Source: Desulfurellaceae bacterium bin18 (GTDB taxonomy: Bacteria > Desulfobacterota > Binatia > Bin18). From it: a DNA stretch of 64,000 bases. Position numbers and translations under genes: made by a program. How positions within the stretch are numbered: position 1 is the stretch's first letter; each line of letters opens with the position of its first letter. Below, piece after piece: positions 1 through 64,000 of the stretch. The notes beneath the pieces are model-generated. The model ran no database searches and was not told where the DNA came from. It saw only the letters and a program-made list of their open reading frames with translations. The DNA lies in contig MPMI01000007.1 in assembly GCA_002238415.1 (NCBI GenBank), positions 62,001 to 126,000 of the forward strand, given 5' to 3'.

Positions 1-89
1 ACGCCAACTCGAAGCAGGGGCTGGAGGGCAGGAGGCCGGGCTTGACGATTAGGAAACCAGCGGCCTAACATAGTGTAGAAAGAATACTC

Positions 90-118
90 CTGAGCATCAC
101 TCGAAGAATGATGCTCAG
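90..118. promoter_or_regulatory. 10-bp perfect inverted repeat in the leader of the PAS-REC gene
   Basis: The two arms (90-99 and 109-118, CTGAGCATCA / TGATGCTCAG) are exact reverse complements around a 9-nt loop. There is no T-run after it, so it is not an obvious intrinsic terminator for an upstream gene. It lies 35 nt before the ATG at 154. It could be a leader hairpin or an operator. Only the symmetry is seen; function is inferred. Confidence 0.4.
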
Positions 119-153
119 CTCTCGGTGCAGAGTGAACAAGTAAGTGGTCTTCC

Positions 154-1638
154 ATGTTCCAGCTTTCCTCTGTTTATTTTGAACGGCTCCTCGAAAGTTC
201 TCTCGATATTGTCATTGCCGTCGATCATCGAGGACAAATCATCTTCTACAACGACGGGGCGAGCAAGACCCTGGGCTATACCCGAGAGGAAGTCCAGGGG
301 AAGCGGGTTATGCTTTATCCGAGCCTCGAAGAAGCCCGGCGGGTGCTGGGGACGATGCGGAGCGAGGAGGTTGGGGAAAAGGGCAAGGTCAAGAATTTTG
401 AAACGACCCTGGTCGCAAAGAGCGGCGAGCATATCCCCATCTCTTTCTCAGGCTCGATTATTTACGACGAAAACGGGGCAGAAATCGGTTCGATCGGCTT
501 TCACCGTGACTTGCGTGAGATCCGTTTGCCGCCGGGATATTTCGAGCGGCTGCTGGAAAGCTCCCTCGATATCGTTATTGCGCTCGACCATAAGGGCCAG
601 ATCATTTTTTATAACGACGGGGCGCATCAGACTCTCGGCTATACCTCACAAGAGATTCACGGTAAGCGGGTCCAGGCCTCCGTCTACCCGAGCATCGATG
701 AGGCGCGCCGCGTCATGGAGGCCATGCGGAGCGAAGAAGTCGGCGAGAAGGGCAAGGTGAAGAATTTCGAGACTACGCTGGTGACAAAGAGCGGCGAGCA
801 TATCCCCGCCGCCATTTCCGGCTCCATCATCTATGATGAGGCGGGGAACGAGGCCGGCTCAGTTGGCTTTTTGAAAGATCTGCGGGAGATTCGCCGGCGA
901 GATCAATTAGCGACGCTGGGTGAATTAGCCGTCGGTCTCGGGCATCGGATTAATAACCCGCTCGAGGTCATCTTTAATAATCTGGATATTCTGACCAAAC
1001 ACATGGCGCAAAGTTTTCCGGACGAAGAATACGTGGTCCAGGAAGAACGGGTGGAATCCATCCAGCGTGAGCTGGCAAAGATCCGGGGGATCGTCGCGCG
1101 GATTGACGATATGGCTCACGGTGATCGCTATGACACGACCGAGTACCTGCACGGCTCCCGGATGGCGGACCTGGGGCGGGATGAAGTGGTGGCTCCACAT
1201 CACACTAGTGTCCGGCCAGCAACGCAGGCACTGGCCGGGCTGCGGCTCCTGGTGGTCGATGACGATCTTGGCGTGTGTTACTCGTTGCGCGACTTGTTGG
1301 TCGAAGACGGCTGTAGTGTTGAGGTAGCGACCAACGGTATTGAGGCGCTGAAGCTCCTTGATGGGAATTTTCTTGCCCAGAACCCTTTCCATATGGTGCT
1401 GAGCGACGTGGTGATGCCTGACTTGGACGGGTACGATCTCTATATGGAGGCAAAGGAGCGCTACCCGCAACTGCCGGTTGTCCTGATGACGGCCTATTTT
1501 TATGACAAAGACCATGTGATCAAACGGAGTCGCCTGGAAGGATTAGAGGATGTCTTATTCAAGAAGCCGGTTGATCCGGACCGGCTGAAAGAGATGATTC
1601 TCAAACTGTGCAAACCCGAAGAAGCGAGTCAAGCCTAG
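154..1638 (+). CDS. Tandem-PAS protein with a truncated kinase core and C-terminal receiver domain
   Basis: A 494-residue signalling protein. Two PAS domains (about residues 8-124 and 129-247) are followed by a HisKA-like helix with H264 in GLGHRINNPLE, then a linker and a receiver domain (about 362-485) with phospho-acceptor D418 and the conserved K470/471. The ATP-binding HATPase domain is absent, so it cannot autophosphorylate like a normal hybrid kinase; it would need phosphate from another kinase, or act as a PAS-modulated receiver. No membrane segments are visible, so it should be cytoplasmic. The two PAS copies are about 80 percent identical by eye, pointing to a recent internal duplication. 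It stands alone with 222 nt before the next gene. Domain calls are confident; ligand and partner are unknown. Confidence 0.85.
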   Translation: MFQLSSVYFERLLESSLDIVIAVDHRGQIIFYNDGASKTLGYTREEVQGKRVMLYPSLEEARRVLGTMRSEEVGEKGKVKNFETTLVAKSGEHIPISFSGSIIYDENGAEIGSIGFHRDLREIRLPPGYFERLLESSLDIVIALDHKGQIIFYNDGAHQTLGYTSQEIHGKRVQASVYPSIDEARRVMEAMRSEEVGEKGKVKNFETTLVTKSGEHIPAAISGSIIYDEAGNEAGSVGFLKDLREIRRRDQLATLGELAVGLGHRINNPLEVIFNNLDILTKHMAQSFPDEEYVVQEERVESIQRELAKIRGIVARIDDMAHGDRYDTTEYLHGSRMADLGRDEVVAPHHTSVRPATQALAGLRLLVVDDDLGVCYSLRDLLVEDGCSVEVATNGIEALKLLDGNFLAQNPFHMVLSDVVMPDLDGYDLYMEAKERYPQLPVVLMTAYFYDKDHVIKRSRLEGLEDVLFKKPVDPDRLKEMILKLCKPEEASQA

Positions 1639-1860
1639 TTGCGTTCAGGCGATATCCCTCCCGGCGGGAACGAAGCTGCGTGTCCCCATCCGGGTCTGGA
1701 ACTCTTCCTTCCCAATTACTGGACGGAACTACCCGAAAAGTCTATTCTTTAGGCGGGAAGTATTATTGACGCCCCACCTGGGACGAGATATAAAAAAAAC
1801 TTATCGTTCTTTGTCCTCAGTATTAGAATCCACTCTTATTCAGAGGAGACCATCCTGACT
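1639..1860. other. Intergenic leader of pckG
   Basis: No gene is seen in this 222-nt gap. The last part is A/T-rich (a run of A around 1792-1799) and ends with a clear ribosome-binding sequence, AGAGGAGA, about 10 nt before the ATG at 1861. The pckG promoter probably lies here, but no promoter hexamers can be assigned with confidence. Confidence 0.4.
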
Positions 1861-3606
1861 ATGCCAACCCCACTCGAACAATGGGTCGAAGAAACGGCCC
1901 AACTCACGCGGCCAAAAAACATTCACTGGTGTGACGGATCGGAAGAAGAAAATCAACGCTTGATTGAGGGAATGCTCGATGACGGGACTCTGACGGCGTT
2001 AAATCAGGAGAAGTATCCGAACTGTTATTTACATCGGAGTGACCCCAAAGATGTGGCGCGTACCGAGCACCTGACCTTTGTGTGCACGCGGGAAAAAGAA
2101 GACGCCGGTCCGAATAATAATTGGATGGTCCCAGCGGAGGCCAAGGAAAAAGTCGGCGGACTCTTTCAGGGAGCAATGAGAGACCGCACGCTGTACGTCG
2201 TGCCGTACATCATGGGGCCCGTCACGTCGCCCTACAGTCAGGTTGGCGTAGAAATCACGGACAGCCCTTACGTCGCAGCCAGCATGCGTATCATGACCCG
2301 AATGGGTAAGGCCGCGCTTGAGCGGCTGGGTTCGTCAGAGAATTATGTCCAGGGTCTCCATTCGCTTGGAGATCTCAGCCCTGACCGCCGGTTTATCATG
2401 CACTACCCGGAAGACCGTGCGATCTGGTCCATTGGTTCCGGCTACGGTGGGAACGCGTTGCTTGGGAAAAAATGCTTCGCCTTACGCTTGGGGAGCTATA
2501 TGGCGCGTGAAGAAGGCTGGCTGGCTGAGCATATGCTGATCATCGGCATTGAGGAGCCGAGCGGTCGCACAACATATATTGCGGCCGCCTTCCCCAGCGC
2601 TTGTGGAAAAACGAATCTGGCCATGCTGATCCCACCGGAGAGCCAAAAGGGCTATAAAGTCTGGACGGTGGGCGATGATATTGCCTGGATGCATCCCGGA
2701 CCGGATGGACGCCTGTGGGCGATCAATCCCGAGGCCGGGTTTTTTGGTGTTGCGCCGGGAACAAACTCTCACACCAATCCGAATGTCATGGCGACGGTTA
2801 CGAAGAACTCCATCTTTACGAATGTCGCCCTCACCCCGGACGGCACCCCATACTGGGAAGGTCTGGATGGTGGTCCGCCGGCCGAGGCGATCGACTGGCA
2901 GGGCAAGCCATGGACACCCCAGTCCGAGAGTAAAGCCGCCCACCCCAACTCCCGTTTTACCACGCCGGCCCGCCAGTGTCCGGTCATGTCTTCAGAGTGG
3001 GAATCGCCCCAAGGGGTGCCAATTTCAGCCTTCCTCTTTGGCGGCCGACGCGCGGGTTTGATCCCGCTCGTCTGCCAGTCTTTCAACTGGCAGCATGGGG
3101 TGTCGCTGGGTACGACGATGGCTTCTGAAACAACGGCCGCGGCGACCGGAAAGGTCGGAAAGATTCGGCGTGATCCCATGGCCATGCTGCCCTTCTGTGG
3201 CTACAACATGGGCGACTATTTCGGTCATTGGCTCAACATGGGCAAAAAGCTCGCCGATCCGCCGAAAATTTTCCGGGTGAACTGGTTCCGGACAAATCAA
3301 GAGGGCAAATTTCTCTGGCCCGGCTTTGGAGAAAACCTGCGGGCGTTGCGTTGGGTCATTGCCCGGGTCCACGGTGAGGCCGAAGCTCGCGAGACCGAAA
3401 TCGGCTATCTGCCGCATACCAACGATATTGATACGACCGGGATCGATGTCTCGCCAGCGGTGCTTGACGAACTCCTCAGTGTGGACCGGCCAGGCTGGAT
3501 AAACGCCGCGGAGAGGCAACGCGAATTCTTCCAACAGTTTGGAGACCGGCTCCCGCGAGAGCTGTGGCAAGAAAACGCGGCGCTGGATAAACGCCTGCAA
3601 GCCTGA
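1861..3606 (+). CDS. pckG: Phosphoenolpyruvate carboxykinase (GTP)
   Basis: Converts oxaloacetate and GTP to phosphoenolpyruvate, GDP and CO2, at the gluconeogenic branch point in the cytoplasm. The length of 581 residues is close to the usual ~600 of the GTP-dependent family. The P-loop SACGKTN carries the family's catalytic cysteine at about residue 248, and the second kinase motif GDDIAW follows near residue 271. The PEPCK-specific FFGVAPGTN and the C-terminal guanine-binding region with NWFR are also present. It is preceded by a good ribosome-binding site and followed 45 nt later by a cobalamin adenosyltransferase, a pairing that would suit growth on C2 or propionate-type substrates; that link is inference. 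Confidence 0.97.
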   Translation: MPTPLEQWVEETAQLTRPKNIHWCDGSEEENQRLIEGMLDDGTLTALNQEKYPNCYLHRSDPKDVARTEHLTFVCTREKEDAGPNNNWMVPAEAKEKVGGLFQGAMRDRTLYVVPYIMGPVTSPYSQVGVEITDSPYVAASMRIMTRMGKAALERLGSSENYVQGLHSLGDLSPDRRFIMHYPEDRAIWSIGSGYGGNALLGKKCFALRLGSYMAREEGWLAEHMLIIGIEEPSGRTTYIAAAFPSACGKTNLAMLIPPESQKGYKVWTVGDDIAWMHPGPDGRLWAINPEAGFFGVAPGTNSHTNPNVMATVTKNSIFTNVALTPDGTPYWEGLDGGPPAEAIDWQGKPWTPQSESKAAHPNSRFTTPARQCPVMSSEWESPQGVPISAFLFGGRRAGLIPLVCQSFNWQHGVSLGTTMASETTAAATGKVGKIRRDPMAMLPFCGYNMGDYFGHWLNMGKKLADPPKIFRVNWFRTNQEGKFLWPGFGENLRALRWVIARVHGEAEARETEIGYLPHTNDIDTTGIDVSPAVLDELLSVDRPGWINAAERQREFFQQFGDRLPRELWQENAALDKRLQA

Positions 3607-3651
3607 AGAGGGAGGCGGTTGCAGCCCTGAGCTTCTCAGCCCCACGTCGCA

Positions 3652-4338
3652 ATGGTCCGTATTACAAAGGTTTATACTCGGACGGGTGATAAGGGTTCGA
3701 CCCGGCTCGTCGGGGGAAAAAAGATCGCCAAGGACGCGGCCCGTATTGAGGCGTATGGGACGCTGGACGAACTCAACTCCGTTGTGGGCCTGGTCCGAGT
3801 GTTCAATGACGACCTGAAGCTAGAGTTGCCGGCCGCCCAACACTTGGACGATATTCTCCGCCAACTCCAGAACGAGTTGTTCGATCTGGGGAGTGAACTG
3901 GCGACCCCCGCAGACTTCTCCTACGAGGGCATGTTTCGAGTCAGCGAGCAGGAGGTGAAGGGCCTCGAACGCATTATCGATTCCTGCCAGAAAGACCTGG
4001 AGCCCCTCAACTCTTTTATCCTGCCCGGCGGCGGAAAAGTGAGCGGCTTCCTGCATCAGGCCCGAACCGTCTGTCGACGGGCTGAACGCGATATCCTACG
4101 CCTCTCGCGTGAAGAAGAGATCAGCCCCTGGCCGCTCATGTATGTAAATCGGCTCAGCGATCTGCTGTTCGTACTCTCCCGCTGGGTAAGTCAAAAGCTG
4201 GCAGAGCCGGAATATCTCTGGGAGCGTGGTCTGCGCAGCAGTGAGCAAAAGGCTGCTCGGTCCGGCAGGGCGAAAAAGGTAACACCCACCCGAAGAGCCA
4301 AAAAATCCGCGAAGAAACGCTTGCAGAAGGGGACCTGA
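3652..4338 (+). CDS. ATP:cob(I)alamin adenosyltransferase, PduO type
   Basis: Transfers the adenosyl group of ATP to cob(I)alamin to give coenzyme B12. The N-terminus has the PduO-family ATP-binding motif TRTGDKGST, followed by the characteristic RIEAYGTLDELNS. The later segments with RTVCRRAERD and YVNRLSDLLFVLSR match the conserved trimer helices. The 228-residue protein is longer than the usual ~190 because of a Lys/Arg/Ala-rich tail (about 197-228) of no known function. The stop codon overlaps the start of the next gene by one base, so translation is probably coupled. Its presence implies B12-dependent mutases elsewhere in the genome, for example methylmalonyl-CoA or ethylmalonyl-CoA mutase; none is in this window. 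Confidence 0.93.
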   Translation: MVRITKVYTRTGDKGSTRLVGGKKIAKDAARIEAYGTLDELNSVVGLVRVFNDDLKLELPAAQHLDDILRQLQNELFDLGSELATPADFSYEGMFRVSEQEVKGLERIIDSCQKDLEPLNSFILPGGGKVSGFLHQARTVCRRAERDILRLSREEEISPWPLMYVNRLSDLLFVLSRWVSQKLAEPEYLWERGLRSSEQKAARSGRAKKVTPTRRAKKSAKKRLQKGT

Positions 4339-5021
4339 TGGCGGAGCCTTCCCTATACTTTAAACAAATCGAAACTGGCCCCATGCAAAATTTCGCCTAC
4401 CTGATTGGGGATACGGCCTCGCGTGAAGCGGTCGTGATCGACGCCGCCTGGGATATTCCTGCCATCGTCCAGGCTGCGGAACATGACGGTTTCAGCATTA
4501 CCCAAGCACTGGTAACCCACTATCACCAGGATCACCTGGGCGGTGATTTGTTCGGCACCCACATCCAGGGTGTGGTTGAACTGCTCGAACAGGTGAAAGC
4601 CAAAGTGTATATCCACAAGGCCGAGGCCGAATTTCTGGGCCGTCTGGTCGGCCTGTCCGATTCCGACATCGTTCAGGTCGAGGGCGGTGATACGACCGCC
4701 GTGGGTGCTCTTAGCATCAAATTCATTCACACCCCCGGACATACGCCCGGCTCCCAATGTTTTCTGATTGAGAATCGTCTGGTGGCCGGTGACACGCTGT
4801 TTATCAACTCGTGCGGCCGGGTTGACCTACCGGGCAGTAGTCCGGAAGACATGTATTCGAGTCTGCAAACGCTCTCGCAATTGGCGGACGAGACCGTTCT
4901 TTATCCTGGCCATAATTATGCTTCTCAACCCTGGGATACCCTGGGTGCCCAAAAACGTCACAATATGTATCTGCACCTCAGCGCCAGGGGGCGCCAGGAA
5001 TTTCTCGCGGCCCTGAGATAA
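4338..5021 (+). CDS. Metallo-beta-lactamase-fold hydrolase (glyoxalase II-like)
   Basis: A 227-residue soluble MBL-fold hydrolase. The metal signature is HYHQDH at residues 61-66, with further ligands in HTPGHTPGS, GDTLF and the late PGH motif, as in glyoxalase II and persulfide dioxygenase-like enzymes. It likely hydrolyses a thioester or related bond; the exact substrate cannot be read from the sequence. Its start overlaps the stop of the adenosyltransferase by one base, and the MaoC-like gene begins 20 nt after its stop, so the three probably form one operon and the protein may act on a CoA or glutathione-type thioester in the same pathway. Confidence 0.85.
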   Translation: MAEPSLYFKQIETGPMQNFAYLIGDTASREAVVIDAAWDIPAIVQAAEHDGFSITQALVTHYHQDHLGGDLFGTHIQGVVELLEQVKAKVYIHKAEAEFLGRLVGLSDSDIVQVEGGDTTAVGALSIKFIHTPGHTPGSQCFLIENRLVAGDTLFINSCGRVDLPGSSPEDMYSSLQTLSQLADETVLYPGHNYASQPWDTLGAQKRHNMYLHLSARGRQEFLAALR

Positions 5022-5041
5022 ACGGACACAAAGGAGCACGG

Positions 5042-6100
5042 GTGCGTATCCGGAAAAAGCGCGGTAATTTTCTCGAAGATTTCTCGGTTGGTCAGTTGTT
5101 TCGGCATAAGGTCGGGAAAACCGTAACCGAAGGCTTGTTTAATGCCTTTACCGAATTCGGCATGACCACCAATCCGCTGTCGAAAAATGTGCGCTATGCC
5201 GAACAGTACGGTTTCCGTGGTCTGATTGCCCCGCCCGGTCTGGTGATGAATGTCGTTTTCAGCCAGAGCGTTGAAGATATTTCGGAAAACGCGCGGGCCA
5301 ATCTCGAATACCGCGATATGCGGTTTGGCACCCCAGTGTATATCGGCGACACGATAGAGGTTGAGACGACCATCCTCGGCATCAAGCCTTCCTCACGGGA
5401 CCACGATCGAGGCGTTGTCCACGTCCAGACGACCGGTCGGAACCAGCATGGTGAAATCGTGCTGACCCTGCAACGCAAGGTCCAAATCTGGAAAGACAAT
5501 ATGGACGCCCGGGTCGAAGAGGCGGCCCTGGCCGAGACCCCGGATATTCCCTGCGATCTCGTTGTACCGGAGTATGACAAGAGTCGGCGTTACGAAAACC
5601 TGGCCCATCTGGCCAATGCCGATACTTATTTCGAGGACTTTCAGCCCGGCGACACGCTCGAACATTCCCGTGGACGGACGGTGACTACTGCCCATATGGA
5701 ATGGACCGCTCTATTGGACAACACCTCTCAGGTCCACTCCAACCAGTATATGATAGACCAGAATCCGGAGCGCTATATTGGCGGCCAGTTGATCGTCTAT
5801 GGTGGGATTCCGTTTAATCTCTGCCTGGGCCTGTCCTGTCCTGACGTTGGCGATAACGCCGTTGGAGATGTCCGCTATGTGACCGGCCGACACACGGGAC
5901 CGGTTTTTGTTGGAGATACTGTCTTCGCCTCGACCGAGATAACCGGCAGCCGTGCGTATCCCGGTCGGCCCGATTTGGGTATTGTCGAGACCATCCTGCG
6001 CGGGCATAAATTTGGTCCAAAAGACGGGGTTGGGGAAAAGATCGAGATTTTCTCTCTCGAACGTGAACTGGCCGTAAAACGGCGAAGCCATTACACCTGA
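5042..6100 (+). CDS. Double hot-dog MaoC-family hydratase, mesaconyl-CoA hydratase-like
   Basis: A 352-residue protein made of two MaoC-type hot-dog halves (about 8-150 and 190-340), each beginning with the EDFxxG motif. Length and layout match mesaconyl-CoA (2-methylfumaryl-CoA) hydratase of the ethylmalonyl-CoA pathway and its relatives. The GTG start at 5042 is preceded by AAAGGAG at good spacing. With a B12 adenosyltransferase and PEP carboxykinase just upstream, a role in C2 or branched acid assimilation is attractive, but the related family also includes uncharacterised enoyl-CoA hydratases of degradative clusters, so the substrate is inference. Confidence 0.75.
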   Translation: MRIRKKRGNFLEDFSVGQLFRHKVGKTVTEGLFNAFTEFGMTTNPLSKNVRYAEQYGFRGLIAPPGLVMNVVFSQSVEDISENARANLEYRDMRFGTPVYIGDTIEVETTILGIKPSSRDHDRGVVHVQTTGRNQHGEIVLTLQRKVQIWKDNMDARVEEAALAETPDIPCDLVVPEYDKSRRYENLAHLANADTYFEDFQPGDTLEHSRGRTVTTAHMEWTALLDNTSQVHSNQYMIDQNPERYIGGQLIVYGGIPFNLCLGLSCPDVGDNAVGDVRYVTGRHTGPVFVGDTVFASTEITGSRAYPGRPDLGIVETILRGHKFGPKDGVGEKIEIFSLERELAVKRRSHYT

Positions 6101-6177
6101 CCCTCCAAGCAAAGAGCGGTACGCCGTTCCTGTCTCGCCTTTTACCCGGTCTCAACGGCTGATAAAGCGTCAGCAGC

Positions 6178-7356
6178 ATGACCTTCCGTCGGATCGTATG
6201 GCCGCTGGCGGTTGCGGAAACGCTGGTCTGGGCGGCGCTCTATTATTCATTTCCCGCGCTGCTGCTTGAGTGGGAGCGCGACCTGGGCTGGTCGAAAACC
6301 GAGCTTGTCGGTGCGCTGACGCTGGCCCTGATGACCTCGGCCCTGCTCGGGCCCGTGACCGGGCGCTTCATAGACCGCGGCTTCGGACGGCTGGTTTTCA
6401 GCGGCAGCGCCGCTCTGGGGACCGTACTCCTGGCCGGCCTCGCCTGGGTTGAACACCTGTGGCAATTCTACTGTCTCTGGTTCGGCATTGGCGTCGCCAT
6501 GGCCGGCGCACTGTACGAAGCGTGCTTCTCCGTCCTGACGCATGCCCTGGGTAACGAGGCCCGTCGGGCCATTACCATTGTCACCCTGGTGGCCGGTCTT
6601 GCCGGGACCCTCGCCTTTCCGAGCCTCCACCTGCTCGTTGGCTGGGTCGGCTGGAGAGATGCCGTGGTCATTGTCGCTGGCGTTAATCTCCTGGTTGCCG
6701 TTCCCCTCATCTGGAACGCGTGCTGGCATGCGGACCAGATGAGGGCCGATCAACACGCGCCAGGCAGCGCTCACCCTGGAGTTGCCTCACGCGCGCTGAG
6801 GACACCAGTCTTCTGGCTACTCGCCGTGGCATTCAGCATGGCCTATGTGGAACATTTCAGCCTGCTGACGCATCTCCTCCCGCTGTTGTCTGAACGGGGT
6901 CTGTCAGATGAAGTTGCGGTACTCACGGCCTCCTCCATCGGACCCATGCAGGTGGTGGGCCGTCTGGCTATGTTGGCAGTGGAGAAATACGTTTCGACGT
7001 TTTGGATCGCTTTCACCTGTTTCCTTGCTATGAGCGGTGCAGCAACCGCCCTGTTCTGCTCCCAGGCCATTCCCATGCTGCTCCCGCTCTTCGTCGTGCT
7101 CCAGGGAGCGGGGATAGGGATGAGCAGCATCCTCCGCCCGGTGATGACCGCCGAACTGCTGGGTAGAGCCCATTTCGGGATCATCTCCGGCTTTCTGGCT
7201 ATCCCATCCATCCTGGCCGCGGCCCTCGCCCCCACCCTGGCTGCCCTGGTGTGGAGAATGGGAGGCTATGAGATGGTCATTTTGATGGCAATTCTTACAG
7301 CACTGGTCGGGCTGGGCTGTATCAGCAGCATCCCTCTGCTGGCGTCTCGACGTTGA
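6178..7356 (+). CDS. Major facilitator superfamily transporter
   Basis: A 392-residue integral inner-membrane protein with about 12 hydrophobic segments in two halves separated by a hydrophilic loop near residues 190-206. The first half carries an MFS-like GRFIDRGFGR loop between TM2 and TM3. The substrate cannot be told from the sequence. It lies 78 nt after the MaoC gene and about 100 nt before the di-iron monooxygenase operon on the same strand, so uptake or efflux of an aromatic, alkene or organic-acid substrate of that pathway is a reasonable but untested idea. Confidence 0.85.
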   Translation: MTFRRIVWPLAVAETLVWAALYYSFPALLLEWERDLGWSKTELVGALTLALMTSALLGPVTGRFIDRGFGRLVFSGSAALGTVLLAGLAWVEHLWQFYCLWFGIGVAMAGALYEACFSVLTHALGNEARRAITIVTLVAGLAGTLAFPSLHLLVGWVGWRDAVVIVAGVNLLVAVPLIWNACWHADQMRADQHAPGSAHPGVASRALRTPVFWLLAVAFSMAYVEHFSLLTHLLPLLSERGLSDEVAVLTASSIGPMQVVGRLAMLAVEKYVSTFWIAFTCFLAMSGAATALFCSQAIPMLLPLFVVLQGAGIGMSSILRPVMTAELLGRAHFGIISGFLAIPSILAAALAPTLAALVWRMGGYEMVILMAILTALVGLGCISSIPLLASRR

Positions 7357-7456
7357 TGGACGCTGCCAACTTTCGTGTTGCTCCTCCTATCCTGGTTGGT
7401 TATGATGCTCCCCTCGTCGGAAATGCGGATACGCCTGGCACGGGAGGGAACTTTGT

Positions 7457-8974
7457 ATGGCACTCTTGGACCGAGCCGAATGGTATGACATCGCCCGCGA
7501 CACCAATTGGACGCCAAAATATGTCACGGAAGACGCGCTTTTTCCTGAAGAGCAGAGTGGGACGCTGGGCTTACCCCTTGAGGTGTGGGAGAGCTATGAT
7601 GAGCCCTATAAAGTCACCTATCGTGAATACGTGCGGACCCAGCGCGAGAAGGACGCCGGGGTGTATTCGGTCAAGGCCGCGCTCCAGCGGGCCAATTTCC
7701 TGGACCAGGCCGAGCCCGGCTGGGTGAGTATTCTCAAGCTGCACTACGGCGCGTTCGCCACGCTGGAGGCTATGGCGTCGAGCGCGGAGTCGCGTATGGC
7801 CCGCTTTGGCAAGGCCGGCGGTCTGCGCAACATGGCGACCTTTGGCTCGCTGGACGAGAACCGCCATGGTCAGATTCAGCTCTATTTCCCGCACGAACAC
7901 GTCCACCGCAGTCGGCAGTTCGACTGGGCGACCAAGTCGATGCACACCAACGAGTGGGCGGTTGTTGCCGCCCGGCATCTGTTTGATGACATCATGGCCG
8001 GTCGCGACGCGGTTGGGGTGGCGCTGATGCTGACCTTTGCGTTTGAGACCGGATTTTCCAATCTGCAATTTCTTGGTCTTGCGGCCGACGCCGCTCAGGC
8101 CGGTGATATTTCCTTTTCCAATCTCGCCTCGAGTATCCAAACCGACGAAGCGCGGCACGCCCAGATTGGTGGCCCGGCTGTGAAAATCCTGATTGCAAAC
8201 GGGAAGAAGGCCGAAGCCCAGCGACTGGTGGATATTGCCATCTGGCGGGCCTGGACCCTGTTCGCCACCGTGACCGGTCCGTCCATGGATTATTACACCC
8301 CGCTCGACCGCCGCGAGAAATCCTTCAAGGAGTTCATGCAGGAGTGGGTCTTCGGTCAGTTCGAGCGAACCCTGCTCGATATCGGGCTGGAACGCCCCTG
8401 GTATTGGGACACTATGCTGGCAGACCTCGATACTCGCCATCACGGAATGCACGCGGGCATCTGGACCTTTCATAAATCGGTCTGGTGGGATGTGCCGCCC
8501 GGCATCAGCCGGGCCGAACGCGCCTGGTTGGAGGAGAAGTATCCCGGCTGGGAAGAGACCTGGGGCGCGCATTTCTGGGACCCGATCATTGCCCGCTTTC
8601 TGAAAGACGGTCCGGTCGATACCGTCCTGCCCTCCATGGTGCAGCTGTGCAATATGGCCCAAGTGCCGATCACCGGAACGCCCGGCTGGGCTCCGGGCAA
8701 GACCGGTCGGCCCTTGCAGGATTTTCCACTCGAACACGAAGGGCGTTTATACCATTTCGGCTCGGAAGTGGACCGCTGGATTTTTCAACAGGACCCAGAC
8801 CGCTATAAAGATCACCTGAGTGTCGCCGACCGGATGGTGGCCGGGATGATCCAGCCGCCGACCCTCGAAGGGCTGCTCGACTATTTTTCGCTCAAAGAGG
8901 GAGAACAGGGGGAAGACGCCCTCAAGCACAGTTGGTTGGAAGAGTATCGCCAAGACCAGGCCCAGGCCGCCTAG
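7457..8974 (+). CDS. tmoA: Soluble di-iron monooxygenase hydroxylase alpha subunit (TmoA/TouA family)
   Basis: The catalytic subunit that activates O2 at a carboxylate-bridged di-iron centre. All six iron ligands fall at the same residue numbers as in toluene 4-monooxygenase: E104, E134, H137, E197, E231 and H234. Pocket residues F176 and F205 and Q141 are kept, but the positions that are I100, G103, I180 and T201 in that enzyme are F100, L103, M180 and S201 here, so the active-site cavity should be smaller and the substrate or regiochemistry may differ. Length is 505 residues, usual for the family. It opens a tight operon in the order alpha-gamma-beta-Rieske-effector, as in the tou cluster. 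The reductase subunit is missing. The gene symbol gives the family, not the substrate. Confidence 0.93.
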   Translation: MALLDRAEWYDIARDTNWTPKYVTEDALFPEEQSGTLGLPLEVWESYDEPYKVTYREYVRTQREKDAGVYSVKAALQRANFLDQAEPGWVSILKLHYGAFATLEAMASSAESRMARFGKAGGLRNMATFGSLDENRHGQIQLYFPHEHVHRSRQFDWATKSMHTNEWAVVAARHLFDDIMAGRDAVGVALMLTFAFETGFSNLQFLGLAADAAQAGDISFSNLASSIQTDEARHAQIGGPAVKILIANGKKAEAQRLVDIAIWRAWTLFATVTGPSMDYYTPLDRREKSFKEFMQEWVFGQFERTLLDIGLERPWYWDTMLADLDTRHHGMHAGIWTFHKSVWWDVPPGISRAERAWLEEKYPGWEETWGAHFWDPIIARFLKDGPVDTVLPSMVQLCNMAQVPITGTPGWAPGKTGRPLQDFPLEHEGRLYHFGSEVDRWIFQQDPDRYKDHLSVADRMVAGMIQPPTLEGLLDYFSLKEGEQGEDALKHSWLEEYRQDQAQAA

Positions 8975-8992
8975 CTGGTGTTGAGAGTCCGT

Positions 8993-9280
8993 ATGGCACA
9001 GATTCCCGTTGTCCATAATCTGTACCAGGAGTTTGTCCTGTATGTCTCCATCGTCGATACCCAGAACACGATGGACGAAGTGTGTCAGACGGCTGCCCGA
9101 CTGAGTATTGGTTTCGAGAAGAACCAGCGGCTGGATACGCCGCTGCGGGTGCGGAAAGTCGGAGCTGAGAAACCGTTTCCCCGTGATATGACGGTTGAGG
9201 AGGCCGGCATCACCCCAATGATGAGCCTCGAACTCTTTTATGAAGCAGGAGAGTCGGTTTCGTCCGAGGCCACATCATGA
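8993..9280 (+). CDS. tmoB: Di-iron monooxygenase gamma subunit (TmoB-like)
   Basis: Small ubiquitin-fold subunit that binds the hydroxylase alpha-beta pair. The FPRDMT motif near the C-terminus and the segment VDTQNTMDEV match the TmoB/TouB family. I chose the ATG at 8993 (95 residues) over the in-frame GTG at 8978, because the mature family begins close to this point and the GTG lies only 3 nt after the upstream stop. The stop overlaps the beta-subunit start by four bases (ATGA), indicating translational coupling. Confidence 0.88.
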   Translation: MAQIPVVHNLYQEFVLYVSIVDTQNTMDEVCQTAARLSIGFEKNQRLDTPLRVRKVGAEKPFPRDMTVEEAGITPMMSLELFYEAGESVSSEATS

Positions 9281-10269
9281 GTACCAAACCCGAACCGCTG
9301 AAACCACTACGAACCTGGAGCCATCTCGCCGGCCGCCGTCGTCGCCCGAGCGAATATGAGATTGTCTCGACCAATCTCATGTACGACGCCAAGAATGCGG
9401 AGTCTCCGTTTGAGCTCGGGCCGAATATCCCGCTCTCCAAGTGGTTCAAAAAATATCGCCACGGCTCACCTCTCACCGGCCGTGATTGGGAGGAGTTCCG
9501 CGACCCCGCCGAACTCACCTACCGTGCCTACAATATCCTGCAAGACGGTCAAGAGACCTATATCGAAGGGCTGTTCGACCAGCACAACGAACTCCGGTAC
9601 GATGCCGGCCTCGACACTGCCTGGGTCGATGTCCTGCCGCGCTTATACACCCCGGCCCGCTATGCGTTCCACACTGTGCAGATGGCCTCGCATTATCTCG
9701 TCCAGATTGTGCCGTCGAGCACAATTCGGAACTGTGCAACCTATCAGGCTGCGGATGCGCTGCGCTGCGTGTCCCATATTGCGTATCGGACCGCCGAGGT
9801 GAAAAAGACCTATCCGGACAGCGGATGTGGGACGGCTGAGTGCGCCGCCTGGGAGAATGACGCCGCCTGGCAAGGCTTCCGTGCGCTTATGGAAAAGGTC
9901 CTGATCGCCTATGACTGGGGCGAGAGTTTTGTCGCCCTCAACCTGGTGGCAAAGCCGGCCATGGATGAAGCGCTCCTGCGGCAACTGGCGGCTACCGGCC
10001 GGCGGCAGGGCGACAGTTTGCTCGGCTTGATTGCCGATACCGAATATCGGGATGTCCAGCGCTCCAGAACCTGGAGCGCCGCCCTGGTCCGCTTTGCGAT
10101 TGAGCGACCCGAAAACCTGGCGGTGGTGCGCGGTTGGATAGAGAAATGGCTGCCTGTGGCCGAACAGGCCATCGACGCATACTGCCGCGCCTTGCCCGAC
10201 AGCCCAGAGGCGACGACCACGGCCACCCAGGCCGTTCACGATTTTTTACGATCTCTCGACTTAAACTGA
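9277..10269 (+). CDS. tmoE: Di-iron monooxygenase hydroxylase beta subunit (TmoE/TouE-like)
   Basis: The non-catalytic large subunit (330 residues) of the alpha2-beta2-gamma2 hydroxylase. The N-terminus LKTW-like (LRTWSHLAGRRRRPSEYEIV) and the segment LTYRAYNILQDGQETY are hallmarks of the toluene monooxygenase beta family; iron ligands are absent as expected. It starts inside the end of the gamma gene (ATGA overlap) and the Rieske gene follows 13 nt after its stop. Order alpha-gamma-beta matches touABE rather than the tmoA-F order. Confidence 0.92.
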   Translation: MSTKPEPLKPLRTWSHLAGRRRRPSEYEIVSTNLMYDAKNAESPFELGPNIPLSKWFKKYRHGSPLTGRDWEEFRDPAELTYRAYNILQDGQETYIEGLFDQHNELRYDAGLDTAWVDVLPRLYTPARYAFHTVQMASHYLVQIVPSSTIRNCATYQAADALRCVSHIAYRTAEVKKTYPDSGCGTAECAAWENDAAWQGFRALMEKVLIAYDWGESFVALNLVAKPAMDEALLRQLAATGRRQGDSLLGLIADTEYRDVQRSRTWSAALVRFAIERPENLAVVRGWIEKWLPVAEQAIDAYCRALPDSPEATTTATQAVHDFLRSLDLN

Positions 10270-10282
10270 CTGCACCGTAAGC

Positions 10283-10621
10283 ATGGCGTTCACCCGAGTC
10301 TGTAGCCTTGACGATGTATGGGAGGGCGATATGGTCGCGTATGAGGTTGACGGGCAACCCATTGTCTTAGTCTATCCCAGAGATGGAGGGCTGGTTGCCA
10401 TTCAGGGCTTCTGTCCGCATCAACAGTCCTCCTTAGCCGAGGGCGATTTCGACGGTCACAGGGTCCTCACCTGTAGCGCCCATGTGTGGCAATTCGATGT
10501 CACGACGGGCAAGGGTATCAATCCCCAAGACTGCGAACTGGCTCGCTATCCGGTCAAAATCGAGCATGACGAGATCTATGTGGACATCGTTGGCATCGCG
10601 CCAAAGCGCGTCGGGGTATGA
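10283..10621 (+). CDS. tmoC: Rieske-type ferredoxin of the monooxygenase (TmoC-like)
   Basis: A 112-residue soluble [2Fe-2S] protein that delivers electrons to the di-iron hydroxylase. The two cluster motifs are CPH (C44, H46) and CSAH (C64, H67), essentially the numbering of the toluene 4-monooxygenase ferredoxin. It lies in the operon 13 nt after the beta subunit and 15 nt before the effector gene. Its own electron donor, the FAD/[2Fe-2S] reductase (TmoF), is not encoded next to it. Confidence 0.93.
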   Translation: MAFTRVCSLDDVWEGDMVAYEVDGQPIVLVYPRDGGLVAIQGFCPHQQSSLAEGDFDGHRVLTCSAHVWQFDVTTGKGINPQDCELARYPVKIEHDEIYVDIVGIAPKRVGV

Positions 10622-10636
10622 GCTGCGAGGGCAGAT

Positions 10637-10936
10637 ATGGGTGAAAAGACAGGCAATAACAAAGTCGGCCCGGTGCTCAGTGCCGGGGACATTGCCGACG
10701 CGGCAATTGACGCAATCTACCAAGATAACCCGGACAAAGATGTGCAGGTTGAAAACCACCACGCTTACATTCGGGTCGAGACCGATACCGAGTGTATCAT
10801 CAGGCGCGAGACCATGGAGGCCAACCTCGGCCGGCCGTTCCACATGCAGGAGTTGGAGACCGTCCTGAGTTCTTTTGCCGGACAGATCGAAACCAGCGCT
10901 CACTATATGCGCTTCTATTTGACGAAGAATCTGTAG
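10637..10936 (+). CDS. tmoD: Monooxygenase effector (coupling) protein, MmoB/DmpM family (TmoD-like)
   Basis: A 99-residue cofactor-free protein that docks on the hydroxylase and tunes O2 activation and product release. The segment with AYIRVETDTECIIRRETME and the downstream LGRPFHMQELE match the TmoD/TouD family. It is the last structural gene of the operon. The sensor kinase that follows most likely starts 24 nt after its stop (ATG 10960), although the kinase frame is open further upstream, inside this gene. Confidence 0.92.
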   Translation: MGEKTGNNKVGPVLSAGDIADAAIDAIYQDNPDKDVQVENHHAYIRVETDTECIIRRETMEANLGRPFHMQELETVLSSFAGQIETSAHYMRFYLTKNL

Positions 10937-10959
10937 GGGAGAGAAGCGAGGGCCTGCGT

Positions 10960-12603
10960 ATGCCGCCTTTTGTTGAAGAATCTGTTGAAGAATCGTTGGC
11001 TGAACATTTGACGCGCATCGAACATTATATGCGGGGGTGTGAGTTGCTTGATTTCCCTCGCGAAGCTGGCGCCCTGCGGACCGAACTTGCCGCGTTCATG
11101 CGGACCCACGCCACCGCCGTTGTCCAAGAATGGGTCGGACTGATTGCCCCGACGTTCCCGCTTCCACCCGAGCGCGTCTTGGGCGTCACGCGCGATATGC
11201 GGGCGGCCCTCCTGCGGTGGGCCCAGCATATTGAGGATCCCCAGGATACGCAGACTTACGAATACCTGCGCGAACATGCCTGGCAGGGGTTTATATCGCT
11301 GTTCCCAGCCTCCCGTTTCCTGGCTAGCCAGATGAAGATTCGCCTCCTGCTCGTGGAACGTTTGCGCCACGCCTATACGAAAAATCGGAAGCAACTCGTT
11401 GCGCTGCTGACCCTGCTGGACCAGGAGTTCTCCGAACGGCTGTTGCATATTACGGATTTCTTTGTTGAAGCCCGAGAAGAAGCGCTGCGGGATGAGGAGG
11501 AGCGCCACCGCAAGGCGGTTGATTACGCTCCGGCTCCGATCTTTCAGATCAGCGGTCGTGACGGCACGATTCAGCAGGCCAACAGAGAAGCGGAGAAAGT
11601 CACCGGCATGTCCCAGGCGGAGCTTGCCGGCCAAGCCATTTGGGACCTTCATCCCCCAGAGGAAAAAGCCCACGTCCGCCGGCTCTATCAGGAGACTTTG
11701 AAGCGGGGCTATCTGGGCTGGGAAGAGTTGCGGCTGGTAACGAAAAAAGGTGGGAACGCGGTTCCCGTTTCGGTCTATTTTGGAGCGATCGAGCACCGCG
11801 GGGAAAAAACTATCCAGGGGATTTATGTCGATATTTCCGACCGGCGCCAGTTGGAGAGCCAGCTCATCCAATCCGAAAAAATGGCGGCGATTGGCCAGTT
11901 AGCAGCGGGGATTGCCCATGAAATTCGCAATCCCCTCGGCATTATTTTGCATGCCTTATACGATTTGGACCATATTACCGATACCGCCAGCCCGGACTTT
12001 CAAGAGGACCTGCATATCGCCAAGGGAGAAATTGCCCGCGCCCAGGAAATCATCACCAATCTGCTTGAGTTCTCGCGCGAGGGCGGGACCGATATGGAAG
12101 AGGTTGACCTTGACGATCTGCTGGGGAAAACGCTCCAACTCATGCGCAAGTATCTGGAGACGCATCGGATTCAGGTCACGACCCGTTTTGGTGATGTTGG
12201 CCGCTGTCTGACCAACCAGAACGCGCTGCGTCAAGTCTTTCTGAACCTCATCACCAATGCGGTCCAGGCCATGCCGCAGGGGGGCGAGTTGCGCTTGCAG
12301 ACGAGACGGAATGCCCACAATCACATTTCGATTGAATTCAGTGACACCGGGGTCGGGATTCCCGAACACCAGTTGAACAGCATCTTTAATCCTTTTTTTA
12401 CGACTAAGGAGCCTGGGCAGGGGACCGGACTCGGCCTCTCGATCGTACATTCGGTGATCAAACGCTACCAGGGAAGCATTGCCGTACACAGCGACGTGAA
12501 CCAGGGCACGACCTTCCTCATTGAGCTTCCCTGCCCGTGTGCGGATGACGCCCCTGCGCTGGAAGTGCCCCCGACTGCAACAACCCGGCCGTCCGTTTCC
12601 TAA
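10960..12603 (+). CDS. Cytoplasmic PAS sensor histidine kinase
   Basis: A 547-residue histidine kinase without membrane segments. An all-helical N-terminal region (about 15-180, reminiscent of RsbR/globin-like sensor modules, not assigned) leads into a PAS domain (about 185-300), a HisKA dimerisation helix with H320 in [10 protein letters not shown], and a complete HATPase domain with N box ([10 protein letters not shown]), DTGVGIP and GTGLGLS. I chose ATG 10960, after a GA-rich Shine-Dalgarno, because an earlier in-frame ATG at 10792 lies inside tmoD. It follows the monooxygenase operon by 24 nt and precedes an NtrC-type regulator by 23 nt, so it probably senses the substrate or redox state for this system. 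Confidence 0.88.
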
Positions 12604-12626
12604 ACGACGCGATTGGGACTCCCATC

Positions 12627-13988
12627 ATGCGTGGACATCTGCTCCTGGTCGAAGATGAAGCGAATATGGCCAAGATGCAGGCCAGGATTCTGCAACGCCA
12701 CGGCTATACGGTAGAAGCCGCCGGTCATGGCCAAGATGCCCTCCGGTTGCTGGGCCAGACCAATTTTGACGTCGTCATTACTGACCTCAAGATGCCGGTC
12801 ATGGATGGGATGCAACTCCTGTCCGCAATGCAGACGCGCGCCTATGAATGTCCGGTCATTGTCCTGACCGGATACGGCACAATCGAGAGCGCAGTTGCCG
12901 CCATGCAGTCCGGGGCGGCGGATTATCTGACCAAACCCTGCAACCCGGACGAGCTGCTGCTGAAGGTCGAGAAGCTGGTTGAAACCCGCCGTCTCCGCCA
13001 GGAAGTCTCGCAACTCCGTCACGAAGTCCGGCGCTATAAGCGTTTTGGTGAACTTATCGGACACAGTGCGGCTATGCGTCACCTCTATGCGACCATTGGT
13101 TCGATCAGCGGCAATAAAAGTACGGTACTCATTACCGGCGAGAGCGGAACGGGCAAAGAGCTTGTGGCTCGCACCATCCATCTCAAAGGGCCGTGGGCTG
13201 ATCAGCCCTTTCTCGCCCTCAACTGTGGTGCCATGTCTGAGACGCTGCTTGACAGCCAACTGTTTGGCCATAAGCGGGGCGCCTTTACCGGAGCCATTGC
13301 GGATCACGACGGTGTGTTCCAGGCGGCCAGCGGCGGCACCCTGTTCCTGGACGAGGTGGCAGAAATTCCACTGCCGCTCCAGGTCAAATTTCTCCGCGCC
13401 GTTCAAGAGCGGGAAGTGACGCCGTTAGGGGCCAGCCGCCCCATCAAGGTCGGTGTCCGCATTATCGCGGCGAGCAATACCAATCTCGAACAGGCGGTTG
13501 CCACGGGAACGTTTCGGAAAGATTTATTCTATCGCCTGAATGTAGTCCCCATCCATCTCCCCCCGCTCAAGGAACGGCGGGATGACATCCCTCTACTGGT
13601 CGATCATCTCGTGGCCGTATTCAGCGCGGCCTATAAGGTTCAGCCTAAACGCTTGACGACCGAGGCGCTGGACAAGCTGGTCGCGTATGCGTGGCCGGGC
13701 AATGTGCGTGAGCTGCAAAATGTGATTGAGCGTCTGTTCGCCCTGCACCACGGGCAAGAGATTACCGCTGCCGATCTGCCGGCCCCTATCAGCGGATTTA
13801 CCCAGGCCGACCCACACTTTGATGTGTGGGCGGACTTCCCTTCCCTGGCGTCTATGGAACGGTCTCTCATCTCGGCGGCCCTGCGGCGGGGAAACGGCAA
13901 CAAAAACGAAGCCGCCCGTCTCCTCAAGATTGATCGCCAGCGCCTGTATCGGAAGATGGAGAAGTATCGGCTCGAAAACGGCGACTGA
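12627..13988 (+). CDS. NtrC-family sigma-54-dependent response regulator
   Basis: A 453-residue two-component activator. It has a receiver domain (1-120, phospho-acceptor D53), a sigma-54 AAA+ domain with Walker A GESGTGKE near residue 172 and the diagnostic GAFTGA loop near 218, and a C-terminal Fis-type helix-turn-helix (NKNEAARLLKIDRQRLYRKM). It should bind upstream enhancers and drive RNA polymerase-sigma-54 once phosphorylated by the kinase encoded just before it. The obvious candidate target is the monooxygenase operon, though no convincing -24/-12 promoter is visible in front of 7457. Confidence 0.95.
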   Translation: MRGHLLLVEDEANMAKMQARILQRHGYTVEAAGHGQDALRLLGQTNFDVVITDLKMPVMDGMQLLSAMQTRAYECPVIVLTGYGTIESAVAAMQSGAADYLTKPCNPDELLLKVEKLVETRRLRQEVSQLRHEVRRYKRFGELIGHSAAMRHLYATIGSISGNKSTVLITGESGTGKELVARTIHLKGPWADQPFLALNCGAMSETLLDSQLFGHKRGAFTGAIADHDGVFQAASGGTLFLDEVAEIPLPLQVKFLRAVQEREVTPLGASRPIKVGVRIIAASNTNLEQAVATGTFRKDLFYRLNVVPIHLPPLKERRDDIPLLVDHLVAVFSAAYKVQPKRLTTEALDKLVAYAWPGNVRELQNVIERLFALHHGQEITAADLPAPISGFTQADPHFDVWADFPSLASMERSLISAALRRGNGNKNEAARLLKIDRQRLYRKMEKYRLENGD

Positions 13989-14012
13989 GCCGCCGTTTTC
14001 CTGTGATCGGGT

Positions 14013-14183
14013 TCACCCCACGCACGGATTTGAGAGAAGACATACGGTCCGGGTCACCTTTGACCCGGCGGGTAGGCCCTTGCAGAACGCCTGAGCGAAT
14101 TTTGCTTCCAGCACCCGTGCATCGATATGAGAAGGAATGGTCACTTCTGCCCCGATCCGACCAAACGCCAGCGTTACTCTCAT
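14013..14183 (-). pseudogene. Truncated N-terminal remnant resembling lactate racemase LarA (DUF2088) proteins
   Basis: A 56-codon open frame with an excellent Shine-Dalgarno (GGAAGGAG) before its ATG at 14183. The first ~31 residues, starting MRVTLAFGRIGAEV and running to VLEAKFA, resemble the N-terminus of LarA/DUF2088 proteins, which start with a short strand, a G-x-E-V-x-I/L-P turn and a VLE-P segment. Full-length members have about 420 residues, so this is a stump: the reading continues in unrelated sequence to a TGA at 14013. It lies 19 nt downstream of the crotonase-family gene on the same strand. Resemblance is by eye and needs a profile search. Confidence 0.45.
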
Positions 14184-14201
14184 CGGGTTCGCTCCTTCCT
14201 A

Positions 14202-15026
14202 CTAACGATTATCCCCAAACGCCGCGTCGCGCTCCTTAGCGCGCTTCGACCCGGAAAAGGTGTCTTCGCCTTTTTCCAGACGATACATGCGCGTAAGGGC
14301 ATACGACTGAAACGCGCCGGTGACACCGGTCCGAAAGCCGGCCTCGTCCTGCATCTGGTTCATCGAGAATTTGGCAATCCGCAGCGCATAGGCATCCTGC
14401 AGGGCAATCCGCTGGGCGAGCTGCATGGTCTCCACTTCGAGTTGGTCATGTGGCACCACCTCGTTGACCAGCCCCAGCCGTTCGGCCTCTGCGGCCGTAA
14501 TCCAGTCGCCGGTAAAAAGGTATTGCTTGGCCTTGCGAAAGCCGATGTCCCAGGCCAGGCTGGCATACTGGACATGAGCGCCTGCCCAGCGCACGGTACG
14601 ATCACAAAACTTGGCATCGTCCGCAGCAATAATGAGATCGCAGGCCGAGGCCAACATCAGCCCACCCATAATGCAGTAGCCCTGGACCTGGGCAATGGTC
14701 GGTTTGGGGCAATCCCGCCAGCGCAGGGTGCAGTCGAGATACAGATCGCGGCCGCGTTTATACTCACCTGGCATGCCCTTCGGATAGGGGCGTTTTTTCC
14801 AGTCTTCCCGCTCTTGTGGCGTGCCGATGTCATGGCCGGCGGAAAAATGCTTGCCCGCCCCGGCCACGATAATGACTTTGACCGACTCGTCTTCCGCGGC
14901 GGCGGCCAGGGCCTGATCAAACTCTTCCAGCATCAAGCGGCTCTGGGCATTGAGTGCCTCGGGTCGATTGACGGTGATGGTCAGGACCGCCTCGTCCTGT
15001 TTTTGGGTCAGGGTTTCATAGCTCAT
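14202..15026 (-). CDS. Enoyl-CoA hydratase/isomerase (crotonase) family protein
   Basis: A 274-residue crotonase-fold protein that binds acyl-CoA. The oxyanion-hole segments HFSAGHDI and GYCIMGGLMLASACDL are present. The two glutamates that act as acid and base in classical enoyl-CoA hydratase (GGGxELA and PE motifs) are replaced here, with M/L in the first and CDRT in the second. It is therefore unlikely to be an ordinary hydratase; isomerase, hydrolase or other crotonase chemistry is possible. The gene has a GGAGAG ribosome site and is followed by the larA-like remnant. Confidence 0.85.
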   Translation of the reverse strand: MSYETLTQKQDEAVLTITVNRPEALNAQSRLMLEEFDQALAAAAEDESVKVIIVAGAGKHFSAGHDIGTPQEREDWKKRPYPKGMPGEYKRGRDLYLDCTLRWRDCPKPTIAQVQGYCIMGGLMLASACDLIIAADDAKFCDRTVRWAGAHVQYASLAWDIGFRKAKQYLFTGDWITAAEAERLGLVNEVVPHDQLEVETMQLAQRIALQDAYALRIAKFSMNQMQDEAGFRTGVTGAFQSYALTRMYRLEKGEDTFSGSKRAKERDAAFGDNR

Positions 15027-15095
15027 GGGTCTCTCCTTGGTTTTCGGCAGGTCTCTTTGCAGCCCGCCCCCAGAGCCTGCCGCTATCCTGGGGCT

Positions 15096-15743
15096 TTACG
15101 ATCTGACGGCCAATTCTTCTTCTGCTTCTTTGCGGGCACGTCTTCCCAAATAGCCCCCGTGGTGGAACTTGGCGTAATCGGCTTTGGTAAAGCGTTTACG
15201 GGTCATGAGAACCAGGGTCAAGGCATCGCCCAGGGCCAGGATGGCCGTGGTGCTGGCTGAGGGCGTTAGGCCGATCGGACAGGGTTCTTTAATGGCCCCA
15301 ACGCTGAGGACGAGGTCGCTCTTGCGGGCAATGGGCGAGCGCGAATGACCGGTCACGGCGATGAGCGGGATGTCGTACAACTGTTTGGCCCGGTGGATGG
15401 TTTCCAGGACCTCACGCGTTCTGCCGCTATTGGAAAACGTCATGATAACGTCGTTTTCGCTGACCAGTCCGAGGTCGCCGTGAGCTGCCTCGCCGGGGTG
15501 CAGAAAACAGGCTGGCGTACCTGTTGAGGACAGCGTGGTCGCAATCTTCATGGCAATAATCCCGACTTTTCCCATGCCGGTGAGAATCACTTTGCCGCGA
15601 CAGCTCTCCAGCATATCCACGGCACGCAGAAAATCGTTGTTGAGACGAATAGAGCGAATTGCTTCGGCTTCGGCCTCAAGAACGGCTTGGGCATGCGTCA
15701 GCTCATCCGGGTGTTTGGTGTGGGCTGTGCGGTCTTTTGACAT
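15096..15743 (-). CDS. SIS-domain sugar-phosphate isomerase (KpsF/GutQ-like, without CBS domains)
   Basis: A 215-residue single SIS domain close to the isomerase half of D-arabinose 5-phosphate isomerase, which makes the precursor of Kdo for lipopolysaccharide. The segments GKVILTGMGKVGIIAMKIATTLSSTGTP (shown in part), HPGEAAHGDLGL, SNSGRTREVL and the later LALGDAL match KdsD/KpsF. The usual two C-terminal CBS domains are missing, giving about 60 percent of normal length; such short forms are known. It is followed by uvrB on the same strand ~120 nt upstream in transcription. Confidence 0.85.
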   Translation of the reverse strand: MSKDRTAHTKHPDELTHAQAVLEAEAEAIRSIRLNNDFLRAVDMLESCRGKVILTGMGKVGIIAMKIATTLSSTGTPACFLHPGEAAHGDLGLVSENDVIMTFSNSGRTREVLETIHRAKQLYDIPLIAVTGHSRSPIARKSDLVLSVGAIKEPCPIGLTPSASTTAILALGDALTLVLMTRKRFTKADYAKFHHGGYLGRRARKEAEEELAVRS

Positions 15744-15861
15744 GGATAGTCCTTCACGGCTCGGTCTGGCTGTCCGCTTTTAGCAGTTTGCGAGCGGAGT
15801 AAAAGTCCCCTGCCAGCCTCCACGGGAATCAGCCTGCCGGAAAGCGTCTCGCTGATTGCAC

Positions 15862-18012
15862 TCAGCGTTGCCAGCGCGCGCGCCGGCCGCGGGATTGGGC
15901 TGTGCGTGCAGTCTGCGCCGCGGGCTTTTTCCGGCGGCTCCTTGCGGCCGGTTGCCGGGCGGTCGATACAGGAGGATCCGCCGTAGCGTGTGGTGAGGCG
16001 ACTGCTTCGCCAGGCAGACCCAGGGCGCGCCGTTCCAAATCCTGCATGCGGTCCCGGAGTTCTGCCGCCTGTTCAAAATCCAGAGCCGCGGCCGCGGCCT
16101 TCATTTCCTTGCGGGTCTGTTCGATCAGCTTGGGCAGGTCTCGGGCGGCAATATATTCTGCGCTGTCCTCAGAAACGATGGGGACCGTCACATGGTCGGC
16201 TTCATAGACCTTCACCAGGGGCGACGACAGGGCCTTGCGGATACTCTCGGGGGTGATGCCGTGCCGCTTATTATACTTGGACTGGACGCGCCGCCGTCGC
16301 AGGGTTTCATCAATGGCCCGCTGCATCGAATCGGTTATTTTGTCGGCGTACAGCAGGACGGTCCCATTCACATTCCGAGCGGCGCGGCCAATGGTCTGGA
16401 TCAAGGACCGCTCGGAGCGCAGATAGCCCTCTTTGTCCGCATCGAGAATGGCCACCAGAGAGACCTCGGGAATATCGAGCCCCTCGCGCAGGAGGTTGAT
16501 GCCGATCAGGACATCGAAGCTGCCCTGGCGGAGTGCGCGAATAATTTCGACGCGCTCAAGCGTGTCGATATCCGAGTGGAGATAGCGCACTCGGACGCCG
16601 ATTTCCTGATAGTAATCGGTCAGGTCTTCAGCCAACCGTTTGGTCAGGGTAGTGGCCAGCACCCGCTCGCCTTTTTCAGTCCGCAGCCGGATTTCTTCCA
16701 GCAGGTCGTCCACCTGCTCCCCGGCCGGTCGGACCGCAATCTCGGGGTCCAGCAGGCCGGTGGGACGAATGAGCTGTTCCACAATGCGGCCTTTGCTCTG
16801 TTCGCGCTCATACTCGCCTGGCGTCGCCGAGACGTAGACCGTCTGGCCGGCGCGCCGCTCGAATTCATGAAAGCTGAGGGGACGATTATCCAGGGCGGAG
16901 GGCAGACGAAAGCCATACTCCACCAGGGTGGTCTTGCGCGAGCGGTCGCCGCGATACATGCCGCCAATCTGGGGGACGGTGACATGGCTTTCATCGATGA
17001 AGACCAGATAGTCGTCAGGGAAATAGTTGAGCAGCGTATGGGGCGGTTCGCCCGGCTGCCGGCCATCCAGATGGCGCGAGTAATTCTCGATGCCCGGACA
17101 AAAGCCCATTTCGCGTAAGAGCGCGAGATCGTACAGGGTGCGCTGCTCCAGGCGTTGGCTTTCGAGGAGTTTGTCTTCCTGTTGCAACTCTGTGAGCCGC
17201 TCTGCCAGTTCCTCTTGGATGGCCTGCGTGGCGCGCTTCATCCGGCCGGAGGTGGTGACGTAGTGGCTGGCCGGATAAATGGCAATTTTATCCAGCCGCC
17301 GCAGCACCTTGCCCCTGAGTGGATCGATCTCGGCAATCGCATCAATCGTATCGCCAAAGAACTCGATCCGTACCGCCCGGCTCTCCTCATAGGCCGGAAA
17401 GACCTCGACCACATCGCCCCGAACCCGAAACGTGCCGCGATGAAAATCAAAGTCGTTGCGCTGGTACTGAATATCGACCAGCTTGCGGAGCAGCGCGTCG
17501 CGGTCCACCTCGCTGCCCTCTTCGACAAAGAGGATGAGATCAAAATACGATTCGGGTGACCCAAGTCCATAGATACACGAGACGCTGGCGACGATAATCG
17601 TATCGCGCCGCTCCAACAGCGCCTTGGTTGCGGAGTGGCGCATCTTGTCGATTTCTTCGTTAATCGAGGCGTCTTTCTCCACATAGGTATCGCTCTGGGG
17701 GACGTAGGCTTCGGGCTGGTAGTAATCGTAATAACTGACGAAGTAGCGCACCGCATTGTCGGGGAAGAGTTCCTTGAATTCATTATAGAGCTGGGCTGCC
17801 AGGGTTTTATTGGGCGCCATCACCAGCGCCGGCCGGTTCAGCCGCGCAATGACATGCGCCATAGAAAAGGTTTTGCCCGAGCCGGTCACGCCCAGCAAAA
17901 CCTGCCGATCCAGACCATTTTGCAAGCCTTGGGTGAGTTGATCAATTGCCTGGGGCTGATCACCCTGGGGCTGAAAGTCCGAGACGAGTTTGAAGGCGGC
18001 GTGGACGGACAT
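15862..18012 (-). CDS. uvrB: UvrABC system protein B
   Basis: The damage-verifying helicase-like subunit of nucleotide excision repair. The 716-residue protein shows Walker A GVTGSGKT near the N-terminus, the beta-hairpin segment [12 protein letters not shown] that inserts at lesions, the DES-H Walker B (VFIDESH), helicase motifs near QTIGRAARN, and a C-terminal UVR motif ([14 protein letters not shown]) that contacts UvrC. A basic, Ala-rich tail of about 45 residues follows the UVR domain. It faces away from the cupredoxin gene across a 129-nt divergent spacer. Confidence 0.98.
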
Positions 18013-18141
18013 GTTAGTGCATCATAGCAAGGAAGTACGGGAGGGTCAGCCCTGGAAGCGAACGAACAGGCGGTCCCGTTGCAATCATCGTATGGTTGTG
18101 GCTCACTACAGTCATTTCCTAACACAGTGAAGGAGGACGGT

Positions 18142-18561
18142 ATGATCCAGCAGTGGTGGAAAATCACACGAACAACGCTGAGCCTGCTTGCACTCGGAGC
18201 GGTGACGGTCACGCCCACGGCCTGGGCCGACCAGCACGCCGAGACAGAGGCGGCCGCGGTGCGGAAATTTACGGTTGTCAATGTGTTATACGAAGGCGAC
18301 AAGATGTTTGTTCCCTCCGTGCTGGTTGCTGAGCAGGGCGACACGGTCCGAATCAAGGTGGTGAATAAAATTCCCGGCGAGCCGCCCAACCATGGCTTTG
18401 CCATTCCGGCCTTTGACGTCGAAGAGGTGGTCAACAGCGGCGAGACCAAGACGGTCGAGTTTGTGGCCGATAAGGTCGGTCTGTTCGACGTGAAGTGCCA
18501 GCTCCACCCCGCCCACCTCTCTGCCCAACTGATCGTGCATGCGGGGGGGAAGAAGGAATAA
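18142..18561 (+). CDS. Secreted cupredoxin-domain protein
   Basis: A 139-residue periplasmic blue-copper-like protein. Residues 1-29 form a signal peptide ending in ATPTAWA-like sequence; the rest is a cupredoxin fold. Type-1 copper ligands are visible as NHGF (first His) and CQLHPAHL (Cys and second His). I chose ATG 18142, directly after AGGAGGACGGT, over the longer in-frame start at 18079. It probably carries electrons or binds copper in the periplasm, perhaps for a cytochrome c or nitrous-oxide-type system; the partner is unknown. Confidence 0.85.
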   Translation: MIQQWWKITRTTLSLLALGAVTVTPTAWADQHAETEAAAVRKFTVVNVLYEGDKMFVPSVLVAEQGDTVRIKVVNKIPGEPPNHGFAIPAFDVEEVVNSGETKTVEFVADKVGLFDVKCQLHPAHLSAQLIVHAGGKKE

Positions 18562-18575
18562 CGATCTGTTTGACC

Positions 18576-18630
18576 GCTGCTCCAGAGGCGGCCCTGTGGG
18601 CTGATGCCTTGGAGCAGCACCGTTTTGTTT
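18576..18630 (+). terminator. Probable terminator between convergent cupredoxin and pcm genes
   Basis: A 9-bp stem GCTGCTCCA (18576-18584) / TGGAGCAGC (18610-18618) is followed by a T-rich run (18622-18630). The loop is long (25 nt). It lies right after the cupredoxin stop and at the very end of the oppositely oriented pcm gene. Confidence 0.55.
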
Positions 18631-19397
18631 TACGAGGTCCCGTCCACTAACGGGACAAAGCGGACCAGCCCCAGGTTTTCCTCGACAATCCGGCCGTTCC
18701 GTTTGCGGAGTCTCAGCAGGAGTTGCTCCTCGCCCCGGACGACCGGCAGCACCAGCCGGCCACCCTCGGCGAGTTGTTCAAGAAGTGCGGGAGGGATACG
18801 CGGGGCTGCGGCGGTGACGATAATCGCGTCATAGGGGCTGTCTTTTTCCCAGCCAAGGTTCCCGTCACCGAGCAGAGCCGTCACATTGTCGTAGCCGAGT
18901 TGGGCGAGCAGCTCACGCGCGGAGGACATCAGCTCGGGCACAATTTCAATGGAATACACCTGTTTTGCCAGTAGGCTCAAAACCGCGGCCTGATAGCCGG
19001 AGCCCGTGCCGATTTCCAATACGCGCTCATCACCGCTGAGTTCCAGCCGCTCGCTCATGAGCGCCACGATGTAGGGCTGGGAGATGGTCTGTCCCTGGCC
19101 AATGGGCAGCGGGCCGTCGTCGTACGCCTGGTTCCGGTAGGCGGGCGGGATAAACAGATGCCGCGGGACCGTGGTGAGCGCGTGTAAGACGCGTTCATCC
19201 TGGATGCCTCGTTTCCGTATCTGTTCAGTCACCATGCGACTTCGAGCGGTGGTGTAAGCCGCGTCTGTTTGGTCCGTGTCACGATTGGTCGTACAGCCCG
19301 TGTTCATCGGCAGACCGCATCCCAGCCAGCATAAGACAGGTAGCAGCCTGATGACAGCGTTGTGGGGTTTTATTTTTCTTCTCTCTGTTTTGTCCAT
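18630..19397 (-). CDS. pcm: Exported protein-L-isoaspartate O-methyltransferase
   Basis: Repairs isoaspartyl damage in aged proteins by SAM-dependent methylation. The PCMT motifs are clear: TVPRHLFIPPAYRNQAYDD, LPIGQGQTISQPYIVA, the SAM-binding VLEIGTGSGYQAAVL and the late LEQLAEGGRLVLPV. I set the start at 19397 (255 residues) since the earlier in-frame start lies inside the upstream permease gene. The N-terminus has a positively charged stretch, a hydrophobic core and then a Cys (near residue 34) within a weak lipobox, so the enzyme is probably exported, as in the periplasmic Pcm group of many Proteobacteria. It begins 11 nt after the LptF/G stop, likely co-transcribed. Confidence 0.9.
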   Translation of the reverse strand: MDKTERRKIKPHNAVIRLLPVLCWLGCGLPMNTGCTTNRDTDQTDAAYTTARSRMVTEQIRKRGIQDERVLHALTTVPRHLFIPPAYRNQAYDDGPLPIGQGQTISQPYIVALMSERLELSGDERVLEIGTGSGYQAAVLSLLAKQVYSIEIVPELMSSARELLAQLGYDNVTALLGDGNLGWEKDSPYDAIIVTAAAPRIPPALLEQLAEGGRLVLPVVRGEEQLLLRLRKRNGRIVEENLGLVRFVPLVDGTS

Positions 19398-19407
19398 GAG
19401 GAGAGAC

Positions 19408-21720
19408 TCAGCCCTGATTGCGCCAGGCAAAGACGCCGGCTAGCAGCGTCGCGCTGAGCGCCGGCCCCCAACCGGCCAGGGTGGGAGACAGGCTGCCGCC
19501 ATAGCCGAGTGAGGCGCACACTCCGGTCAACAGGACATAGCCGACGCCAAGGATGCTACTCACCAGCAGGGTCACGGCCGGGCCTGGAAACGGCGGGCCG
19601 TGCAGAGCAAAGAACAGCACGATGGCCGGTAGCAGGATGCAGGCCAGGGGCGCGGCGTATTTGACGTTGAGGTCAACGCGATAGGTGGTGACGTCGTAGC
19701 CGGCCATTTCTGTCCCGATAATTTCCTGGGCCAACTGCCAGACGCTCAGGTGCATGGTGTCAAGCTGGATATCTGGGGCCTCCCCTAACTGGATAAGCGG
19801 CTCGGCCGGCTCGCGCTGGAGGCCGTTTTCCGAGATGCGAATTCGCACCGGATCATCCAGTTCCCACATTCCATCACCGATATGCCTGGCCCGGCGCGCG
19901 TCGGTGCGGCTGAGGGGTAAGCCCTGGTCTCCAAGTTCGTAGATCGACAGGTCGGTAGCTTCTTCCAGAGCCGGGTCGAGTCGGGTTGCCTGGGATACAT
20001 GGCTACCGGCGCGGTACCAGACTATTTTCTGTAAGACGCCGGTGGGGAGGACGCGATCCTTAATTTCGGTTTCTTTGAGGCGATCAGCCAGGGCGTTTGA
20101 GCGTGGCACAATGGATTCGTTCAGGGCAAAGGAGAGGGGCGTGACGAGGCCGGCGACGAGGAGCATGCAAGACAGCGTACGGGTGGCAGAAATCCCGCAT
20201 GCCCGCATGCCAATCAGCTCCCGGTGGAAAGACAGCAGACTGACGGTCAGGGCGGTTGCCAACAGGAGGGCCATCGGAACGATCCGTGAAGCCAGCAAGG
20301 GGGTACGGGCGCTGTAGAACCGGAGGGCTTCGACCGGCGTGGCATTGTGGCGGGCAAACCATTCGAGTCGTTCAAGAACATCAACCAGGAGATAACCCAC
20401 GAGTAAAAAGCCGAAGGCCAAGCCCAACATGAGGAGATAGTGCTGCAGCACGTAGCGCGGCAGTAATGCCTGTCGCATTTGGAGTGCAGCTGGAGGCGCT
20501 GCCTGGGTGGGGTCCTGGACCGACTGTCCATCGAGAGGTCGCCGTTTCACCCAGGGCCGGTCTTGCAGCCCGATGAGGAGGCCGGCGAGCCCACCGACGA
20601 GCATATTGGGCAGCCAGACTCCCAGCCCGACTGTCACCGCGCCGGCCTGGGCAAGTCCGTCGCCGAGTTGCGTGAAACCGTAATACACCACGGTCAGAAC
20701 CAGCCCGAGGACGCCACCCGACGCGCGTGAGAAGCGTGGCCCCAGATAGGCGAGGGGCAGGGCTAACAGGCTGAAGACGATACCGGCTGCCGGGGCTGCG
20801 AAACGGCGATGCAGTTCGGTGCGAGCGCGGCGGGCTTCCGGACTCTCTCCTGCCAGGGCGGTTTCTCGGACGCGGTCCATGAGATCACGCACCGAGAGGC
20901 GGGTAAGCGGCTGGGCGGGCCAGAGCTCGGTGCGCTGCGGTTCCCGGATCACAGTCTCAAAGGTTTGGAAGCGGGTCTCCCCACCGCCCTCCTGGGGAGA
21001 GAGGAGAATAACACCATCGTATAAAACCAGCCGAGCGGCCCCATGGGCCAGGGGCTGTAGCCTCCCGTGTTCGGCAAAAAGCGTCTGCCCGGCAAAATAT
21101 TCCTGGCTGGTATCAGACAGCCATAACAGCACGCCGCGCAGGCTATCGCCACGCGCCGAAATTTCTCGGGCGATCATACGGGTATCACCGAACTCATGCA
21201 CGCTGCCGGGACGGAGCGCTACGCCGGGATTTTGCTGGATCATACTGCGTAAGGTGTTATCCAGCGAGCGGAGGGCTGCCGGTGCGGTAAACAGCGAAAA
21301 GCCGAGCCCGAAGAGTGTCATGACCGTGGCAAAGCCCAGAATCGGAAGCACCAAATGCCGCCGGGCAAGACCGGCCGCCTCAATGGCCAGCAACTCCTGG
21401 TCAGACCTGAGACGGCCCAGCCCGACCAAGGTGCCTACGAGCACGGCGAAGGGTAGGGTGCGAGACAGGAGCGGGACCAGTTCATAAAAGGCGATCCAGC
21501 TTACCGCGGCAAGGCCCAGACCCCGATTGATTACCAGGTCAGAGAAGCCGAGCAAGTCTTTTGTCAGCACGAGTGCGGTCAGCCCGAACAAAGCCCACAG
21601 GGTTGGCGCAAACAATTCGGCGACAATATAAAAGCCGAGCGGTTGGCCGAGTCGTCGCGGTGAGAAAGAAGGGAGGGAGCGCATTGCCGGAAGTCCATCT
21701 TTGGTTATCGACGGCCTCAT
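19408..21720 (-). CDS. lptFG: LptF-LptG fusion permease of the LPS transport system
   Basis: Inner-membrane component that, with the ATPase LptB, extracts lipopolysaccharide for transport to the outer membrane. Normally LptF and LptG are separate ~360-residue YjgP/YjgQ-family proteins. Here one 770-residue chain contains both: residues ~25-390 with PGSVHEFGDTRM and a periplasmic jellyroll between TM clusters, then a Q-rich linker (~385-410), then a second copy starting MRQALLPRYVLQHYLLML with the LptG-type periplasmic domain around residues 540-650. The alternative start at 21684 would shorten it by 12 residues. Upstream it abuts the divergent nucleotidyltransferase gene. Confidence 0.88.
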   Translation of the reverse strand: MRPSITKDGLPAMRSLPSFSPRRLGQPLGFYIVAELFAPTLWALFGLTALVLTKDLLGFSDLVINRGLGLAAVSWIAFYELVPLLSRTLPFAVLVGTLVGLGRLRSDQELLAIEAAGLARRHLVLPILGFATVMTLFGLGFSLFTAPAALRSLDNTLRSMIQQNPGVALRPGSVHEFGDTRMIAREISARGDSLRGVLLWLSDTSQEYFAGQTLFAEHGRLQPLAHGAARLVLYDGVILLSPQEGGGETRFQTFETVIREPQRTELWPAQPLTRLSVRDLMDRVRETALAGESPEARRARTELHRRFAAPAAGIVFSLLALPLAYLGPRFSRASGGVLGLVLTVVYYGFTQLGDGLAQAGAVTVGLGVWLPNMLVGGLAGLLIGLQDRPWVKRRPLDGQSVQDPTQAAPPAALQMRQALLPRYVLQHYLLMLGLAFGFLLVGYLLVDVLERLEWFARHNATPVEALRFYSARTPLLASRIVPMALLLATALTVSLLSFHRELIGMRACGISATRTLSCMLLVAGLVTPLSFALNESIVPRSNALADRLKETEIKDRVLPTGVLQKIVWYRAGSHVSQATRLDPALEEATDLSIYELGDQGLPLSRTDARRARHIGDGMWELDDPVRIRISENGLQREPAEPLIQLGEAPDIQLDTMHLSVWQLAQEIIGTEMAGYDVTTYRVDLNVKYAAPLACILLPAIVLFFALHGPPFPGPAVTLLVSSILGVGYVLLTGVCASLGYGGSLSPTLAGWGPALSATLLAGVFAWRNQG

Positions 21721-21787
21721 CCTGCTTGATTCATTACTGGTTTTCTCTTATACCGGGCAGACGAATTCGGCTACTGTGCAGCAATCC

Positions 21788-22567
21788 ATGAAAGCTATTA
21801 TTCTGAGCGCGGGGCAGGGCAAGCGCCTCCTGCCCCTCACCGCAACAACCCCCAAGTGCCTGTTACCGGTTGATGGCAGTCGGCCCGCTCTGGAAATCCA
21901 ACTCCGGACGCTGGCCGCGTGCGGCATCCGGCGGGCAACGGTCATGGTCGGCTTTGGGGCTGACAAAGTGGAACATTTTCTCGCCCACTGCCCGCTACCG
22001 GAGATCGAAGTGACCACCCGCTTTAATCCTTTTTTTGCGCTCTCGAATAATCTGGCTACGTGCTGGACTGCCATCCCGGAGATGACCGAGGATTTTACTC
22101 TGCTGAACGGCGATACCTTGTTTGAGCCGGCGGTGTTAGAGCGTCTCCTGCTCGCTCCGTCGGCCGCAGTCAGTCTGGCGATTGATCGCAAGCCCAGCTA
22201 TGACGACGATGATATGAAGGTCTCGATTCGGCACGGGCGCACCCTGGCCGCAGTCGGGAAAACACTGTCGCCGGCTGTTGTGCATGGCGAATCCATCGGA
22301 CTGATGACTTTTCGTGCCAGTGGCGTGCACGCCTTCCGGAGTGCCTTGGAGAAGGCCATGCGCGATCCGACTGCGCTCCAGCGCTGGTATTTGTCTGTCA
22401 TTGATTCCATGGCCAACTCATCCATGGTCGAAGTTACCTCCATCGAAGGGCTGTGGTGGGCCGAGACGGACACGCCGGAAGACTTGGCAGACGTACGGGC
22501 CTATTTTTCCTCTCAACGGGCCACGCTCTCCGTTTTTGCAACAGCCGGGCCGGTTGGCGAGCCGTAA
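21788..22567 (+). CDS. NTP transferase-family sugar or choline-phosphate nucleotidyltransferase
   Basis: A 260-residue Rossmann-like nucleotidyltransferase. The N-terminus MKAIILSAGQGKRLLPLT and TPKCLLPVDG is the signature GxGxRxxPLT...PK of the family, and LLNGDTLF provides the metal-binding Asp. Overall length and motifs resemble LicC-type phosphocholine or mobA-like cytidylyl/guanylyltransferases. The ATG at 21788 fits the motif position; the longer frame from 21701 would add 29 residues overlapping the opposite gene. It could activate a headgroup for the phospholipid or sphingolipid genes located downstream, but this is inference. Confidence 0.82.
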   Translation: MKAIILSAGQGKRLLPLTATTPKCLLPVDGSRPALEIQLRTLAACGIRRATVMVGFGADKVEHFLAHCPLPEIEVTTRFNPFFALSNNLATCWTAIPEMTEDFTLLNGDTLFEPAVLERLLLAPSAAVSLAIDRKPSYDDDDMKVSIRHGRTLAAVGKTLSPAVVHGESIGLMTFRASGVHAFRSALEKAMRDPTALQRWYLSVIDSMANSSMVEVTSIEGLWWAETDTPEDLADVRAYFSSQRATLSVFATAGPVGEP

Positions 22568-22689
22568 TCGCGGCTCTGCGGCTCTCTGTTTGCACGCTCT
22601 GCAAGACCGGCGAACTCTTCGCCCGATAACGCTCACCGCTGGTGGACCTGTCAGGTCAACGCCGCAGCAACAGCGGCCGGGAAAATCTC

Positions 22690-23784
22690 TCACCCAAGGT
22701 CAACGCCGTACTCTTTGAGGAGCGTGCGGCTGATCACAATGTTCTGGATTTCCGTTGTGCCGTCCGTATAGTGGGTCGTCTTGGCCATGGCCAGGTGCCG
22801 ACCAAGCGGGTGGTTGGTGCGTAACCCTTCTGCACCCATGACCTGCATACACTGTGAGATACCGCTAAAGGCCGCACGGCTGGCGAATTTTTTGGCGTGG
22901 GCGGCCTCCACAACGGCACTCTCTCCCCGGTCCAGGGCAAGCGCGGCGCGATAGGTCAGCAGACGCGCGGCTTCGAGCTCTGTCGCTACATCCGCCAGTT
23001 CCCATTGCAGGCCCTGAAAGTTCAGAATTGGCTTGCCAAAGGCATGTCGTTTTGCTCCGTACGCCAGGGCGGTTTTGAGGCTGGCCTGTAGCATGCCGCA
23101 ACAGCCCGCCCCAACAAACGTCCGGGCCATGTTGATGCCCCGCATGGCGGCCTTGAATCCGTCTCCTGGGCCGAACAACATATCGGTCTCGGGAACCGGA
23201 CAGTTGGTCAGCCTGAGCCCCGTGACTCCCAGCGCCTGTCCACCCAGCATGGTGTACTGAGGGGTGCGCTCAAGACCTAGGGTAGCGCCGGCCAGCAGAA
23301 AGCTGGCAATACCGCGCCAACCTAAAGCTGGTTCGGTCTGGGCATACACGCCAAACACATCCGCACTGACGCCATTGGTGACCCAGGCTTTCTCTCCGCT
23401 CAGCCGCCAGCCGTCCGACGATTGCTCGGCTCGTGTGGTAATCGCGGCGGCATCACTGCCGGCACCGGGCTCTGTCAGGCAAAACGCTCCGATTCTTTCT
23501 CCGGCCAACATGGGTGGAACGTAGCGTGCGATTTGATCTGGAGTGCCATTGCGCGCAATGGTGTTGAGCATATTGTTGTGAACCCAGAGGCCAAAGGTAA
23601 AGGCAAAGCAGGCCCCGGCCAACTCCTCCAGTACCTTGGCGGCCGCCAAGGTACTGGCGCCTTGCCCCCCGATTGATGTCGGCGCCAGCACACCGGTGAG
23701 GCCCACGGCCGCCGCCTCCCGGAAGGCAGCGCGCGGTACTGTCCGGTTGAGGTCCCAGTCTGCCGCGCTTAACTCATAGTCCAT
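22690..23784 (-). CDS. Acyl-CoA dehydrogenase
   Basis: A 364-residue FAD enzyme that oxidises acyl-CoA to trans-2-enoyl-CoA. The flavin-binding signature CLTEPGAGSD and the C-terminal segment HYTDGTTEIQNIV are present. In the usual catalytic motif (xEGTxEI) the base just before GT is Glu; here it is Asp, a conservative change seen in some subgroups. The N-terminus is about 20 residues shorter than usual. The gene runs opposite to the nucleotidyltransferase and 65 nt downstream of an SDR gene on the same strand. Substrate chain is unknown. Confidence 0.9.
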   Translation of the reverse strand: MDYELSAADWDLNRTVPRAAFREAAAVGLTGVLAPTSIGGQGASTLAAAKVLEELAGACFAFTFGLWVHNNMLNTIARNGTPDQIARYVPPMLAGERIGAFCLTEPGAGSDAAAITTRAEQSSDGWRLSGEKAWVTNGVSADVFGVYAQTEPALGWRGIASFLLAGATLGLERTPQYTMLGGQALGVTGLRLTNCPVPETDMLFGPGDGFKAAMRGINMARTFVGAGCCGMLQASLKTALAYGAKRHAFGKPILNFQGLQWELADVATELEAARLLTYRAALALDRGESAVVEAAHAKKFASRAAFSGISQCMQVMGAEGLRTNHPLGRHLAMAKTTHYTDGTTEIQNIVISRTLLKEYGVDLG

Positions 23785-23849
23785 GGCTATCCTCGTATGC
23801 GCTCCAGCCGGCGGAACCCCTCAACACTGTACTCACGGGTAAGGGACGG

Positions 23850-24554
23850 CTACCATTTTTCTCCGAACGGGCGTAACTCAACCAGAAACGACCAGGCCGA
23901 CTTGGGCTGACGGGCGGTATGAAAAACCGTTTCCGCTAAATCCGCTGGCTGGGAAAAGAAATCTTTGGGCTTGTCAGGGAAGGCGCGCTTGGCAAATGGC
24001 ATATCGATCAAGGCATCGACCACAATATAGGCTACATGAATCCCGTCCGGCCCCAGCTCGCGGGCCAGGCTTTCGGCCAGGATGCGTTGCCCGGCTTTAG
24101 TTGGTGACCAGCCGACAAAATTTGGCGTGCCCCGCTGCGCACCCGTATTCCCGGTCACCATGAGAGCACCGGAGCCACGCTCGACCATCGCCGGAGCCAG
24201 CTCCTGGGCCAAGATCAAAAGGCCGGCGGTATTGGTGCGAAAATTGAGTGTAAAATCCTCCATGCTGATATCGCGATAATGTCCTAACGTCGCCCGCGCC
24301 GCATTGTACACGACGACCTCCGGGAGTCCGTGCTCGGCGACAATGTGGTTAAGCGTCTGACGGAATGCCTTTTCGTCAGCGACATCGACGGGAAATCCCG
24401 CACTCTCAGGAATTTCAGCGGCCCAGGACTCAAGCCGACCGGCGTGCCGGGCAATCATCGACACTCGGTAGCCGCTGGCCGCAAAGCGCCGCACACAGCC
24501 CATGCCTAAACCGGGCCCAACGCCGACAACTAAACAATGCGAAGTGGTCGTCAT
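23850..24554 (-). CDS. Atypical short-chain dehydrogenase/reductase-fold protein lacking the catalytic Tyr
   Basis: A 234-residue Rossmann-fold protein. The nucleotide-binding loop is GVGPGLGMG rather than the common TGxxxGIG, and NAA is found at the usual NAG position. The active-site YxxxK motif reads W149-S-P-T-K153, and the catalytic Ser region reads TGNTG, so both the Tyr and Ser of the triad are absent. Related SDR groups with G-P-G-L-G loops and F/W in place of Tyr exist in Proteobacteria; their reactions are poorly known. It may bind NAD(P) without classical hydride transfer. It lies upstream of the acyl-CoA dehydrogenase, likely co-transcribed. Confidence 0.82.
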   Translation of the reverse strand: MTTTSHCLVVGVGPGLGMGCVRRFAASGYRVSMIARHAGRLESWAAEIPESAGFPVDVADEKAFRQTLNHIVAEHGLPEVVVYNAARATLGHYRDISMEDFTLNFRTNTAGLLILAQELAPAMVERGSGALMVTGNTGAQRGTPNFVGWSPTKAGQRILAESLARELGPDGIHVAYIVVDALIDMPFAKRAFPDKPKDFFSQPADLAETVFHTARQPKSAWSFLVELRPFGEKW

Positions 24555-24766
24555 AGAGAACTCCTCTTCTGTGTGGAAAAGCAGGTATTATTGCTGGCAG
24601 GCTCTTCCGGTACAAGGCTGCGGCGGTTGTCTTGAACGGCACTTGTTCCCCTATCAACGCTCGCCCACTTCGGAGGGATGCTTTGAGGGAGTGGCACAGG
24701 GTCCGTAGAGCTGACTATCCCGCACATGAATGATCCTTTGGCCGTAACGCAGAAAAACGACTGGGG

Positions 24767-27250
24767 TCATGGGGGGGCGTGAAACCCAAGTAAGCGGCGA
24801 ACGTGTTGGGCGACCGCATCAAACTCGCGTAGGGCCGGGCGGGGGGCGAGGTCGGCTGATGCCCCAAAAAAGCGGGCAATACCCCGCTGGACTAATGCTT
24901 CGTGCCAGGCGTTCAGATCACGCCGTGGCAGGACGAATCCGCGCTCGATCAAGCGGGCACACAGATAGGACATGCCCCGCTGCGGTCGAACACTGCCACG
25001 TGGTGTGAGTTGTTTCGCCTGTGCCTGGTTGACAATCCACTCCTTACCGCGTCCCCGTATCGTATCCGGTCGTTCCGGCAGGGGGTAGATATAGAGTGGG
25101 ATGTCAGTGGTCGCAGCTTCAGCCAGCATGGATTCGCTCTCACCGGTCACGATTAAGACCTCGGCGAGAGCGAGATAGCCCATATATGGATTATCCTGTT
25201 GGTCGGGCTGCCAGGCATAGACAAAGTGTGATGGTCCGAGTCCCGCCCGCAAGGCTTGGGTTACGGCTGCGCCGGTCCGGCGGCTGGTGGTCGCAAAGAC
25301 TTTGCCCTTGACGCGCTCGGCAAACGCACGAATGTCTTCTCCCATTTTTCGGGCAATCTGCGGATCAAACTGATAGCGAGGGGTTGCGCCACCGACCAGG
25401 AGCATAATCCAGGGATGCGGGGCGTCTTGGACGAGATGCCGCCATTGGGTCGCTCCCTGACGGAGCCGTTCAGGACTGATTTGTGTCAGTGGAGCGAGGG
25501 TCTCAATTCGGCGGGGATGTAGGGGAAAACGAGAGTGGGCGCAGGTGACACTCACGTCTGTTGGGTGGAGCGGCCGACTGCCTTTACGACCGAGGAGTAC
25601 GAGTTGGGTCTGCCCCCTATTCTGTTGTTGCACCCAACGGGCAACCTGAGCAGGTTGCCAACCCGCAGTAATGATCAGGTCGGGCCAAGGCGGGGCGAGA
25701 ACATCGGAACGGACCCGCTCCAAACCCATCAGGGTTGAGCGGTGCTTCCCAAGAAGGCATCCGTATAACAGGCCTGGATCTCGAAAGGACAACGCCTTGG
25801 TCGTATATGGCCAGCCGAGCGTATTGGCAAGACCGAGCGCTTGCGTTGTGGTTCCCGGCTTGTGCGATGTCAGGACCCACACCACGGGTTGGCGGCCGAG
25901 ATTCCCTCCAGAACATCCACCGACCGAGGAGGGTTGGTCTGTTGGTTGTTGCCTCCCGGGTGGAGACTGGAGCGTGAGATGCCATTGCACGTTGGGGTAG
26001 CGGGGGCTGAGGCTGTCCAAATGCGTCCGCCACCAGGGCAGTGCTCGCGCCCGACCCTGGAGACGGCTGCCATTGGGCAGATGCTGCTCATACGGAACGG
26101 CGCTGACCAAGACAGATACAAATCGGAGGGCGTGACGAAAGAGCTCTTCCAACATCCACGGGACATCCTCATCGGGAAGAAAATCCAGGGTATCTGTACA
26201 GACAACGCCGTCCGCCGCTTCGCAGGAGGCAGGGGTTGGAGCGGCAAAGGCCGGATTATAGCGGGACACGAGAGGACCAGGACTGGAACCGAGTCCAAAG
26301 GAATAATCCAGCAGGGTTCGACTCTGTGTGGCTACGCTGAGTTTTTCTATATGCTCCTGAAAGTCGCTGCTCTGACCATTCCTGGTTGCTTGTAGCGAGC
26401 CGGCCGACGGGGCCGGTTGGGTCGAAGCGTCCCGTATGTGAGCGCACAACGCCAAGTATTGAGCACTGGGCCGCTGGGTCTGAAACACCTGGTAGCCTGC
26501 TTCGTTTGCGGTCTGCTCCAGGTCAAACCAGACATGCCCGACGGGATTGTGCTGGTAGGCGAAGCGCTGGGGAAATGGCTGCCAGGGCTGGGCATGAATC
26601 GTCGTGTAGTGCAACAGCTTGGAACGTTCCGGGTCATACTCATCGTCCCGTGCGTTCCAGTGCGGGTCAAGCTGACCCCACAGACCGGGAACAGCGCGTG
26701 CCTCAGCCTCTAGCTGCTTGCGCCGCCGCTTTTGGGCAGCCTCCAGCGTCCAGACCGGGGCCATCCGCTCACAATCGATCAACATCACCGAGGTTTCGTG
26801 ATCATGAATGGACAGAAAACCGGAGTTGCCCAGAGCCGTGTCGAACAACTCGCCTGGGTCGGCCAAATAAATTTGATCGGTGTCGTTATAGATGGCGCGG
26901 CCGTGGCCCTCGGCAAAATGCGGAATGGCAAAGCGGTAGTTCGTAAAGCCCGTCAGCCAGCCTCGACGGTCAAAACCGGCCAGGTCTTTCATCAGGTAGA
27001 GCTCATAGACGCGCGATGGATTGCGGACCTGTTCAATCGACCAGATAAAAATCCGCTCGGCCCGATACTGGTCCGGTTCCGTCCCGACAAAGATGCGGAC
27101 CGGCGGCTGTTCGCTCGGAGTCCTTCCCTTCCGGACACCGAGGACGACACGTTCGAGTTGGGTGCGGCTACCCGGCCTGGCATATGGCTCTGTCCGCAGC
27201 ATTGAAGTTATTCTCTTGCGCAGTGGTGTTGAAAAACCCGGAGCGTTCAT
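24767..27250 (-). CDS. Large glycosyltransferase fusion: GT8-like domain, middle domain, ELM1/DUF1022 domain
   Basis: An 827-residue protein. Residues ~52-270 resemble a GT8-type glycosyltransferase with the DxD-like NDTDQIYLADP. Residues ~285-430 look like a methyltransferase-type Rossmann domain (LLDYSFGLGSSPG; CTDTLDFLPDEDVPW), weakly. Residues ~460-827 match the ELM1/DUF1022 family (VWVLTSHKPGTTTQALGLAN; TSRRTG; VTGESESMLAEA), which has a GT-B glycosyltransferase-like fold. I chose ATG 27250, 19 nt after the ABC transporter stop, over a longer frame overlapping that gene. The pairing with an MsbA-like exporter and ceramide genes suggests it glycosylates a lipid or lipid headgroup; that is inference. 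Confidence 0.72.
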   Translation of the reverse strand: MNAPGFSTPLRKRITSMLRTEPYARPGSRTQLERVVLGVRKGRTPSEQPPVRIFVGTEPDQYRAERIFIWSIEQVRNPSRVYELYLMKDLAGFDRRGWLTGFTNYRFAIPHFAEGHGRAIYNDTDQIYLADPGELFDTALGNSGFLSIHDHETSVMLIDCERMAPVWTLEAAQKRRRKQLEAEARAVPGLWGQLDPHWNARDDEYDPERSKLLHYTTIHAQPWQPFPQRFAYQHNPVGHVWFDLEQTANEAGYQVFQTQRPSAQYLALCAHIRDASTQPAPSAGSLQATRNGQSSDFQEHIEKLSVATQSRTLLDYSFGLGSSPGPLVSRYNPAFAAPTPASCEAADGVVCTDTLDFLPDEDVPWMLEELFRHALRFVSVLVSAVPYEQHLPNGSRLQGRARALPWWRTHLDSLSPRYPNVQWHLTLQSPPGRQQPTDQPSSVGGCSGGNLGRQPVVWVLTSHKPGTTTQALGLANTLGWPYTTKALSFRDPGLLYGCLLGKHRSTLMGLERVRSDVLAPPWPDLIITAGWQPAQVARWVQQQNRGQTQLVLLGRKGSRPLHPTDVSVTCAHSRFPLHPRRIETLAPLTQISPERLRQGATQWRHLVQDAPHPWIMLLVGGATPRYQFDPQIARKMGEDIRAFAERVKGKVFATTSRRTGAAVTQALRAGLGPSHFVYAWQPDQQDNPYMGYLALAEVLIVTGESESMLAEAATTDIPLYIYPLPERPDTIRGRGKEWIVNQAQAKQLTPRGSVRPQRGMSYLCARLIERGFVLPRRDLNAWHEALVQRGIARFFGASADLAPRPALREFDAVAQHVRRLLGFHAPP

Positions 27251-27269
27251 AGAGTGATAGCTCCGCCTC

Positions 27270-29012
27270 TTACGCAATTTTCTGTACGTAATGAGGCGAA
27301 ACGGCCGCGTCAACCGGGCTGAGATGGCCATTCTCTAATCGATAGACGTGGTCGGCAATGTCCAACAGGGCCGGTTGGTGAGAAATTGCCAGGATAGTCA
27401 TGGTTCCGCGCAATCGTTGAACGGTCTGGCAAACAGCGGCCTCGCTCTCCGGGTCAAGTGCGGTGGTTGCCTCATCCAGAATGAGGAGTTGAGGTGCGTG
27501 TACGAGGGCGCGGGCAATGGCAATCCGCTGCCGCTGGCCGCCGGACAAACGGGCGCCCCGCTCTCCGACACGCGTCGCCATGCCGTCCGGAAGGCTTTGC
27601 ACAAACTCCCAGGCCTCGGCGGCGCGTAAGGCTGATTTGACGGCCGTTTCTGTCAGCGCGGTATCGCCCAGCGTCACGTTGGCAAAGACACTTTCGTGCA
27701 GCAGTAACATTTCCTGCGGAACATAACCGATGGCCTGCCGCCAGGCTGTGAGATCAATTGCGGTGAGTGGCACCCCATCAATAGAGACTGTGCCACTCCG
27801 GGGCTGGAGCAAACCGGCAATCAGATCAACCGTAGACGTTTTCCCCGTTCCCGAAGGGCCGATAAGGAGGGTCACCTCTCCTGCCGGAATGGTGCAAGAG
27901 GCCCGTTCAAGGATGGGTTTCTCGGCATAGGCGAAGCTCACTTCTTGCAGGGCGATGCCCTGGGTGAGTCGAGGTTGGCGGGTACCGGTGTTGATTTCTC
28001 CCGCCGCTTCCGATTGCCGCAGGGTGTCTTGCAGGGACCAGTAGGCACTCTCCCGGGCGACCATGCGCTGGTACTGGCGTTGGGCCTTGTTGAGGCTGCT
28101 CAAGGTCCGGCCGAACAGGATAACGAGCATAATCACCGCATCAAGAGACAATGCCCAGCGTGTCAAGGCGATATACAGTCCTCCGACCAGACAGGCGATC
28201 AGCAGCGGGTCCTGCAGGGCGCGCAGGGCCTCTTTACTCAAGACTTCACGCTGGAGTGCGCGATGTAAGCGTTGGGTCCCGCGCTCGAGGAGTGGGCCGA
28301 CTTGGCTCTCTCGCGCCATGGCCTTGAGCGGCTTGACCGCGTACAGCACATCGGTCAGTTGTCCGAGCATGTCCTTTAATACCGCGGTCTGACGGGCTCC
28401 GGCGCGTTGAGCCAGCCGCACCAGGCGATGCAACCCAAAGATGATCATGAGACCAAACAGCGCGGCCGCCAGGGTGGCCTGCCAGGAGACGGACAGTGCA
28501 AGGGCAACATAGAGGACGGTTTGGATACTGAAGGCAATAATCGTGACCGCGTACAGATAGGCTTCAGAGGCCCGGCTGGCTTCGGTCGCAAACGCATTGG
28601 CAAAGCCGCCCACCGGCTGACGGACATAGTATTCCCAGCGGGCGGCCAGGAGTGAGCGTAACAGGGAGAGGCGCAGGTCGGTGGCGACATGGGCGACCGT
28701 ATAGCCAACCTGCTTTTGGGCGAGCAGGACAAACCCGGCTTTAAGGACCATACCCGCGACGATGACCAGGCACAGCAGGCCAATACTCGGCTGCAGCCCG
28801 AAGGCGGCCAGCGTATCGCGGCTGACCTGTTCCAGGCCGGTTGGTTCCGTGTCCGGCGACAGCGTGGTGCTGTGGGCTCGTGTGGCGAGACTCAAGAGCG
28901 GCAAGAGGCTGGAGAAGCTGATGCCTTCCGCAAAGGTGGCGAAGATGAGACAGGCGAGCGTGAGGGCACTCCGACCGGGATAGGCACGGGCAAAGGCAAG
29001 CAGGAGACGCAT
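27270..29012 (-). CDS. ABC transporter, MsbA-like lipid/drug exporter (fused TMD-NBD)
   Basis: A 580-residue half-transporter. The N-terminal ~320 residues hold about six membrane segments; the ATPase follows with Walker A GPSGTGKT, signature LSGGQRQR, Walker B LLILDEATT and the switch His in ISHQ. Such type IV (exporter) half-transporters homodimerise in the inner membrane and commonly flip lipid-linked molecules, as MsbA does for lipid A core. It sits between a CDP-alcohol phosphotransferase and the giant ELM1-type glycosyltransferase, all on the minus strand, so export or flipping of a modified sphingolipid or related amphiphile is the most economical role. Confidence 0.88.
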   Translation of the reverse strand: MRLLLAFARAYPGRSALTLACLIFATFAEGISFSSLLPLLSLATRAHSTTLSPDTEPTGLEQVSRDTLAAFGLQPSIGLLCLVIVAGMVLKAGFVLLAQKQVGYTVAHVATDLRLSLLRSLLAARWEYYVRQPVGGFANAFATEASRASEAYLYAVTIIAFSIQTVLYVALALSVSWQATLAAALFGLMIIFGLHRLVRLAQRAGARQTAVLKDMLGQLTDVLYAVKPLKAMARESQVGPLLERGTQRLHRALQREVLSKEALRALQDPLLIACLVGGLYIALTRWALSLDAVIMLVILFGRTLSSLNKAQRQYQRMVARESAYWSLQDTLRQSEAAGEINTGTRQPRLTQGIALQEVSFAYAEKPILERASCTIPAGEVTLLIGPSGTGKTSTVDLIAGLLQPRSGTVSIDGVPLTAIDLTAWRQAIGYVPQEMLLLHESVFANVTLGDTALTETAVKSALRAAEAWEFVQSLPDGMATRVGERGARLSGGQRQRIAIARALVHAPQLLILDEATTALDPESEAAVCQTVQRLRGTMTILAISHQPALLDIADHVYRLENGHLSPVDAAVSPHYVQKIA

Positions 29013-29048
29013 AGCGAGAAGAGATAGAGAACGGAGACGGAGAAGAAC

Positions 29049-30296
29049 CTATTCCGCTCCCCTTGCTCTCTCCTTTCTGTTCCAGAACTGCACCAGGCGC
29101 AGCGCATGAAGGCCGAGGGAGACGACCTGCCATACGACGATCACGCTAAAGGCCGCCACGGGGAGGCCGAGCAGCAAACCGACCATAAAGAACGGAACAT
29201 TGATATTGCGCCGCGAGATCCATGTCCGCATGCGTTCATCAAACGGGGTGCAGCCATGAATGGACCGGCCGACCCGCGCACTGAACAGGGCGGCGACAAT
29301 CCGATCCAAAACATAAAAGACGGCCATCCAGACGGCAAGCTGCATCACCGGGGCGGTAATGTCTCCTGCCCCCAACGCCCACGCCCAGGCAAAATACCAC
29401 ACTGGCGGATGGATGATGTCCAAGCCGTGATCCAGAATATTGCCCAGCGTGGAGGCACGGAAGGTCAGGCGAGCGAGCTTACCGTCAACGGAATCGAGCA
29501 CACTCATCGTATACGCCAGGGTAAAACCCGTCAGCCAATAGCTCTGGGCAAAGAGGGGCACGGCCAGGAAGGTAATGCCGACATTAAAGAGAGAAATTAC
29601 GTTCGGATGGACCCGCCAACGCGCCAGCGGACGGACCGCTCGCCAGACTAGGGGGGGGTAGACGTATTTGGTAAAGAAGTCGGTCGAACCCTTGTAGTTG
29701 GACCAGAACAGAAAACGTTCCGCTCGGTCCCGGCTGGCGGGGTCTGCAACACAAAACAGATAGACGGGCAAGTCGCGCCGCAACTTTCGAATATGGGATG
29801 GAACCTCACTCAGGTGTAACTCCTGCACACTGCCCTGCCGGAGGATTTTTTCCGCTAGCTCCGGCAGGGAGCAAGCGGAAACATCGATGGAGTTGAGTGG
29901 CGAACCGTCTCCTTCAAGGCGTAAGACGGCGGTCTGCTCCGCTTCTCCACGCGCTATCCAAGAACCGCTCAGTCCGGCAAGATGGTGGAGGAGCCGACTG
30001 TCAATAACTGCATCGGCCTCCAGGGCGAGCAAGGGGTCGGCGTGGGCATCAGGCGGCAGACTGGTCCGATATTCCCCGAGCGTTCGAGAGTCATGGCCCC
30101 ACTGGAGTGGAAGTCGCCGGAGAAGAGGCGCGGGGAGAAGGGCAGGCAAATTAGTCGTCTCAGCGGCAAGCTGAACATAGACCTCTGCCGGTTCCAGGCC
30201 TGCCTCAAGCAACGTATGGAGCTGTCGCTCGAGCAGCGTCATACCGAAGAGGCGTAGCGCACTCATCGGATTCGTTGCGTCAATCCAGATACGCAA
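29049..30296 (-). CDS. CDP-alcohol phosphatidyltransferase with degenerate N-terminal nucleotidyltransferase domain
   Basis: A 415-residue membrane enzyme that swaps CMP of a CDP-alcohol for another alcohol. The family signature D-x2-D-G-x2-A-R-x8-G-x3-D-x3-D is complete at residues 268-293 (D268, D271, D289, D293). Residues 1-170 resemble the N-terminal nucleotidyltransferase domain found in IPCT-DIPPS-type fusions but lack the GxGxR and PLT motifs, so it is probably inactive or purely structural. Hydrophobic segments follow the motif. It is the 5'-most gene of a minus-strand run ending with the ABC exporter and ELM1 fusion; its paralogue lies at 34267. Confidence 0.88.
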   Translation of the reverse strand: MRIWIDATNPMSALRLFGMTLLERQLHTLLEAGLEPAEVYVQLAAETTNLPALLPAPLLRRLPLQWGHDSRTLGEYRTSLPPDAHADPLLALEADAVIDSRLLHHLAGLSGSWIARGEAEQTAVLRLEGDGSPLNSIDVSACSLPELAEKILRQGSVQELHLSEVPSHIRKLRRDLPVYLFCVADPASRDRAERFLFWSNYKGSTDFFTKYVYPPLVWRAVRPLARWRVHPNVISLFNVGITFLAVPLFAQSYWLTGFTLAYTMSVLDSVDGKLARLTFRASTLGNILDHGLDIIHPPVWYFAWAWALGAGDITAPVMQLAVWMAVFYVLDRIVAALFSARVGRSIHGCTPFDERMRTWISRRNINVPFFMVGLLLGLPVAAFSVIVVWQVVSLGLHALRLVQFWNRKERARGAE

Positions 30297-30447
30297 AAGA
30301 TACCCTCCCTCTGAATACGGAGCAGTCTAGCTGGGTGGCGACCAAGGGGAAAGGGAGGGAAATTGTTGTCCAGGAACCGCCGGGGTCTGGGTGGTATCTC
30401 TACAAAACAGGAATTGCATCCTGCTCCAGGCTGTCTACAATACCGGC

Positions 30448-31257
30448 GTGACCAGCGCAGCAGTTCAGCAGACCGGAGAGAGCGTCCTGCTTCCTGTCAC
30501 GGCTTTGGTTCTTGCCGGACGACGCGGGCCGAAGGATAGCCTGGCCCACGCCGCGGGTCAGAGTCACAAAGCCTGTATCGCGGTTGCCGGCGTTCCCATG
30601 ATCGTGCGGGTGCTTACCGGTCTGCAGACGGTCAGGCTGGTGCGGGACATTGTGGTCAGTATCGACGATGCGTCAGTCCTGGCGGACTGTGCGGAAGTGG
30701 GGGATATCACGTTTCACGCGAGTCTATCCTCTCCGGCAGCAAGCGTGCTGGATTACTTTGAAGCGCACGGGGCACAGGGTCCTGTGCTGGTAACAACGGC
30801 TGACCATGCGCTGCTTTCTCCTGTCATGGTCGAGCATTTCTGTGCTGCGGCCCAGAACGTTGATGCAGATATCGTTATTGGGGTGGTCTCGGCTTCACTC
30901 TTTCGCGCGTCGTATCCCGAGTCGCGCCGCACGTTTCTCCCCCTGGCGGATGAGAGCTGGGGCGGAACGAATCTCTTTCTCCTGCGAACTCCGCGGGCGA
31001 CTCGGGCGGTGCGGTTCTGGGTGCGAGCCGGGCAGTTTCGGAAGCGGCCCTGGCGGCTGGTGAGTATGTTTGGATTGGGGAATCTGCTCCGGTTCTTTTT
31101 TCGTCGGCTCGATCGTCCCACGGCTCTTGTCCAGGCGTCTCGTATCTTGGGGGCACGGGTTGGCTTGGTCGAGATGCCGTTCGCCGAGGCAGCCATTGAT
31201 GTGGATACCCCCGATGACTTGGTGACGGTTGAACAGATTCTGGCAACCCGCGAGTAA
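30448..31257 (+). CDS. MobA-like NTP transferase-fold protein
   Basis: Probable nucleotidyltransferase of about 270 residues. The start of the domain, TALVLAGRRG..DSLA...HKACIAVAGVPMI, follows the GxGxR...PK pattern of MobA/IspD-like enzymes, and VTTADHALL provides the metal-binding Asp. The plus-strand frame is open from 30391; I prefer the GTG at 30448 since the upstream region overlaps the promoter spacer, but this is uncertain. It diverges from the CDP-alcohol phosphotransferase. A role in activating a headgroup for the neighbouring phospho- or sphingolipid enzymes is likely. Confidence 0.72.
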   Translation: MTSAAVQQTGESVLLPVTALVLAGRRGPKDSLAHAAGQSHKACIAVAGVPMIVRVLTGLQTVRLVRDIVVSIDDASVLADCAEVGDITFHASLSSPAASVLDYFEAHGAQGPVLVTTADHALLSPVMVEHFCAAAQNVDADIVIGVVSASLFRASYPESRRTFLPLADESWGGTNLFLLRTPRATRAVRFWVRAGQFRKRPWRLVSMFGLGNLLRFFFRRLDRPTALVQASRILGARVGLVEMPFAEAAIDVDTPDDLVTVEQILATRE

Positions 31258-31298
31258 GGCTTTCGAACGGGCATCCGAATCAGACAAGGAAACCGCGT

Positions 31299-32015
31299 AT
31301 GGCCAAGAAGCAAGACCTCGAAACCATGCTGGAGCAGGCGGAGCAGCCGTTCAGTTCCCCAGCCTTTGATACCTTTACCGCGGCTTGGGCCGTCTCACAA
31401 CGCAAAAAGAAAGCGGTAGAGACGATAGACCAGGCTGGAACACGGTCCACTCCGGACACTCAGCTTGACAAGACTCACTCTGTGGAGAATGACCCGGAAG
31501 TGTTACGCCGAAAAACGAGAAATGTGTTTCACGGTCCTGTCCTCGATACCTTTACCGCGGCTTGGGCAATATCAAAGGATAAGATCAAAACCCGCCCGGC
31601 ACCCAAGCCGGACAATACGTATATTGTCCGCCAGATCTATACTCATCTCCTCATGGCTGGGGTGCAGGGCGACGTCACGCCCATCTTCCAGCCGCTGTCG
31701 GACGATGTGGAATGGCAGTCGCCCGGACCCGAGGCGATCCCCTGGGCTGGTACCGTCCGCGGGCGTGAGCAGGTCGTACAGTGGTTTGCCACGCGCGGAA
31801 AAACGATAGAGGTCGAACAACTCGTGCCCAAGGAATTCATTGCACAGGGTAATCAGGTGATTGTGATGTGCGAGGAACGCAGCCGGGTGAAGGCTACCGG
31901 AAAAAGCTACAAGGTGGCCGTAATGGCCGCCTGGACCCTGCTGCATGGGGTGGTTACCCATTATCGTGAGGCATATGACACGGCCGCGGTGCTGGCCGCC
32001 TTCCAGAACGATTAG
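31299..32015 (+). CDS. NTF2/SnoaL-like protein with a duplicated N-terminal peptide
   Basis: A 238-residue protein. The C-terminal ~125 residues (from IVRQIYTHLLMAG) form a SnoaL/NTF2-like domain common in small hydrolases and isomerases, with WxxLHGVVTHYREAYD at the end. Before it, two ~20-residue copies of a (F/L)DTFTAAWA(V/I)S unit lie near residues 23-36 and 82-95. The underlying DNA repeat is exact over 23 nt. The function of the short repeat is unknown; it could be a docking peptide. It lies 42 nt after the MobA-like gene and is likely co-transcribed with it. Confidence 0.65.
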   Translation: MAKKQDLETMLEQAEQPFSSPAFDTFTAAWAVSQRKKKAVETIDQAGTRSTPDTQLDKTHSVENDPEVLRRKTRNVFHGPVLDTFTAAWAISKDKIKTRPAPKPDNTYIVRQIYTHLLMAGVQGDVTPIFQPLSDDVEWQSPGPEAIPWAGTVRGREQVVQWFATRGKTIEVEQLVPKEFIAQGNQVIVMCEERSRVKATGKSYKVAVMAAWTLLHGVVTHYREAYDTAAVLAAFQND

Positions 32016-32107
32016 GGGTACGGCGTGTTCGAGCCGAATCGTACGCCGAATTCACCACTGCTTTGGTTACATGCAGTCAGGCATGTGGCAACGGTCAGAT
32101 ACGGTCT

Positions 32108-33142
32108 CTAGGTTGCCTGGAGCGCTTCTGCCGTGTCCGGCTTTTTCGGGGTGGGGGCCGCGCGAAAGTACTGATCTCTATCTGCGGAGCGTATTGTAAT
32201 GTCTTTGACCTCTGTCCCGTGGAGGAGGGTGAGGGTGATATCGGCACCGGCCTCCCCAACTGCCCACATCTTTCGATAGAAGTCCGCCTGATCTGTAACC
32301 GGCTGACCGGCAACCTTGAGGACCAAATCGTTGACCTGTACCCCGGCTTGTTCTGCCGGTCCGTCCGGTGCCACAAACATGATAATCAGCTTATCGCGGA
32401 ATTCCTCGGTAAAGAGTCCGAGCCAGGGTCGAGGGGCGGCCTTGGTGCGGCCGGTACGAATCAGGTCGGTGAGGATGGGCTTGAGATGGTCAATAGGCAC
32501 AAACATATTCCCGGTTAAAGATTCCCGGCCGGGCAGGGCGTCGTTGACCAGCAGCGAGCCGATGCCCAACAGTTTCCCGTCCGGTCCGATCAACGCGGCG
32601 CCGGCATAGCGGGGATGCGGCGGCGCGGTGAAAATGGCGTCCTCGAGCAGGTATTCCCAATAGCCGGCAAATTCCCGCCGCGAGGTCACCAAAGTCGGGC
32701 GCACCGAGGCTGCGTTGCTGTCGCTGGCAATAATGACTTCTGTCCGTTCAGTCAGGTCAGCGGACTGGCCGAATGGCATGGGGGTGGCGGAGAGCGGTTC
32801 ATTCGCGCGTAAGAGCCCAAAACCGGTTTGGGTGTCATGGGCAACAACGCTGGCCGGGACGCGCTTCCCGTCTATCCCCGTGACCTCAACCCGGCGGGCT
32901 TCCATGACCAGATAGCCGATGGTCAGAATATGGCCCTGCGTATCGATGACCACGCCGCTCCCGCTGCGTTGTTCACCAAGAAACTGGGCCGTACGCGCAC
33001 TGGCCGGGACCTCGGCATGGACCGTTACCATGGCCGAGAGGACATCGCTGGCGACGGGTGCCGGAGCGGCCGGTTGCGGGCTGAAAACCGGGCTCAGGAG
33101 ACCAACAAAGAACAACAGCAACGAAGATGAGCATTTCTTCAT
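32108..33142 (-). CDS. Exported DegP/HtrA-fold protein with all catalytic triad residues replaced, plus PDZ domain
   Basis: A 344-residue signal-peptide protein (hydrophobic core ~7-20, cleavage probably near residue 29) built like a periplasmic S1C serine protease: trypsin-like fold (35-235) and one PDZ domain (~245-320, APDGPAEQAGVQVNDLVLKVAGQPV). The triad is gone: the His of TNAHVV is Y77, the Asp of DxxTDLAV is G107, and the Ser of GNSGGP is A180 (PRYAGAA). It is thus probably not a protease but a chaperone or peptide-binding adaptor. It lies inside the presumed sphingolipid locus, 11 nt downstream of the metallophosphoesterase gene on the same strand. Confidence 0.85.
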   Translation of the reverse strand: MKKCSSSLLLFFVGLLSPVFSPQPAAPAPVASDVLSAMVTVHAEVPASARTAQFLGEQRSGSGVVIDTQGHILTIGYLVMEARRVEVTGIDGKRVPASVVAHDTQTGFGLLRANEPLSATPMPFGQSADLTERTEVIIASDSNAASVRPTLVTSRREFAGYWEYLLEDAIFTAPPHPRYAGAALIGPDGKLLGIGSLLVNDALPGRESLTGNMFVPIDHLKPILTDLIRTGRTKAAPRPWLGLFTEEFRDKLIIMFVAPDGPAEQAGVQVNDLVLKVAGQPVTDQADFYRKMWAVGEAGADITLTLLHGTEVKDITIRSADRDQYFRAAPTPKKPDTAEALQAT

Positions 33143-33153
33143 AATCAGACTCT

Positions 33154-34161
33154 CTATGCAGACTGTTTTGCTTCTAGCTCCAGGCTTGCGGCAGAGTCAA
33201 GAGTGAGGCCGTGCGAGAGCTCCTGCTCGGCAAAATGGTGGAAACCGGTCGTTCTCGGATCATACGCGCGGGAGGTAAGAGTAATCTGAAAACGTATCCG
33301 TCCATTCCCCTCGCCGTGTGGCTCGATCCGATAGAGGTGGTAGCGTGAGCGCCGCTGCGGCCGCCGGCCCATCGCCGTAGAGGCGGGGACCCCGACAACC
33401 GGAATCGGCCCCCAGGGTCCGGGGATACTTGCCGTGACTGTGCGGTGCATATGGCCGTGCAGAATAAGCTCTGCACCGGTTTTGGCGAGCACGGCCCGAA
33501 AGGCCGACGCATCGGTGAGTCGGCGGCGGGCCGATATGGCGATGGGTTGGGGGGGATGGTGAATGAGCACGACCCGACCCAAGGGCGTATTTGCCAATGC
33601 GCTGAGGAGTCGCTCAAGTCGGTCGAGTTGTGTCTGGCCTATCGTTCCTGAGGCGTAGAAGGGGAGCGTTGCCCGCGCGGTTGAGACGCCGACGAGGGCG
33701 AGCGGTCCACAGATACGGAGGGTTGGAAAATCGGCTGTCGGAAAGCCCGGAGGCAGCATCGCAGGGTCTGGCAGCGTATCCGTTGGGATAGACGAGCGCA
33801 TATAGTCGTCCCAATACGCCCACGGAAAAGACTCGCTCCCATGCGTATAGGTATCATGGTTGCCTGGGATAACAGAGACTCGCTGTGGACCGCCCAGTTT
33901 TTGCAACCACGGCAGGGAGGCGGAGAACTCGTCTTGCAGCGCGATATTGGTCAGGTCGCCGGTAACGACCACATGGTCCGGCCCTTGCGCGTGTAAATCG
34001 TCGACCAGCGCGGCCAGGACTTCGGGGCGATATTCCTTGCGCCGCCGCAGGGACCACGATAAGGCGCCCAAGAAGCGCTTGTTCAGAAAGTCTAGTGGCC
34101 GCCGGACCCGGATCGGGGTGACATGCAGGTCTGACAGATGGGCAAGCGTAAAGGCTGACAT
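33154..34161 (-). CDS. Calcineurin-like metallophosphoesterase
   Basis: A 335-residue binuclear-metal phosphoesterase. All five signature blocks are seen: DLH near residue 11, GDLT (~70), GNHD (~102), a double His (LIHHPP) and the late GHMH. Length fits cytosolic CpdA-like or UDP-diacylglucosamine-hydrolase-like members. Situated between two CDP-alcohol phosphotransferase genes, it may remove a phosphate from a phosphatidyl- or ceramide-phospho-alcohol phosphate, or hydrolyse a CDP or UDP intermediate; this is inference. Confidence 0.88.
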   Translation of the reverse strand: MSAFTLAHLSDLHVTPIRVRRPLDFLNKRFLGALSWSLRRRKEYRPEVLAALVDDLHAQGPDHVVVTGDLTNIALQDEFSASLPWLQKLGGPQRVSVIPGNHDTYTHGSESFPWAYWDDYMRSSIPTDTLPDPAMLPPGFPTADFPTLRICGPLALVGVSTARATLPFYASGTIGQTQLDRLERLLSALANTPLGRVVLIHHPPQPIAISARRRLTDASAFRAVLAKTGAELILHGHMHRTVTASIPGPWGPIPVVGVPASTAMGRRPQRRSRYHLYRIEPHGEGNGRIRFQITLTSRAYDPRTTGFHHFAEQELSHGLTLDSAASLELEAKQSA

Positions 34162-34266
34162 GGTGTTTGGCTCCGGGCGGCGTTCTCCAATCTATACCAC
34201 CTCCCTGGCGTATGATAAAACCACTCTCTGTCAGGCTGTGATCCAGGTAGAACGAAAAGGAGCGAT

Positions 34267-35493
34267 ATGAAGCCGGTGGCAGGCGCCGAGCGTGTTCAGG
34301 TGTGGCTTGCTGATTCCGCAACTCAGGCTGAAAGCGGTCCTACTGCCCCGGTCGAAGTGTGGGGTCTCTCGCCGGCAGAACGGCTGTGTCGTACCCTCCG
34401 CACCGCGGGTGTGCCCGATGCGCAGATTGCCAAGGTAACCTCCTGTCCTCCTGTTGCCCCTGACGGCCCGCTCCTCATTTTCCGAACCGACTATGTTTTT
34501 GACGAGCGATTAACCCGCGTCTTGCTTGAGCAGAGTCTTGAGCGCAGTAGCGTCCGTAGCCTGGCGCTCGTCGATCCAGAGACACCCGCAACAATTGTCG
34601 CGCTCGTCACAACAGGGAGTCAGAGAGAGGCGCTGCTCCACTGCCTTACCGCTCCGGTGGGCGATGGGCAGCGGGAACACCTGTCCTGCCGGGTTCCCGA
34701 CGATCTTGTTCCCGCCTATTCCTCGGCACTGCGCAAATACGATCCGCCCTATCTGTTACGGGTGTGTGCGGCCTCGCTGACCCAGGTTGAAAATCGCATG
34801 TTTCGTGCGTCGTATAAGGGTATTACCGACGTGGTTACCAGGTGGGTCTGGCCGCTGCCCGCCCGCGCCGTTACGCGTTTGCTGGCGCGCGCCCATGTTG
34901 CTCCCAATATCGTGACCGGGTTCAGCTGGATGCTGGTGGGCCTGGTCACCTGGCTCTTTCTTCAGGGACAATTCGGGCTTGGATTAGTGGGCGCTTGGCT
35001 CATGACCTTTTTGGACACCGTGGACGGCAAGCTGGCCCGCGTCACCTGTACCTCAAGTCGCGTGGGCCATGTGCTGGACCACGGCCTTGACCTCGTCCAC
35101 CCGCCATTCTGGTATGTGGCCTGGGCGATGGGCCTGGCGGGCAGCTTTGCTCCGGCCTTGATCTGGCATGACCCGGCCGTGGCGATTATCATTGGCGGAT
35201 ACATTCTCGGACGGCTGCTCGAAGGGCTCTTTCTGCTGACTTTTCACCTGGAAATCCACTCGTGGCGTCCCATTGATTCGTTTTTTCGGACCATTACCGC
35301 CCGCCGGAATCCAAACCTGATTTTGTTAACGCTCGGTATACTTGTCGGTCGTCCCGACCAGGGCTTCTGGCTCGTTGCGGTCTGGACCATCTGCTCTCTG
35401 GGGTTTCACACCCTGCGCCTGAGTCAGGCTGCTATCCAACGCTGGCGCGGCCGGCCGATTCGAACCTGGCAGGAAGTAGGGACACCGGCATGA
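34267..35493 (+). CDS. Second CDP-alcohol phosphatidyltransferase with degenerate nucleotidyltransferase domain
   Basis: A 408-residue paralogue of the protein at 29049. The CDP-AP signature is complete at residues 250-275 (D250, D253, D271, D275), with four to six membrane segments around and after it. The N-terminal 170 residues again resemble a nucleotidyltransferase (FRTDYVFDERLTRV) with its catalytic motifs lost. The start codon follows AAAGGAGCGAT. Its stop overlaps the lipocalin-like gene start by 4 nt (ATGA), forming the start of a tight five-gene run: phosphotransferase, lipocalin-like, lipid kinase, Tam41-like. Which alcohol and acceptor are used is unknown. Confidence 0.87.
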   Translation: MKPVAGAERVQVWLADSATQAESGPTAPVEVWGLSPAERLCRTLRTAGVPDAQIAKVTSCPPVAPDGPLLIFRTDYVFDERLTRVLLEQSLERSSVRSLALVDPETPATIVALVTTGSQREALLHCLTAPVGDGQREHLSCRVPDDLVPAYSSALRKYDPPYLLRVCAASLTQVENRMFRASYKGITDVVTRWVWPLPARAVTRLLARAHVAPNIVTGFSWMLVGLVTWLFLQGQFGLGLVGAWLMTFLDTVDGKLARVTCTSSRVGHVLDHGLDLVHPPFWYVAWAMGLAGSFAPALIWHDPAVAIIIGGYILGRLLEGLFLLTFHLEIHSWRPIDSFFRTITARRNPNLILLTLGILVGRPDQGFWLVAVWTICSLGFHTLRLSQAAIQRWRGRPIRTWQEVGTPA

Positions 35494-36656
35494 GGACCAG
35501 AGGGTCGGCGTGTGGGCTCCGGCGCAGGCCGTACTGGCTGGTGCTGATGCTTGCTGGCTGCTTGCTGCTCGCGGACGGGCTACGCTGGCGCGGACTGGCA
35601 TCGCCCCCTTCTAAGGCTCCCGAGCGTGGTAGCTCCGCCGCCCGTCTCCTGCCGGGGGAGTTCGCGTACGAACGCTGGGAATTGACGGCGCGCTTCAACT
35701 CGGGCCATTTCTTTTTTACGGAATTTTTGATCACGAATTTCGGCTTTGGAGATCGGAACGCGGCGCTGATTGGGCATGTCGTTCAACCCGATGGTACGAG
35801 CCGGCGCTTTCGCACCGGACGGCGGGAAAGCCGCTGGGAGCTCTCTGCGGACCGACTGCGGATGGAGGTCGGCTCCAGTTGGCTCGACCAGCGTGGCCCC
35901 AGAAATACACTGCAGGTCAAAAAGAAGCGTACCCATGTGGCGCTGGATTTCTATCCGCGCGGACCAGCCCTATGGTCCGCCGACTTTCCCCCGTCTGGTT
36001 ATGCCATTGATCTGCTCGATCCCGCGGCGCGGGCAGAAGGAGCGGTCTGGGTCAAAGGGATGGCTGAGCCGGCCCCAATCCAGGGTGCTGTCGGACTCAC
36101 ACATAGCTGGACAAATGAAGCGGAGTCTAATCTCGTCCTGCGACGTTTGGAGTTCTTCTCGCTACCGCAGACACCCCAGGCGATGTCGCTCTATCTGGCC
36201 GATCTGACAACACCGCATGGGGCGCAGCGTCGCTGGCTGGTCGTGCAAAACGGTCAACACGTGGTCCATCAGACGCATGATGTTGCGTATACCTTTGATG
36301 GAGAAGTGCAGCACATAGGGAATTACCATGTCCCCCAACAACTTCATTTTGAGAGTAAGGGGCTCACTGGCGCGATCAAACTCGACCGGGTCCTCCTCCG
36401 CCACGACCCACTGGACGACATCCCACAGCCCTTCCGCTTCCTGATGGCACTCAAGCTGAAACCACGCCGGGTCTGGTTACTCTCCCCTTTTCACATTACT
36501 GTCCAATCCGACCCCGCGAGCGAGCCTATCCAACTCACCGGGACTGGGGTGACAAAAGTCTCATTTCTGAATCCTCTCCCCCCACCACGACCGGAGGTTG
36601 CCTTTTCGCTCTTCTCAGGATTACGGGACTTTCGTGCGACTGGGTCTTCTCAGTAA
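35490..36656 (+). CDS. Exported lipocalin-like (CrtC/AttH/Svf1-type) protein, putative lipid carrier
   Basis: A 388-residue protein with a signal or anchor segment at residues 14-28 (LVLMLAGCLLLA). The remaining beta-rich sequence (YERWELTARFNSGHFFFTEFLI..., SADRLRMEVG..., GHVVQPDG) resembles the two-domain lipocalin-like fold of hydroxyneurosporene synthase CrtC, AttH and yeast Svf1. The resemblance is by eye and distant. Yeast Svf1 is reported to bind ceramide, so a ceramide-carrying role next to ceramide synthesis genes would be striking, but is inference. It overlaps the previous gene by 4 nt and the next by about 20 nt. Confidence 0.55.
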   Translation: MRTRGSACGLRRRPYWLVLMLAGCLLLADGLRWRGLASPPSKAPERGSSAARLLPGEFAYERWELTARFNSGHFFFTEFLITNFGFGDRNAALIGHVVQPDGTSRRFRTGRRESRWELSADRLRMEVGSSWLDQRGPRNTLQVKKKRTHVALDFYPRGPALWSADFPPSGYAIDLLDPAARAEGAVWVKGMAEPAPIQGAVGLTHSWTNEAESNLVLRRLEFFSLPQTPQAMSLYLADLTTPHGAQRRWLVVQNGQHVVHQTHDVAYTFDGEVQHIGNYHVPQQLHFESKGLTGAIKLDRVLLRHDPLDDIPQPFRFLMALKLKPRRVWLLSPFHITVQSDPASEPIQLTGTGVTKVSFLNPLPPPRPEVAFSLFSGLRDFRATGSSQ

Positions 36657-37617
36657 TGGCCAGGCCGGTCTGAGCCGCGGTTCCTCGGTCGCGCTCACGC
36701 AGGCCCGTGAGAACGCACCCGAGATCGTGCAGGTGACGACGCAGTCGAGTGCCGACGTGCCCGCAGCGCTGGCCCGCCTCGCGCGCCAGGGTGTGACCCT
36801 CCTCGCTGTGAATGGTGGAGATGGAACGCTGCAACGCGTCCTGACTGAAGTCCTGGCCGGTTCAATCTTTAAACCGCTACCGGCCATTGCGCCCCTGCCT
36901 GGCGGACGAACAAATATGAACGCTGCGGATATTGGGAGTACGGCTCCGCCGGCCGCCGGCTTGGTTGCGTTGCTCCGTGCGCTACGGACCGATACGCTTG
37001 AGCGGCGCGTCGTGAAGCGGCCGGTGTTGCGCGTCGACTTCGGCCCAGGAACGAGCCCTCAGTATGGTATGTTTTTCGGGGCCGGTGTGATCCAGCGGGC
37101 GCTCACCTTTAAACATCAGCTCTATCCCAAGCGGCGTTTGCAGGGCCTGTTCGGCGCAGGCCTCTTTCTAGGCGGAGCTCTCCTGCGGGTAGCGAGCGGT
37201 TCCCCCACCGGCATTTTTGCTCCGGACGACATTGGGCTGGCGTTCAACCGTCCGGCCCTGGCAAAGGAAACACCCAGAGAGCAGCTTGTAAAAAGACCGT
37301 TTCAACTCGTGATGGCGACCACGCTGGAACGGCTCTTCCTGCGTATCCGTCCGTTTTGGGGAACTGAACAGGCTCCGCTCCGGTTTACCGCCATTGCGGC
37401 CAATGCTGCGCGCAGCCCGGTTGCGGCCTGGAAGGTCTTGCGCGGGCTTCCCCCGCCGCCGTTTGCGCTGGACTCGGGCTATTGCAGCCACAATGTTGAG
37501 CAGCTGACCATGAAGATGGACTGCGGTTTCACCATTGATGGAGAACTCTTTGAGCCGCAGCCCGGTCGAACTCTGCATCTTGCGGCGGACCACCGACTCC
37601 GTTTTATTCGAGCCTAA
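36634..37617 (+). CDS. Diacylglycerol/ceramide kinase-family lipid kinase
   Basis: Probable ATP-dependent lipid kinase. The catalytic glycine loop VNGGDGTLQRVL and the following LPGGRTNMNAADIG match the DAGK catalytic domain (PF00781-like). The C-terminal half with the FTIDGELFEPQPG box fits the family's second domain. I prefer GTG 36634 (MRLGLLSNGQ-) to the TTG at 36598 since the motif spacing fits; this overlaps the lipocalin gene by 23 nt. In Caulobacter a kinase of this family phosphorylates ceramide, and the same is proposed here based on context. Confidence 0.82.
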   Translation: MRLGLLSNGQAGLSRGSSVALTQARENAPEIVQVTTQSSADVPAALARLARQGVTLLAVNGGDGTLQRVLTEVLAGSIFKPLPAIAPLPGGRTNMNAADIGSTAPPAAGLVALLRALRTDTLERRVVKRPVLRVDFGPGTSPQYGMFFGAGVIQRALTFKHQLYPKRRLQGLFGAGLFLGGALLRVASGSPTGIFAPDDIGLAFNRPALAKETPREQLVKRPFQLVMATTLERLFLRIRPFWGTEQAPLRFTAIAANAARSPVAAWKVLRGLPPPPFALDSGYCSHNVEQLTMKMDCGFTIDGELFEPQPGRTLHLAADHRLRFIRA

Positions 37618-37619
37618 GT

Positions 37620-38600
37620 ATGCGAGACGATGTGCAATCGCTGTCTGCCCTGACAGCTCTCTTGGCCCAAGAATGGACCCAGCCGGCGCCTGAAGCCGCC
37701 CACGTGGTGGCTGCAGAAATCCAACACCGTCACGCTGAGGCCATCGACGCCGTACTGTTTTACGGTTCTTGCCTCCGCACACAGCAGACGACCGATGCTG
37801 TGCTCGACTTTTACGTGCTCGTCCGCTCGTACCGGTCTTGCTATGACCGGCCGCTGCTCAGATGGCTGAACGCGCTGCTGCCGCCGAATGTATTCTATAT
37901 TGAGGTCAGGCAGGGTACGCGGACGCTCCGGGCGAAGTATGCGGTTATCTCGACTGCGGATTTTGAGGCTGCGACCACTCCAGCCGTTATCCCCGCTATT
38001 ATCTGGGCCCGCTTCTGTCAGCCGACGCGGCTCGTGTTTGCGCGCAGCGAGGAGGTGCAGGAGCGCGTCATACACGCCGCGACCCAAGCTGCGCTTACCT
38101 TTCTCTCTCGCGTTATTCCATTTTTCGCGCGGAATAATTTCACCCGGTCTTTTCACCTGGCCGACCTCTGGCAGCGGGGGTTTCGAGAAACGTATCGGAC
38201 TGAGCTGCGGACCGAACGGCTGGAAACCATCCGGGCATTATACGCAGCGTCTCCTGAGCGCTACGACCACATTGCACGGCTGGGACTCCAACACCTGGGG
38301 CAGCAGGGGCGGTGCGTTTGCCGAGAAAAAGACGGACAGTGGTCGGTTGCTATACCGCGGAGTACGCGCTGGACAGGGCGGGTCAGTTGGGCAGTCCGGG
38401 CGACCGGAGCAAAATGTCTGTATGCCGTGCGCCTCTTTAAAACCGCGCTGACCTTTGACGATTGGCTGCCCTATGTCTTATGGAAGCTGGGTAGGCATAG
38501 CGGGGTGTGGGTTGAGCTCTCGGAGCGACAGCGGCGCTACCCACTGCTCTTCGGCTGGTCGGTGTTGTTTAAACTTCTTCGCCAACGTGCTCTTCGCTAA
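37620..38600 (+). CDS. Tam41-like cytidylyltransferase-fold protein
   Basis: A 326-residue nucleotidyltransferase resembling mitochondrial CDP-diacylglycerol synthase Tam41. Early LFYGSCLRTQQTTDAVLDFYVLVRS fits the Tam41 FGSG...D motif, and KYAVISTADFEAAT plus the following ARFCQPTRLVF match the conserved KYGVVS...LAGRLQKPV region. It starts 3 nt after the lipid kinase stop and is almost surely co-expressed. It may make CDP-ceramide or CDP-diacylglycerol from the kinase product. Its 3' end overlaps the opposite desaturase by 32 nt. The match is by motif only. Confidence 0.6.
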   Translation: MRDDVQSLSALTALLAQEWTQPAPEAAHVVAAEIQHRHAEAIDAVLFYGSCLRTQQTTDAVLDFYVLVRSYRSCYDRPLLRWLNALLPPNVFYIEVRQGTRTLRAKYAVISTADFEAATTPAVIPAIIWARFCQPTRLVFARSEEVQERVIHAATQAALTFLSRVIPFFARNNFTRSFHLADLWQRGFRETYRTELRTERLETIRALYAASPERYDHIARLGLQHLGQQGRCVCREKDGQWSVAIPRSTRWTGRVSWAVRATGAKCLYAVRLFKTALTFDDWLPYVLWKLGRHSGVWVELSERQRRYPLLFGWSVLFKLLRQRALR

Positions 38601-39663
38601 GCGGTGCGGAGCGGCGACTCCGACCCATCCGGCCGACCAGACTCCCGATGGCGGAAAGAATGCCGCGCTCACCGGTCTGCTGATAGACACCAGCGGTCGG
38701 CAATTCCGCTTGCAATTGACGATGAAGCCGACCGAGACTGTGGTAGGGGACGTTCGGTAAGAGATGATGAAGCGCGTGGTAGCGCAGACCCACAGGGGCG
38801 GCGAGAACGGTGAACACTGGCCAGCCGCACAGATTTACGGAATCGAGCAGTTGCTCGGTTACGCTCAACCGCCGCCCGGTATGGTCATACCGATGTGCCG
38901 CTAACGTCCGGACTTGGTTCACGATCAACATGCCAGCCGTCACGACATACCACTGCATGAGCCAGACACCAGGAATCTGTCCCGTGTACCAGCTTATGCA
39001 TACCAGCCAAGCAACCAGCGCGGCCGCCCATTCCTGGACGAGCCACCGTAACCGATATTGCTTTCCGGGCAGAGGGCGGCGATACGCCGGATTGATCACC
39101 AGGGTGGAAGCCCGCTGAATAACGATCTTTCGCAACGGGGGGATAACGGACGAAAGCGGGCCGATTATCCCCCAGCGCAGCGGTAACAAGAGGGGAATAA
39201 TACAGACGCTCAAAACAAACCAGACCAAGCCGAGGAACGTGCCGCGAACGAGCGGCGCATACTCGGGGTCGCCGGCTGTCCCGAAGGTGTGAGGCCGGTG
39301 ATGGTCCCCGTGTGAGCCCACATACATGAGACTGGGCAGCATGAACGGTAGACCGACCACGGCGTGCCAGACGCATTCAAAACCAGACAGGCTGCCCCGT
39401 TTCTGGTGAGCAATTTCATGAATGAATAAGGCGGCGCGGAGGAGGGCGAGGAGAGCTATACTTGTCGTCACGAGATAGGCCAGGGAGCCGAATGGTTGCT
39501 GGACACTCAACCCAAAGGCAACCCAGCCTACAAGAGCAGACAGCAAGAGATCAAGCCAATAGATGTGCGCCTTGGGCCGGAACGTGGAGGCGAAGCGCTT
39601 CCGCACCTGCGCCGCGAACTGCTCGTCCGAGATCTTACTCGGAAATTCGTTTTGGGACGCCAC
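38569..39663 (-). CDS. Membrane fatty-acid/sphingolipid desaturase family protein
   Basis: A 364-residue integral membrane di-iron enzyme. Three histidine boxes are in order: HEIAH (HxxxH), HGDHH (HxxHH) and HALHH (HxxHH), set between hydrophobic segments. The family includes acyl desaturases, sphingolipid delta-4 desaturases and hydroxylases. Its position between the lipid kinase/Tam41 genes and the ceramide reductase suggests it acts on the sphingoid base or acyl chain. The gene is convergent with and overlaps the Tam41-like gene by 32 nt, and its upstream side faces the ceramide reductase gene across a 218-nt divergent spacer. Confidence 0.88.
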   Translation of the reverse strand: MASQNEFPSKISDEQFAAQVRKRFASTFRPKAHIYWLDLLLSALVGWVAFGLSVQQPFGSLAYLVTTSIALLALLRAALFIHEIAHQKRGSLSGFECVWHAVVGLPFMLPSLMYVGSHGDHHRPHTFGTAGDPEYAPLVRGTFLGLVWFVLSVCIIPLLLPLRWGIIGPLSSVIPPLRKIVIQRASTLVINPAYRRPLPGKQYRLRWLVQEWAAALVAWLVCISWYTGQIPGVWLMQWYVVTAGMLIVNQVRTLAAHRYDHTGRRLSVTEQLLDSVNLCGWPVFTVLAAPVGLRYHALHHLLPNVPYHSLGRLHRQLQAELPTAGVYQQTGERGILSAIGSLVGRMGRSRRSAPLSEEHVGEEV

Positions 39664-39881
39664 AGATGAAAGCTCCGGTTGTTTGCCTCAGATCCTGCTT
39701 CTGCTGCTTCATCATGCAACAACCTCTATAAGAGCGACCGGAACCGCGTTGTCAAGTAGAGTGTTGTGAAACGAGAGAGCAGGTATCTTTAAGAACAGCG
39801 TTATTCCAGGTAAACCCATGAGGCGGCTATGTTACCCCTTGGTTAAATTGAGGGAATCTGTTATCTAGCGTCCGACTTTAC
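39664..39881. other. Divergent intergenic region between desaturase and ceramide reductase genes
   Basis: The 218-nt gap has no gene. It is relatively A/T-rich compared with its surroundings and probably contains both divergent promoters. I cannot assign hexamers with confidence. Confidence 0.35.
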
Positions 39882-40931
39882 GTGATTCGAGCTACTGTGA
39901 GTACCCGAGGGATAACACCACGTGCACCGCTGGTGAAGGCAGGCACCCGTGTCCTTGTGACCGGAGGAACTGGTTTTATTGGCTCGCATCTTGTTGATGC
40001 GCTCATTGAACAAGGTATCCGGCCGCGTGTGCTTGTTCGCCCGACGAGTGATATCGCGCGACTGGCCCGCGACCAGGCCGACAAGGTCGAACTGGTCCGG
40101 GGCGCGCTGGAAGACCACGACAGCCTGAGGCAAGCGGTCTCCCAAGTCGACACCGTTTTCCATCTGGCAGCCATGACAAAAGCCCACACTGAGGAGGAGT
40201 ATCTGCGCGCGAATGCCGAGGGAACGCAGCGGTTCGTTCAGGCCATGCAGGCCGCGCAGCCGCGTCCGCGGCGGCTGGTCTATCTGAGTTCACTCGCTGC
40301 GGCGGGTCCGGCACGAGACGGGCGGCCGGTTGAACCGCACGACGAGCCACACCCGATTACCGTCTATGGGCGGAGTAAGCTCGTCGGAGAACAGGCCTGC
40401 TTTGCTGCGTCCGACGCCTTCGAAGTTGTTACTCTCCGCGCGCCGGTGGTCTACGGCCCACGGGAGAAGGATTTCTTTTTACTCTTCCGTCTTGCCGCCC
40501 GCGGTATTTTGCCGCTGCCAGCAGGTCCGGAGAGCGTTGTGCAACTCGTCCACGTTACCGATCTTGTCCAGGCGATACTCCGTGCGGCCACCATGCCAGC
40601 AGCGCGTGGAATCTATCATGTGGCAGAATCACGTCCTTATGACTGGAGCGAAATTGCCACGTGCATAAGCCGGGCCGTTGGGCGTTCGGTCCATATGGTC
40701 CGTATCCCACGGTTTCTCGTGCAGATGGCGGCAACTGTGAGCGAGGGAGGTGCCGCCCTCATCGGACGAGCAACGATATTCAATCGCGAAAAAGTCAAGG
40801 AACTCCTTGCCCCCGGTTGGCTATGCGAAACCGCGCTGGCCAAGCAGGAGTTGGGATTTGAGGCGCAGGTTCCGCTGGCAACCGGATGTGTTGAAACCGC
40901 AGCATGGTATAGACAACAGGCATGGTTATAG
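39882..40931 (+). CDS. cerR: NAD(P)-dependent epimerase/dehydratase family protein, CerR-like ceramide reductase
   Basis: An extended SDR of about 349 residues. The NAD(P)-binding motif VTGGTGFIGSHLVDAL starts near residue 26, and the active-site motif is YGRSK, with TVYGRSKLVGE. Extended SDRs next to Spt are the 3-oxo-ceramide reductases (CerR) of Caulobacter-type sphingolipid synthesis. A GTG start at 39882 is used; another GTG at 39897 is also possible. The gene is followed by the spt gene after a 94-nt gap, in the same orientation. The specific reductase role is inferred from gene neighbourhood. Confidence 0.8.
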   Translation: MIRATVSTRGITPRAPLVKAGTRVLVTGGTGFIGSHLVDALIEQGIRPRVLVRPTSDIARLARDQADKVELVRGALEDHDSLRQAVSQVDTVFHLAAMTKAHTEEEYLRANAEGTQRFVQAMQAAQPRPRRLVYLSSLAAAGPARDGRPVEPHDEPHPITVYGRSKLVGEQACFAASDAFEVVTLRAPVVYGPREKDFFLLFRLAARGILPLPAGPESVVQLVHVTDLVQAILRAATMPAARGIYHVAESRPYDWSEIATCISRAVGRSVHMVRIPRFLVQMAATVSEGGAALIGRATIFNREKVKELLAPGWLCETALAKQELGFEAQVPLATGCVETAAWYRQQAWL

Positions 40932-41025
40932 CAGACACCGTCATGGGAGAGGCTGTGAGAAAACCGGAACCGCGACATGCCACCCAAACCGACAATCGGG
41001 GATGTCATGCAGAGAGGGGAACGGG

Positions 41026-42219
41026 ATGAACCTTTTCGAGAAATGTGCTCGCTTTACCCGTGCTCGAGAGGCTCAAGCGACTGGGTATTATCCGTTTTTC
41101 ACACCGATAGAGTCGTCTGAAGGAACCGAAGTCGTCGTGCGAGGGGAGTCCAAGGTGATGATGGGCTCCAATAACTATCTTGGCCTCACTCATCATCCCA
41201 AGGTGCTGGCAGCCGCCGAGGCCGCGCTCAGACGCTATGGCAGTGGGTGTACCGGCAGCCGATTCTTAAACGGGACGCTGGATTTGCACGATGAGCTCGA
41301 AGCACGCCTCGCCCATTTTCTCAACAAAGAGGCCGCGCTCGTTTTCAGTACCGGCTATCAGACAAATTTAGGTATCCTGGCAACCCTGATCGGAAAGAAG
41401 GATTATCTCTATCTGGATAAGCTCGATCACGCCAGCGCGGTAGACGGTTCTCAGCTTGCCCACGGGACTGTGCTCCGCTATCCGCATGGAGACCTGGAAA
41501 CACTGGAACAGCAGTTGCAGAAGACCCCGCCCAAGGCCGGGAAGCTGATTGTTACCGATGGTATCTTTTCCATGGAAGGTGATATTGCCGACCTGCCGGG
41601 TTTGGTTGCCCTGGCCGAGCAGTACCAGGCCGAGATCATGGTTGACGATGCTCACGCTTTTGGGGTGTTAGGCAAGAACGGTGGTGGGACGGCGCAGCAT
41701 TTCGATGTCGAGGACCGAGTCGGTCTCATTATGTCTTCCTTTTCCAAGTCTTTAGCCGCGATTGGCGGTGTAGTGGCTGGTCCGGAGCCCGTTATTCACT
41801 ATCTGAAACACCACGCCCGCTCTTTGATTTTCAGCGCCAGCATGCCGCCGCCGTCGGTGGCTACGGTGTTAACCGCCCTGCAACTGATCGAAGACGAACC
41901 CGAACGACGGGCGGCCCTGTGGCGCAATACCCGTCGCATGCAGGCCGGGCTCAAGAGTCTGGGCTATAATATCGGGACGAGTGATACACCGGTGATTCCC
42001 ATCATTGTCGGCGATATGTGGCTCATGGGTATGATCTGGAAGGAATTGTTTGACTCCGGCATCTTTACCAATCCGGTGATTCCTCCGGCCGTCCCTGAGA
42101 ATTCGTGTCGGATTCGGATTTCCATGATGGCAACCCACACCGATGAGCAGATTGACTTTGTCCTAGATGTCTTTGCCCGTATCCGGCCCCACATCCAGGT
42201 GGAGAAGGTTGCCGTGTAG
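41026..42219 (+). CDS. spt: Serine palmitoyltransferase (alpha-oxoamine synthase family)
   Basis: A PLP-dependent enzyme (397 residues) that condenses L-serine with an acyl thioester, the first step of sphingolipid synthesis. The family features are clear: GSNNYLGL, YGSGCTGSRFLNGT, the HASAVDG region, DDAHAFGVLG and the Schiff-base lysine in SFSKSLAAIGG. The related KBL and AONS enzymes share these motifs. The assignment as Spt rests on the FTPIES-type N-terminus and on the neighbouring ceramide genes. ATG 41026 follows AGAGAGGGGAACGGG. No acyl-carrier protein gene is seen beside it, unlike in Caulobacter. Confidence 0.85.
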   Translation: MNLFEKCARFTRAREAQATGYYPFFTPIESSEGTEVVVRGESKVMMGSNNYLGLTHHPKVLAAAEAALRRYGSGCTGSRFLNGTLDLHDELEARLAHFLNKEAALVFSTGYQTNLGILATLIGKKDYLYLDKLDHASAVDGSQLAHGTVLRYPHGDLETLEQQLQKTPPKAGKLIVTDGIFSMEGDIADLPGLVALAEQYQAEIMVDDAHAFGVLGKNGGGTAQHFDVEDRVGLIMSSFSKSLAAIGGVVAGPEPVIHYLKHHARSLIFSASMPPPSVATVLTALQLIEDEPERRAALWRNTRRMQAGLKSLGYNIGTSDTPVIPIIVGDMWLMGMIWKELFDSGIFTNPVIPPAVPENSCRIRISMMATHTDEQIDFVLDVFARIRPHIQVEKVAV

Positions 42220-42291
42220 GGGTGTTTTTGCTGTACTGGGCAATGTTTCAGCGAGTGCCGGGCAGACATACGACGCTGTGCCACGCTATAG

Positions 42292-43419
42292 ATGTCCAGA
42301 GATGTACGGATAGCCCCGGTCCGTAACCGGCAAGATCTTCGCCATTTCACTCAACTGCCGTGGCATCTGTATAGCGAAGATCCGGCTTGGGTCCCGCCGC
42401 TGCTTTTTGATCTGAAAAAACTCCTCTCTCCAAAAAAGCATCCCTTCCACAAACACGCCGATGTCCAATATTTTCTTGCTCGCCTGAATGGGCAGGTCGT
42501 GGGACGGATTGCGGCCATTGTCAATCATCGGCATATCCAATTTCATAACGAGTCGGTTGGCTTCTTCGGTTTCTTTGAGAGTATTGACGACCAGGAGGTT
42601 GCCCAGGCCTTATTGGTCGCCGCAGAACAGTGGGTCGGTCAGCGCGGAGTGCGGAGCATTCGAGGGCCGATGAGCTTCTCGACCAACGAGGAATGTGGAC
42701 TGTTGGTCGATGGGTTCCGCGCGGCTCCCATGGTGATGATGCCTCACCATCGTTCCTACTATGCCCGGCTGCTCCGCATCGCGGGCTATACCAAGGCCAA
42801 GGATCTATTGGCGTATCTCATTGATCTGCGTGAAGATGCGACTATCCCCGAGCGGCTCGTGCAGGGGGTCGAACGCCTACGGAAGAAACAAGCCATCACT
42901 ATCAGGCCAATCGACCTCCGACACTTCACCGAAGAAATCCGCGTGTTGCACGCCATCTACCATAGAGCTTGGTCGCAAAACTGGGGATTCGTGCCGATGA
43001 CTGAAGCTGAGGTGGACTTACTTGCCAACACGCTACGCCTCGTCGCTGATCCCAGGCTGTGTCTTATTGCCGAACTGGAGAACCGGCCGGTTGGCTTTGC
43101 CCTCGCGCTTCCGGACTACAATCAGGCTCTGCGGCATATGAACGGCAGACTATTCCCGTTGGGCTTCCTGAAGTTCCTCTGGTATCGGCGCCGGATTGAT
43201 GCTCTCCGCATTCTCTTGCTCGGTACCAACCCAGACGTGCGGGTGCGTGGGCTTGACGCCATGCTGTATCTCAAACTCTGGCAAGACGTCCCGGCCTACG
43301 GTTATCGTCTGGTTGAATGCTCGTGGATTCTTGAAGATAACTGGGCCATGCAGCGTGGTCTCGAACGCATGGGCGCTCAGGTATACAAAACCTATCGGAT
43401 ATTCGAGAAAATCTTGTAG
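42292..43419 (+). CDS. bcerS: GNAT-like N-acyltransferase, bacterial ceramide synthase (bCerS/YghO family)
   Basis: A 375-residue soluble acyltransferase of the GNAT-related family that includes YghO and the Caulobacter ceramide synthase. The first domain begins LYSEDPAWVPPLLFDLKKLLSPKKHPF and includes GRIAAI and RGPMSFSTNEECGLLVDGF; the C-terminal domain ends with VECSWILEDNWAMQRGLERMGAQVYKTYRIFEK, the hallmark of the family. It would acylate the sphingoid amine made by Spt. It lies 72 nt after spt, so the three ceramide genes form one cluster. Confidence 0.82.
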   Translation: MSRDVRIAPVRNRQDLRHFTQLPWHLYSEDPAWVPPLLFDLKKLLSPKKHPFHKHADVQYFLARLNGQVVGRIAAIVNHRHIQFHNESVGFFGFFESIDDQEVAQALLVAAEQWVGQRGVRSIRGPMSFSTNEECGLLVDGFRAAPMVMMPHHRSYYARLLRIAGYTKAKDLLAYLIDLREDATIPERLVQGVERLRKKQAITIRPIDLRHFTEEIRVLHAIYHRAWSQNWGFVPMTEAEVDLLANTLRLVADPRLCLIAELENRPVGFALALPDYNQALRHMNGRLFPLGFLKFLWYRRRIDALRILLLGTNPDVRVRGLDAMLYLKLWQDVPAYGYRLVECSWILEDNWAMQRGLERMGAQVYKTYRIFEKIL

Positions 43420-43464
43420 AGCTGGGGACAGCCTGCCCGAGCCGTCAGCCGGACGGGCTGTGGC

Positions 43465-44046
43465 TCAGCCCTTATCCGCGTTGGCGTCCAGCAGGTGTTG
43501 CATCTGTGGGTCAAGCTCGACGCCCAACCCATCCGCGAGTCGATTCATAAAGTTGAACACGCAGGTGATGAGGACAATATCGACGACATTCTCCTCACTA
43601 AAACCGTACTGCTGTAAGAACTCGAGGTCTTCCCGTTTCACTGTGTCCGGGGCGCGGGTGAGCTTGAGCGCAAAATCGATCATGGCTCGATCTTGCGCCC
43701 CGAGCGGGGCCTTGTCCGGGTCGGTCTTCAGGTGCCGAACTAAGCTGTGATCGCCCGATTCCATACGCAGCAACTCTGCGTGGGAAGAGCGTCAATAGTG
43801 GCAGCGGTTGATAACAGAAACCGAGGTGGCAATCATTTCTTCGCGCGTACGTCCCAGGGTTGAGGCACCAAACGTGATACCCATATTCATCTGCCACACC
43901 CCGCGTAACGCCTCTGGGCGCAGACCCATACAGGCGATGACATTGGCCACTCGCCCGCCGCTCAGCGGATGTTTGAGGACCCCTTCGTACACCTCTGCGA
44001 GCTGGCCGGTTGCCTCGTCTTCGGCAAATGTTGTCACCCACGTCAT
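43465..44046 (-). CDS. Carboxymuconolactone decarboxylase/AhpD-like candidate selenoprotein (CxxU)
   Basis: A 193-residue protein if the in-frame TGA at 43792-43794 is read as selenocysteine (residue 85). The ATG at 44046 follows AAGGAGGACGAT. The AhpD-type active site normally reads CxxC; here it is C82-H-Y-Sec85, followed by RSSHAELLRME. The two halves are in the same frame and together have the length and motif order of peroxidase-related CMD proteins. Without Sec readthrough the first part would be only 84 residues and lack the rest of the motif. It is likely a thiol-dependent peroxidase or redox protein. A hairpin just after the TGA fits a bacterial SECIS (next entry). Confidence 0.72.
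43759..43786 (-). promoter_or_regulatory. Putative bacterial SECIS element
   Basis: Starting 5 nt after the TGA, TTCC pairs with GGAA, then an internal bulge (C opposite AU), then ACGCAG pairs with CTGCGT around a loop of AGUUG. The apical loop begins 16 nt after the UGA and holds a GU, as in known SelB-binding bacterial SECIS hairpins. The match is by hand. Confidence 0.6.
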
Positions 44047-44186
44047 ATCGTCCTCCTTTTTGGCAATGTTCTGGTTTATAAAGTAAAGACACCCCGGCAG
44101 AAAGATGGGGTGACGGGGTTCGTCAAAAGCACGCTTGCCAGACGGCCTAGGTCCCCCTAGACTGCCAGCCAGACAGCGGAGTACAC

Positions 44187-44447
44187 GTGGCAACAGGCAA
44201 TCAGTTCGGTGGAAGCAGGCGATTCCTGTATCATTGGTTTCGACGGGAGACGGTGTGGCGCGCTCTGAAGGTGGCCGGCATCGTGGGGCCCATCCTGACC
44301 GTGATTAATCAATACGACCTGCTCTTGAATCTCGACTTCTCCGCCCGGTTGGGTTTCAAGACCGCTCTGACCTTCCTTGTCCCGTATAGTGTTTCGTCCT
44401 ATTCTTCCGCCAGGGCCTATATGGACAAAGAGAGAGCCGCTTCATGA
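44187..44447 (+). CDS. NrtS-like nitrate/nitrite transporter small membrane protein
   Basis: An 86-residue protein with two hydrophobic segments separated by a short loop. The pattern RALKVAGIVGPILTVINQYDLL, then the second segment KTALTFLVPYSVSSYSSARAY, is typical of the NrtS family of small nitrate/nitrite transporters. GTG at 44187 is the start. It diverges from the selenoprotein-like gene and precedes a VOC-family gene. Its physiological substrate here is not proven. Confidence 0.75.
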   Translation: MATGNQFGGSRRFLYHWFRRETVWRALKVAGIVGPILTVINQYDLLLNLDFSARLGFKTALTFLVPYSVSSYSSARAYMDKERAAS

Positions 44448-44504
44448 CCGCATATGATTCAGGGATAATGAGGCGCAGGAGTCGTTATCAATAAGGAGGC
44501 TGCG

Positions 44505-45098
44505 ATGGTCCGATTTACCGGCGTGAATCACTTGGCGTTTGTTACTGGCGATATGGATAAGACGGTCCGTTTCTGGCGTGACCTGCTCGGCATGCGCCTG
44601 GTCGCCACGATTGGCGCGCAGGGCTTTCGGCATTATTTCTTTGAGCTGTCCGAGACCGACACGGTGGCCTTTTTTGAATGGGACGGCGCGGAGCCCGTAC
44701 CGCAAAAACGGCATGGTGTCGCCTTTCGTGGGCCGATTGCCTTTGACCATGTCGCGTTTGGGGTTGAGTCTGCCGATGAGTTATGGGAACTCCGAGACAA
44801 ACTGGTGGCCGCCGACTACGAGGTCTCAGGTCCGATAGATCACGGCTTTATCCATTCGATCTATGCGTTTGATCCGAACGGGATTCCGGTTGAGTTCAGC
44901 TATAACGTGCCGGGCATCGACATCCGCCGCACGCCGGTCTTTGGCGACACCGCGCCCGCCGCAACGGCCCAAGAGGGACCGGAACCACAACCCGATAAAT
45001 GGCCGGCCGTTCTCCGACCCACTCCGCCCGCACAGCGGACACTCAAGAAGGGAGCGGGCAGTGCGCTGGGATCATACCGAGAGAAGGCCGTGCGCTAG
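44505..45098 (+). CDS. VOC-family (glyoxalase/bleomycin-resistance fold) protein
   Basis: A 197-residue protein with two beta-alpha-beta-beta-beta repeats: the first opens VNHLAFVTGDMDKTVRFWRDLLGMRLV (partial quote) and the second FDHVAFGVESADELW. Potential metal ligands are H9, H at the start of the second repeat, and a Glu in PVEFSYN. It may be a dioxygenase or isomerase; the substrate is unknown. The start follows AGGAGGCTGCG. The final ~45 residues are a Pro/Ala/Gln-rich extension without fold. Confidence 0.82.
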   Translation: MVRFTGVNHLAFVTGDMDKTVRFWRDLLGMRLVATIGAQGFRHYFFELSETDTVAFFEWDGAEPVPQKRHGVAFRGPIAFDHVAFGVESADELWELRDKLVAADYEVSGPIDHGFIHSIYAFDPNGIPVEFSYNVPGIDIRRTPVFGDTAPAATAQEGPEPQPDKWPAVLRPTPPAQRTLKKGAGSALGSYREKAVR

Positions 45099-45170
45099 GG
45101 CCCACCCTGCTGTTAGACCCTGACGCCAGGGCAGGACGCCTGCGCTTGTGTCTCGGAACGGTGAACCAGG

Positions 45171-45770
45171 CTAGAGCGCCGCAATGGGCGTGGCAAGTTC
45201 CTGCTCGGCATGTGGATTCACGATGGGGTCGGCGCTCAGGTCCACATCCCTGGCTGTCCGCATGGTGCCGATAACCCAGTCTGCCAACACATTCACCACA
45301 TTGAGGTTCTGGTAGGGATACCGATGGTGAATATAGTGATGGGTGCGCACGAATTGAAAGGCCCGGGTGCGCTCAATCCAGCGGTTGCCCGGTACGTGCA
45401 TACAATAGTGAACGTATTCATACAGGACATAATCGAGGGCCAAGGCTAGGATCCCACCAACACAGACGGACCAGCCAAACGCCCAGCCGAGGCCGAGCAG
45501 GAGGGGCAGATGCAGCCCGATGAGCAGGGGCGCATTCCACCACGCAAAGGTGACCTTTTTGGGATCGACCCCAGGCTGGATATGGTAGGTGGCGTCAGCC
45601 CGGAAGAGCCCATGGTGGACAAGGGCGTGAGCTTGGAATGAATAGGGTAAGGTCAGGGTGTGCATCAAATACTTATGCAGCGCCCATTCAAAAAAGCTGG
45701 AATACAGAACGAGTCCAATAAATCCGGCCGTGCCTTTCGCAAGTCCCCAGAGAATCAGTTCAAGCGTCAA
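45171..45770 (-). CDS. Fatty acid hydroxylase-superfamily membrane protein
   Basis: A 199-residue membrane di-iron enzyme. The histidine clusters HKYLMH, HALVHH, HYCMH and HHYIHH match the fatty acid hydroxylase/sterol desaturase superfamily. Three to four membrane segments surround them. The start appears to be TTG at 45770, after AGGAAAGG. It may hydroxylate an acyl or sphingoid chain, given the nearby sphingolipid genes, but this is inference. Confidence 0.82.
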   Translation of the reverse strand: MTLELILWGLAKGTAGFIGLVLYSSFFEWALHKYLMHTLTLPYSFQAHALVHHGLFRADATYHIQPGVDPKKVTFAWWNAPLLIGLHLPLLLGLGWAFGWSVCVGGILALALDYVLYEYVHYCMHVPGNRWIERTRAFQFVRTHHYIHHRYPYQNLNVVNVLADWVIGTMRTARDVDLSADPIVNPHAEQELATPIAAL

Positions 45771-46077
45771 TATGTACTACCTTTCCTACGTTTCTCTCCC
45801 CCACCTCAGCTCTACGTCTCTCTGCACCTCGGGTAGAGAAAGGACTCTTTGGGGATAGTATGGCCTGTTTGTGTAATCTCTCAAGAAGGTCCTGACTGTA
45901 TAGAGAAAAGCGCTCTGCCTGGCAATAGCCTCTGTGTTGGAGAGGACCCTGAGTGTCACTGCTGCACTTGGCTGATTCCTGTCGGCAGCTGGCTTAGTCG
46001 TACTTGACGCTCGAAGAGAACTTGCCTAAAGGGTGGAGTCGCCTCAGACCTATTGCGCACAGCCGGGGGAGGGCCCT
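45771..46077. other. 307-nt intergenic region with no recognised gene
   Basis: No coding sequence was recognised. It separates the divergent hydroxylase and amidohydrolase genes and begins with pyrimidine-rich sequence on the plus strand. A GGGGGAGGG ribosome site precedes the amidohydrolase ATG at 46078. Promoters are expected here but not identified. Confidence 0.35.
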
Positions 46078-47208
46078 ATGTCCACACTATCTGCGATTCC
46101 CATGCAGGACTATTTTGTCGTTTCCGCAGACTGCCATGTGCTGGAGCCGCCCGACCTCTGGGAGAAGCGGATTGAGGCCAAATTTCGCCACCGGATTCCG
46201 CGTTTGACGGTCGATGCCAACGGGCGGAAATGGTTGGTCGTTGAGGGCCAGGAAAAAAAGCGTATCCGGGACTTCACTCTGAGCGGTGAAGACCTAGAGC
46301 GGGCCAAAGGCGGGAGTTTTGACCTTGAACGGCGTCAGCAGGATTTGACCCGGGACGGGATTAACGCCGAGGTCATTTACCCCAATCGCGGGCTACTGAT
46401 GTGGACATCGCCCGATCCCGCCATGCAAACCGCCATGTGCCGGGTGTGGAATGACTGGGCCATTGAAGTGTTCAGCCCAACCCAAAAATACTCTCTGCCC
46501 ACCGCCGCTATTGCCCCGCAAGATGTTGACGCTGCCGTGCAGGAAGTTCAGCGCGTTGCCAAGTTAGGTTATAAAACCGTTTTCCTGCCCGTCACTGTCC
46601 CGGACCAGCCCTATAATCTCACGCTGTACGATCCGCTGTGGGCGGCCATTCAAGAAACCGGCATACCGATGAGTTTCCATGTGGGAACGGGCAAAGACCC
46701 GCGGACCGCCTCGGGCAATGGCGGTGCGATTATCAACTATGTTGTTCACGCCTTATCGACGGCGATTGATCCCGTTGTCCATCTATGTGCGTCCGGGGTG
46801 CTGGAGCGTTTCCCCTCGCTCAAGTTTGTGACCGTCGAAGCTGGGATAGGCTGGCTGGCCTGGACACTCTGGGTCATGGACGAAGGCTTTCACAAACACC
46901 ACTTCTGGATTGCTCCCAAGCTGCCGATGCCGCCGAGCGAGTATTTTCGCCGCCAAGGCTATGCCACCTTTCAGGACGATCCGGTCGGACTGGAAACGCG
47001 CAAATGGATTGGGATCGACCGGCTCTTGTGGGGGGATGATTATCCGCATCACGAAGGTACCTGGCCACGTTCGCAGGAAGCCATTGACCGGACTATGGGC
47101 GATCTCACCGAGTCCGAACGGCGTCAGGTCTTAGGGCTCAACGCGGCCCAACTGTACGGCTTTGAGCTGCCGGCGGTTCAGCCCGACGCTGAGGAGAGCC
47201 GGGCATGA
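46078..47208 (+). CDS. Amidohydrolase-family TIM-barrel protein (amidohydrolase_2 type)
   Basis: A 376-residue metal-dependent hydrolase or decarboxylase of the Amidohydro_2 family. The N-terminal SADCHVLEPPDLWEKR, the central MSFHVGTG, and the C-terminal LLWGDDYPHHEGTWPRS are typical. Members act on carboxyl-bearing aromatics or lactone substrates; this one cannot be assigned. ATG 46078 follows GGGGGAGGG. The next gene overlaps its stop by four bases (ATGA). Confidence 0.88.
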   Translation: MSTLSAIPMQDYFVVSADCHVLEPPDLWEKRIEAKFRHRIPRLTVDANGRKWLVVEGQEKKRIRDFTLSGEDLERAKGGSFDLERRQQDLTRDGINAEVIYPNRGLLMWTSPDPAMQTAMCRVWNDWAIEVFSPTQKYSLPTAAIAPQDVDAAVQEVQRVAKLGYKTVFLPVTVPDQPYNLTLYDPLWAAIQETGIPMSFHVGTGKDPRTASGNGGAIINYVVHALSTAIDPVVHLCASGVLERFPSLKFVTVEAGIGWLAWTLWVMDEGFHKHHFWIAPKLPMPPSEYFRRQGYATFQDDPVGLETRKWIGIDRLLWGDDYPHHEGTWPRSQEAIDRTMGDLTESERRQVLGLNAAQLYGFELPAVQPDAEESRA

Positions 47209-47540
47209 GCGCCGGACGACCCGAGACGTTGCGCCTGGACTGGGGGGAGACCGAGAAAGCGCCGGCAGACCGCAAGCGCTGGCTGGGCGCGTGGCTGGTC
47301 AGTCAAGAAGGAGAAGAAGGCGACTATTTTTACGACGGTCCCGGCGGGCGGCAAACGACGCATCGCGTGCCGCCCGAAGCCATCGGCTTTCGCCTGCGTT
47401 GGTACCCGAGTGAGAATGAGGTCAGCGTCAACCTTGAACTCGGCCCTATGGCCAGTGTGGTCGACGACTACTTCTTTGCCGAGCAGGCTGGCCCAGAGCT
47501 GACGCTTGCCGTGCTGGAGCTATTGCCCGAACAGCGCTAA
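47205..47540 (+). CDS. Small conserved-looking protein of unknown function
   Basis: A 111-residue acidic protein with no recognisable domain, lipobox or membrane segment. Its start overlaps the amidohydrolase stop (ATGA), so it is probably co-translated with it. The compositional pattern (Glu/Asp/Tyr-rich centre) looks like a small globular protein. I do not recognise it. Confidence 0.6.
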   Translation: MSAGRPETLRLDWGETEKAPADRKRWLGAWLVSQEGEEGDYFYDGPGGRQTTHRVPPEAIGFRLRWYPSENEVSVNLELGPMASVVDDYFFAEQAGPELTLAVLELLPEQR

Positions 47541-47628
47541 CGCTCCATACCTCTCTTCATACATCGGAAAGGTGGTGTGAGGGCCAGCGGATTCCGAGGC
47601 ATCCTTAATAAGAATTCACGAAGGGGGA

Positions 47629-48594
47629 ATGATGTCGAGTAGGCCGAAGTTTGGAGAGCTGCCGCACGTTGGAGAGACGCAAGAGCGCCACGCCTGGGAG
47701 GTCTTTGGGCCGGCAGACCAACTGGGATCGGTGAATTTACTGACACCGGAAAAAGTCAAGCATGCCGCAAGACTGATTCGGACTGGCCAGGTGTTCAACC
47801 TCAGCCTGCCGTTGAATTTCCCTATCACGCTGTACGCCGGGTTTCGGAGCAAAGGCTATCGACACCATATCGAAACCGGTCGAGGCGGTCGTGACGACTA
47901 TGTTGATAATTTTGCGATGCAGGGCTCAAGCCAGTGGGACAGCCTGCGTCACATCCGCTTTCGTGAGCATGGCTATTACGGCGGCCGGCAGGACGGCGAC
48001 CTGGACGAAAAGGGCGAACTCGGTATTGAGCACTGGGCTCAGCATGGCATAGTCGGACGCGGTGTGCTGCTAGATGGTGCGCGCTACATGGAAACGCAAC
48101 AGACGCCGCTCGACATGACGAAAAAGTTCGAGATGGATGGAGCCTTTCTCGAACAAGTTGCGCGTGAGCAAAAGGTGCAACTCGAACCGGGCGATATCCT
48201 GATCCTGCGAACCGGTTGGCTGGAGTGGTATAAAAGCTTGGATGAAAGAGGGCGGGAGGCGTTGCGAGACACTCTGGGAGTTGGCGAAGCGCCGCATGCC
48301 TGTCCGGGTCTGGCCGCCTCGCAAGAGACCGCCGCTTGGCTCTGGGATCGACAGATTGCTGCCATTGCCGCGGATAACGTTGCGGTAGAAGCCTTGCCAG
48401 TAGACCCGGCAGTTGGCTTTCAGCATCGCCGGCTCATTGCCCTGCAAGGCATGCCCCTTGGAGAGCTGCTGGATGTGGAGGAACTGGCTCGGGCCTGCGC
48501 GCAGGACGGGCTCTATGAATGTATGCTGGTTGCGATTCCGCTCAATCTGCCCGGTGGGGTCGGCTCCCCGGCAAACGCTTATGCCATAAAATGA
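47629..48594 (+). CDS. Cyclase-family (kynurenine formamidase-like) hydrolase
   Basis: A 321-residue protein of the putative cyclase/kynurenine formamidase family. The metal-binding HxGTHxDxPxH motif of classical members is altered here to SSQWDSLRHIRF, and a later HRRLIALQGMPLGELLD follows; in this subgroup the first conserved His is replaced. Possible roles include amide or lactone hydrolysis. It lies 89 nt after the unknown gene. Start ATG 47629 or 47632 (ATGATG) is ambiguous. Confidence 0.8.
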   Translation: MMSSRPKFGELPHVGETQERHAWEVFGPADQLGSVNLLTPEKVKHAARLIRTGQVFNLSLPLNFPITLYAGFRSKGYRHHIETGRGGRDDYVDNFAMQGSSQWDSLRHIRFREHGYYGGRQDGDLDEKGELGIEHWAQHGIVGRGVLLDGARYMETQQTPLDMTKKFEMDGAFLEQVAREQKVQLEPGDILILRTGWLEWYKSLDERGREALRDTLGVGEAPHACPGLAASQETAAWLWDRQIAAIAADNVAVEALPVDPAVGFQHRRLIALQGMPLGELLDVEELARACAQDGLYECMLVAIPLNLPGGVGSPANAYAIK

Positions 48595-48634
48595 AAGCCG
48601 ATTGGCGCGGTTGCCTGGAGAGGACTGTGACAAC

Positions 48635-49351
48635 GTGAATCGGCCGTCTTTCCCTTGCGCTCCTCCGACCTTCCTGCTCTCCCTTGTCTACGTTGACTTT
48701 CTGGCTGTCCTGCTTGCCCTCGGCCTTGGCTTTGCCTGGCATCAGAACCCCACCGCGTATACCGGTGAAGGCGATCCGATTACGTGGCTGTCGTTTGCGC
48801 ACCTGCTCGTGATCAGCGGCCTTGCTGGCGGCGTATTCTACTGTCGGACGGGCGGTAGCCTAGACCTGTCGGTGTGGCGTCAAACGGTTTTTGTCTGGCT
48901 GCTGATTGCTCTTGGCTTTCTTTTCCTGGCGGTGGACGAAATCGCCAAGATACATGAATCCCTGGACCGTTTCGCGCACCGGCTCTTGCAACGCCCAGAG
49001 ACTGCTCTGTCTGACCGACTCGATGACGCGATTCTGCTGGGATATGGATTGAGCGGTGTGGCTGTCCTGTATGCCTACCGCTCGGAACTGGCCTCTTATC
49101 GAGCGGTTCTCCCCCTGGTAGTGTGTGGATTTGTCCTGTTCATCTTTATGGGGCTGCTTGACGCCCTGGTAAATCGTCCCGATGTGTTTCTCCTCATGGG
49201 TATCAGTCAGGAGGGAAGTGCGAACTTGGGGAAATGGCTCGGCGGTGTTGAGGAGGGCTTGAAAATTTTGGCGGAAGCGGCGTTCCTTGGAGCGGCGTAT
49301 ACCTGTCTCTTCCTGACTCCGCAGGCCGATTATGGCGGGCATCGCGATTGA
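48635..49351 (+). CDS. Polytopic membrane protein of unknown function
   Basis: A 238-residue protein with five or six hydrophobic segments and a central soluble loop (~110-140) carrying DEIAKIHESLDRF. I do not recognise a family. A TTG at 48602 is open, but GTG 48635 follows GGAGAGGAC and seems better. It lies upstream of the PQQ dehydrogenase genes, with no obvious functional link. Confidence 0.65.
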   Translation: MNRPSFPCAPPTFLLSLVYVDFLAVLLALGLGFAWHQNPTAYTGEGDPITWLSFAHLLVISGLAGGVFYCRTGGSLDLSVWRQTVFVWLLIALGFLFLAVDEIAKIHESLDRFAHRLLQRPETALSDRLDDAILLGYGLSGVAVLYAYRSELASYRAVLPLVVCGFVLFIFMGLLDALVNRPDVFLLMGISQEGSANLGKWLGGVEEGLKILAEAAFLGAAYTCLFLTPQADYGGHRD

Positions 49352-49486
49352 CAAAACCAGCCTTCCCAGAGTAGCTTTCTCTTGATGGGAGGGGCTCCCG
49401 ACCGCACTTTTCAGCAACGCGAGAGGGGTGTCCCGGAGAGTGAGTATGTGTTTCAGATTCCTGGAGAGTAGGCAAAGGAGGGTATT

Positions 49487-51310
49487 ATGAAGACTCGATT
49501 TCTCAGAGGGCTTGCTGTTGGGGGGCAGACGATACTGCTCGTTGCCGGACTGTTACTCTTGTCGCCTTTTTCTCAACTCGGGCAGGCTTCGCAGGAACTG
49601 CTCGATATGCAGCAAAACCACGGCCAGTGGGTGACTTCGGGCCGGGACTATGCCCTCACTCGCTACAGCAGCCTGGACCAGATTTCCACGCAGAATGCGA
49701 AGGACCTGAAGGTCGCCTGGACGTTTTCGACCGGCGTCCTGCGCGGACACGAAGGTACGCCGCTGGTTATTGGCGACACCATGTATATTGTGACCCCCTT
49801 TCCCAATATCGTGTATGCCATTGATCTGGCGGATCCTGGTTATGCCATTAAATGGAAATATGCGCCCGTACAAAGCGAGGACGCCATTCCGATTGCCTGC
49901 TGTGATGTGGTAAATCGGGGTGCGGCCTATGCCGCCGGTAAGATATTTTTTAATCAGCTCGACGCGCACACCGTCGCCCTTGATGCCGAGACAGGGAAAG
50001 AGCTGTGGAAGGTCAAGCAGGGTGACATTAAACAGGGTCAGACCATTACCATGGTACCGCTGGTCGTGCGTGACAAGGTCATTACCGGGGTGAGCGGGGG
50101 TGAGTTTGGCGTGCGCGGGTTTGTCACTGCGAATCATATCGACACGGGTGAGCAGGTCTGGCGCGCGTATAGTACCGGACCGGACTCCGAGGTGTTGATT
50201 GGCGAAGATTTTTCCTCGCCGTATGCCTCACACCAGGGCAAGGATCTAGGGATCTCAACCTGGAAGGGCGAAGAGTGGAAGCGGGGCGGGGGCACAACCT
50301 GGGGCTGGTATAGCTACGACCCCGAACTTGACCTGTTCTACTACGGCACCGGGAATCCGGGTGCCTGGAATCCGGATCAGCGGCCGGGTGACAATAAGTG
50401 GTCTATGACGCTGTTTGCCCGGAATCCGGATACGGGCCAGGCTAAGTGGGCGTATCAAATGACCCCGCACGATGCCTGGGATTATGACGGGATTAACGAA
50501 AGCGTCTTGATTGACCTGCCGGCCAATGGAGATGGAAAAGTCCAGAAAGTCCTGGTCCACTTCGACCGCAACGGCTTCGCCTACAAGGTTGACCGGACTT
50601 CGGGCAAGGTTCTGGCCGCAGATAAATTCGGTCATGTGAACTGGGCCAAAGAGATTAACCTTGAGACCGGTCGCCCGGTTGAGAACGCCGAAAAGCGGAC
50701 AAAAGAGGGGACGAATGTGGAAGGCATTTGCCCCGGCGCCATGGGAACCAAAGACCAACAGCCGGTGTCATATTCGCCCCGGACCAAACTTTTTTACGTG
50801 CCAACCAACCATCTGTGCATGGATTATGAAGGGATGAAAGTCCGCTATATCGCCGGTGTGCCCTATGTTGGCGCTATTGTCAAAATGTTCCCCGGACCTG
50901 GCGGGCACCGGGGTGAATTCATTGCCTGGGATCCGGTTGCGGGTGAAAAAAAATGGGGCATTAAGGAAAAATGGTCGGCCTGGAGCGGGGCGCTCTCGAC
51001 CGGCGGTGACGTGGTCTTCTACGGGACCATGGACGGCTGGTTCAAGGCGGTCCACGCCTCGACCGGCGAAGAGCTGTGGAAGTTCAAAGCCGGCTCGGGA
51101 ATCATTGGCGCGCCCATGACCTATATCGGACCGGATGGCAAGCAGTACGTGGCGATCATGTCCGGGATCGGTGGCTGGTCCGGCCTGGTTGTCGCCGGTG
51201 ACCTGTCAACGGACGATCCCACCGCGGCCCTTGGGGCGGTGGGCGCTTTTGCCGATCTCGGGCAAGATACGAATAAGGGCGGGATGTTATACGTCTTCGC
51301 GCTTGAGTAA
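49487..51310 (+). CDS. xoxF: PQQ-dependent alcohol dehydrogenase, lanthanide (XoxF) type
   Basis: A 607-residue periplasmic quinoprotein dehydrogenase with a signal peptide (1-34) and an eight-bladed WD-like propeller with repeating W motifs. The adjacent-cysteine disulfide C138-C139 is seen. The catalytic Asp is D332 in PHDAWDYDG, and the extra Asp two residues on (D334) is the marker of lanthanide-dependent enzymes (Ca-dependent MxaF has Ala there). It oxidises methanol, ethanol or other primary alcohols. Its presumed cytochrome and binding protein gene follows 37 nt downstream. PQQ synthesis genes are not nearby. Confidence 0.93.
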   Translation: MKTRFLRGLAVGGQTILLVAGLLLLSPFSQLGQASQELLDMQQNHGQWVTSGRDYALTRYSSLDQISTQNAKDLKVAWTFSTGVLRGHEGTPLVIGDTMYIVTPFPNIVYAIDLADPGYAIKWKYAPVQSEDAIPIACCDVVNRGAAYAAGKIFFNQLDAHTVALDAETGKELWKVKQGDIKQGQTITMVPLVVRDKVITGVSGGEFGVRGFVTANHIDTGEQVWRAYSTGPDSEVLIGEDFSSPYASHQGKDLGISTWKGEEWKRGGGTTWGWYSYDPELDLFYYGTGNPGAWNPDQRPGDNKWSMTLFARNPDTGQAKWAYQMTPHDAWDYDGINESVLIDLPANGDGKVQKVLVHFDRNGFAYKVDRTSGKVLAADKFGHVNWAKEINLETGRPVENAEKRTKEGTNVEGICPGAMGTKDQQPVSYSPRTKLFYVPTNHLCMDYEGMKVRYIAGVPYVGAIVKMFPGPGGHRGEFIAWDPVAGEKKWGIKEKWSAWSGALSTGGDVVFYGTMDGWFKAVHASTGEELWKFKAGSGIIGAPMTYIGPDGKQYVAIMSGIGGWSGLVVAGDLSTDDPTAALGAVGAFADLGQDTNKGGMLYVFALE

Positions 51311-51347
51311 ACGGACGCGCTCGACCCGATGTCCAGTCTCTGCATCC

Positions 51348-52631
51348 ATGCGCAATCACACTGAGGGGGTGCGGCGAGCCGCCCCCTATGCCTCCGCCTG
51401 TCTCGCTCTCCTGCTGTTCCTGTCCGTCCCTGTCCTCCGGGAGGCCGCTTGGGCAACGGAGGCCGGAGAAACGGCCTCCCGGTTTCGCGTCTGCGCGGAT
51501 CCCAATAATCTGCCGTTTTCTAATCGGCAACAGCAAGGATTCGAGAATAAAATCGCCGAAGTCCTGGCCCGTGGGTTGGGCCAGGCAGTCGCCTATACAT
51601 GGTGGCCCCAGCGGCGGGGTTTCCTGCGCAGCACGCTCAACGCCGGCAGGTGCGATGTGGTCATGGGGCTGCCGGCCGGCATTGATCTGGTCTTGACGAC
51701 GCAGCCGTATTACCGTTCGGTCTATGCTTTTGTCTATCCCGAAGATGCGCCCTACGATCTCTCCTCCTTTGATGATCCCGTCCTCAAAGAACTGAAAGTC
51801 GGGGTACACCTTATCGGTGATGACTACACCAACAGCCCGCCGGCCCATGCCCTGAGCGGTCGCGGGATTGTGGACAATGTGGTCGGCTACAGCGTCTTTG
51901 GCAATTATGCCGACCCCAGTCCACCGGGAAAAATCATTGAAGCCGTTGCTAACAAAGAGATCGATACGGCGATTGTGTGGGGGCCGATTGGCGGCTATTT
52001 CGCTCAACAGCAAGCCGTCCCGCTGAGGGTGGTGCCCGTGTCGTCCGAGGACGAGTCGCCCTCCCTCCTCCTTGCTTATGATATTGCGCTCGGCGTCCGC
52101 AAAAGCGACGAGGCGCTGAAAAACACGCTCAATGGCCTGTTGACGCAGCACGCAGCAGAAATCCAGCAGATCTTGGTCGACTACGGTGTTCCCGGTATTG
52201 CCCCCCAACCGACCGGGTCTCCCGATCCTCAACCGGACACGGGAGCGTCCGACCCACAAGCGTCCCCAGCTTCCGACGAGCAGCCGACTGCGTCTCGTGG
52301 TGAGGCTGGACAAGCAGCGGCCAACGGACTGGCAAAGCTCAATCCGTATACGGGCAATCCAGCGGCGATCATCGAGGGCGAAGAACTCTACAAACTCCTG
52401 AATTGCTATAGTTGCCACGGCTTACGGGGTGGGGGAGGAATGGGTCCCGATTTAACGGATGAGGAGTGGAAAGAGGGCACGGGCAGTGATACCCGAGTGA
52501 TGGATCAGGTCATGACCGGGCGCAATAAAATGCCCGGTTACGACGGGGTGATCACCGAGGAGGAAGCCTGGAAGGTTATCGCCTATGTGCGGACCTTGTA
52601 TAAGGGAGCTCCATCGACCGTCGAGTGGTAA
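51348..52631 (+). CDS. Fused XoxJ-type binding protein and cytochrome c
   Basis: A 427-residue exported protein. Residues 1-38 are a signal peptide; 39-290 resemble the quinoprotein dehydrogenase-associated periplasmic binding protein XoxJ (FRVCADPNNLPFSNRQQQGFEN). A Pro/Ser/Asp-rich linker (~290-330) leads to a class I cytochrome c domain with heme site C353-x-x-C356-H357 and axial Met near 395. Usually XoxJ and XoxG (cytochrome) are separate. I take ATG 51348, with the signal peptide at its start, rather than the long frame from 51135. It should take electrons from the dehydrogenase encoded just upstream. Confidence 0.88.
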   Translation: MRNHTEGVRRAAPYASACLALLLFLSVPVLREAAWATEAGETASRFRVCADPNNLPFSNRQQQGFENKIAEVLARGLGQAVAYTWWPQRRGFLRSTLNAGRCDVVMGLPAGIDLVLTTQPYYRSVYAFVYPEDAPYDLSSFDDPVLKELKVGVHLIGDDYTNSPPAHALSGRGIVDNVVGYSVFGNYADPSPPGKIIEAVANKEIDTAIVWGPIGGYFAQQQAVPLRVVPVSSEDESPSLLLAYDIALGVRKSDEALKNTLNGLLTQHAAEIQQILVDYGVPGIAPQPTGSPDPQPDTGASDPQASPASDEQPTASRGEAGQAAANGLAKLNPYTGNPAAIIEGEELYKLLNCYSCHGLRGGGGMGPDLTDEEWKEGTGSDTRVMDQVMTGRNKMPGYDGVITEEEAWKVIAYVRTLYKGAPSTVEW

Positions 52632-52698
52632 GGGAGACCGAAGTCTCGTCAGTCTCCCTGGATAAATCAGCAGAAGCCGGGGACAGGGGAGCCTGCCT

Positions 52699-55600
52699 AT
52701 GCCGTGCCCGAATTGTGGGCAAGACAACCGTACGGGCGCAAGGTTTTGTGACGAATGTGGAACGCCTCTACCGGCCCGTCCGGTTGGCGAAACTGCAACT
52801 GTGCCGTCGGCGCAGTCAAAACCTGAGCCATATCAGCGCAATCAGCCACTCGCGCCTGACCCGCTGCCCGCGCCTACCGGACGACGCCAGTTGACGGTCA
52901 TGTTCTGCGACATTGTGGAATCAATGGCTCTCACCGGCCAACTTGACCCCGAGGAGTGGCGGGACATCGTTCGGACGTATCAAGCGACCTGTGCCAGTGT
53001 CATTCAACGCTTCGGTGGCCATATCGCCCAGTATCTTGGCGACGGGATTCTGGTCTATTTTGGCTATCCGATTGCCCACGAAGATGCCGCTGTACGGGCC
53101 GTAAAAACAGGCTTAGGCATTCTTGCCCAGCTGAATCATATGAATAGCCAGCTCCGGCAGACCGAGCGCTTACAGTCTCTCCGTCCGGGGGCAAAAGACG
53201 CGCCACGGATTCGTCTGCGGATTGGTATTCACACCGGACAGGTCGTGGTGGGCGACATGGGTGCCGGCGAACGGCACGAGCAACTCGCGCTCGGTGAGAC
53301 TCCGAATATTGCGGCGCGCCTCCAGGCTGTCGCCAAGGCCAATACGGTCGTAATGAGCGCCGCAGTCTATCGGCTCGTCGAAGGCTTTTTTGAGTGCCAG
53401 ACGCTCGGGCCGCACGCGCTGAAAGGCAAGACGACTCCCATCTCGGTCTACCAGGTCATGGGAGAAGAAGGCGCGCAAAGCCGGTTCGAGGTGGCGCTTG
53501 AATCCGGCTTGTCTCCTCTGGTTGGACGAACGGAGGAACTCGCATTCCTGCAGCAACGTTGGGAGACGGCCAGAGTCCGAGAGGGACAGGTCGTGCTGCT
53601 GGGCGGAGAGCCAGGTATCGGGAAGTCCCGTCTGGTCCAAGAACTCAAAGAGCAGGTAGCCAAGGCAGGCGAGGCGCGCAGAGAGTTTCGTTGTTCGTCC
53701 TATGCGCGCAACACGGCCTTTTACTCGGTGATCGATCATCTCCAACGGTGGTTGCAGTTCCAAGGCGATGAACCCGCAGATGAAAAGTTTCGCCGTTTAG
53801 AGACCGCCCTGGAAGGCTATCGCCATTTACCGGAAGAGAGTGTGGCCCTTTTTGCCTCCTTATTGTCACTGCCGCTGCCTGAACGCTTCGCTCCGCTCAG
53901 GCTGAGTCCAGAGCGACAGCGACAAAAGACGCAGGAAGCATTGGTTGCGTGGCTGGCTGAAGAATCGGAAGAGCGGCCCCTCCTCATTGTTTGGGAAGAC
54001 CTGCATTGGGTCGACCCTTCGACACTTGATCTGGTGCAGATGCTCATTGAGCGGGCCGCTCCGCTGCATCTCTTCGTCCTGCTGGTTTTTCGTTCGTCGG
54101 AATTTACGCCTCCGTGGCCCCCGCGTCCGCCTGTCCACTTGCTGACGCTGAACCGTCTAGAGCGTCGGCCGGTTGAAGACCTCATTGCCCATGTCGCTCA
54201 AGGCCAGCGACTGCCCCAGCATTTGGTGGAACATATCGCGGCACAGACTGATGGCGTCCCGCTCTTTGTCGAAGAGCTGACCAGAACCATTATCGAGGCC
54301 GGTCTGCCCGAAAACGGTGGGGGAGGGGCTCCCAGCGCTATTCCTGCTACGCTTCAGGATTCATTAATGGCCCGGCTTGACCAGCTCAGCAGCATCGCCC
54401 GGGATGCTGCCCAAATCGGCGCTGTCCTCGGCCGAGCCTTTTCGTATACCCTGATCCGGGCGGTCTGGCCGTCTGATGAGCAGCGGCTCGCGCGGGGGCT
54501 AGCTCAACTTGTGGAGGCCGAGCTGATCTTTCAGAAAGGCATGCTCCCCCAGGCTCGCTGGGTCTTCAAGCATGCGATGCTGCAAGACACGGCGTATCAG
54601 TCCTTGCTCAAGAGCAAACGCCAGCAAATTCATCATCACGTCGCCAATGTCCTGGCCAAGCAATTCCCGGATATCAGACACCATCAGCCGGAATTAGTCG
54701 CCCACCATTACACCGAAGCCGGTTTGCTCGATCAGGCTATTGGATTTTGGCAATACGCCGGAGAGCAGGCCGTGCAACGCTCGGCGCACCGCGAGGGCAT
54801 CGGCCATTTTCTCAAGGGGCTAGCGCTCCTCGGCGAACTGCCAGAGACCCCCGACCGTACCCACCGGGAACTGACCATCCAGACCCGTTTGGGTCCAAGT
54901 CTCATGGCGACTAAAGGCTACGCCGCCCCAGAGGTGGAACGCGCCTATGCCCGCGCCCAGGAGCTGTGTCAGCAGCTTGGGGAAACTCCTCAGTCTTTTC
55001 AGGTGCTCCGTGGCCTGTGGGTTGTTCACGAGATGCGGGCCGAGCTCAAAACGGCTCGGAAGCTGGGCGAGCAATTACTCGCCTTGGCTCAACACCTGGA
55101 CGATCCTGACCTGCTCATAGAGGTACATCGAGCCTTAGGCAATACCTTGTTGTGGATTGGGGAGTTTGCCCACGCGCGAGAACATCTGCAAAAAGCTATT
55201 GCCCTGCATGACCCGGAACAGCATACCGCCTTGGCGTTTCAATACGGCACAGACCCACGAACCGTCTGCTTGCTATATGAGACGCTGGCCTTGTGGGCCC
55301 TGGGCTATCCGGAACAGGCCCTGCAGAAGAGCCGGGAAGCGCTGACACGGGCAGAAGAGGGAGCCCACCAGCACAGTCTCAGTCTCGCAGCTGCCCTGAA
55401 CTGGACGGGCCTGCTACATCAACTCCGCGGCGAAGCAGAGGTGACTCATGAGCGTGCCGTAGCCGGGATTGCACTTGCGCAGCAGTGCGGGTTCCCCGAT
55501 TGGGAGATGATCGGGACGATCTTCCGGGATTGGGCTACGGCCGCGCAATCGCACAACGAAGCGCCTGTTGAGCAATTGCAAAAGATGATTGCCGCCTGGT

Positions 55601-56058
55601 GTGCCACCGGAGCGGAACTCCTCCGCCCCTACCTCCTCGGACTTTTGGCCGAGCAGTACGGAAAGATCGGTCGGATTGAAAAGGGCTTAGCCCTCCTTGA
55701 CGAGGCGCTGGCGGTCGTCAACACGAGTGCGGAGCACTTCTCGGAAGCGGAATTATATCGATTGCGGGGGGGGCTGCTGCTGGTGCGAGATGCAAACAGA
55801 CTCTCAGCCCAGACGAGCCCGCCCAGATCAAACAGTGAGGCGGAAAGTTGCTTTCAGAAGGCCCTTTTTGTTGCGCGGCAACAAGGCGCCAAGTCGTGGG
55901 AGCTGCGGGCGGCGACGAGCTTGGCTCAGCAGTGGTTCAAACAGGGCAAACGAGAGAGTGCGCGGCGGGTGCTGACAGAGACCGCCGATTGGTTTACTGA
56001 AGGGCGTGAGACGCGGGACTTTCAAGCTGCCCAAGCCCTGCTGGCCGAATTGGGATAA
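52699..56058 (+). CDS. Zinc-ribbon adenylate/guanylate cyclase-like protein with AAA ATPase and TPR repeats
   Basis: A 1119-residue signalling protein. A zinc ribbon (C3, C6, C17, C20) opens the chain, followed by a class III nucleotide cyclase domain (~62-250) with FCDIVES and the later LGDGILVYFG. An AAA/STAND-type ATPase (Walker A GEPGIGKSRLV near 300; EDLHWVD Walker B-like segment) spans ~273-650. Several TPR-like helical repeats fill the C-terminal third. The combination is typical of large regulatory proteins in Proteobacteria and Actinobacteria. The signal is unknown. Confidence 0.9.
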   Translation: MPCPNCGQDNRTGARFCDECGTPLPARPVGETATVPSAQSKPEPYQRNQPLAPDPLPAPTGRRQLTVMFCDIVESMALTGQLDPEEWRDIVRTYQATCASVIQRFGGHIAQYLGDGILVYFGYPIAHEDAAVRAVKTGLGILAQLNHMNSQLRQTERLQSLRPGAKDAPRIRLRIGIHTGQVVVGDMGAGERHEQLALGETPNIAARLQAVAKANTVVMSAAVYRLVEGFFECQTLGPHALKGKTTPISVYQVMGEEGAQSRFEVALESGLSPLVGRTEELAFLQQRWETARVREGQVVLLGGEPGIGKSRLVQELKEQVAKAGEARREFRCSSYARNTAFYSVIDHLQRWLQFQGDEPADEKFRRLETALEGYRHLPEESVALFASLLSLPLPERFAPLRLSPERQRQKTQEALVAWLAEESEERPLLIVWEDLHWVDPSTLDLVQMLIERAAPLHLFVLLVFRSSEFTPPWPPRPPVHLLTLNRLERRPVEDLIAHVAQGQRLPQHLVEHIAAQTDGVPLFVEELTRTIIEAGLPENGGGGAPSAIPATLQDSLMARLDQLSSIARDAAQIGAVLGRAFSYTLIRAVWPSDEQRLARGLAQLVEAELIFQKGMLPQARWVFKHAMLQDTAYQSLLKSKRQQIHHHVANVLAKQFPDIRHHQPELVAHHYTEAGLLDQAIGFWQYAGEQAVQRSAHREGIGHFLKGLALLGELPETPDRTHRELTIQTRLGPSLMATKGYAAPEVERAYARAQELCQQLGETPQSFQVLRGLWVVHEMRAELKTARKLGEQLLALAQHLDDPDLLIEVHRALGNTLLWIGEFAHAREHLQKAIALHDPEQHTALAFQYGTDPRTVCLLYETLALWALGYPEQALQKSREALTRAEEGAHQHSLSLAAALNWTGLLHQLRGEAEVTHERAVAGIALAQQCGFPDWEMIGTIFRDWATAAQSHNEAPVEQLQKMIAAWCATGAELLRPYLLGLLAEQYGKIGRIEKGLALLDEALAVVNTSAEHFSEAELYRLRGGLLLVRDANRLSAQTSPPRSNSEAESCFQKALFVARQQGAKSWELRAATSLAQQWFKQGKRESARRVLTETADWFTEGRETRDFQAAQALLAELG

Positions 56059-56081
56059 CAATGGAGAGGCAATACACCACA

Positions 56082-57245
56082 ATGCAAAAGACACTGGGTA
56101 TACTGAGCACACTGCTGATAGGAGTCGGGATTACAGCTCACGCCGTCATGGCACAGGCGATCAAAGAGGAAGACTTGGGGGCGCAGGAAATCCAAGAAAG
56201 CCAAACGGCAGATTTGGAAGGGCAGGAAATTCAAGAAAGCCAAGCGGAGGCAGACGGCATGCCGCAGGCTGTGGAGGAGGAAGCGCCGGCCGAAGCCTTT
56301 AGCGCCCAGGTGTATACGCAGTTGCCCGATACCCCGGAAGGAATCGGGGTAGACAGCCAAGGCAACCTGTATGCCTCACTGTTCAATACCGGTGAGATCG
56401 TGCAGCTCAAAGAGGACGGGCAATACGTCCATATTGCCTGGGTTCCCGCCGAAGCCGACAGCGGGAAGGGGCACGTCCTTGGGATTGCCTCAGACAAAGA
56501 CGATAACTTATACGTGGCGTATAAGGCCCGCTCCAAGTACGACCGGGTTGGCGACCCGCGCCACCCTGCCTGTCGGGATGCAACCGATGTGACGAGTGGG
56601 GTCTACCGGATTGATGCCGAAACGCGTGAGGTTACGCCTGTGGCTACCCGTGGGGATGGTTGGCCCTTTTGTTTTCCTGACGATGTTGCCATTGACGATG
56701 TGGGGAATATCTATCTGGCCGATTTGACTTATGCGGGGATTTGGAAAATCACGCTGGACGGTAGGGTCATCTTGTGGTCAGAGCATCCGCTGCTCCACTG
56801 GTCGGCGATGCCATATTCCGGTTTTCCCCTTGGGGTGAATGTCATCGCCCTTGATGCCGGGCAGCGGAATATCTATGCGGCTACCAGCGGCGACCCGCTC
56901 GTGCTCCGGATTCCGATTCAGCCGGATGGCAGTGCCGGCGAGCCGATTATCGTATCCCGCGGACATAGCCTCCTTGACGGCATTGCCTTGGACGAGGAGG
57001 GGAATGTCTACGTCTCAGAAATTTTTCGGAACGAAATCATTGGTCTGTCGCCCGACGGCAGCCGGCGGGTGGTGGTCGCGAATAAGTACTCCGCACCGCT
57101 GGACGGCAATGCCAGCCTGGTGATTCATGCTGGCATCCTCTATGTGGCGAACCTGGGTTTTGCTCATTCGCGCTGGCAGGACGCGGACAGGACGGTGGTC
57201 GCTATTCAGGGGTTTCCGCGGCCGTCTCAGTCACCGGGGAATTAG
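56082..57245 (+). CDS. Exported SMP-30/NHL-type beta-propeller protein
   Basis: A ~387-residue protein with a signal peptide and a six-bladed propeller resembling SMP-30/gluconolactonase or NHL lactonases (TPEGIGVDSQGNLYASLFNTGEIVQL, FPDDVAIDDVGNIYLADLTY, LDGIALDEEGNVYVSEIFRNEI). The region just after the signal contains a short acidic direct repeat with EGQEIQESQ and AQEIQESQ. I prefer ATG 56082 over 56061 on the signal peptide. The substrate is unknown. A terminator follows at 57285. Confidence 0.82.
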   Translation: MQKTLGILSTLLIGVGITAHAVMAQAIKEEDLGAQEIQESQTADLEGQEIQESQAEADGMPQAVEEEAPAEAFSAQVYTQLPDTPEGIGVDSQGNLYASLFNTGEIVQLKEDGQYVHIAWVPAEADSGKGHVLGIASDKDDNLYVAYKARSKYDRVGDPRHPACRDATDVTSGVYRIDAETREVTPVATRGDGWPFCFPDDVAIDDVGNIYLADLTYAGIWKITLDGRVILWSEHPLLHWSAMPYSGFPLGVNVIALDAGQRNIYAATSGDPLVLRIPIQPDGSAGEPIIVSRGHSLLDGIALDEEGNVYVSEIFRNEIIGLSPDGSRRVVVANKYSAPLDGNASLVIHAGILYVANLGFAHSRWQDADRTVVAIQGFPRPSQSPGN

Positions 57246-57284
57246 GACTCGCATGCAGCGGGCAGCGCCTGAAAAGTCAAAAGG

Positions 57285-57315
57285 AAAAGGGGCAGGAAAA
57301 ATCCTGCCCCTTTTT
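57285..57315 (+). terminator. Strong intrinsic terminator, probably bidirectional
   Basis: A GC-rich stem (GGGGCAGGA / TCCTGCCCC) is flanked by AAAA on the left and TTTTT on the right, so it can terminate the propeller gene on the plus strand and the amidohydrolase gene on the minus strand, which converge here. Confidence 0.85.
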
Positions 57316-57341
57316 GGTTAGTCGTTAGGAGTGTGTGAGAC

Positions 57342-59066
57342 TTAGTCTCTGCCGTGGCGCAGCAGGTGGCCCGGGGTCGCGCCGGTGCAGTTGCCGTCTT
57401 CAAAGGTGACGTCGCCGTTCACCATGATCCAACGATAGCCTTCGGCGTACTGGACGCGCCGCCACTCGCCACCCGGAAAGTCGTGGACGACCTTTGGCTT
57501 CTCCGGAGTGAGCTTCAAGTTCTCAAGATCGTAGACGACCACATCTGCTCGGGCCCCTTCTTGCAGGACGCCGCGATTTTGGAAGCCGGCGCACTGGGCA
57601 GGCATGGCGCTCAGGCGATAGTGAGCTTCTTCAAGGCTCATAAAGCCAGCGTCGCGCACCATCCAAGTCAGCATATCAGTCGGGTAGGCACCAATGGTGA
57701 TAAACTTGGTATGCGCCCCACCGTCCGACACCCCAGCCATACTGTACGGGGAAGACATCAGCTCGGACACATAGTCCTCGCGAACGTTGCGAGCGGGAGT
57801 ATAGAACTCGGTTTCCAGATTCTCCTCAACCGCAATATCGAACATCGCGTCTATGACATGCTTGTTCTCCATCTTGGCGACTTCTTCGACCGTCTTGCCA
57901 ATGAACTTTTCGAACTTCTCGTTCTTCACGGTTTCAACCGTGAAGTCTTTGAGCGATCCGGTCACGACCGGTGTATGCCCGGTATCATATTCTGCGACCA
58001 AAGCCTGGCGAATGGCAGGGTTTTTGAGCTTTTCAAGCCGTTCGGCTGGCGTGCCCATGGTCACTTCACGCAGGACATCATTCCCGTCGAACAACCCGGA
58101 CATATCGGCAAAACTGAAGTACAACCCCTGACGAAATGTCGCGGTCTGGTTGTAGATCTTGCGCCCGGCTTTATTGGTCTTTTCCATCCAGCGCAGGATA
58201 CGGCGATGGATACTCGGTCGGTCGTCACGCGTGGCCGTGGCATTAAACAGAATCGGTCGGCCACACTCGTCGGCCAAACGATCGTAGAATCTCATATCGG
58301 CTTCAAAATCGGGGCTGGATTGGGTGAGCTGGATAAAGCCTTCTCCACGCTCCTTTAACACCCGACCAAAGGATAGCACGTCTTCGTCCGCCATGGTGTC
58401 TGTCACCATCGGGGTACCGTCGTAGTCGCGCTGGACAGACACAAAGCCGTCCCCCAAGCGCTGGGCCGAGAACCCACAACCACCGGCGTCCAGGGATTCA
58501 CTCAGAATCTGGCGCATGGTCTGTTTCTCTTTGTCTGTGGCCGGACGACTCTTGGCCGCTTCGAGCCCCATGGTCCAGATCATAATCGGTGCAATGGGAA
58601 CAAAGCTCAGGACGTTTACCCCTTTGGGGGTTTGGTCAAGGAAGTCAAGCCACTCTGGGAAGGTGACCCAGTCCCACTTCATGCCGGCTTTCATGGACTC
58701 GTACGGAATAGCTTCGACACGTGACATGGTCAGCATGGCGCGCTCGCGCATCTCGGGTTTCATCGGAGCGAAACCAAATCCACAGTTGCCGAGCACAATC
58801 GAGGTGACCCCGTGCCAGCCGGACAGCGTAACGTAGGGGTCCCAGTTAATCTGGGCATCGTAGTGGGTATGGAGATCAATAAAGCCCGGCGCGACGACTA
58901 ACCCGTTCGCGTCCAGCGTTTTTTTGGCATCACTCGGATTGAGCTTGCCGTTCGGTTCGATCTTCGCGATCTTGCCATCTTTGATCCCAACGTCACCCAT
59001 AAAGCGTGGGGTGCGGGAACCATCGACGACCGTACCACCTTGGATAAGTACGTCGTATTCAGCCAT
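57342..59066 (-). CDS. N-acyl-D-amino-acid deacylase-like amidohydrolase
   Basis: A 574-residue metal-dependent amidohydrolase of the D-aminoacylase type. The N-terminal beta-sandwich start (DVLIQGGTVVDG) is followed by DLHTHYDAQINWDPY with the metal-binding HxH, and the region VSDGGAHTK with an active-site Asp. The C-terminal segment GYRWIMVNGDVTFEDG ends the composite domain. Members deacylate N-acyl-D-amino acids or hydrolyse related ureido and cyclic amide compounds; substrate unknown. Confidence 0.88.
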   Translation of the reverse strand: MAEYDVLIQGGTVVDGSRTPRFMGDVGIKDGKIAKIEPNGKLNPSDAKKTLDANGLVVAPGFIDLHTHYDAQINWDPYVTLSGWHGVTSIVLGNCGFGFAPMKPEMRERAMLTMSRVEAIPYESMKAGMKWDWVTFPEWLDFLDQTPKGVNVLSFVPIAPIMIWTMGLEAAKSRPATDKEKQTMRQILSESLDAGGCGFSAQRLGDGFVSVQRDYDGTPMVTDTMADEDVLSFGRVLKERGEGFIQLTQSSPDFEADMRFYDRLADECGRPILFNATATRDDRPSIHRRILRWMEKTNKAGRKIYNQTATFRQGLYFSFADMSGLFDGNDVLREVTMGTPAERLEKLKNPAIRQALVAEYDTGHTPVVTGSLKDFTVETVKNEKFEKFIGKTVEEVAKMENKHVIDAMFDIAVEENLETEFYTPARNVREDYVSELMSSPYSMAGVSDGGAHTKFITIGAYPTDMLTWMVRDAGFMSLEEAHYRLSAMPAQCAGFQNRGVLQEGARADVVVYDLENLKLTPEKPKVVHDFPGGEWRRVQYAEGYRWIMVNGDVTFEDGNCTGATPGHLLRHGRD

Positions 59067-59276
59067 ATCTGTCCTCCCTTATAGGTCGAAAAAATTGAAC
59101 GCTCACTCAGTCTTTCTCGAACCATGCCATAGGCTGACTAGTGCTGTCAACACGGCGTTACCTATTCTTTGTACGGTTTCATACCGGGTACAGGAAAGAA
59201 GCGCGGCCAAGCAAGAATACACCCACAAAGCAGGAGGGAAGTGAACTTCTCTCCTGCTGCAAAGGATTCCTTTTCC

Positions 59277-60377
59277 CTACTGAATACCGTACAGTTCGGC
59301 CGCATTCCCTCCGACGACTTTTGCTATCACATCTTCTGGCGCTGGGGCGAAGTGTTCGGCGATATATTCCTTGGAACGGGGCCAAGGCGAGTCGGTATGC
59401 GGATAGTCTGATGACCACATAATCTTGCCCATGTCATAACGTTTGTGGGTGTCGATCCACACATCCTCAAACTGGAACGTCGCCCAGACCTGCCGTTTGA
59501 CATACTCGCTGGGCATCATCGACAGCCGGACATTCTCGAAATGCCGCAGCCGCTCATAGCCGTGGTCGAGCCGATACATGAAGTGTGGCAGCCAGGAAAC
59601 ATCATTCTCAGCCGAGACGATTTTCAGTTTGGGATGTCGCTCAAAAACGCCACCGTAGACCATGTCAGCCAGGGTAATCTGAATTTCCTGCGGCAGGCTC
59701 ATATAGGCATGCAGGATTTTGCTGAAGTCGATACCATGGCCGCGCCGGGAGGTCAGGATGTGGAGCGAGAGTGGCATATTGAGGTCAGAGGCGGCATCCC
59801 AGAACGGGTTGTATTCTGTGCTACTATACGGACGGTCTTCAGGCGGTGCGCCCCAAATCAGTGCGCCGCGCATACCCATCTTGGCGATCCGTTCAAGTTC
59901 TTTGATACCGGCGGGGATGTCTTCAAGCGTTACCGCCCCCAGGCCGATAAGCCGACCGGGAGCGTGACTGCAATACTCGGCTCCCCAGTTGTTAAAAGCG
60001 CTGAAGGCGGACGCCCGCAGCTCGGCGTCTTCCAGCCCAAACAGGAGCATCCCCATTGAGGTGTACAGAGCCTCGGCACTCACCCCATCACGTTCTTGGT
60101 CTTTGAGGCGTTCGGCTGGATCCCAGACGCTCTTGGGGGCGACATCAAATCCCTTTTCCATGTGTTGGGGCAGCTCTTCGGCGCTCTTACCCGAGCCGAA
60201 GAAGCCAGCGACTGGGACTGGGGTGATGTTTTCACACACAAAAAATTCGCCGGCTTTCCCATTGTGTCCCTGGACGGTGTGGGGCGCTCGCTCACGAAAT
60301 TTCTTGTCCATACGTTCTGCCCACATATTCGGGGGTTCGACAAAGTGTGAATCGCCGGAAATGATGCGATATGCCAT
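59277..60377 (-). CDS. Amidohydrolase-family TIM-barrel protein
   Basis: A 366-residue Amidohydro_2-type protein similar in outline to the one at 46078. The N-terminal ISGDSHFVEPPNMWAERMDKKF, the middle LSLHIL, ENDVSWLPH, and the C-terminal MWSSDYPHTDSPWPRS...GGNAAELYGI are typical. It lies upstream of the D-aminoacylase gene on the same strand with a 210-nt gap and may be part of a degradative cluster. Confidence 0.88.
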   Translation of the reverse strand: MAYRIISGDSHFVEPPNMWAERMDKKFRERAPHTVQGHNGKAGEFFVCENITPVPVAGFFGSGKSAEELPQHMEKGFDVAPKSVWDPAERLKDQERDGVSAEALYTSMGMLLFGLEDAELRASAFSAFNNWGAEYCSHAPGRLIGLGAVTLEDIPAGIKELERIAKMGMRGALIWGAPPEDRPYSSTEYNPFWDAASDLNMPLSLHILTSRRGHGIDFSKILHAYMSLPQEIQITLADMVYGGVFERHPKLKIVSAENDVSWLPHFMYRLDHGYERLRHFENVRLSMMPSEYVKRQVWATFQFEDVWIDTHKRYDMGKIMWSSDYPHTDSPWPRSKEYIAEHFAPAPEDVIAKVVGGNAAELYGIQ

Positions 60378-60773
60378 GTGCTGACCCTCCTTTGGTCAAA
60401 GCGAATCGACTGCCCAATCAACTGCTGTGAATGTTGAGAATATAGGACTGTCCGATTACGAAAGTCAAACGGTCGAATGCGGCATCAGGCGCCGTCCGTG
60501 GAGACTGTTCTTTCGGCAAAGCACCACTGCTCCTCGTATTTGATCTGACGGTCTTCGTATTCTCCTGCAATCACGATTTTCGTTCCGTGCTCTTGAGTTG
60601 TCGATGTCATCATGAAGAAGCAACGAGAGTGGCCAGGGAACGGAAACAAGGGCATCCTCGATTGCCGAAATTTCTCAGCAGTACGGTTGCCTAAAATTTG
60701 AAGAGCGTTGATAATGATAATATAGATACTCTAGGTTCGTTTGTTACCGTGCGATGTGGAAGGAGGGGTAGAG
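60378..60773. other. 396-nt intergenic region holding a SnoaL-like remnant and the HbpS-gene promoter
   Basis: No intact gene is recognised here. The minus strand contains a 56-codon remnant at 60485-60655, listed separately. The rest is A/T-rich and likely carries promoters for the divergent amidohydrolase and the HbpS-like gene. Confidence 0.4.
60485..60655 (-). pseudogene. C-terminal remnant resembling a SnoaL/NTF2-like protein
   Basis: Fifty-six codons from an ATG at 60655 to TGA at 60485 read like the last third of a SnoaL-fold protein: a strand, then GEYEDRQIKYEEQWCFAERTV, matching the (Y/F)-D-x-x-(V/I)-x-x-x-x-x-W-x-(F/I)-x-x-R end of the family. The open frame continues upstream without an evident start or the rest of the domain, so it is probably decayed. 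The recognition is by eye only. Confidence 0.35.
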
Positions 60774-61370
60774 ATGGGTAGAGTGGATGCACGAAGGGTC
60801 GGCGTTGTTCTGGGGCTGATGCTGAGCATGGGTCTGACGACCATCTGGGTTCAGGCACAAGAGCAACAACCAGGAGATGCCACAGCGGCGGCTGAAGCAG
60901 TCGAGTTGGCGTCTGGTCAAGAGGCGGCGGAAGCCGCTGAACAGGCCGAACAACAACCGCCAACCCTGACACTGGCTCTGGCTGAGCAGTTTCTTGAAGC
61001 GGCCAAGGCAGAAGCGATAAAACAAGGCTGGGCCATGAGCTTTGCCGTCGTCGATGCGACCGGGCGCCAGGTAGCGCTCATCCGTATGGACGGCGCCCGT
61101 TGGATGACGACCAGGGTTGCCCAGGCAAAAGCCTTTACTGCGGCAACGTTCCGGCGTCCTTCGGCGGCAGTGGAAGAGCTGGCCGAGCAACGCCCGGACT
61201 TATTTCAGAGTCTGACTCAGCTGATCGATGAACCCATGCTCCTTGCCGGCGGAGGACTGCCGATTATTATTGAGGGCAGGTTGCTCGGTGGCGTGGGGGC
61301 GAGTGGTGGCACTGAGGCTGAGGACATAGACTGCGCCCAAGCTGGTCTGGACGTCATAGGGGCGGAGTAA
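60774..61370 (+). CDS. Exported GlcG/HbpS-family protein
   Basis: A 198-residue protein with a signal peptide (~1-33) and a Glu/Ala/Gln-rich spacer before a GlcG/HbpS (DUF336) domain from about residue 68 (LALAEQFLEAAKAEA). The family includes haem-binding HbpS and propanediol-operon proteins; haem binding is not provable from sequence. ATG 60774 follows AGGAGGGG closely. It converges with the dehydrogenase genes downstream. Confidence 0.82.
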   Translation: MGRVDARRVGVVLGLMLSMGLTTIWVQAQEQQPGDATAAAEAVELASGQEAAEAAEQAEQQPPTLTLALAEQFLEAAKAEAIKQGWAMSFAVVDATGRQVALIRMDGARWMTTRVAQAKAFTAATFRRPSAAVEELAEQRPDLFQSLTQLIDEPMLLAGGGLPIIIEGRLLGGVGASGGTEAEDIDCAQAGLDVIGAE

Positions 61371-61373
61371 GGG

Positions 61374-62302
61374 CTATGAGGAGCGGACTTTCACGCCTGC
61401 CCGCTCCTCCTGCAATAGGAACACCGAGGTCGAGTCGCGCTCGCCCCAGCCGCGGGCAAGGGCTTCGATAAATTCCTGCTCCAACAGGTTAGCCATTTTC
61501 ATTGGCACCTCAAACTCTCGTCCCAAGCTTGTGGCGAGCCCAATATCCTTGCGGGCGAGATGCAAGGCAAAGCGGACGGTATCGAAATCGCCTGTGAATA
61601 TGCGGTGTGGCAGGGTGTGGTTCAGGGTGAGTCCCTGGCCCATAGCACCGTCTGCAATGGCGCGGCGGAGCGCCTCGGGTGCAACCCCAGCCTTCACGCC
61701 GACAGTCAGTCCCTCCGCCAGGAGGGCGCGAAACCCATTGCTGACCATATTATGGACAATCTTGGCAATCAGGCCGCAGCCAATCCCGCCGACATAGGAC
61801 ACCTTATTGCCAATCGCGTCGAGGACCGGCTTGACTCGCTCATAGATGGCGGGGTCACCGCCGACCATGACTGCCAGCGTGGCGGCCTGGGCTCCGCCTG
61901 GCCGGCCTGCGGGCGGCCCTGGCCTCCGCCCGCCCCGCCACTGACGGGGGCATCAAGGACATGGACGTTTTGTTCTTGGTAGGCGGCGTGAATCTCTCGA
62001 ATGAGTGTCGGCGAACTGGTCGAGAGATCGATATAGACGGAGTTGGGGTACGACCCACGTAGGATTCCTTCTTCTCCTAAAGCGACTGCTTCAACCTCAG
62101 TCGGGCCTGGCAGCGAGGTGAAGGTCACCTCACTCGCAGCCGCAATGGCCTTAGGACTGTTGGCCCACTTGGCCCCGTGTTCAAGCTGGATCTGCGCGGC
62201 CTTTTGACGCAGGTCGTGTACGGTCACCTCGTGTCCGGCCGCAATGATATGTGAGGCCATCGGGCCGCCCATATTTCCCAAGCCGATAAATCCCACTCGC
62301 AT
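61374..62302 (-). pseudogene. Frameshifted 3-hydroxyisobutyrate dehydrogenase-family gene
   Basis: The N-terminal part (from 62302, MRVGFIGLGNMGGPMAS, then LDAPVSGG) and the C-terminal part (to 61374, from AVMVGGDPAIYERV) of one NAD(P)-dependent beta-hydroxyacid dehydrogenase lie in different frames. Compared with the intact neighbour at 62331, a GC-rich insertion of about 32 nt just after the APVSGG codons (about 61874-61946) moves the frame by 2 and makes nonsense until a stop at 61769. The second half alone starts at 61868. Either a broken gene duplicate or an assembly error. Confidence 0.8.
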
Positions 62303-62330
62303 GTCCTTGCCTCCGTTTGCAATTCCCAGA

Positions 62331-63233
62331 CTAGGCTTTCGGTGCTCGTACGGTTACGCCAGCACGTTCTTCTTGCAGCGCGAACGGAGCGGTCGAGTCG
62401 CGCTCTGCCCAGCCACGCGCCAGACCTTCGATGAATTCCTGCTCCACGATACTGGCGACTTTGAGTGGTACCTCACACTCACGACCCAGTTCGGTGGCCA
62501 AGCCCAAGTCCTTGCGCGCGCCCCGCAGCGCGAAGCGAACCGTGTCGTAGTCGCCTTTAAAGATGACTTCGGGAACCATATAGTTCAGCATCAAGCCCTG
62601 ACCTACTGCCCCATCGGCAACGGCCTTGAGTAATGCCTCGGGTTCAACGCCAGCTTTGACCCCAAGAGTGAACCCCTCGGCGAGGAGAGACTGGAAGCAG
62701 ATGCCAATCATATTGTGAACGATTTTGGCAATCTCACCGCAGCCGATTCCGCCCAGGTAAGAGACCTTGTTGCCAATCGCGTCAAGGACCGGTTTGACCC
62801 GCTCATAGATGGCGGGGTCACCGCCGACCATGACCGCCAGCGTGGCGGCTTGAGCGCCGACCGGCCCGCCACTGACGGGCGCGTCTAGCACGTGTACCTT
62901 TTTCTCTTGATAGGCGGCTTGGATTGCTCGGATAAGGGTCGGTGAACTCGTTGACAGGTCGATATAGACCGAGTCCGGTTGTGCGCCCTGGAGAATGCCG
63001 CCCTCGCCCAATGCCACCGCCTCGACCTCTTTCGGGCCTGGCAGAGAAGTAAAAGTAATTTCACTGCTGGCGGCAACCGCACGGGGGCTATCGACCCACT
63101 CGGCACCGTGCTGCAAGTGGGGTTGCGCTGCTTCGCGACGGACATCATAGACGGTGACGTCATGTCCGGCCGCGATGATATGTGAGGCCATCGGGCCGCC
63201 CATATTGCCGAGTCCAATAAATCCTATGCGCAT
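62331..63233 (-). CDS. 3-hydroxyisobutyrate dehydrogenase-family enzyme
   Basis: A 300-residue NAD(P)-dependent beta-hydroxyacid dehydrogenase. The Rossmann motif GFIGLGNMG opens the chain; the family signature DAPVSGGPVGA follows near residue 120, and the catalytic Lys is in GCGEIAKIVHNMIG. It oxidises a beta-hydroxyacid or reduces the semialdehyde; glyoxylate/tartronate semialdehyde or 3-hydroxyisobutyrate are typical. ATG 63233 is used; the open frame is longer, but the family starts there. It is the intact copy of a tandem pair; the neighbouring copy is frameshifted. Confidence 0.92.
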   Translation of the reverse strand: MRIGFIGLGNMGGPMASHIIAAGHDVTVYDVRREAAQPHLQHGAEWVDSPRAVAASSEITFTSLPGPKEVEAVALGEGGILQGAQPDSVYIDLSTSSPTLIRAIQAAYQEKKVHVLDAPVSGGPVGAQAATLAVMVGGDPAIYERVKPVLDAIGNKVSYLGGIGCGEIAKIVHNMIGICFQSLLAEGFTLGVKAGVEPEALLKAVADGAVGQGLMLNYMVPEVIFKGDYDTVRFALRGARKDLGLATELGRECEVPLKVASIVEQEFIEGLARGWAERDSTAPFALQEERAGVTVRAPKA

Positions 63234-63315
63234 GTGATTCCTCCTTTTTGCAAGAGGGAGGCCCGTCGTCGTCTCCGAGCCGCCTCCCAAATGCGCTTTA
63301 GTTAAGGTCCGGCAG

Positions 63316-63738
63316 TCAGGCTTGCTTCGTCCCTACGAGACGGAATTTTGGTAACGTAATTTCTGGAGTGACATCATCAAATGTGACTTCGACCGGCAGA
63401 CCACAGCCAAGTGCATCATTCTCACACTCAACGACTTGACTCATAATCTGGAGTCCTTCATCCAGATCGATAAGCGCGACGTTGTAGGGGATGTCGTCGG
63501 CAAAGCCGGGGTGCCATTGTTGATGGTAAATGCCGTACGAGTAAATTGTGCCCTTGCCGCTCAACTGAACCCAGTCCTGGTCCGGGCTGAGACAGTTCGT
63601 ACAGGCCGGTCCGGGTGGCAGGTGAATATAGCCGCAGGCTGTGCACTGTTGGGCAACGAACTCATGACGTTTAGCAGCTTGCCAATACGGTTCGTTCCAT
63701 TTTTCGATCACGGGCAGGGGCTTGTTGTAGTCGGGCAT
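63316..63738 (-). CDS. DUF35/Zn-ribbon OB-fold acyl-CoA-binding accessory protein
   Basis: A 140-residue protein with an N-terminal rubredoxin-like zinc ribbon (CTACGYIHLPPGPACTNC, four Cys) and a C-terminal OB-fold (GKGTIYSYGIYHQ...). Such proteins pair with thiolase/SCP2-type enzymes and probably bind acyl-CoA for them. It starts 15 nt downstream of a thiolase-like gene on the same strand, the usual arrangement. Confidence 0.9.
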   Translation of the reverse strand: MPDYNKPLPVIEKWNEPYWQAAKRHEFVAQQCTACGYIHLPPGPACTNCLSPDQDWVQLSGKGTIYSYGIYHQQWHPGFADDIPYNVALIDLDEGLQIMSQVVECENDALGCGLPVEVTFDDVTPEITLPKFRLVGTKQA

Positions 63739-63753
63739 GGGTCTTGCTCCGGT

Positions 63754-64000
63754 TCAGCTTCGTAAAATCAATGCGCCGGCATGCTCACGCAAGCCGCCTG
63801 TGTACGTACACAGGCGGCGTTCCACATCCTTGATCTGCCGCGCGCCACATTCTCCTCGTAACTGTCGCACGGCGTCACAGGTGTTTTGCCAGCCAACCAT
63901 ATAGGTTTCAGACAATTGTCCACCGTTGACGTTCAGCGGCAGTTCGCCGCCCAGAGCGATCCGCCCGTCTTGAATCCAGCGACCAGATTCACCCCGTGGA
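63754..64000 (-). CDS. Thiolase-family protein (SCP2/acetyl-CoA acetyltransferase-like), partial C-terminus
   Basis: Only the last ~80 residues lie in the window; the 5' end is cut off by the window edge. The segment [17 protein letters not shown] is the typical C-terminal Gly-rich motif of SCP2-like thiolases. It ends at a TGA at 63754-63756 and is followed 15 nt downstream by the DUF35 partner gene. Full length is usually about 390 residues. Confidence 0.8.
63793..63818. repeat. 26-bp perfect palindrome inside the thiolase gene
   Basis: The first 13 bases, GCCGCCTGTGTAC, are the exact reverse complement of the next 13, so the sequence is perfectly symmetric with no loop. It lies in coding sequence near the 3' end of the partial thiolase. 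It could be an operator-like protein site or chance; the symmetry itself is certain. Confidence 0.6.

Follow-up and report, generated by a model that had tools for sequence, protein, structure and literature searches.

A gene on the minus strand of the 64,000-nucleotide stretch of DNA from the uncultured Desulfurellaceae bacterium bin18 that we analyzed (hereafter the window) almost certainly encodes an antioxidant-type enzyme, an AhpD-like, peroxidase-related selenoprotein of the TIGR01926 family with a CxxU motif, in which sequence comparisons predict that UGA-85 is decoded as selenocysteine (Sec). Such a selenoprotein had been proposed in a preliminary description, and the proposal is now supported by the Sec machinery of the same genome, the conservation of the half of the gene downstream of the TGA, the existence of cysteine-containing homologs and the fit of the downstream hairpin to the bacterial SECIS model. 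The kind of selenoprotein is already known and the window gene adds a member to it. AhpD-like CxxU proteins were first reported in a 2005 survey of the Sargasso Sea, which recovered 27 AhpD-like sequences (PMC1088965), and a marine survey listed 299 sequences of AhpD-like 1 (PMC2398784), which confirms the earlier statement that marine metagenomes had already yielded this class. The family is given as COG2128 in one study (PMC9312934), and an entry 'AhpD-like protein, TIGR01926, CxxU' appears in a 2026 review of prokaryotic selenoproteins (PMC13188914). The window gene shares with these proteins the profile family, the CxxU motif in which Sec stands for the second Cys, and a SECIS element directly downstream; it is set apart from earlier members by its Binatia-type host and its CHYU motif, with no difference in kind found, and existing knowledge of the family chemistry is unchanged by it. 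In the open-access literature we found no account of selenoproteins from Binatota or SAR202.

The interrupted reading frame and the fold of its product

Translation of the minus strand from 44046 to 43465 yields a single frame of 193 codons, MTWVTTF...INRCHY-TGA-RSSHAELLRMESG...DANADKG-TGA, whose sole internal TGA is codon 85 (43792..43794). It thereby bears out the position of the TGA, the placement of both halves in one frame and the family-typical length claimed previously, and together with the profile match defines a predicted AhpD-like selenoprotein of 193 aa with the motif C82-H83-Y84-U85. The final codon, a second TGA (43467-43465), is the true stop, as close relatives terminate at the same site with TAA or TAG. 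The start is preceded by a Shine-Dalgarno sequence, GGAGG (44052..44056, minus strand), 5 nt ahead of the ATG at 44046 (aaaaGGAGG-acgat-ATG), which had been recognized correctly. Table-11 gene calling produces two ORFs, 44193..43792 and 43773..43465, just as the preliminary description had anticipated of automated annotation, and the analysis thus adds a well-supported selenoprotein that such annotation would split. A mechanical scan of the window listed 38 TGA-interrupted frames, among which this gene is, by eye, the only one with a redox motif at the TGA. The genes on either side run convergently or divergently and provide no operon context or functional hint, and neither an AhpC gene nor another gene linked to peroxide was recognized adjoining the window gene. 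Within the genus the flanking genes keep their order, and none of the neighbors of a 77%-identical relative (L021) matched the genes flanking the window gene.

The read-through protein matches the TIGR01926 profile (peroxidase-related, AhpD-like) with 129.7 bits (1e-37), well above the curated cut-off of 81.8, and the Pfam CMD profile with 34.4 bits. It shares a related CxxU domain with the alkylhydroperoxidase-related (seleno)protein family NF041238 (AhpD_rel_CFYUT), but at 75.1 bits it falls below the curated cut-off of 175 bits and is about half the length of those proteins, and hence is not a member. Both sequence and fold match the peroxidase-related proteins 2pfx, 3c1l, 2prr, 6k40 and 2oyo over 140-180 residues; these differ in having Cys where the window protein is predicted to have Sec and in needing no SECIS element. 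In the case of 2pfx and 3c1l the alignment runs through the TGA, with Cys at that column. An AlphaFold model with Cys substituted for Sec has a mean pLDDT of 93.7, and its best match in the PDB is 2prr (TM 0.84), with 2prr, 2pfx and 6k40 all at 0.83-0.84; the AhpD-fold debrominase Bmp8 (6ohi, 6ohj) is also among its fold matches. The TGA falls inside the motif E70-x11-C82-H-Y-U85-x3-H89 in the active-site helix pair (43780..43839, minus strand), which reproduces the Glu-x11-Cys-x-x-Cys-x3-His spacing of Mycobacterium tuberculosis AhpD and Pseudomonas PA0269, although these two are thiol-only proteins and the former is a poor whole-chain structural match. PA0269 has a five-residue proton relay of Glu36, Cys48, Tyr50, Cys51 and His55 (PMC3141380), and the spacing of E70, C82, Y84, U85 and H89 is equal to it, so that Sec corresponds to the latter of the two CxxC cysteines.

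Conservation of the TGA codon and the SECIS hairpin

The nearest relatives of the gene are from Candidatus Binatia bacterium (L017-L020, 90-97% identity), followed by L021, from a groundwater metagenome-assembled genome recorded as Deltaproteobacteria, and by more distant genes of SAR202/Dehalococcoidia Chloroflexota (46-52%). For each relative retrieved we determined which codon aligns with residue 85, and among the 78 distinct sequences this codon is TGA in 64, TGC in 11, TGT in one and another sense codon in two; TAA or TAG was found in none. This restriction of the column to TGA and Cys codons argues against a real stop or an error, which would lack such restriction. The TGA itself is kept in both Binatia-type and Chloroflexota genomes, and the 12 Cys codons, along with 2pfx and 3c1l, substantiate the earlier statement that homologs have Cys at this position. 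The two other sense codons belong to degenerate second domains of L050 and L065, which have lost the first Cys too; each of these loci has paired adjoining AhpD-like domains, the first with a CxxU motif and a SECIS element and the second lacking either Cys. On a tree of 76 rows the Sec and Cys forms swap at least 3 times, and the window gene lies in a well-supported Binatia-type Sec group beside Chloroflexota Sec genes. Two further loci, L040 and L055, each contain an adjoining, co-directional pair of AhpD-like CxxU selenoprotein genes, possibly a selenoprotein operon.

Between congeners dN/dS is 0.04-0.14 downstream of the TGA versus 0.10-0.24 upstream, and is lower downstream in three of four pairs, while the downstream residues R94, K128, D140, L144, G148 and R169 are invariant among 27 rows. 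The portion encoded after the TGA is thus conserved, and its substitution pattern indicates purifying selection. The preliminary description had held that close relatives with the same stop and an unconserved downstream half would speak against a selenoprotein; in the TGA-bearing relatives that half is conserved.

The predicted SECIS core is a hairpin, ACGCAG-AGUUG-CUGCGU (43765..43781, minus strand), delineated by its fold, conservation and covariation. A hairpin downstream of the TGA had thus been recognized correctly in the preliminary description, but its start had been put 5 nt after the TGA, whereas the conserved covarying core begins 10 nt after it. The outer stem of the minimum-energy fold of the sequence from the window, which begins directly after the TGA, was considered as a part of the SECIS element and rejected, as relatives are without it. 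Under the published model for bacterial SECIS elements (PMC13188914) the apical loop has 3-9 nt, with a G within its first two positions followed by G or U, the upper stem has 4-16 bp, 16-37 nt separate the UGA from the apical loop, and the MFE is at most -7.5 kcal/mol. The window hairpin, with a loop of 5 nt (AGUUG) that satisfies the G rule, a stem of 6 bp, a spacing of 16 nt, which is the lower edge of the range, and an MFE of -18.6 kcal/mol, lies within all these limits. The fold of the sequence from the window alone has a z-score of -2.65, and a search of the window against Rfam gave no match.

Numbering the T of the TGA as 1, columns 14-20 pair with columns 24-30, and the G at column 21, in the loop, is invariant in all 50 distinct TGA sequences. 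Across these sequences 96% of the cells are paired, compared with 87.9 +/- 1.0 in shuffles (reached in 0/500) and with at most 67% when the register of the hairpin is slid; 24 cells are changed on both sides, compared with 7.9 in shuffles (again 0/500). Among the 12 Cys relatives only 38% of the cells pair, which is not above shuffles, and by this measure the hairpin is absent from them. One TGA form, L098, which adjoins the Cys-form group on the tree, has a hairpin off the shared register (AGG-CGUU-CCU). Pairing shows most strongly at the codon level, in columns 17 and 27: Ala encoded by GCA or GCG (C at 17) always occurs with Leu encoded by CTG (G at 27), and Gly encoded by GGA or GGC (G at 17) always with Leu encoded by CTC (C at 27); 63 of 63 genes obey this rule. 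Each of the two columns changes 5 times on a tree from whose construction the residue concerned was excluded, and the independent pairs on well-supported branches are in step in 4 of 4 cases, a number too small to reach 0.05 (sign test, p 0.125). Similarly, for columns 20 and 24, GAG occurs mostly with T-ending codons and GGG with C-ending codons (58 of 59 genes). As these synonymous third bases track the amino acid of a neighbor without a protein-level reason, base pairing accounts for the pattern, and the genes provide a clean SECIS set in which the choice among synonymous Leu and Phe codons follows amino-acid changes across the stem.

Selenocysteine machinery and other CxxU genes of the genome

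The genome from which the window derives (83 contigs, 96% complete) contains selA (603 bits), about 240 bases from a single-copy tRNA-Sec gene (70.7 bits, anticodon tca, i.e., UCA) on contig C49, in addition to selB (382 bits) and selD (310 bits). The presence of selA, selB, selC and selD in the same genome removes the objection foreseen in the preliminary description, a lack of Sec machinery. Within the class selA is over the cut-off in 120 of 145 genomes. It is present in 34 of the 37 genomes in which we read a TGA form, and because it is so common in the class as a whole this co-occurrence is not telling alone. Of the three exceptions, G037 has tRNA-Sec with no selA found, whereas in G001 and G126 neither selA, selB nor tRNA-Sec was over threshold; their genes (L059 and L055, respectively) are TGA forms with SECIS-like hairpins nonetheless. 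These two may be incomplete bins or carry foreign contigs, and the window's genome is unaffected. A congener, G018, carries a pair of tRNA-Sec genes separated by about 1 kb (L108, 1497..1592 and 2496..2576).

Seven of the 16 CMD-domain matches in the window's genome contain a TGA, which in every case supplies the U of a CxxU motif; this reveals a Binatia-type genome rich in CMD-family selenoproteins. The six outside the window (L118, L121, L122, L124, L125 and L126), with one TGA each, have the motifs CHYU, CALU, CQLU, CLFU, CNLU and CPYU and stable hairpins downstream.

Predicted mechanism and alternative explanations

We propose that SelB with Sec-tRNA(UCA) would bind the hairpin just 3' of UGA-85 and insert selenocysteine, such that read-through would give the full-length, all-helical protein. 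By analogy with AhpD chemistry, the U85 selenol would replace the C-terminal Cys of CxxC and, aided by the E70/Y84/H89 relay, attack a peroxide or another electrophile; C82 would then resolve U85 as a selenenylsulfide, which a thioredoxin-type dithiol reductant could reopen. That the TGA is instead a real stop, leaving either a pseudogene or a pair of independent short proteins, agrees with the break between the table-11 ORFs but is highly improbable, given purifying selection on the downstream half in relatives and the persistence of the TGA across Binatia-type and Chloroflexota genomes. Termination would also sever the active-site pair, and the downstream TTG at 43773 sits within the hairpin and the active-site helix. 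A sequencing or assembly error that turned TGC into TGA can be dismissed with near certainty, as the same column has TGA in the independent assemblies of L017-L029 and in many whole genomes, and as the TGA is nearly always accompanied by the hairpin, which Cys forms are without. Genome-wide recoding of UGA to another amino acid is hardly credible either, since TGA serves as the stop at the end of this very gene, conserved relatives have either TGA or Cys at this column, and a tRNA-Sec(UCA) is present.

A selenoprotein that performs work other than peroxide reduction is a less remote alternative, though still an unlikely one: it might reductively remove a halogen or another electrophile, as does Bmp8, or act as an adaptor disulfide reductase. 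The fold shared with Bmp8, the several parallel CMD-family CxxU genes of the genome, which suggest different substrates, and the want of a recognized peroxide gene alongside are consistent with it. However, the sequence relatives and the relay spacing are those of AhpD-like peroxidase-related proteins, and Bmp8 fits more poorly (TM 0.68-0.72 versus 0.84), which favors a peroxidase-related selenoprotein with peroxide as its probable substrate. More speculatively, and with little confidence, Binatia may have expanded the CMD/AhpD-fold CxxU selenoproteins (at least 7 here) into a set of selenol enzymes that differ in substrate, of which some would be reductive dehalogenases or reductases of other electrophiles rather than peroxidases. 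The same genome also has a SelW-like (Rdx) gene whose motif reads CAAU (L129, G000:C68:5325-5540).
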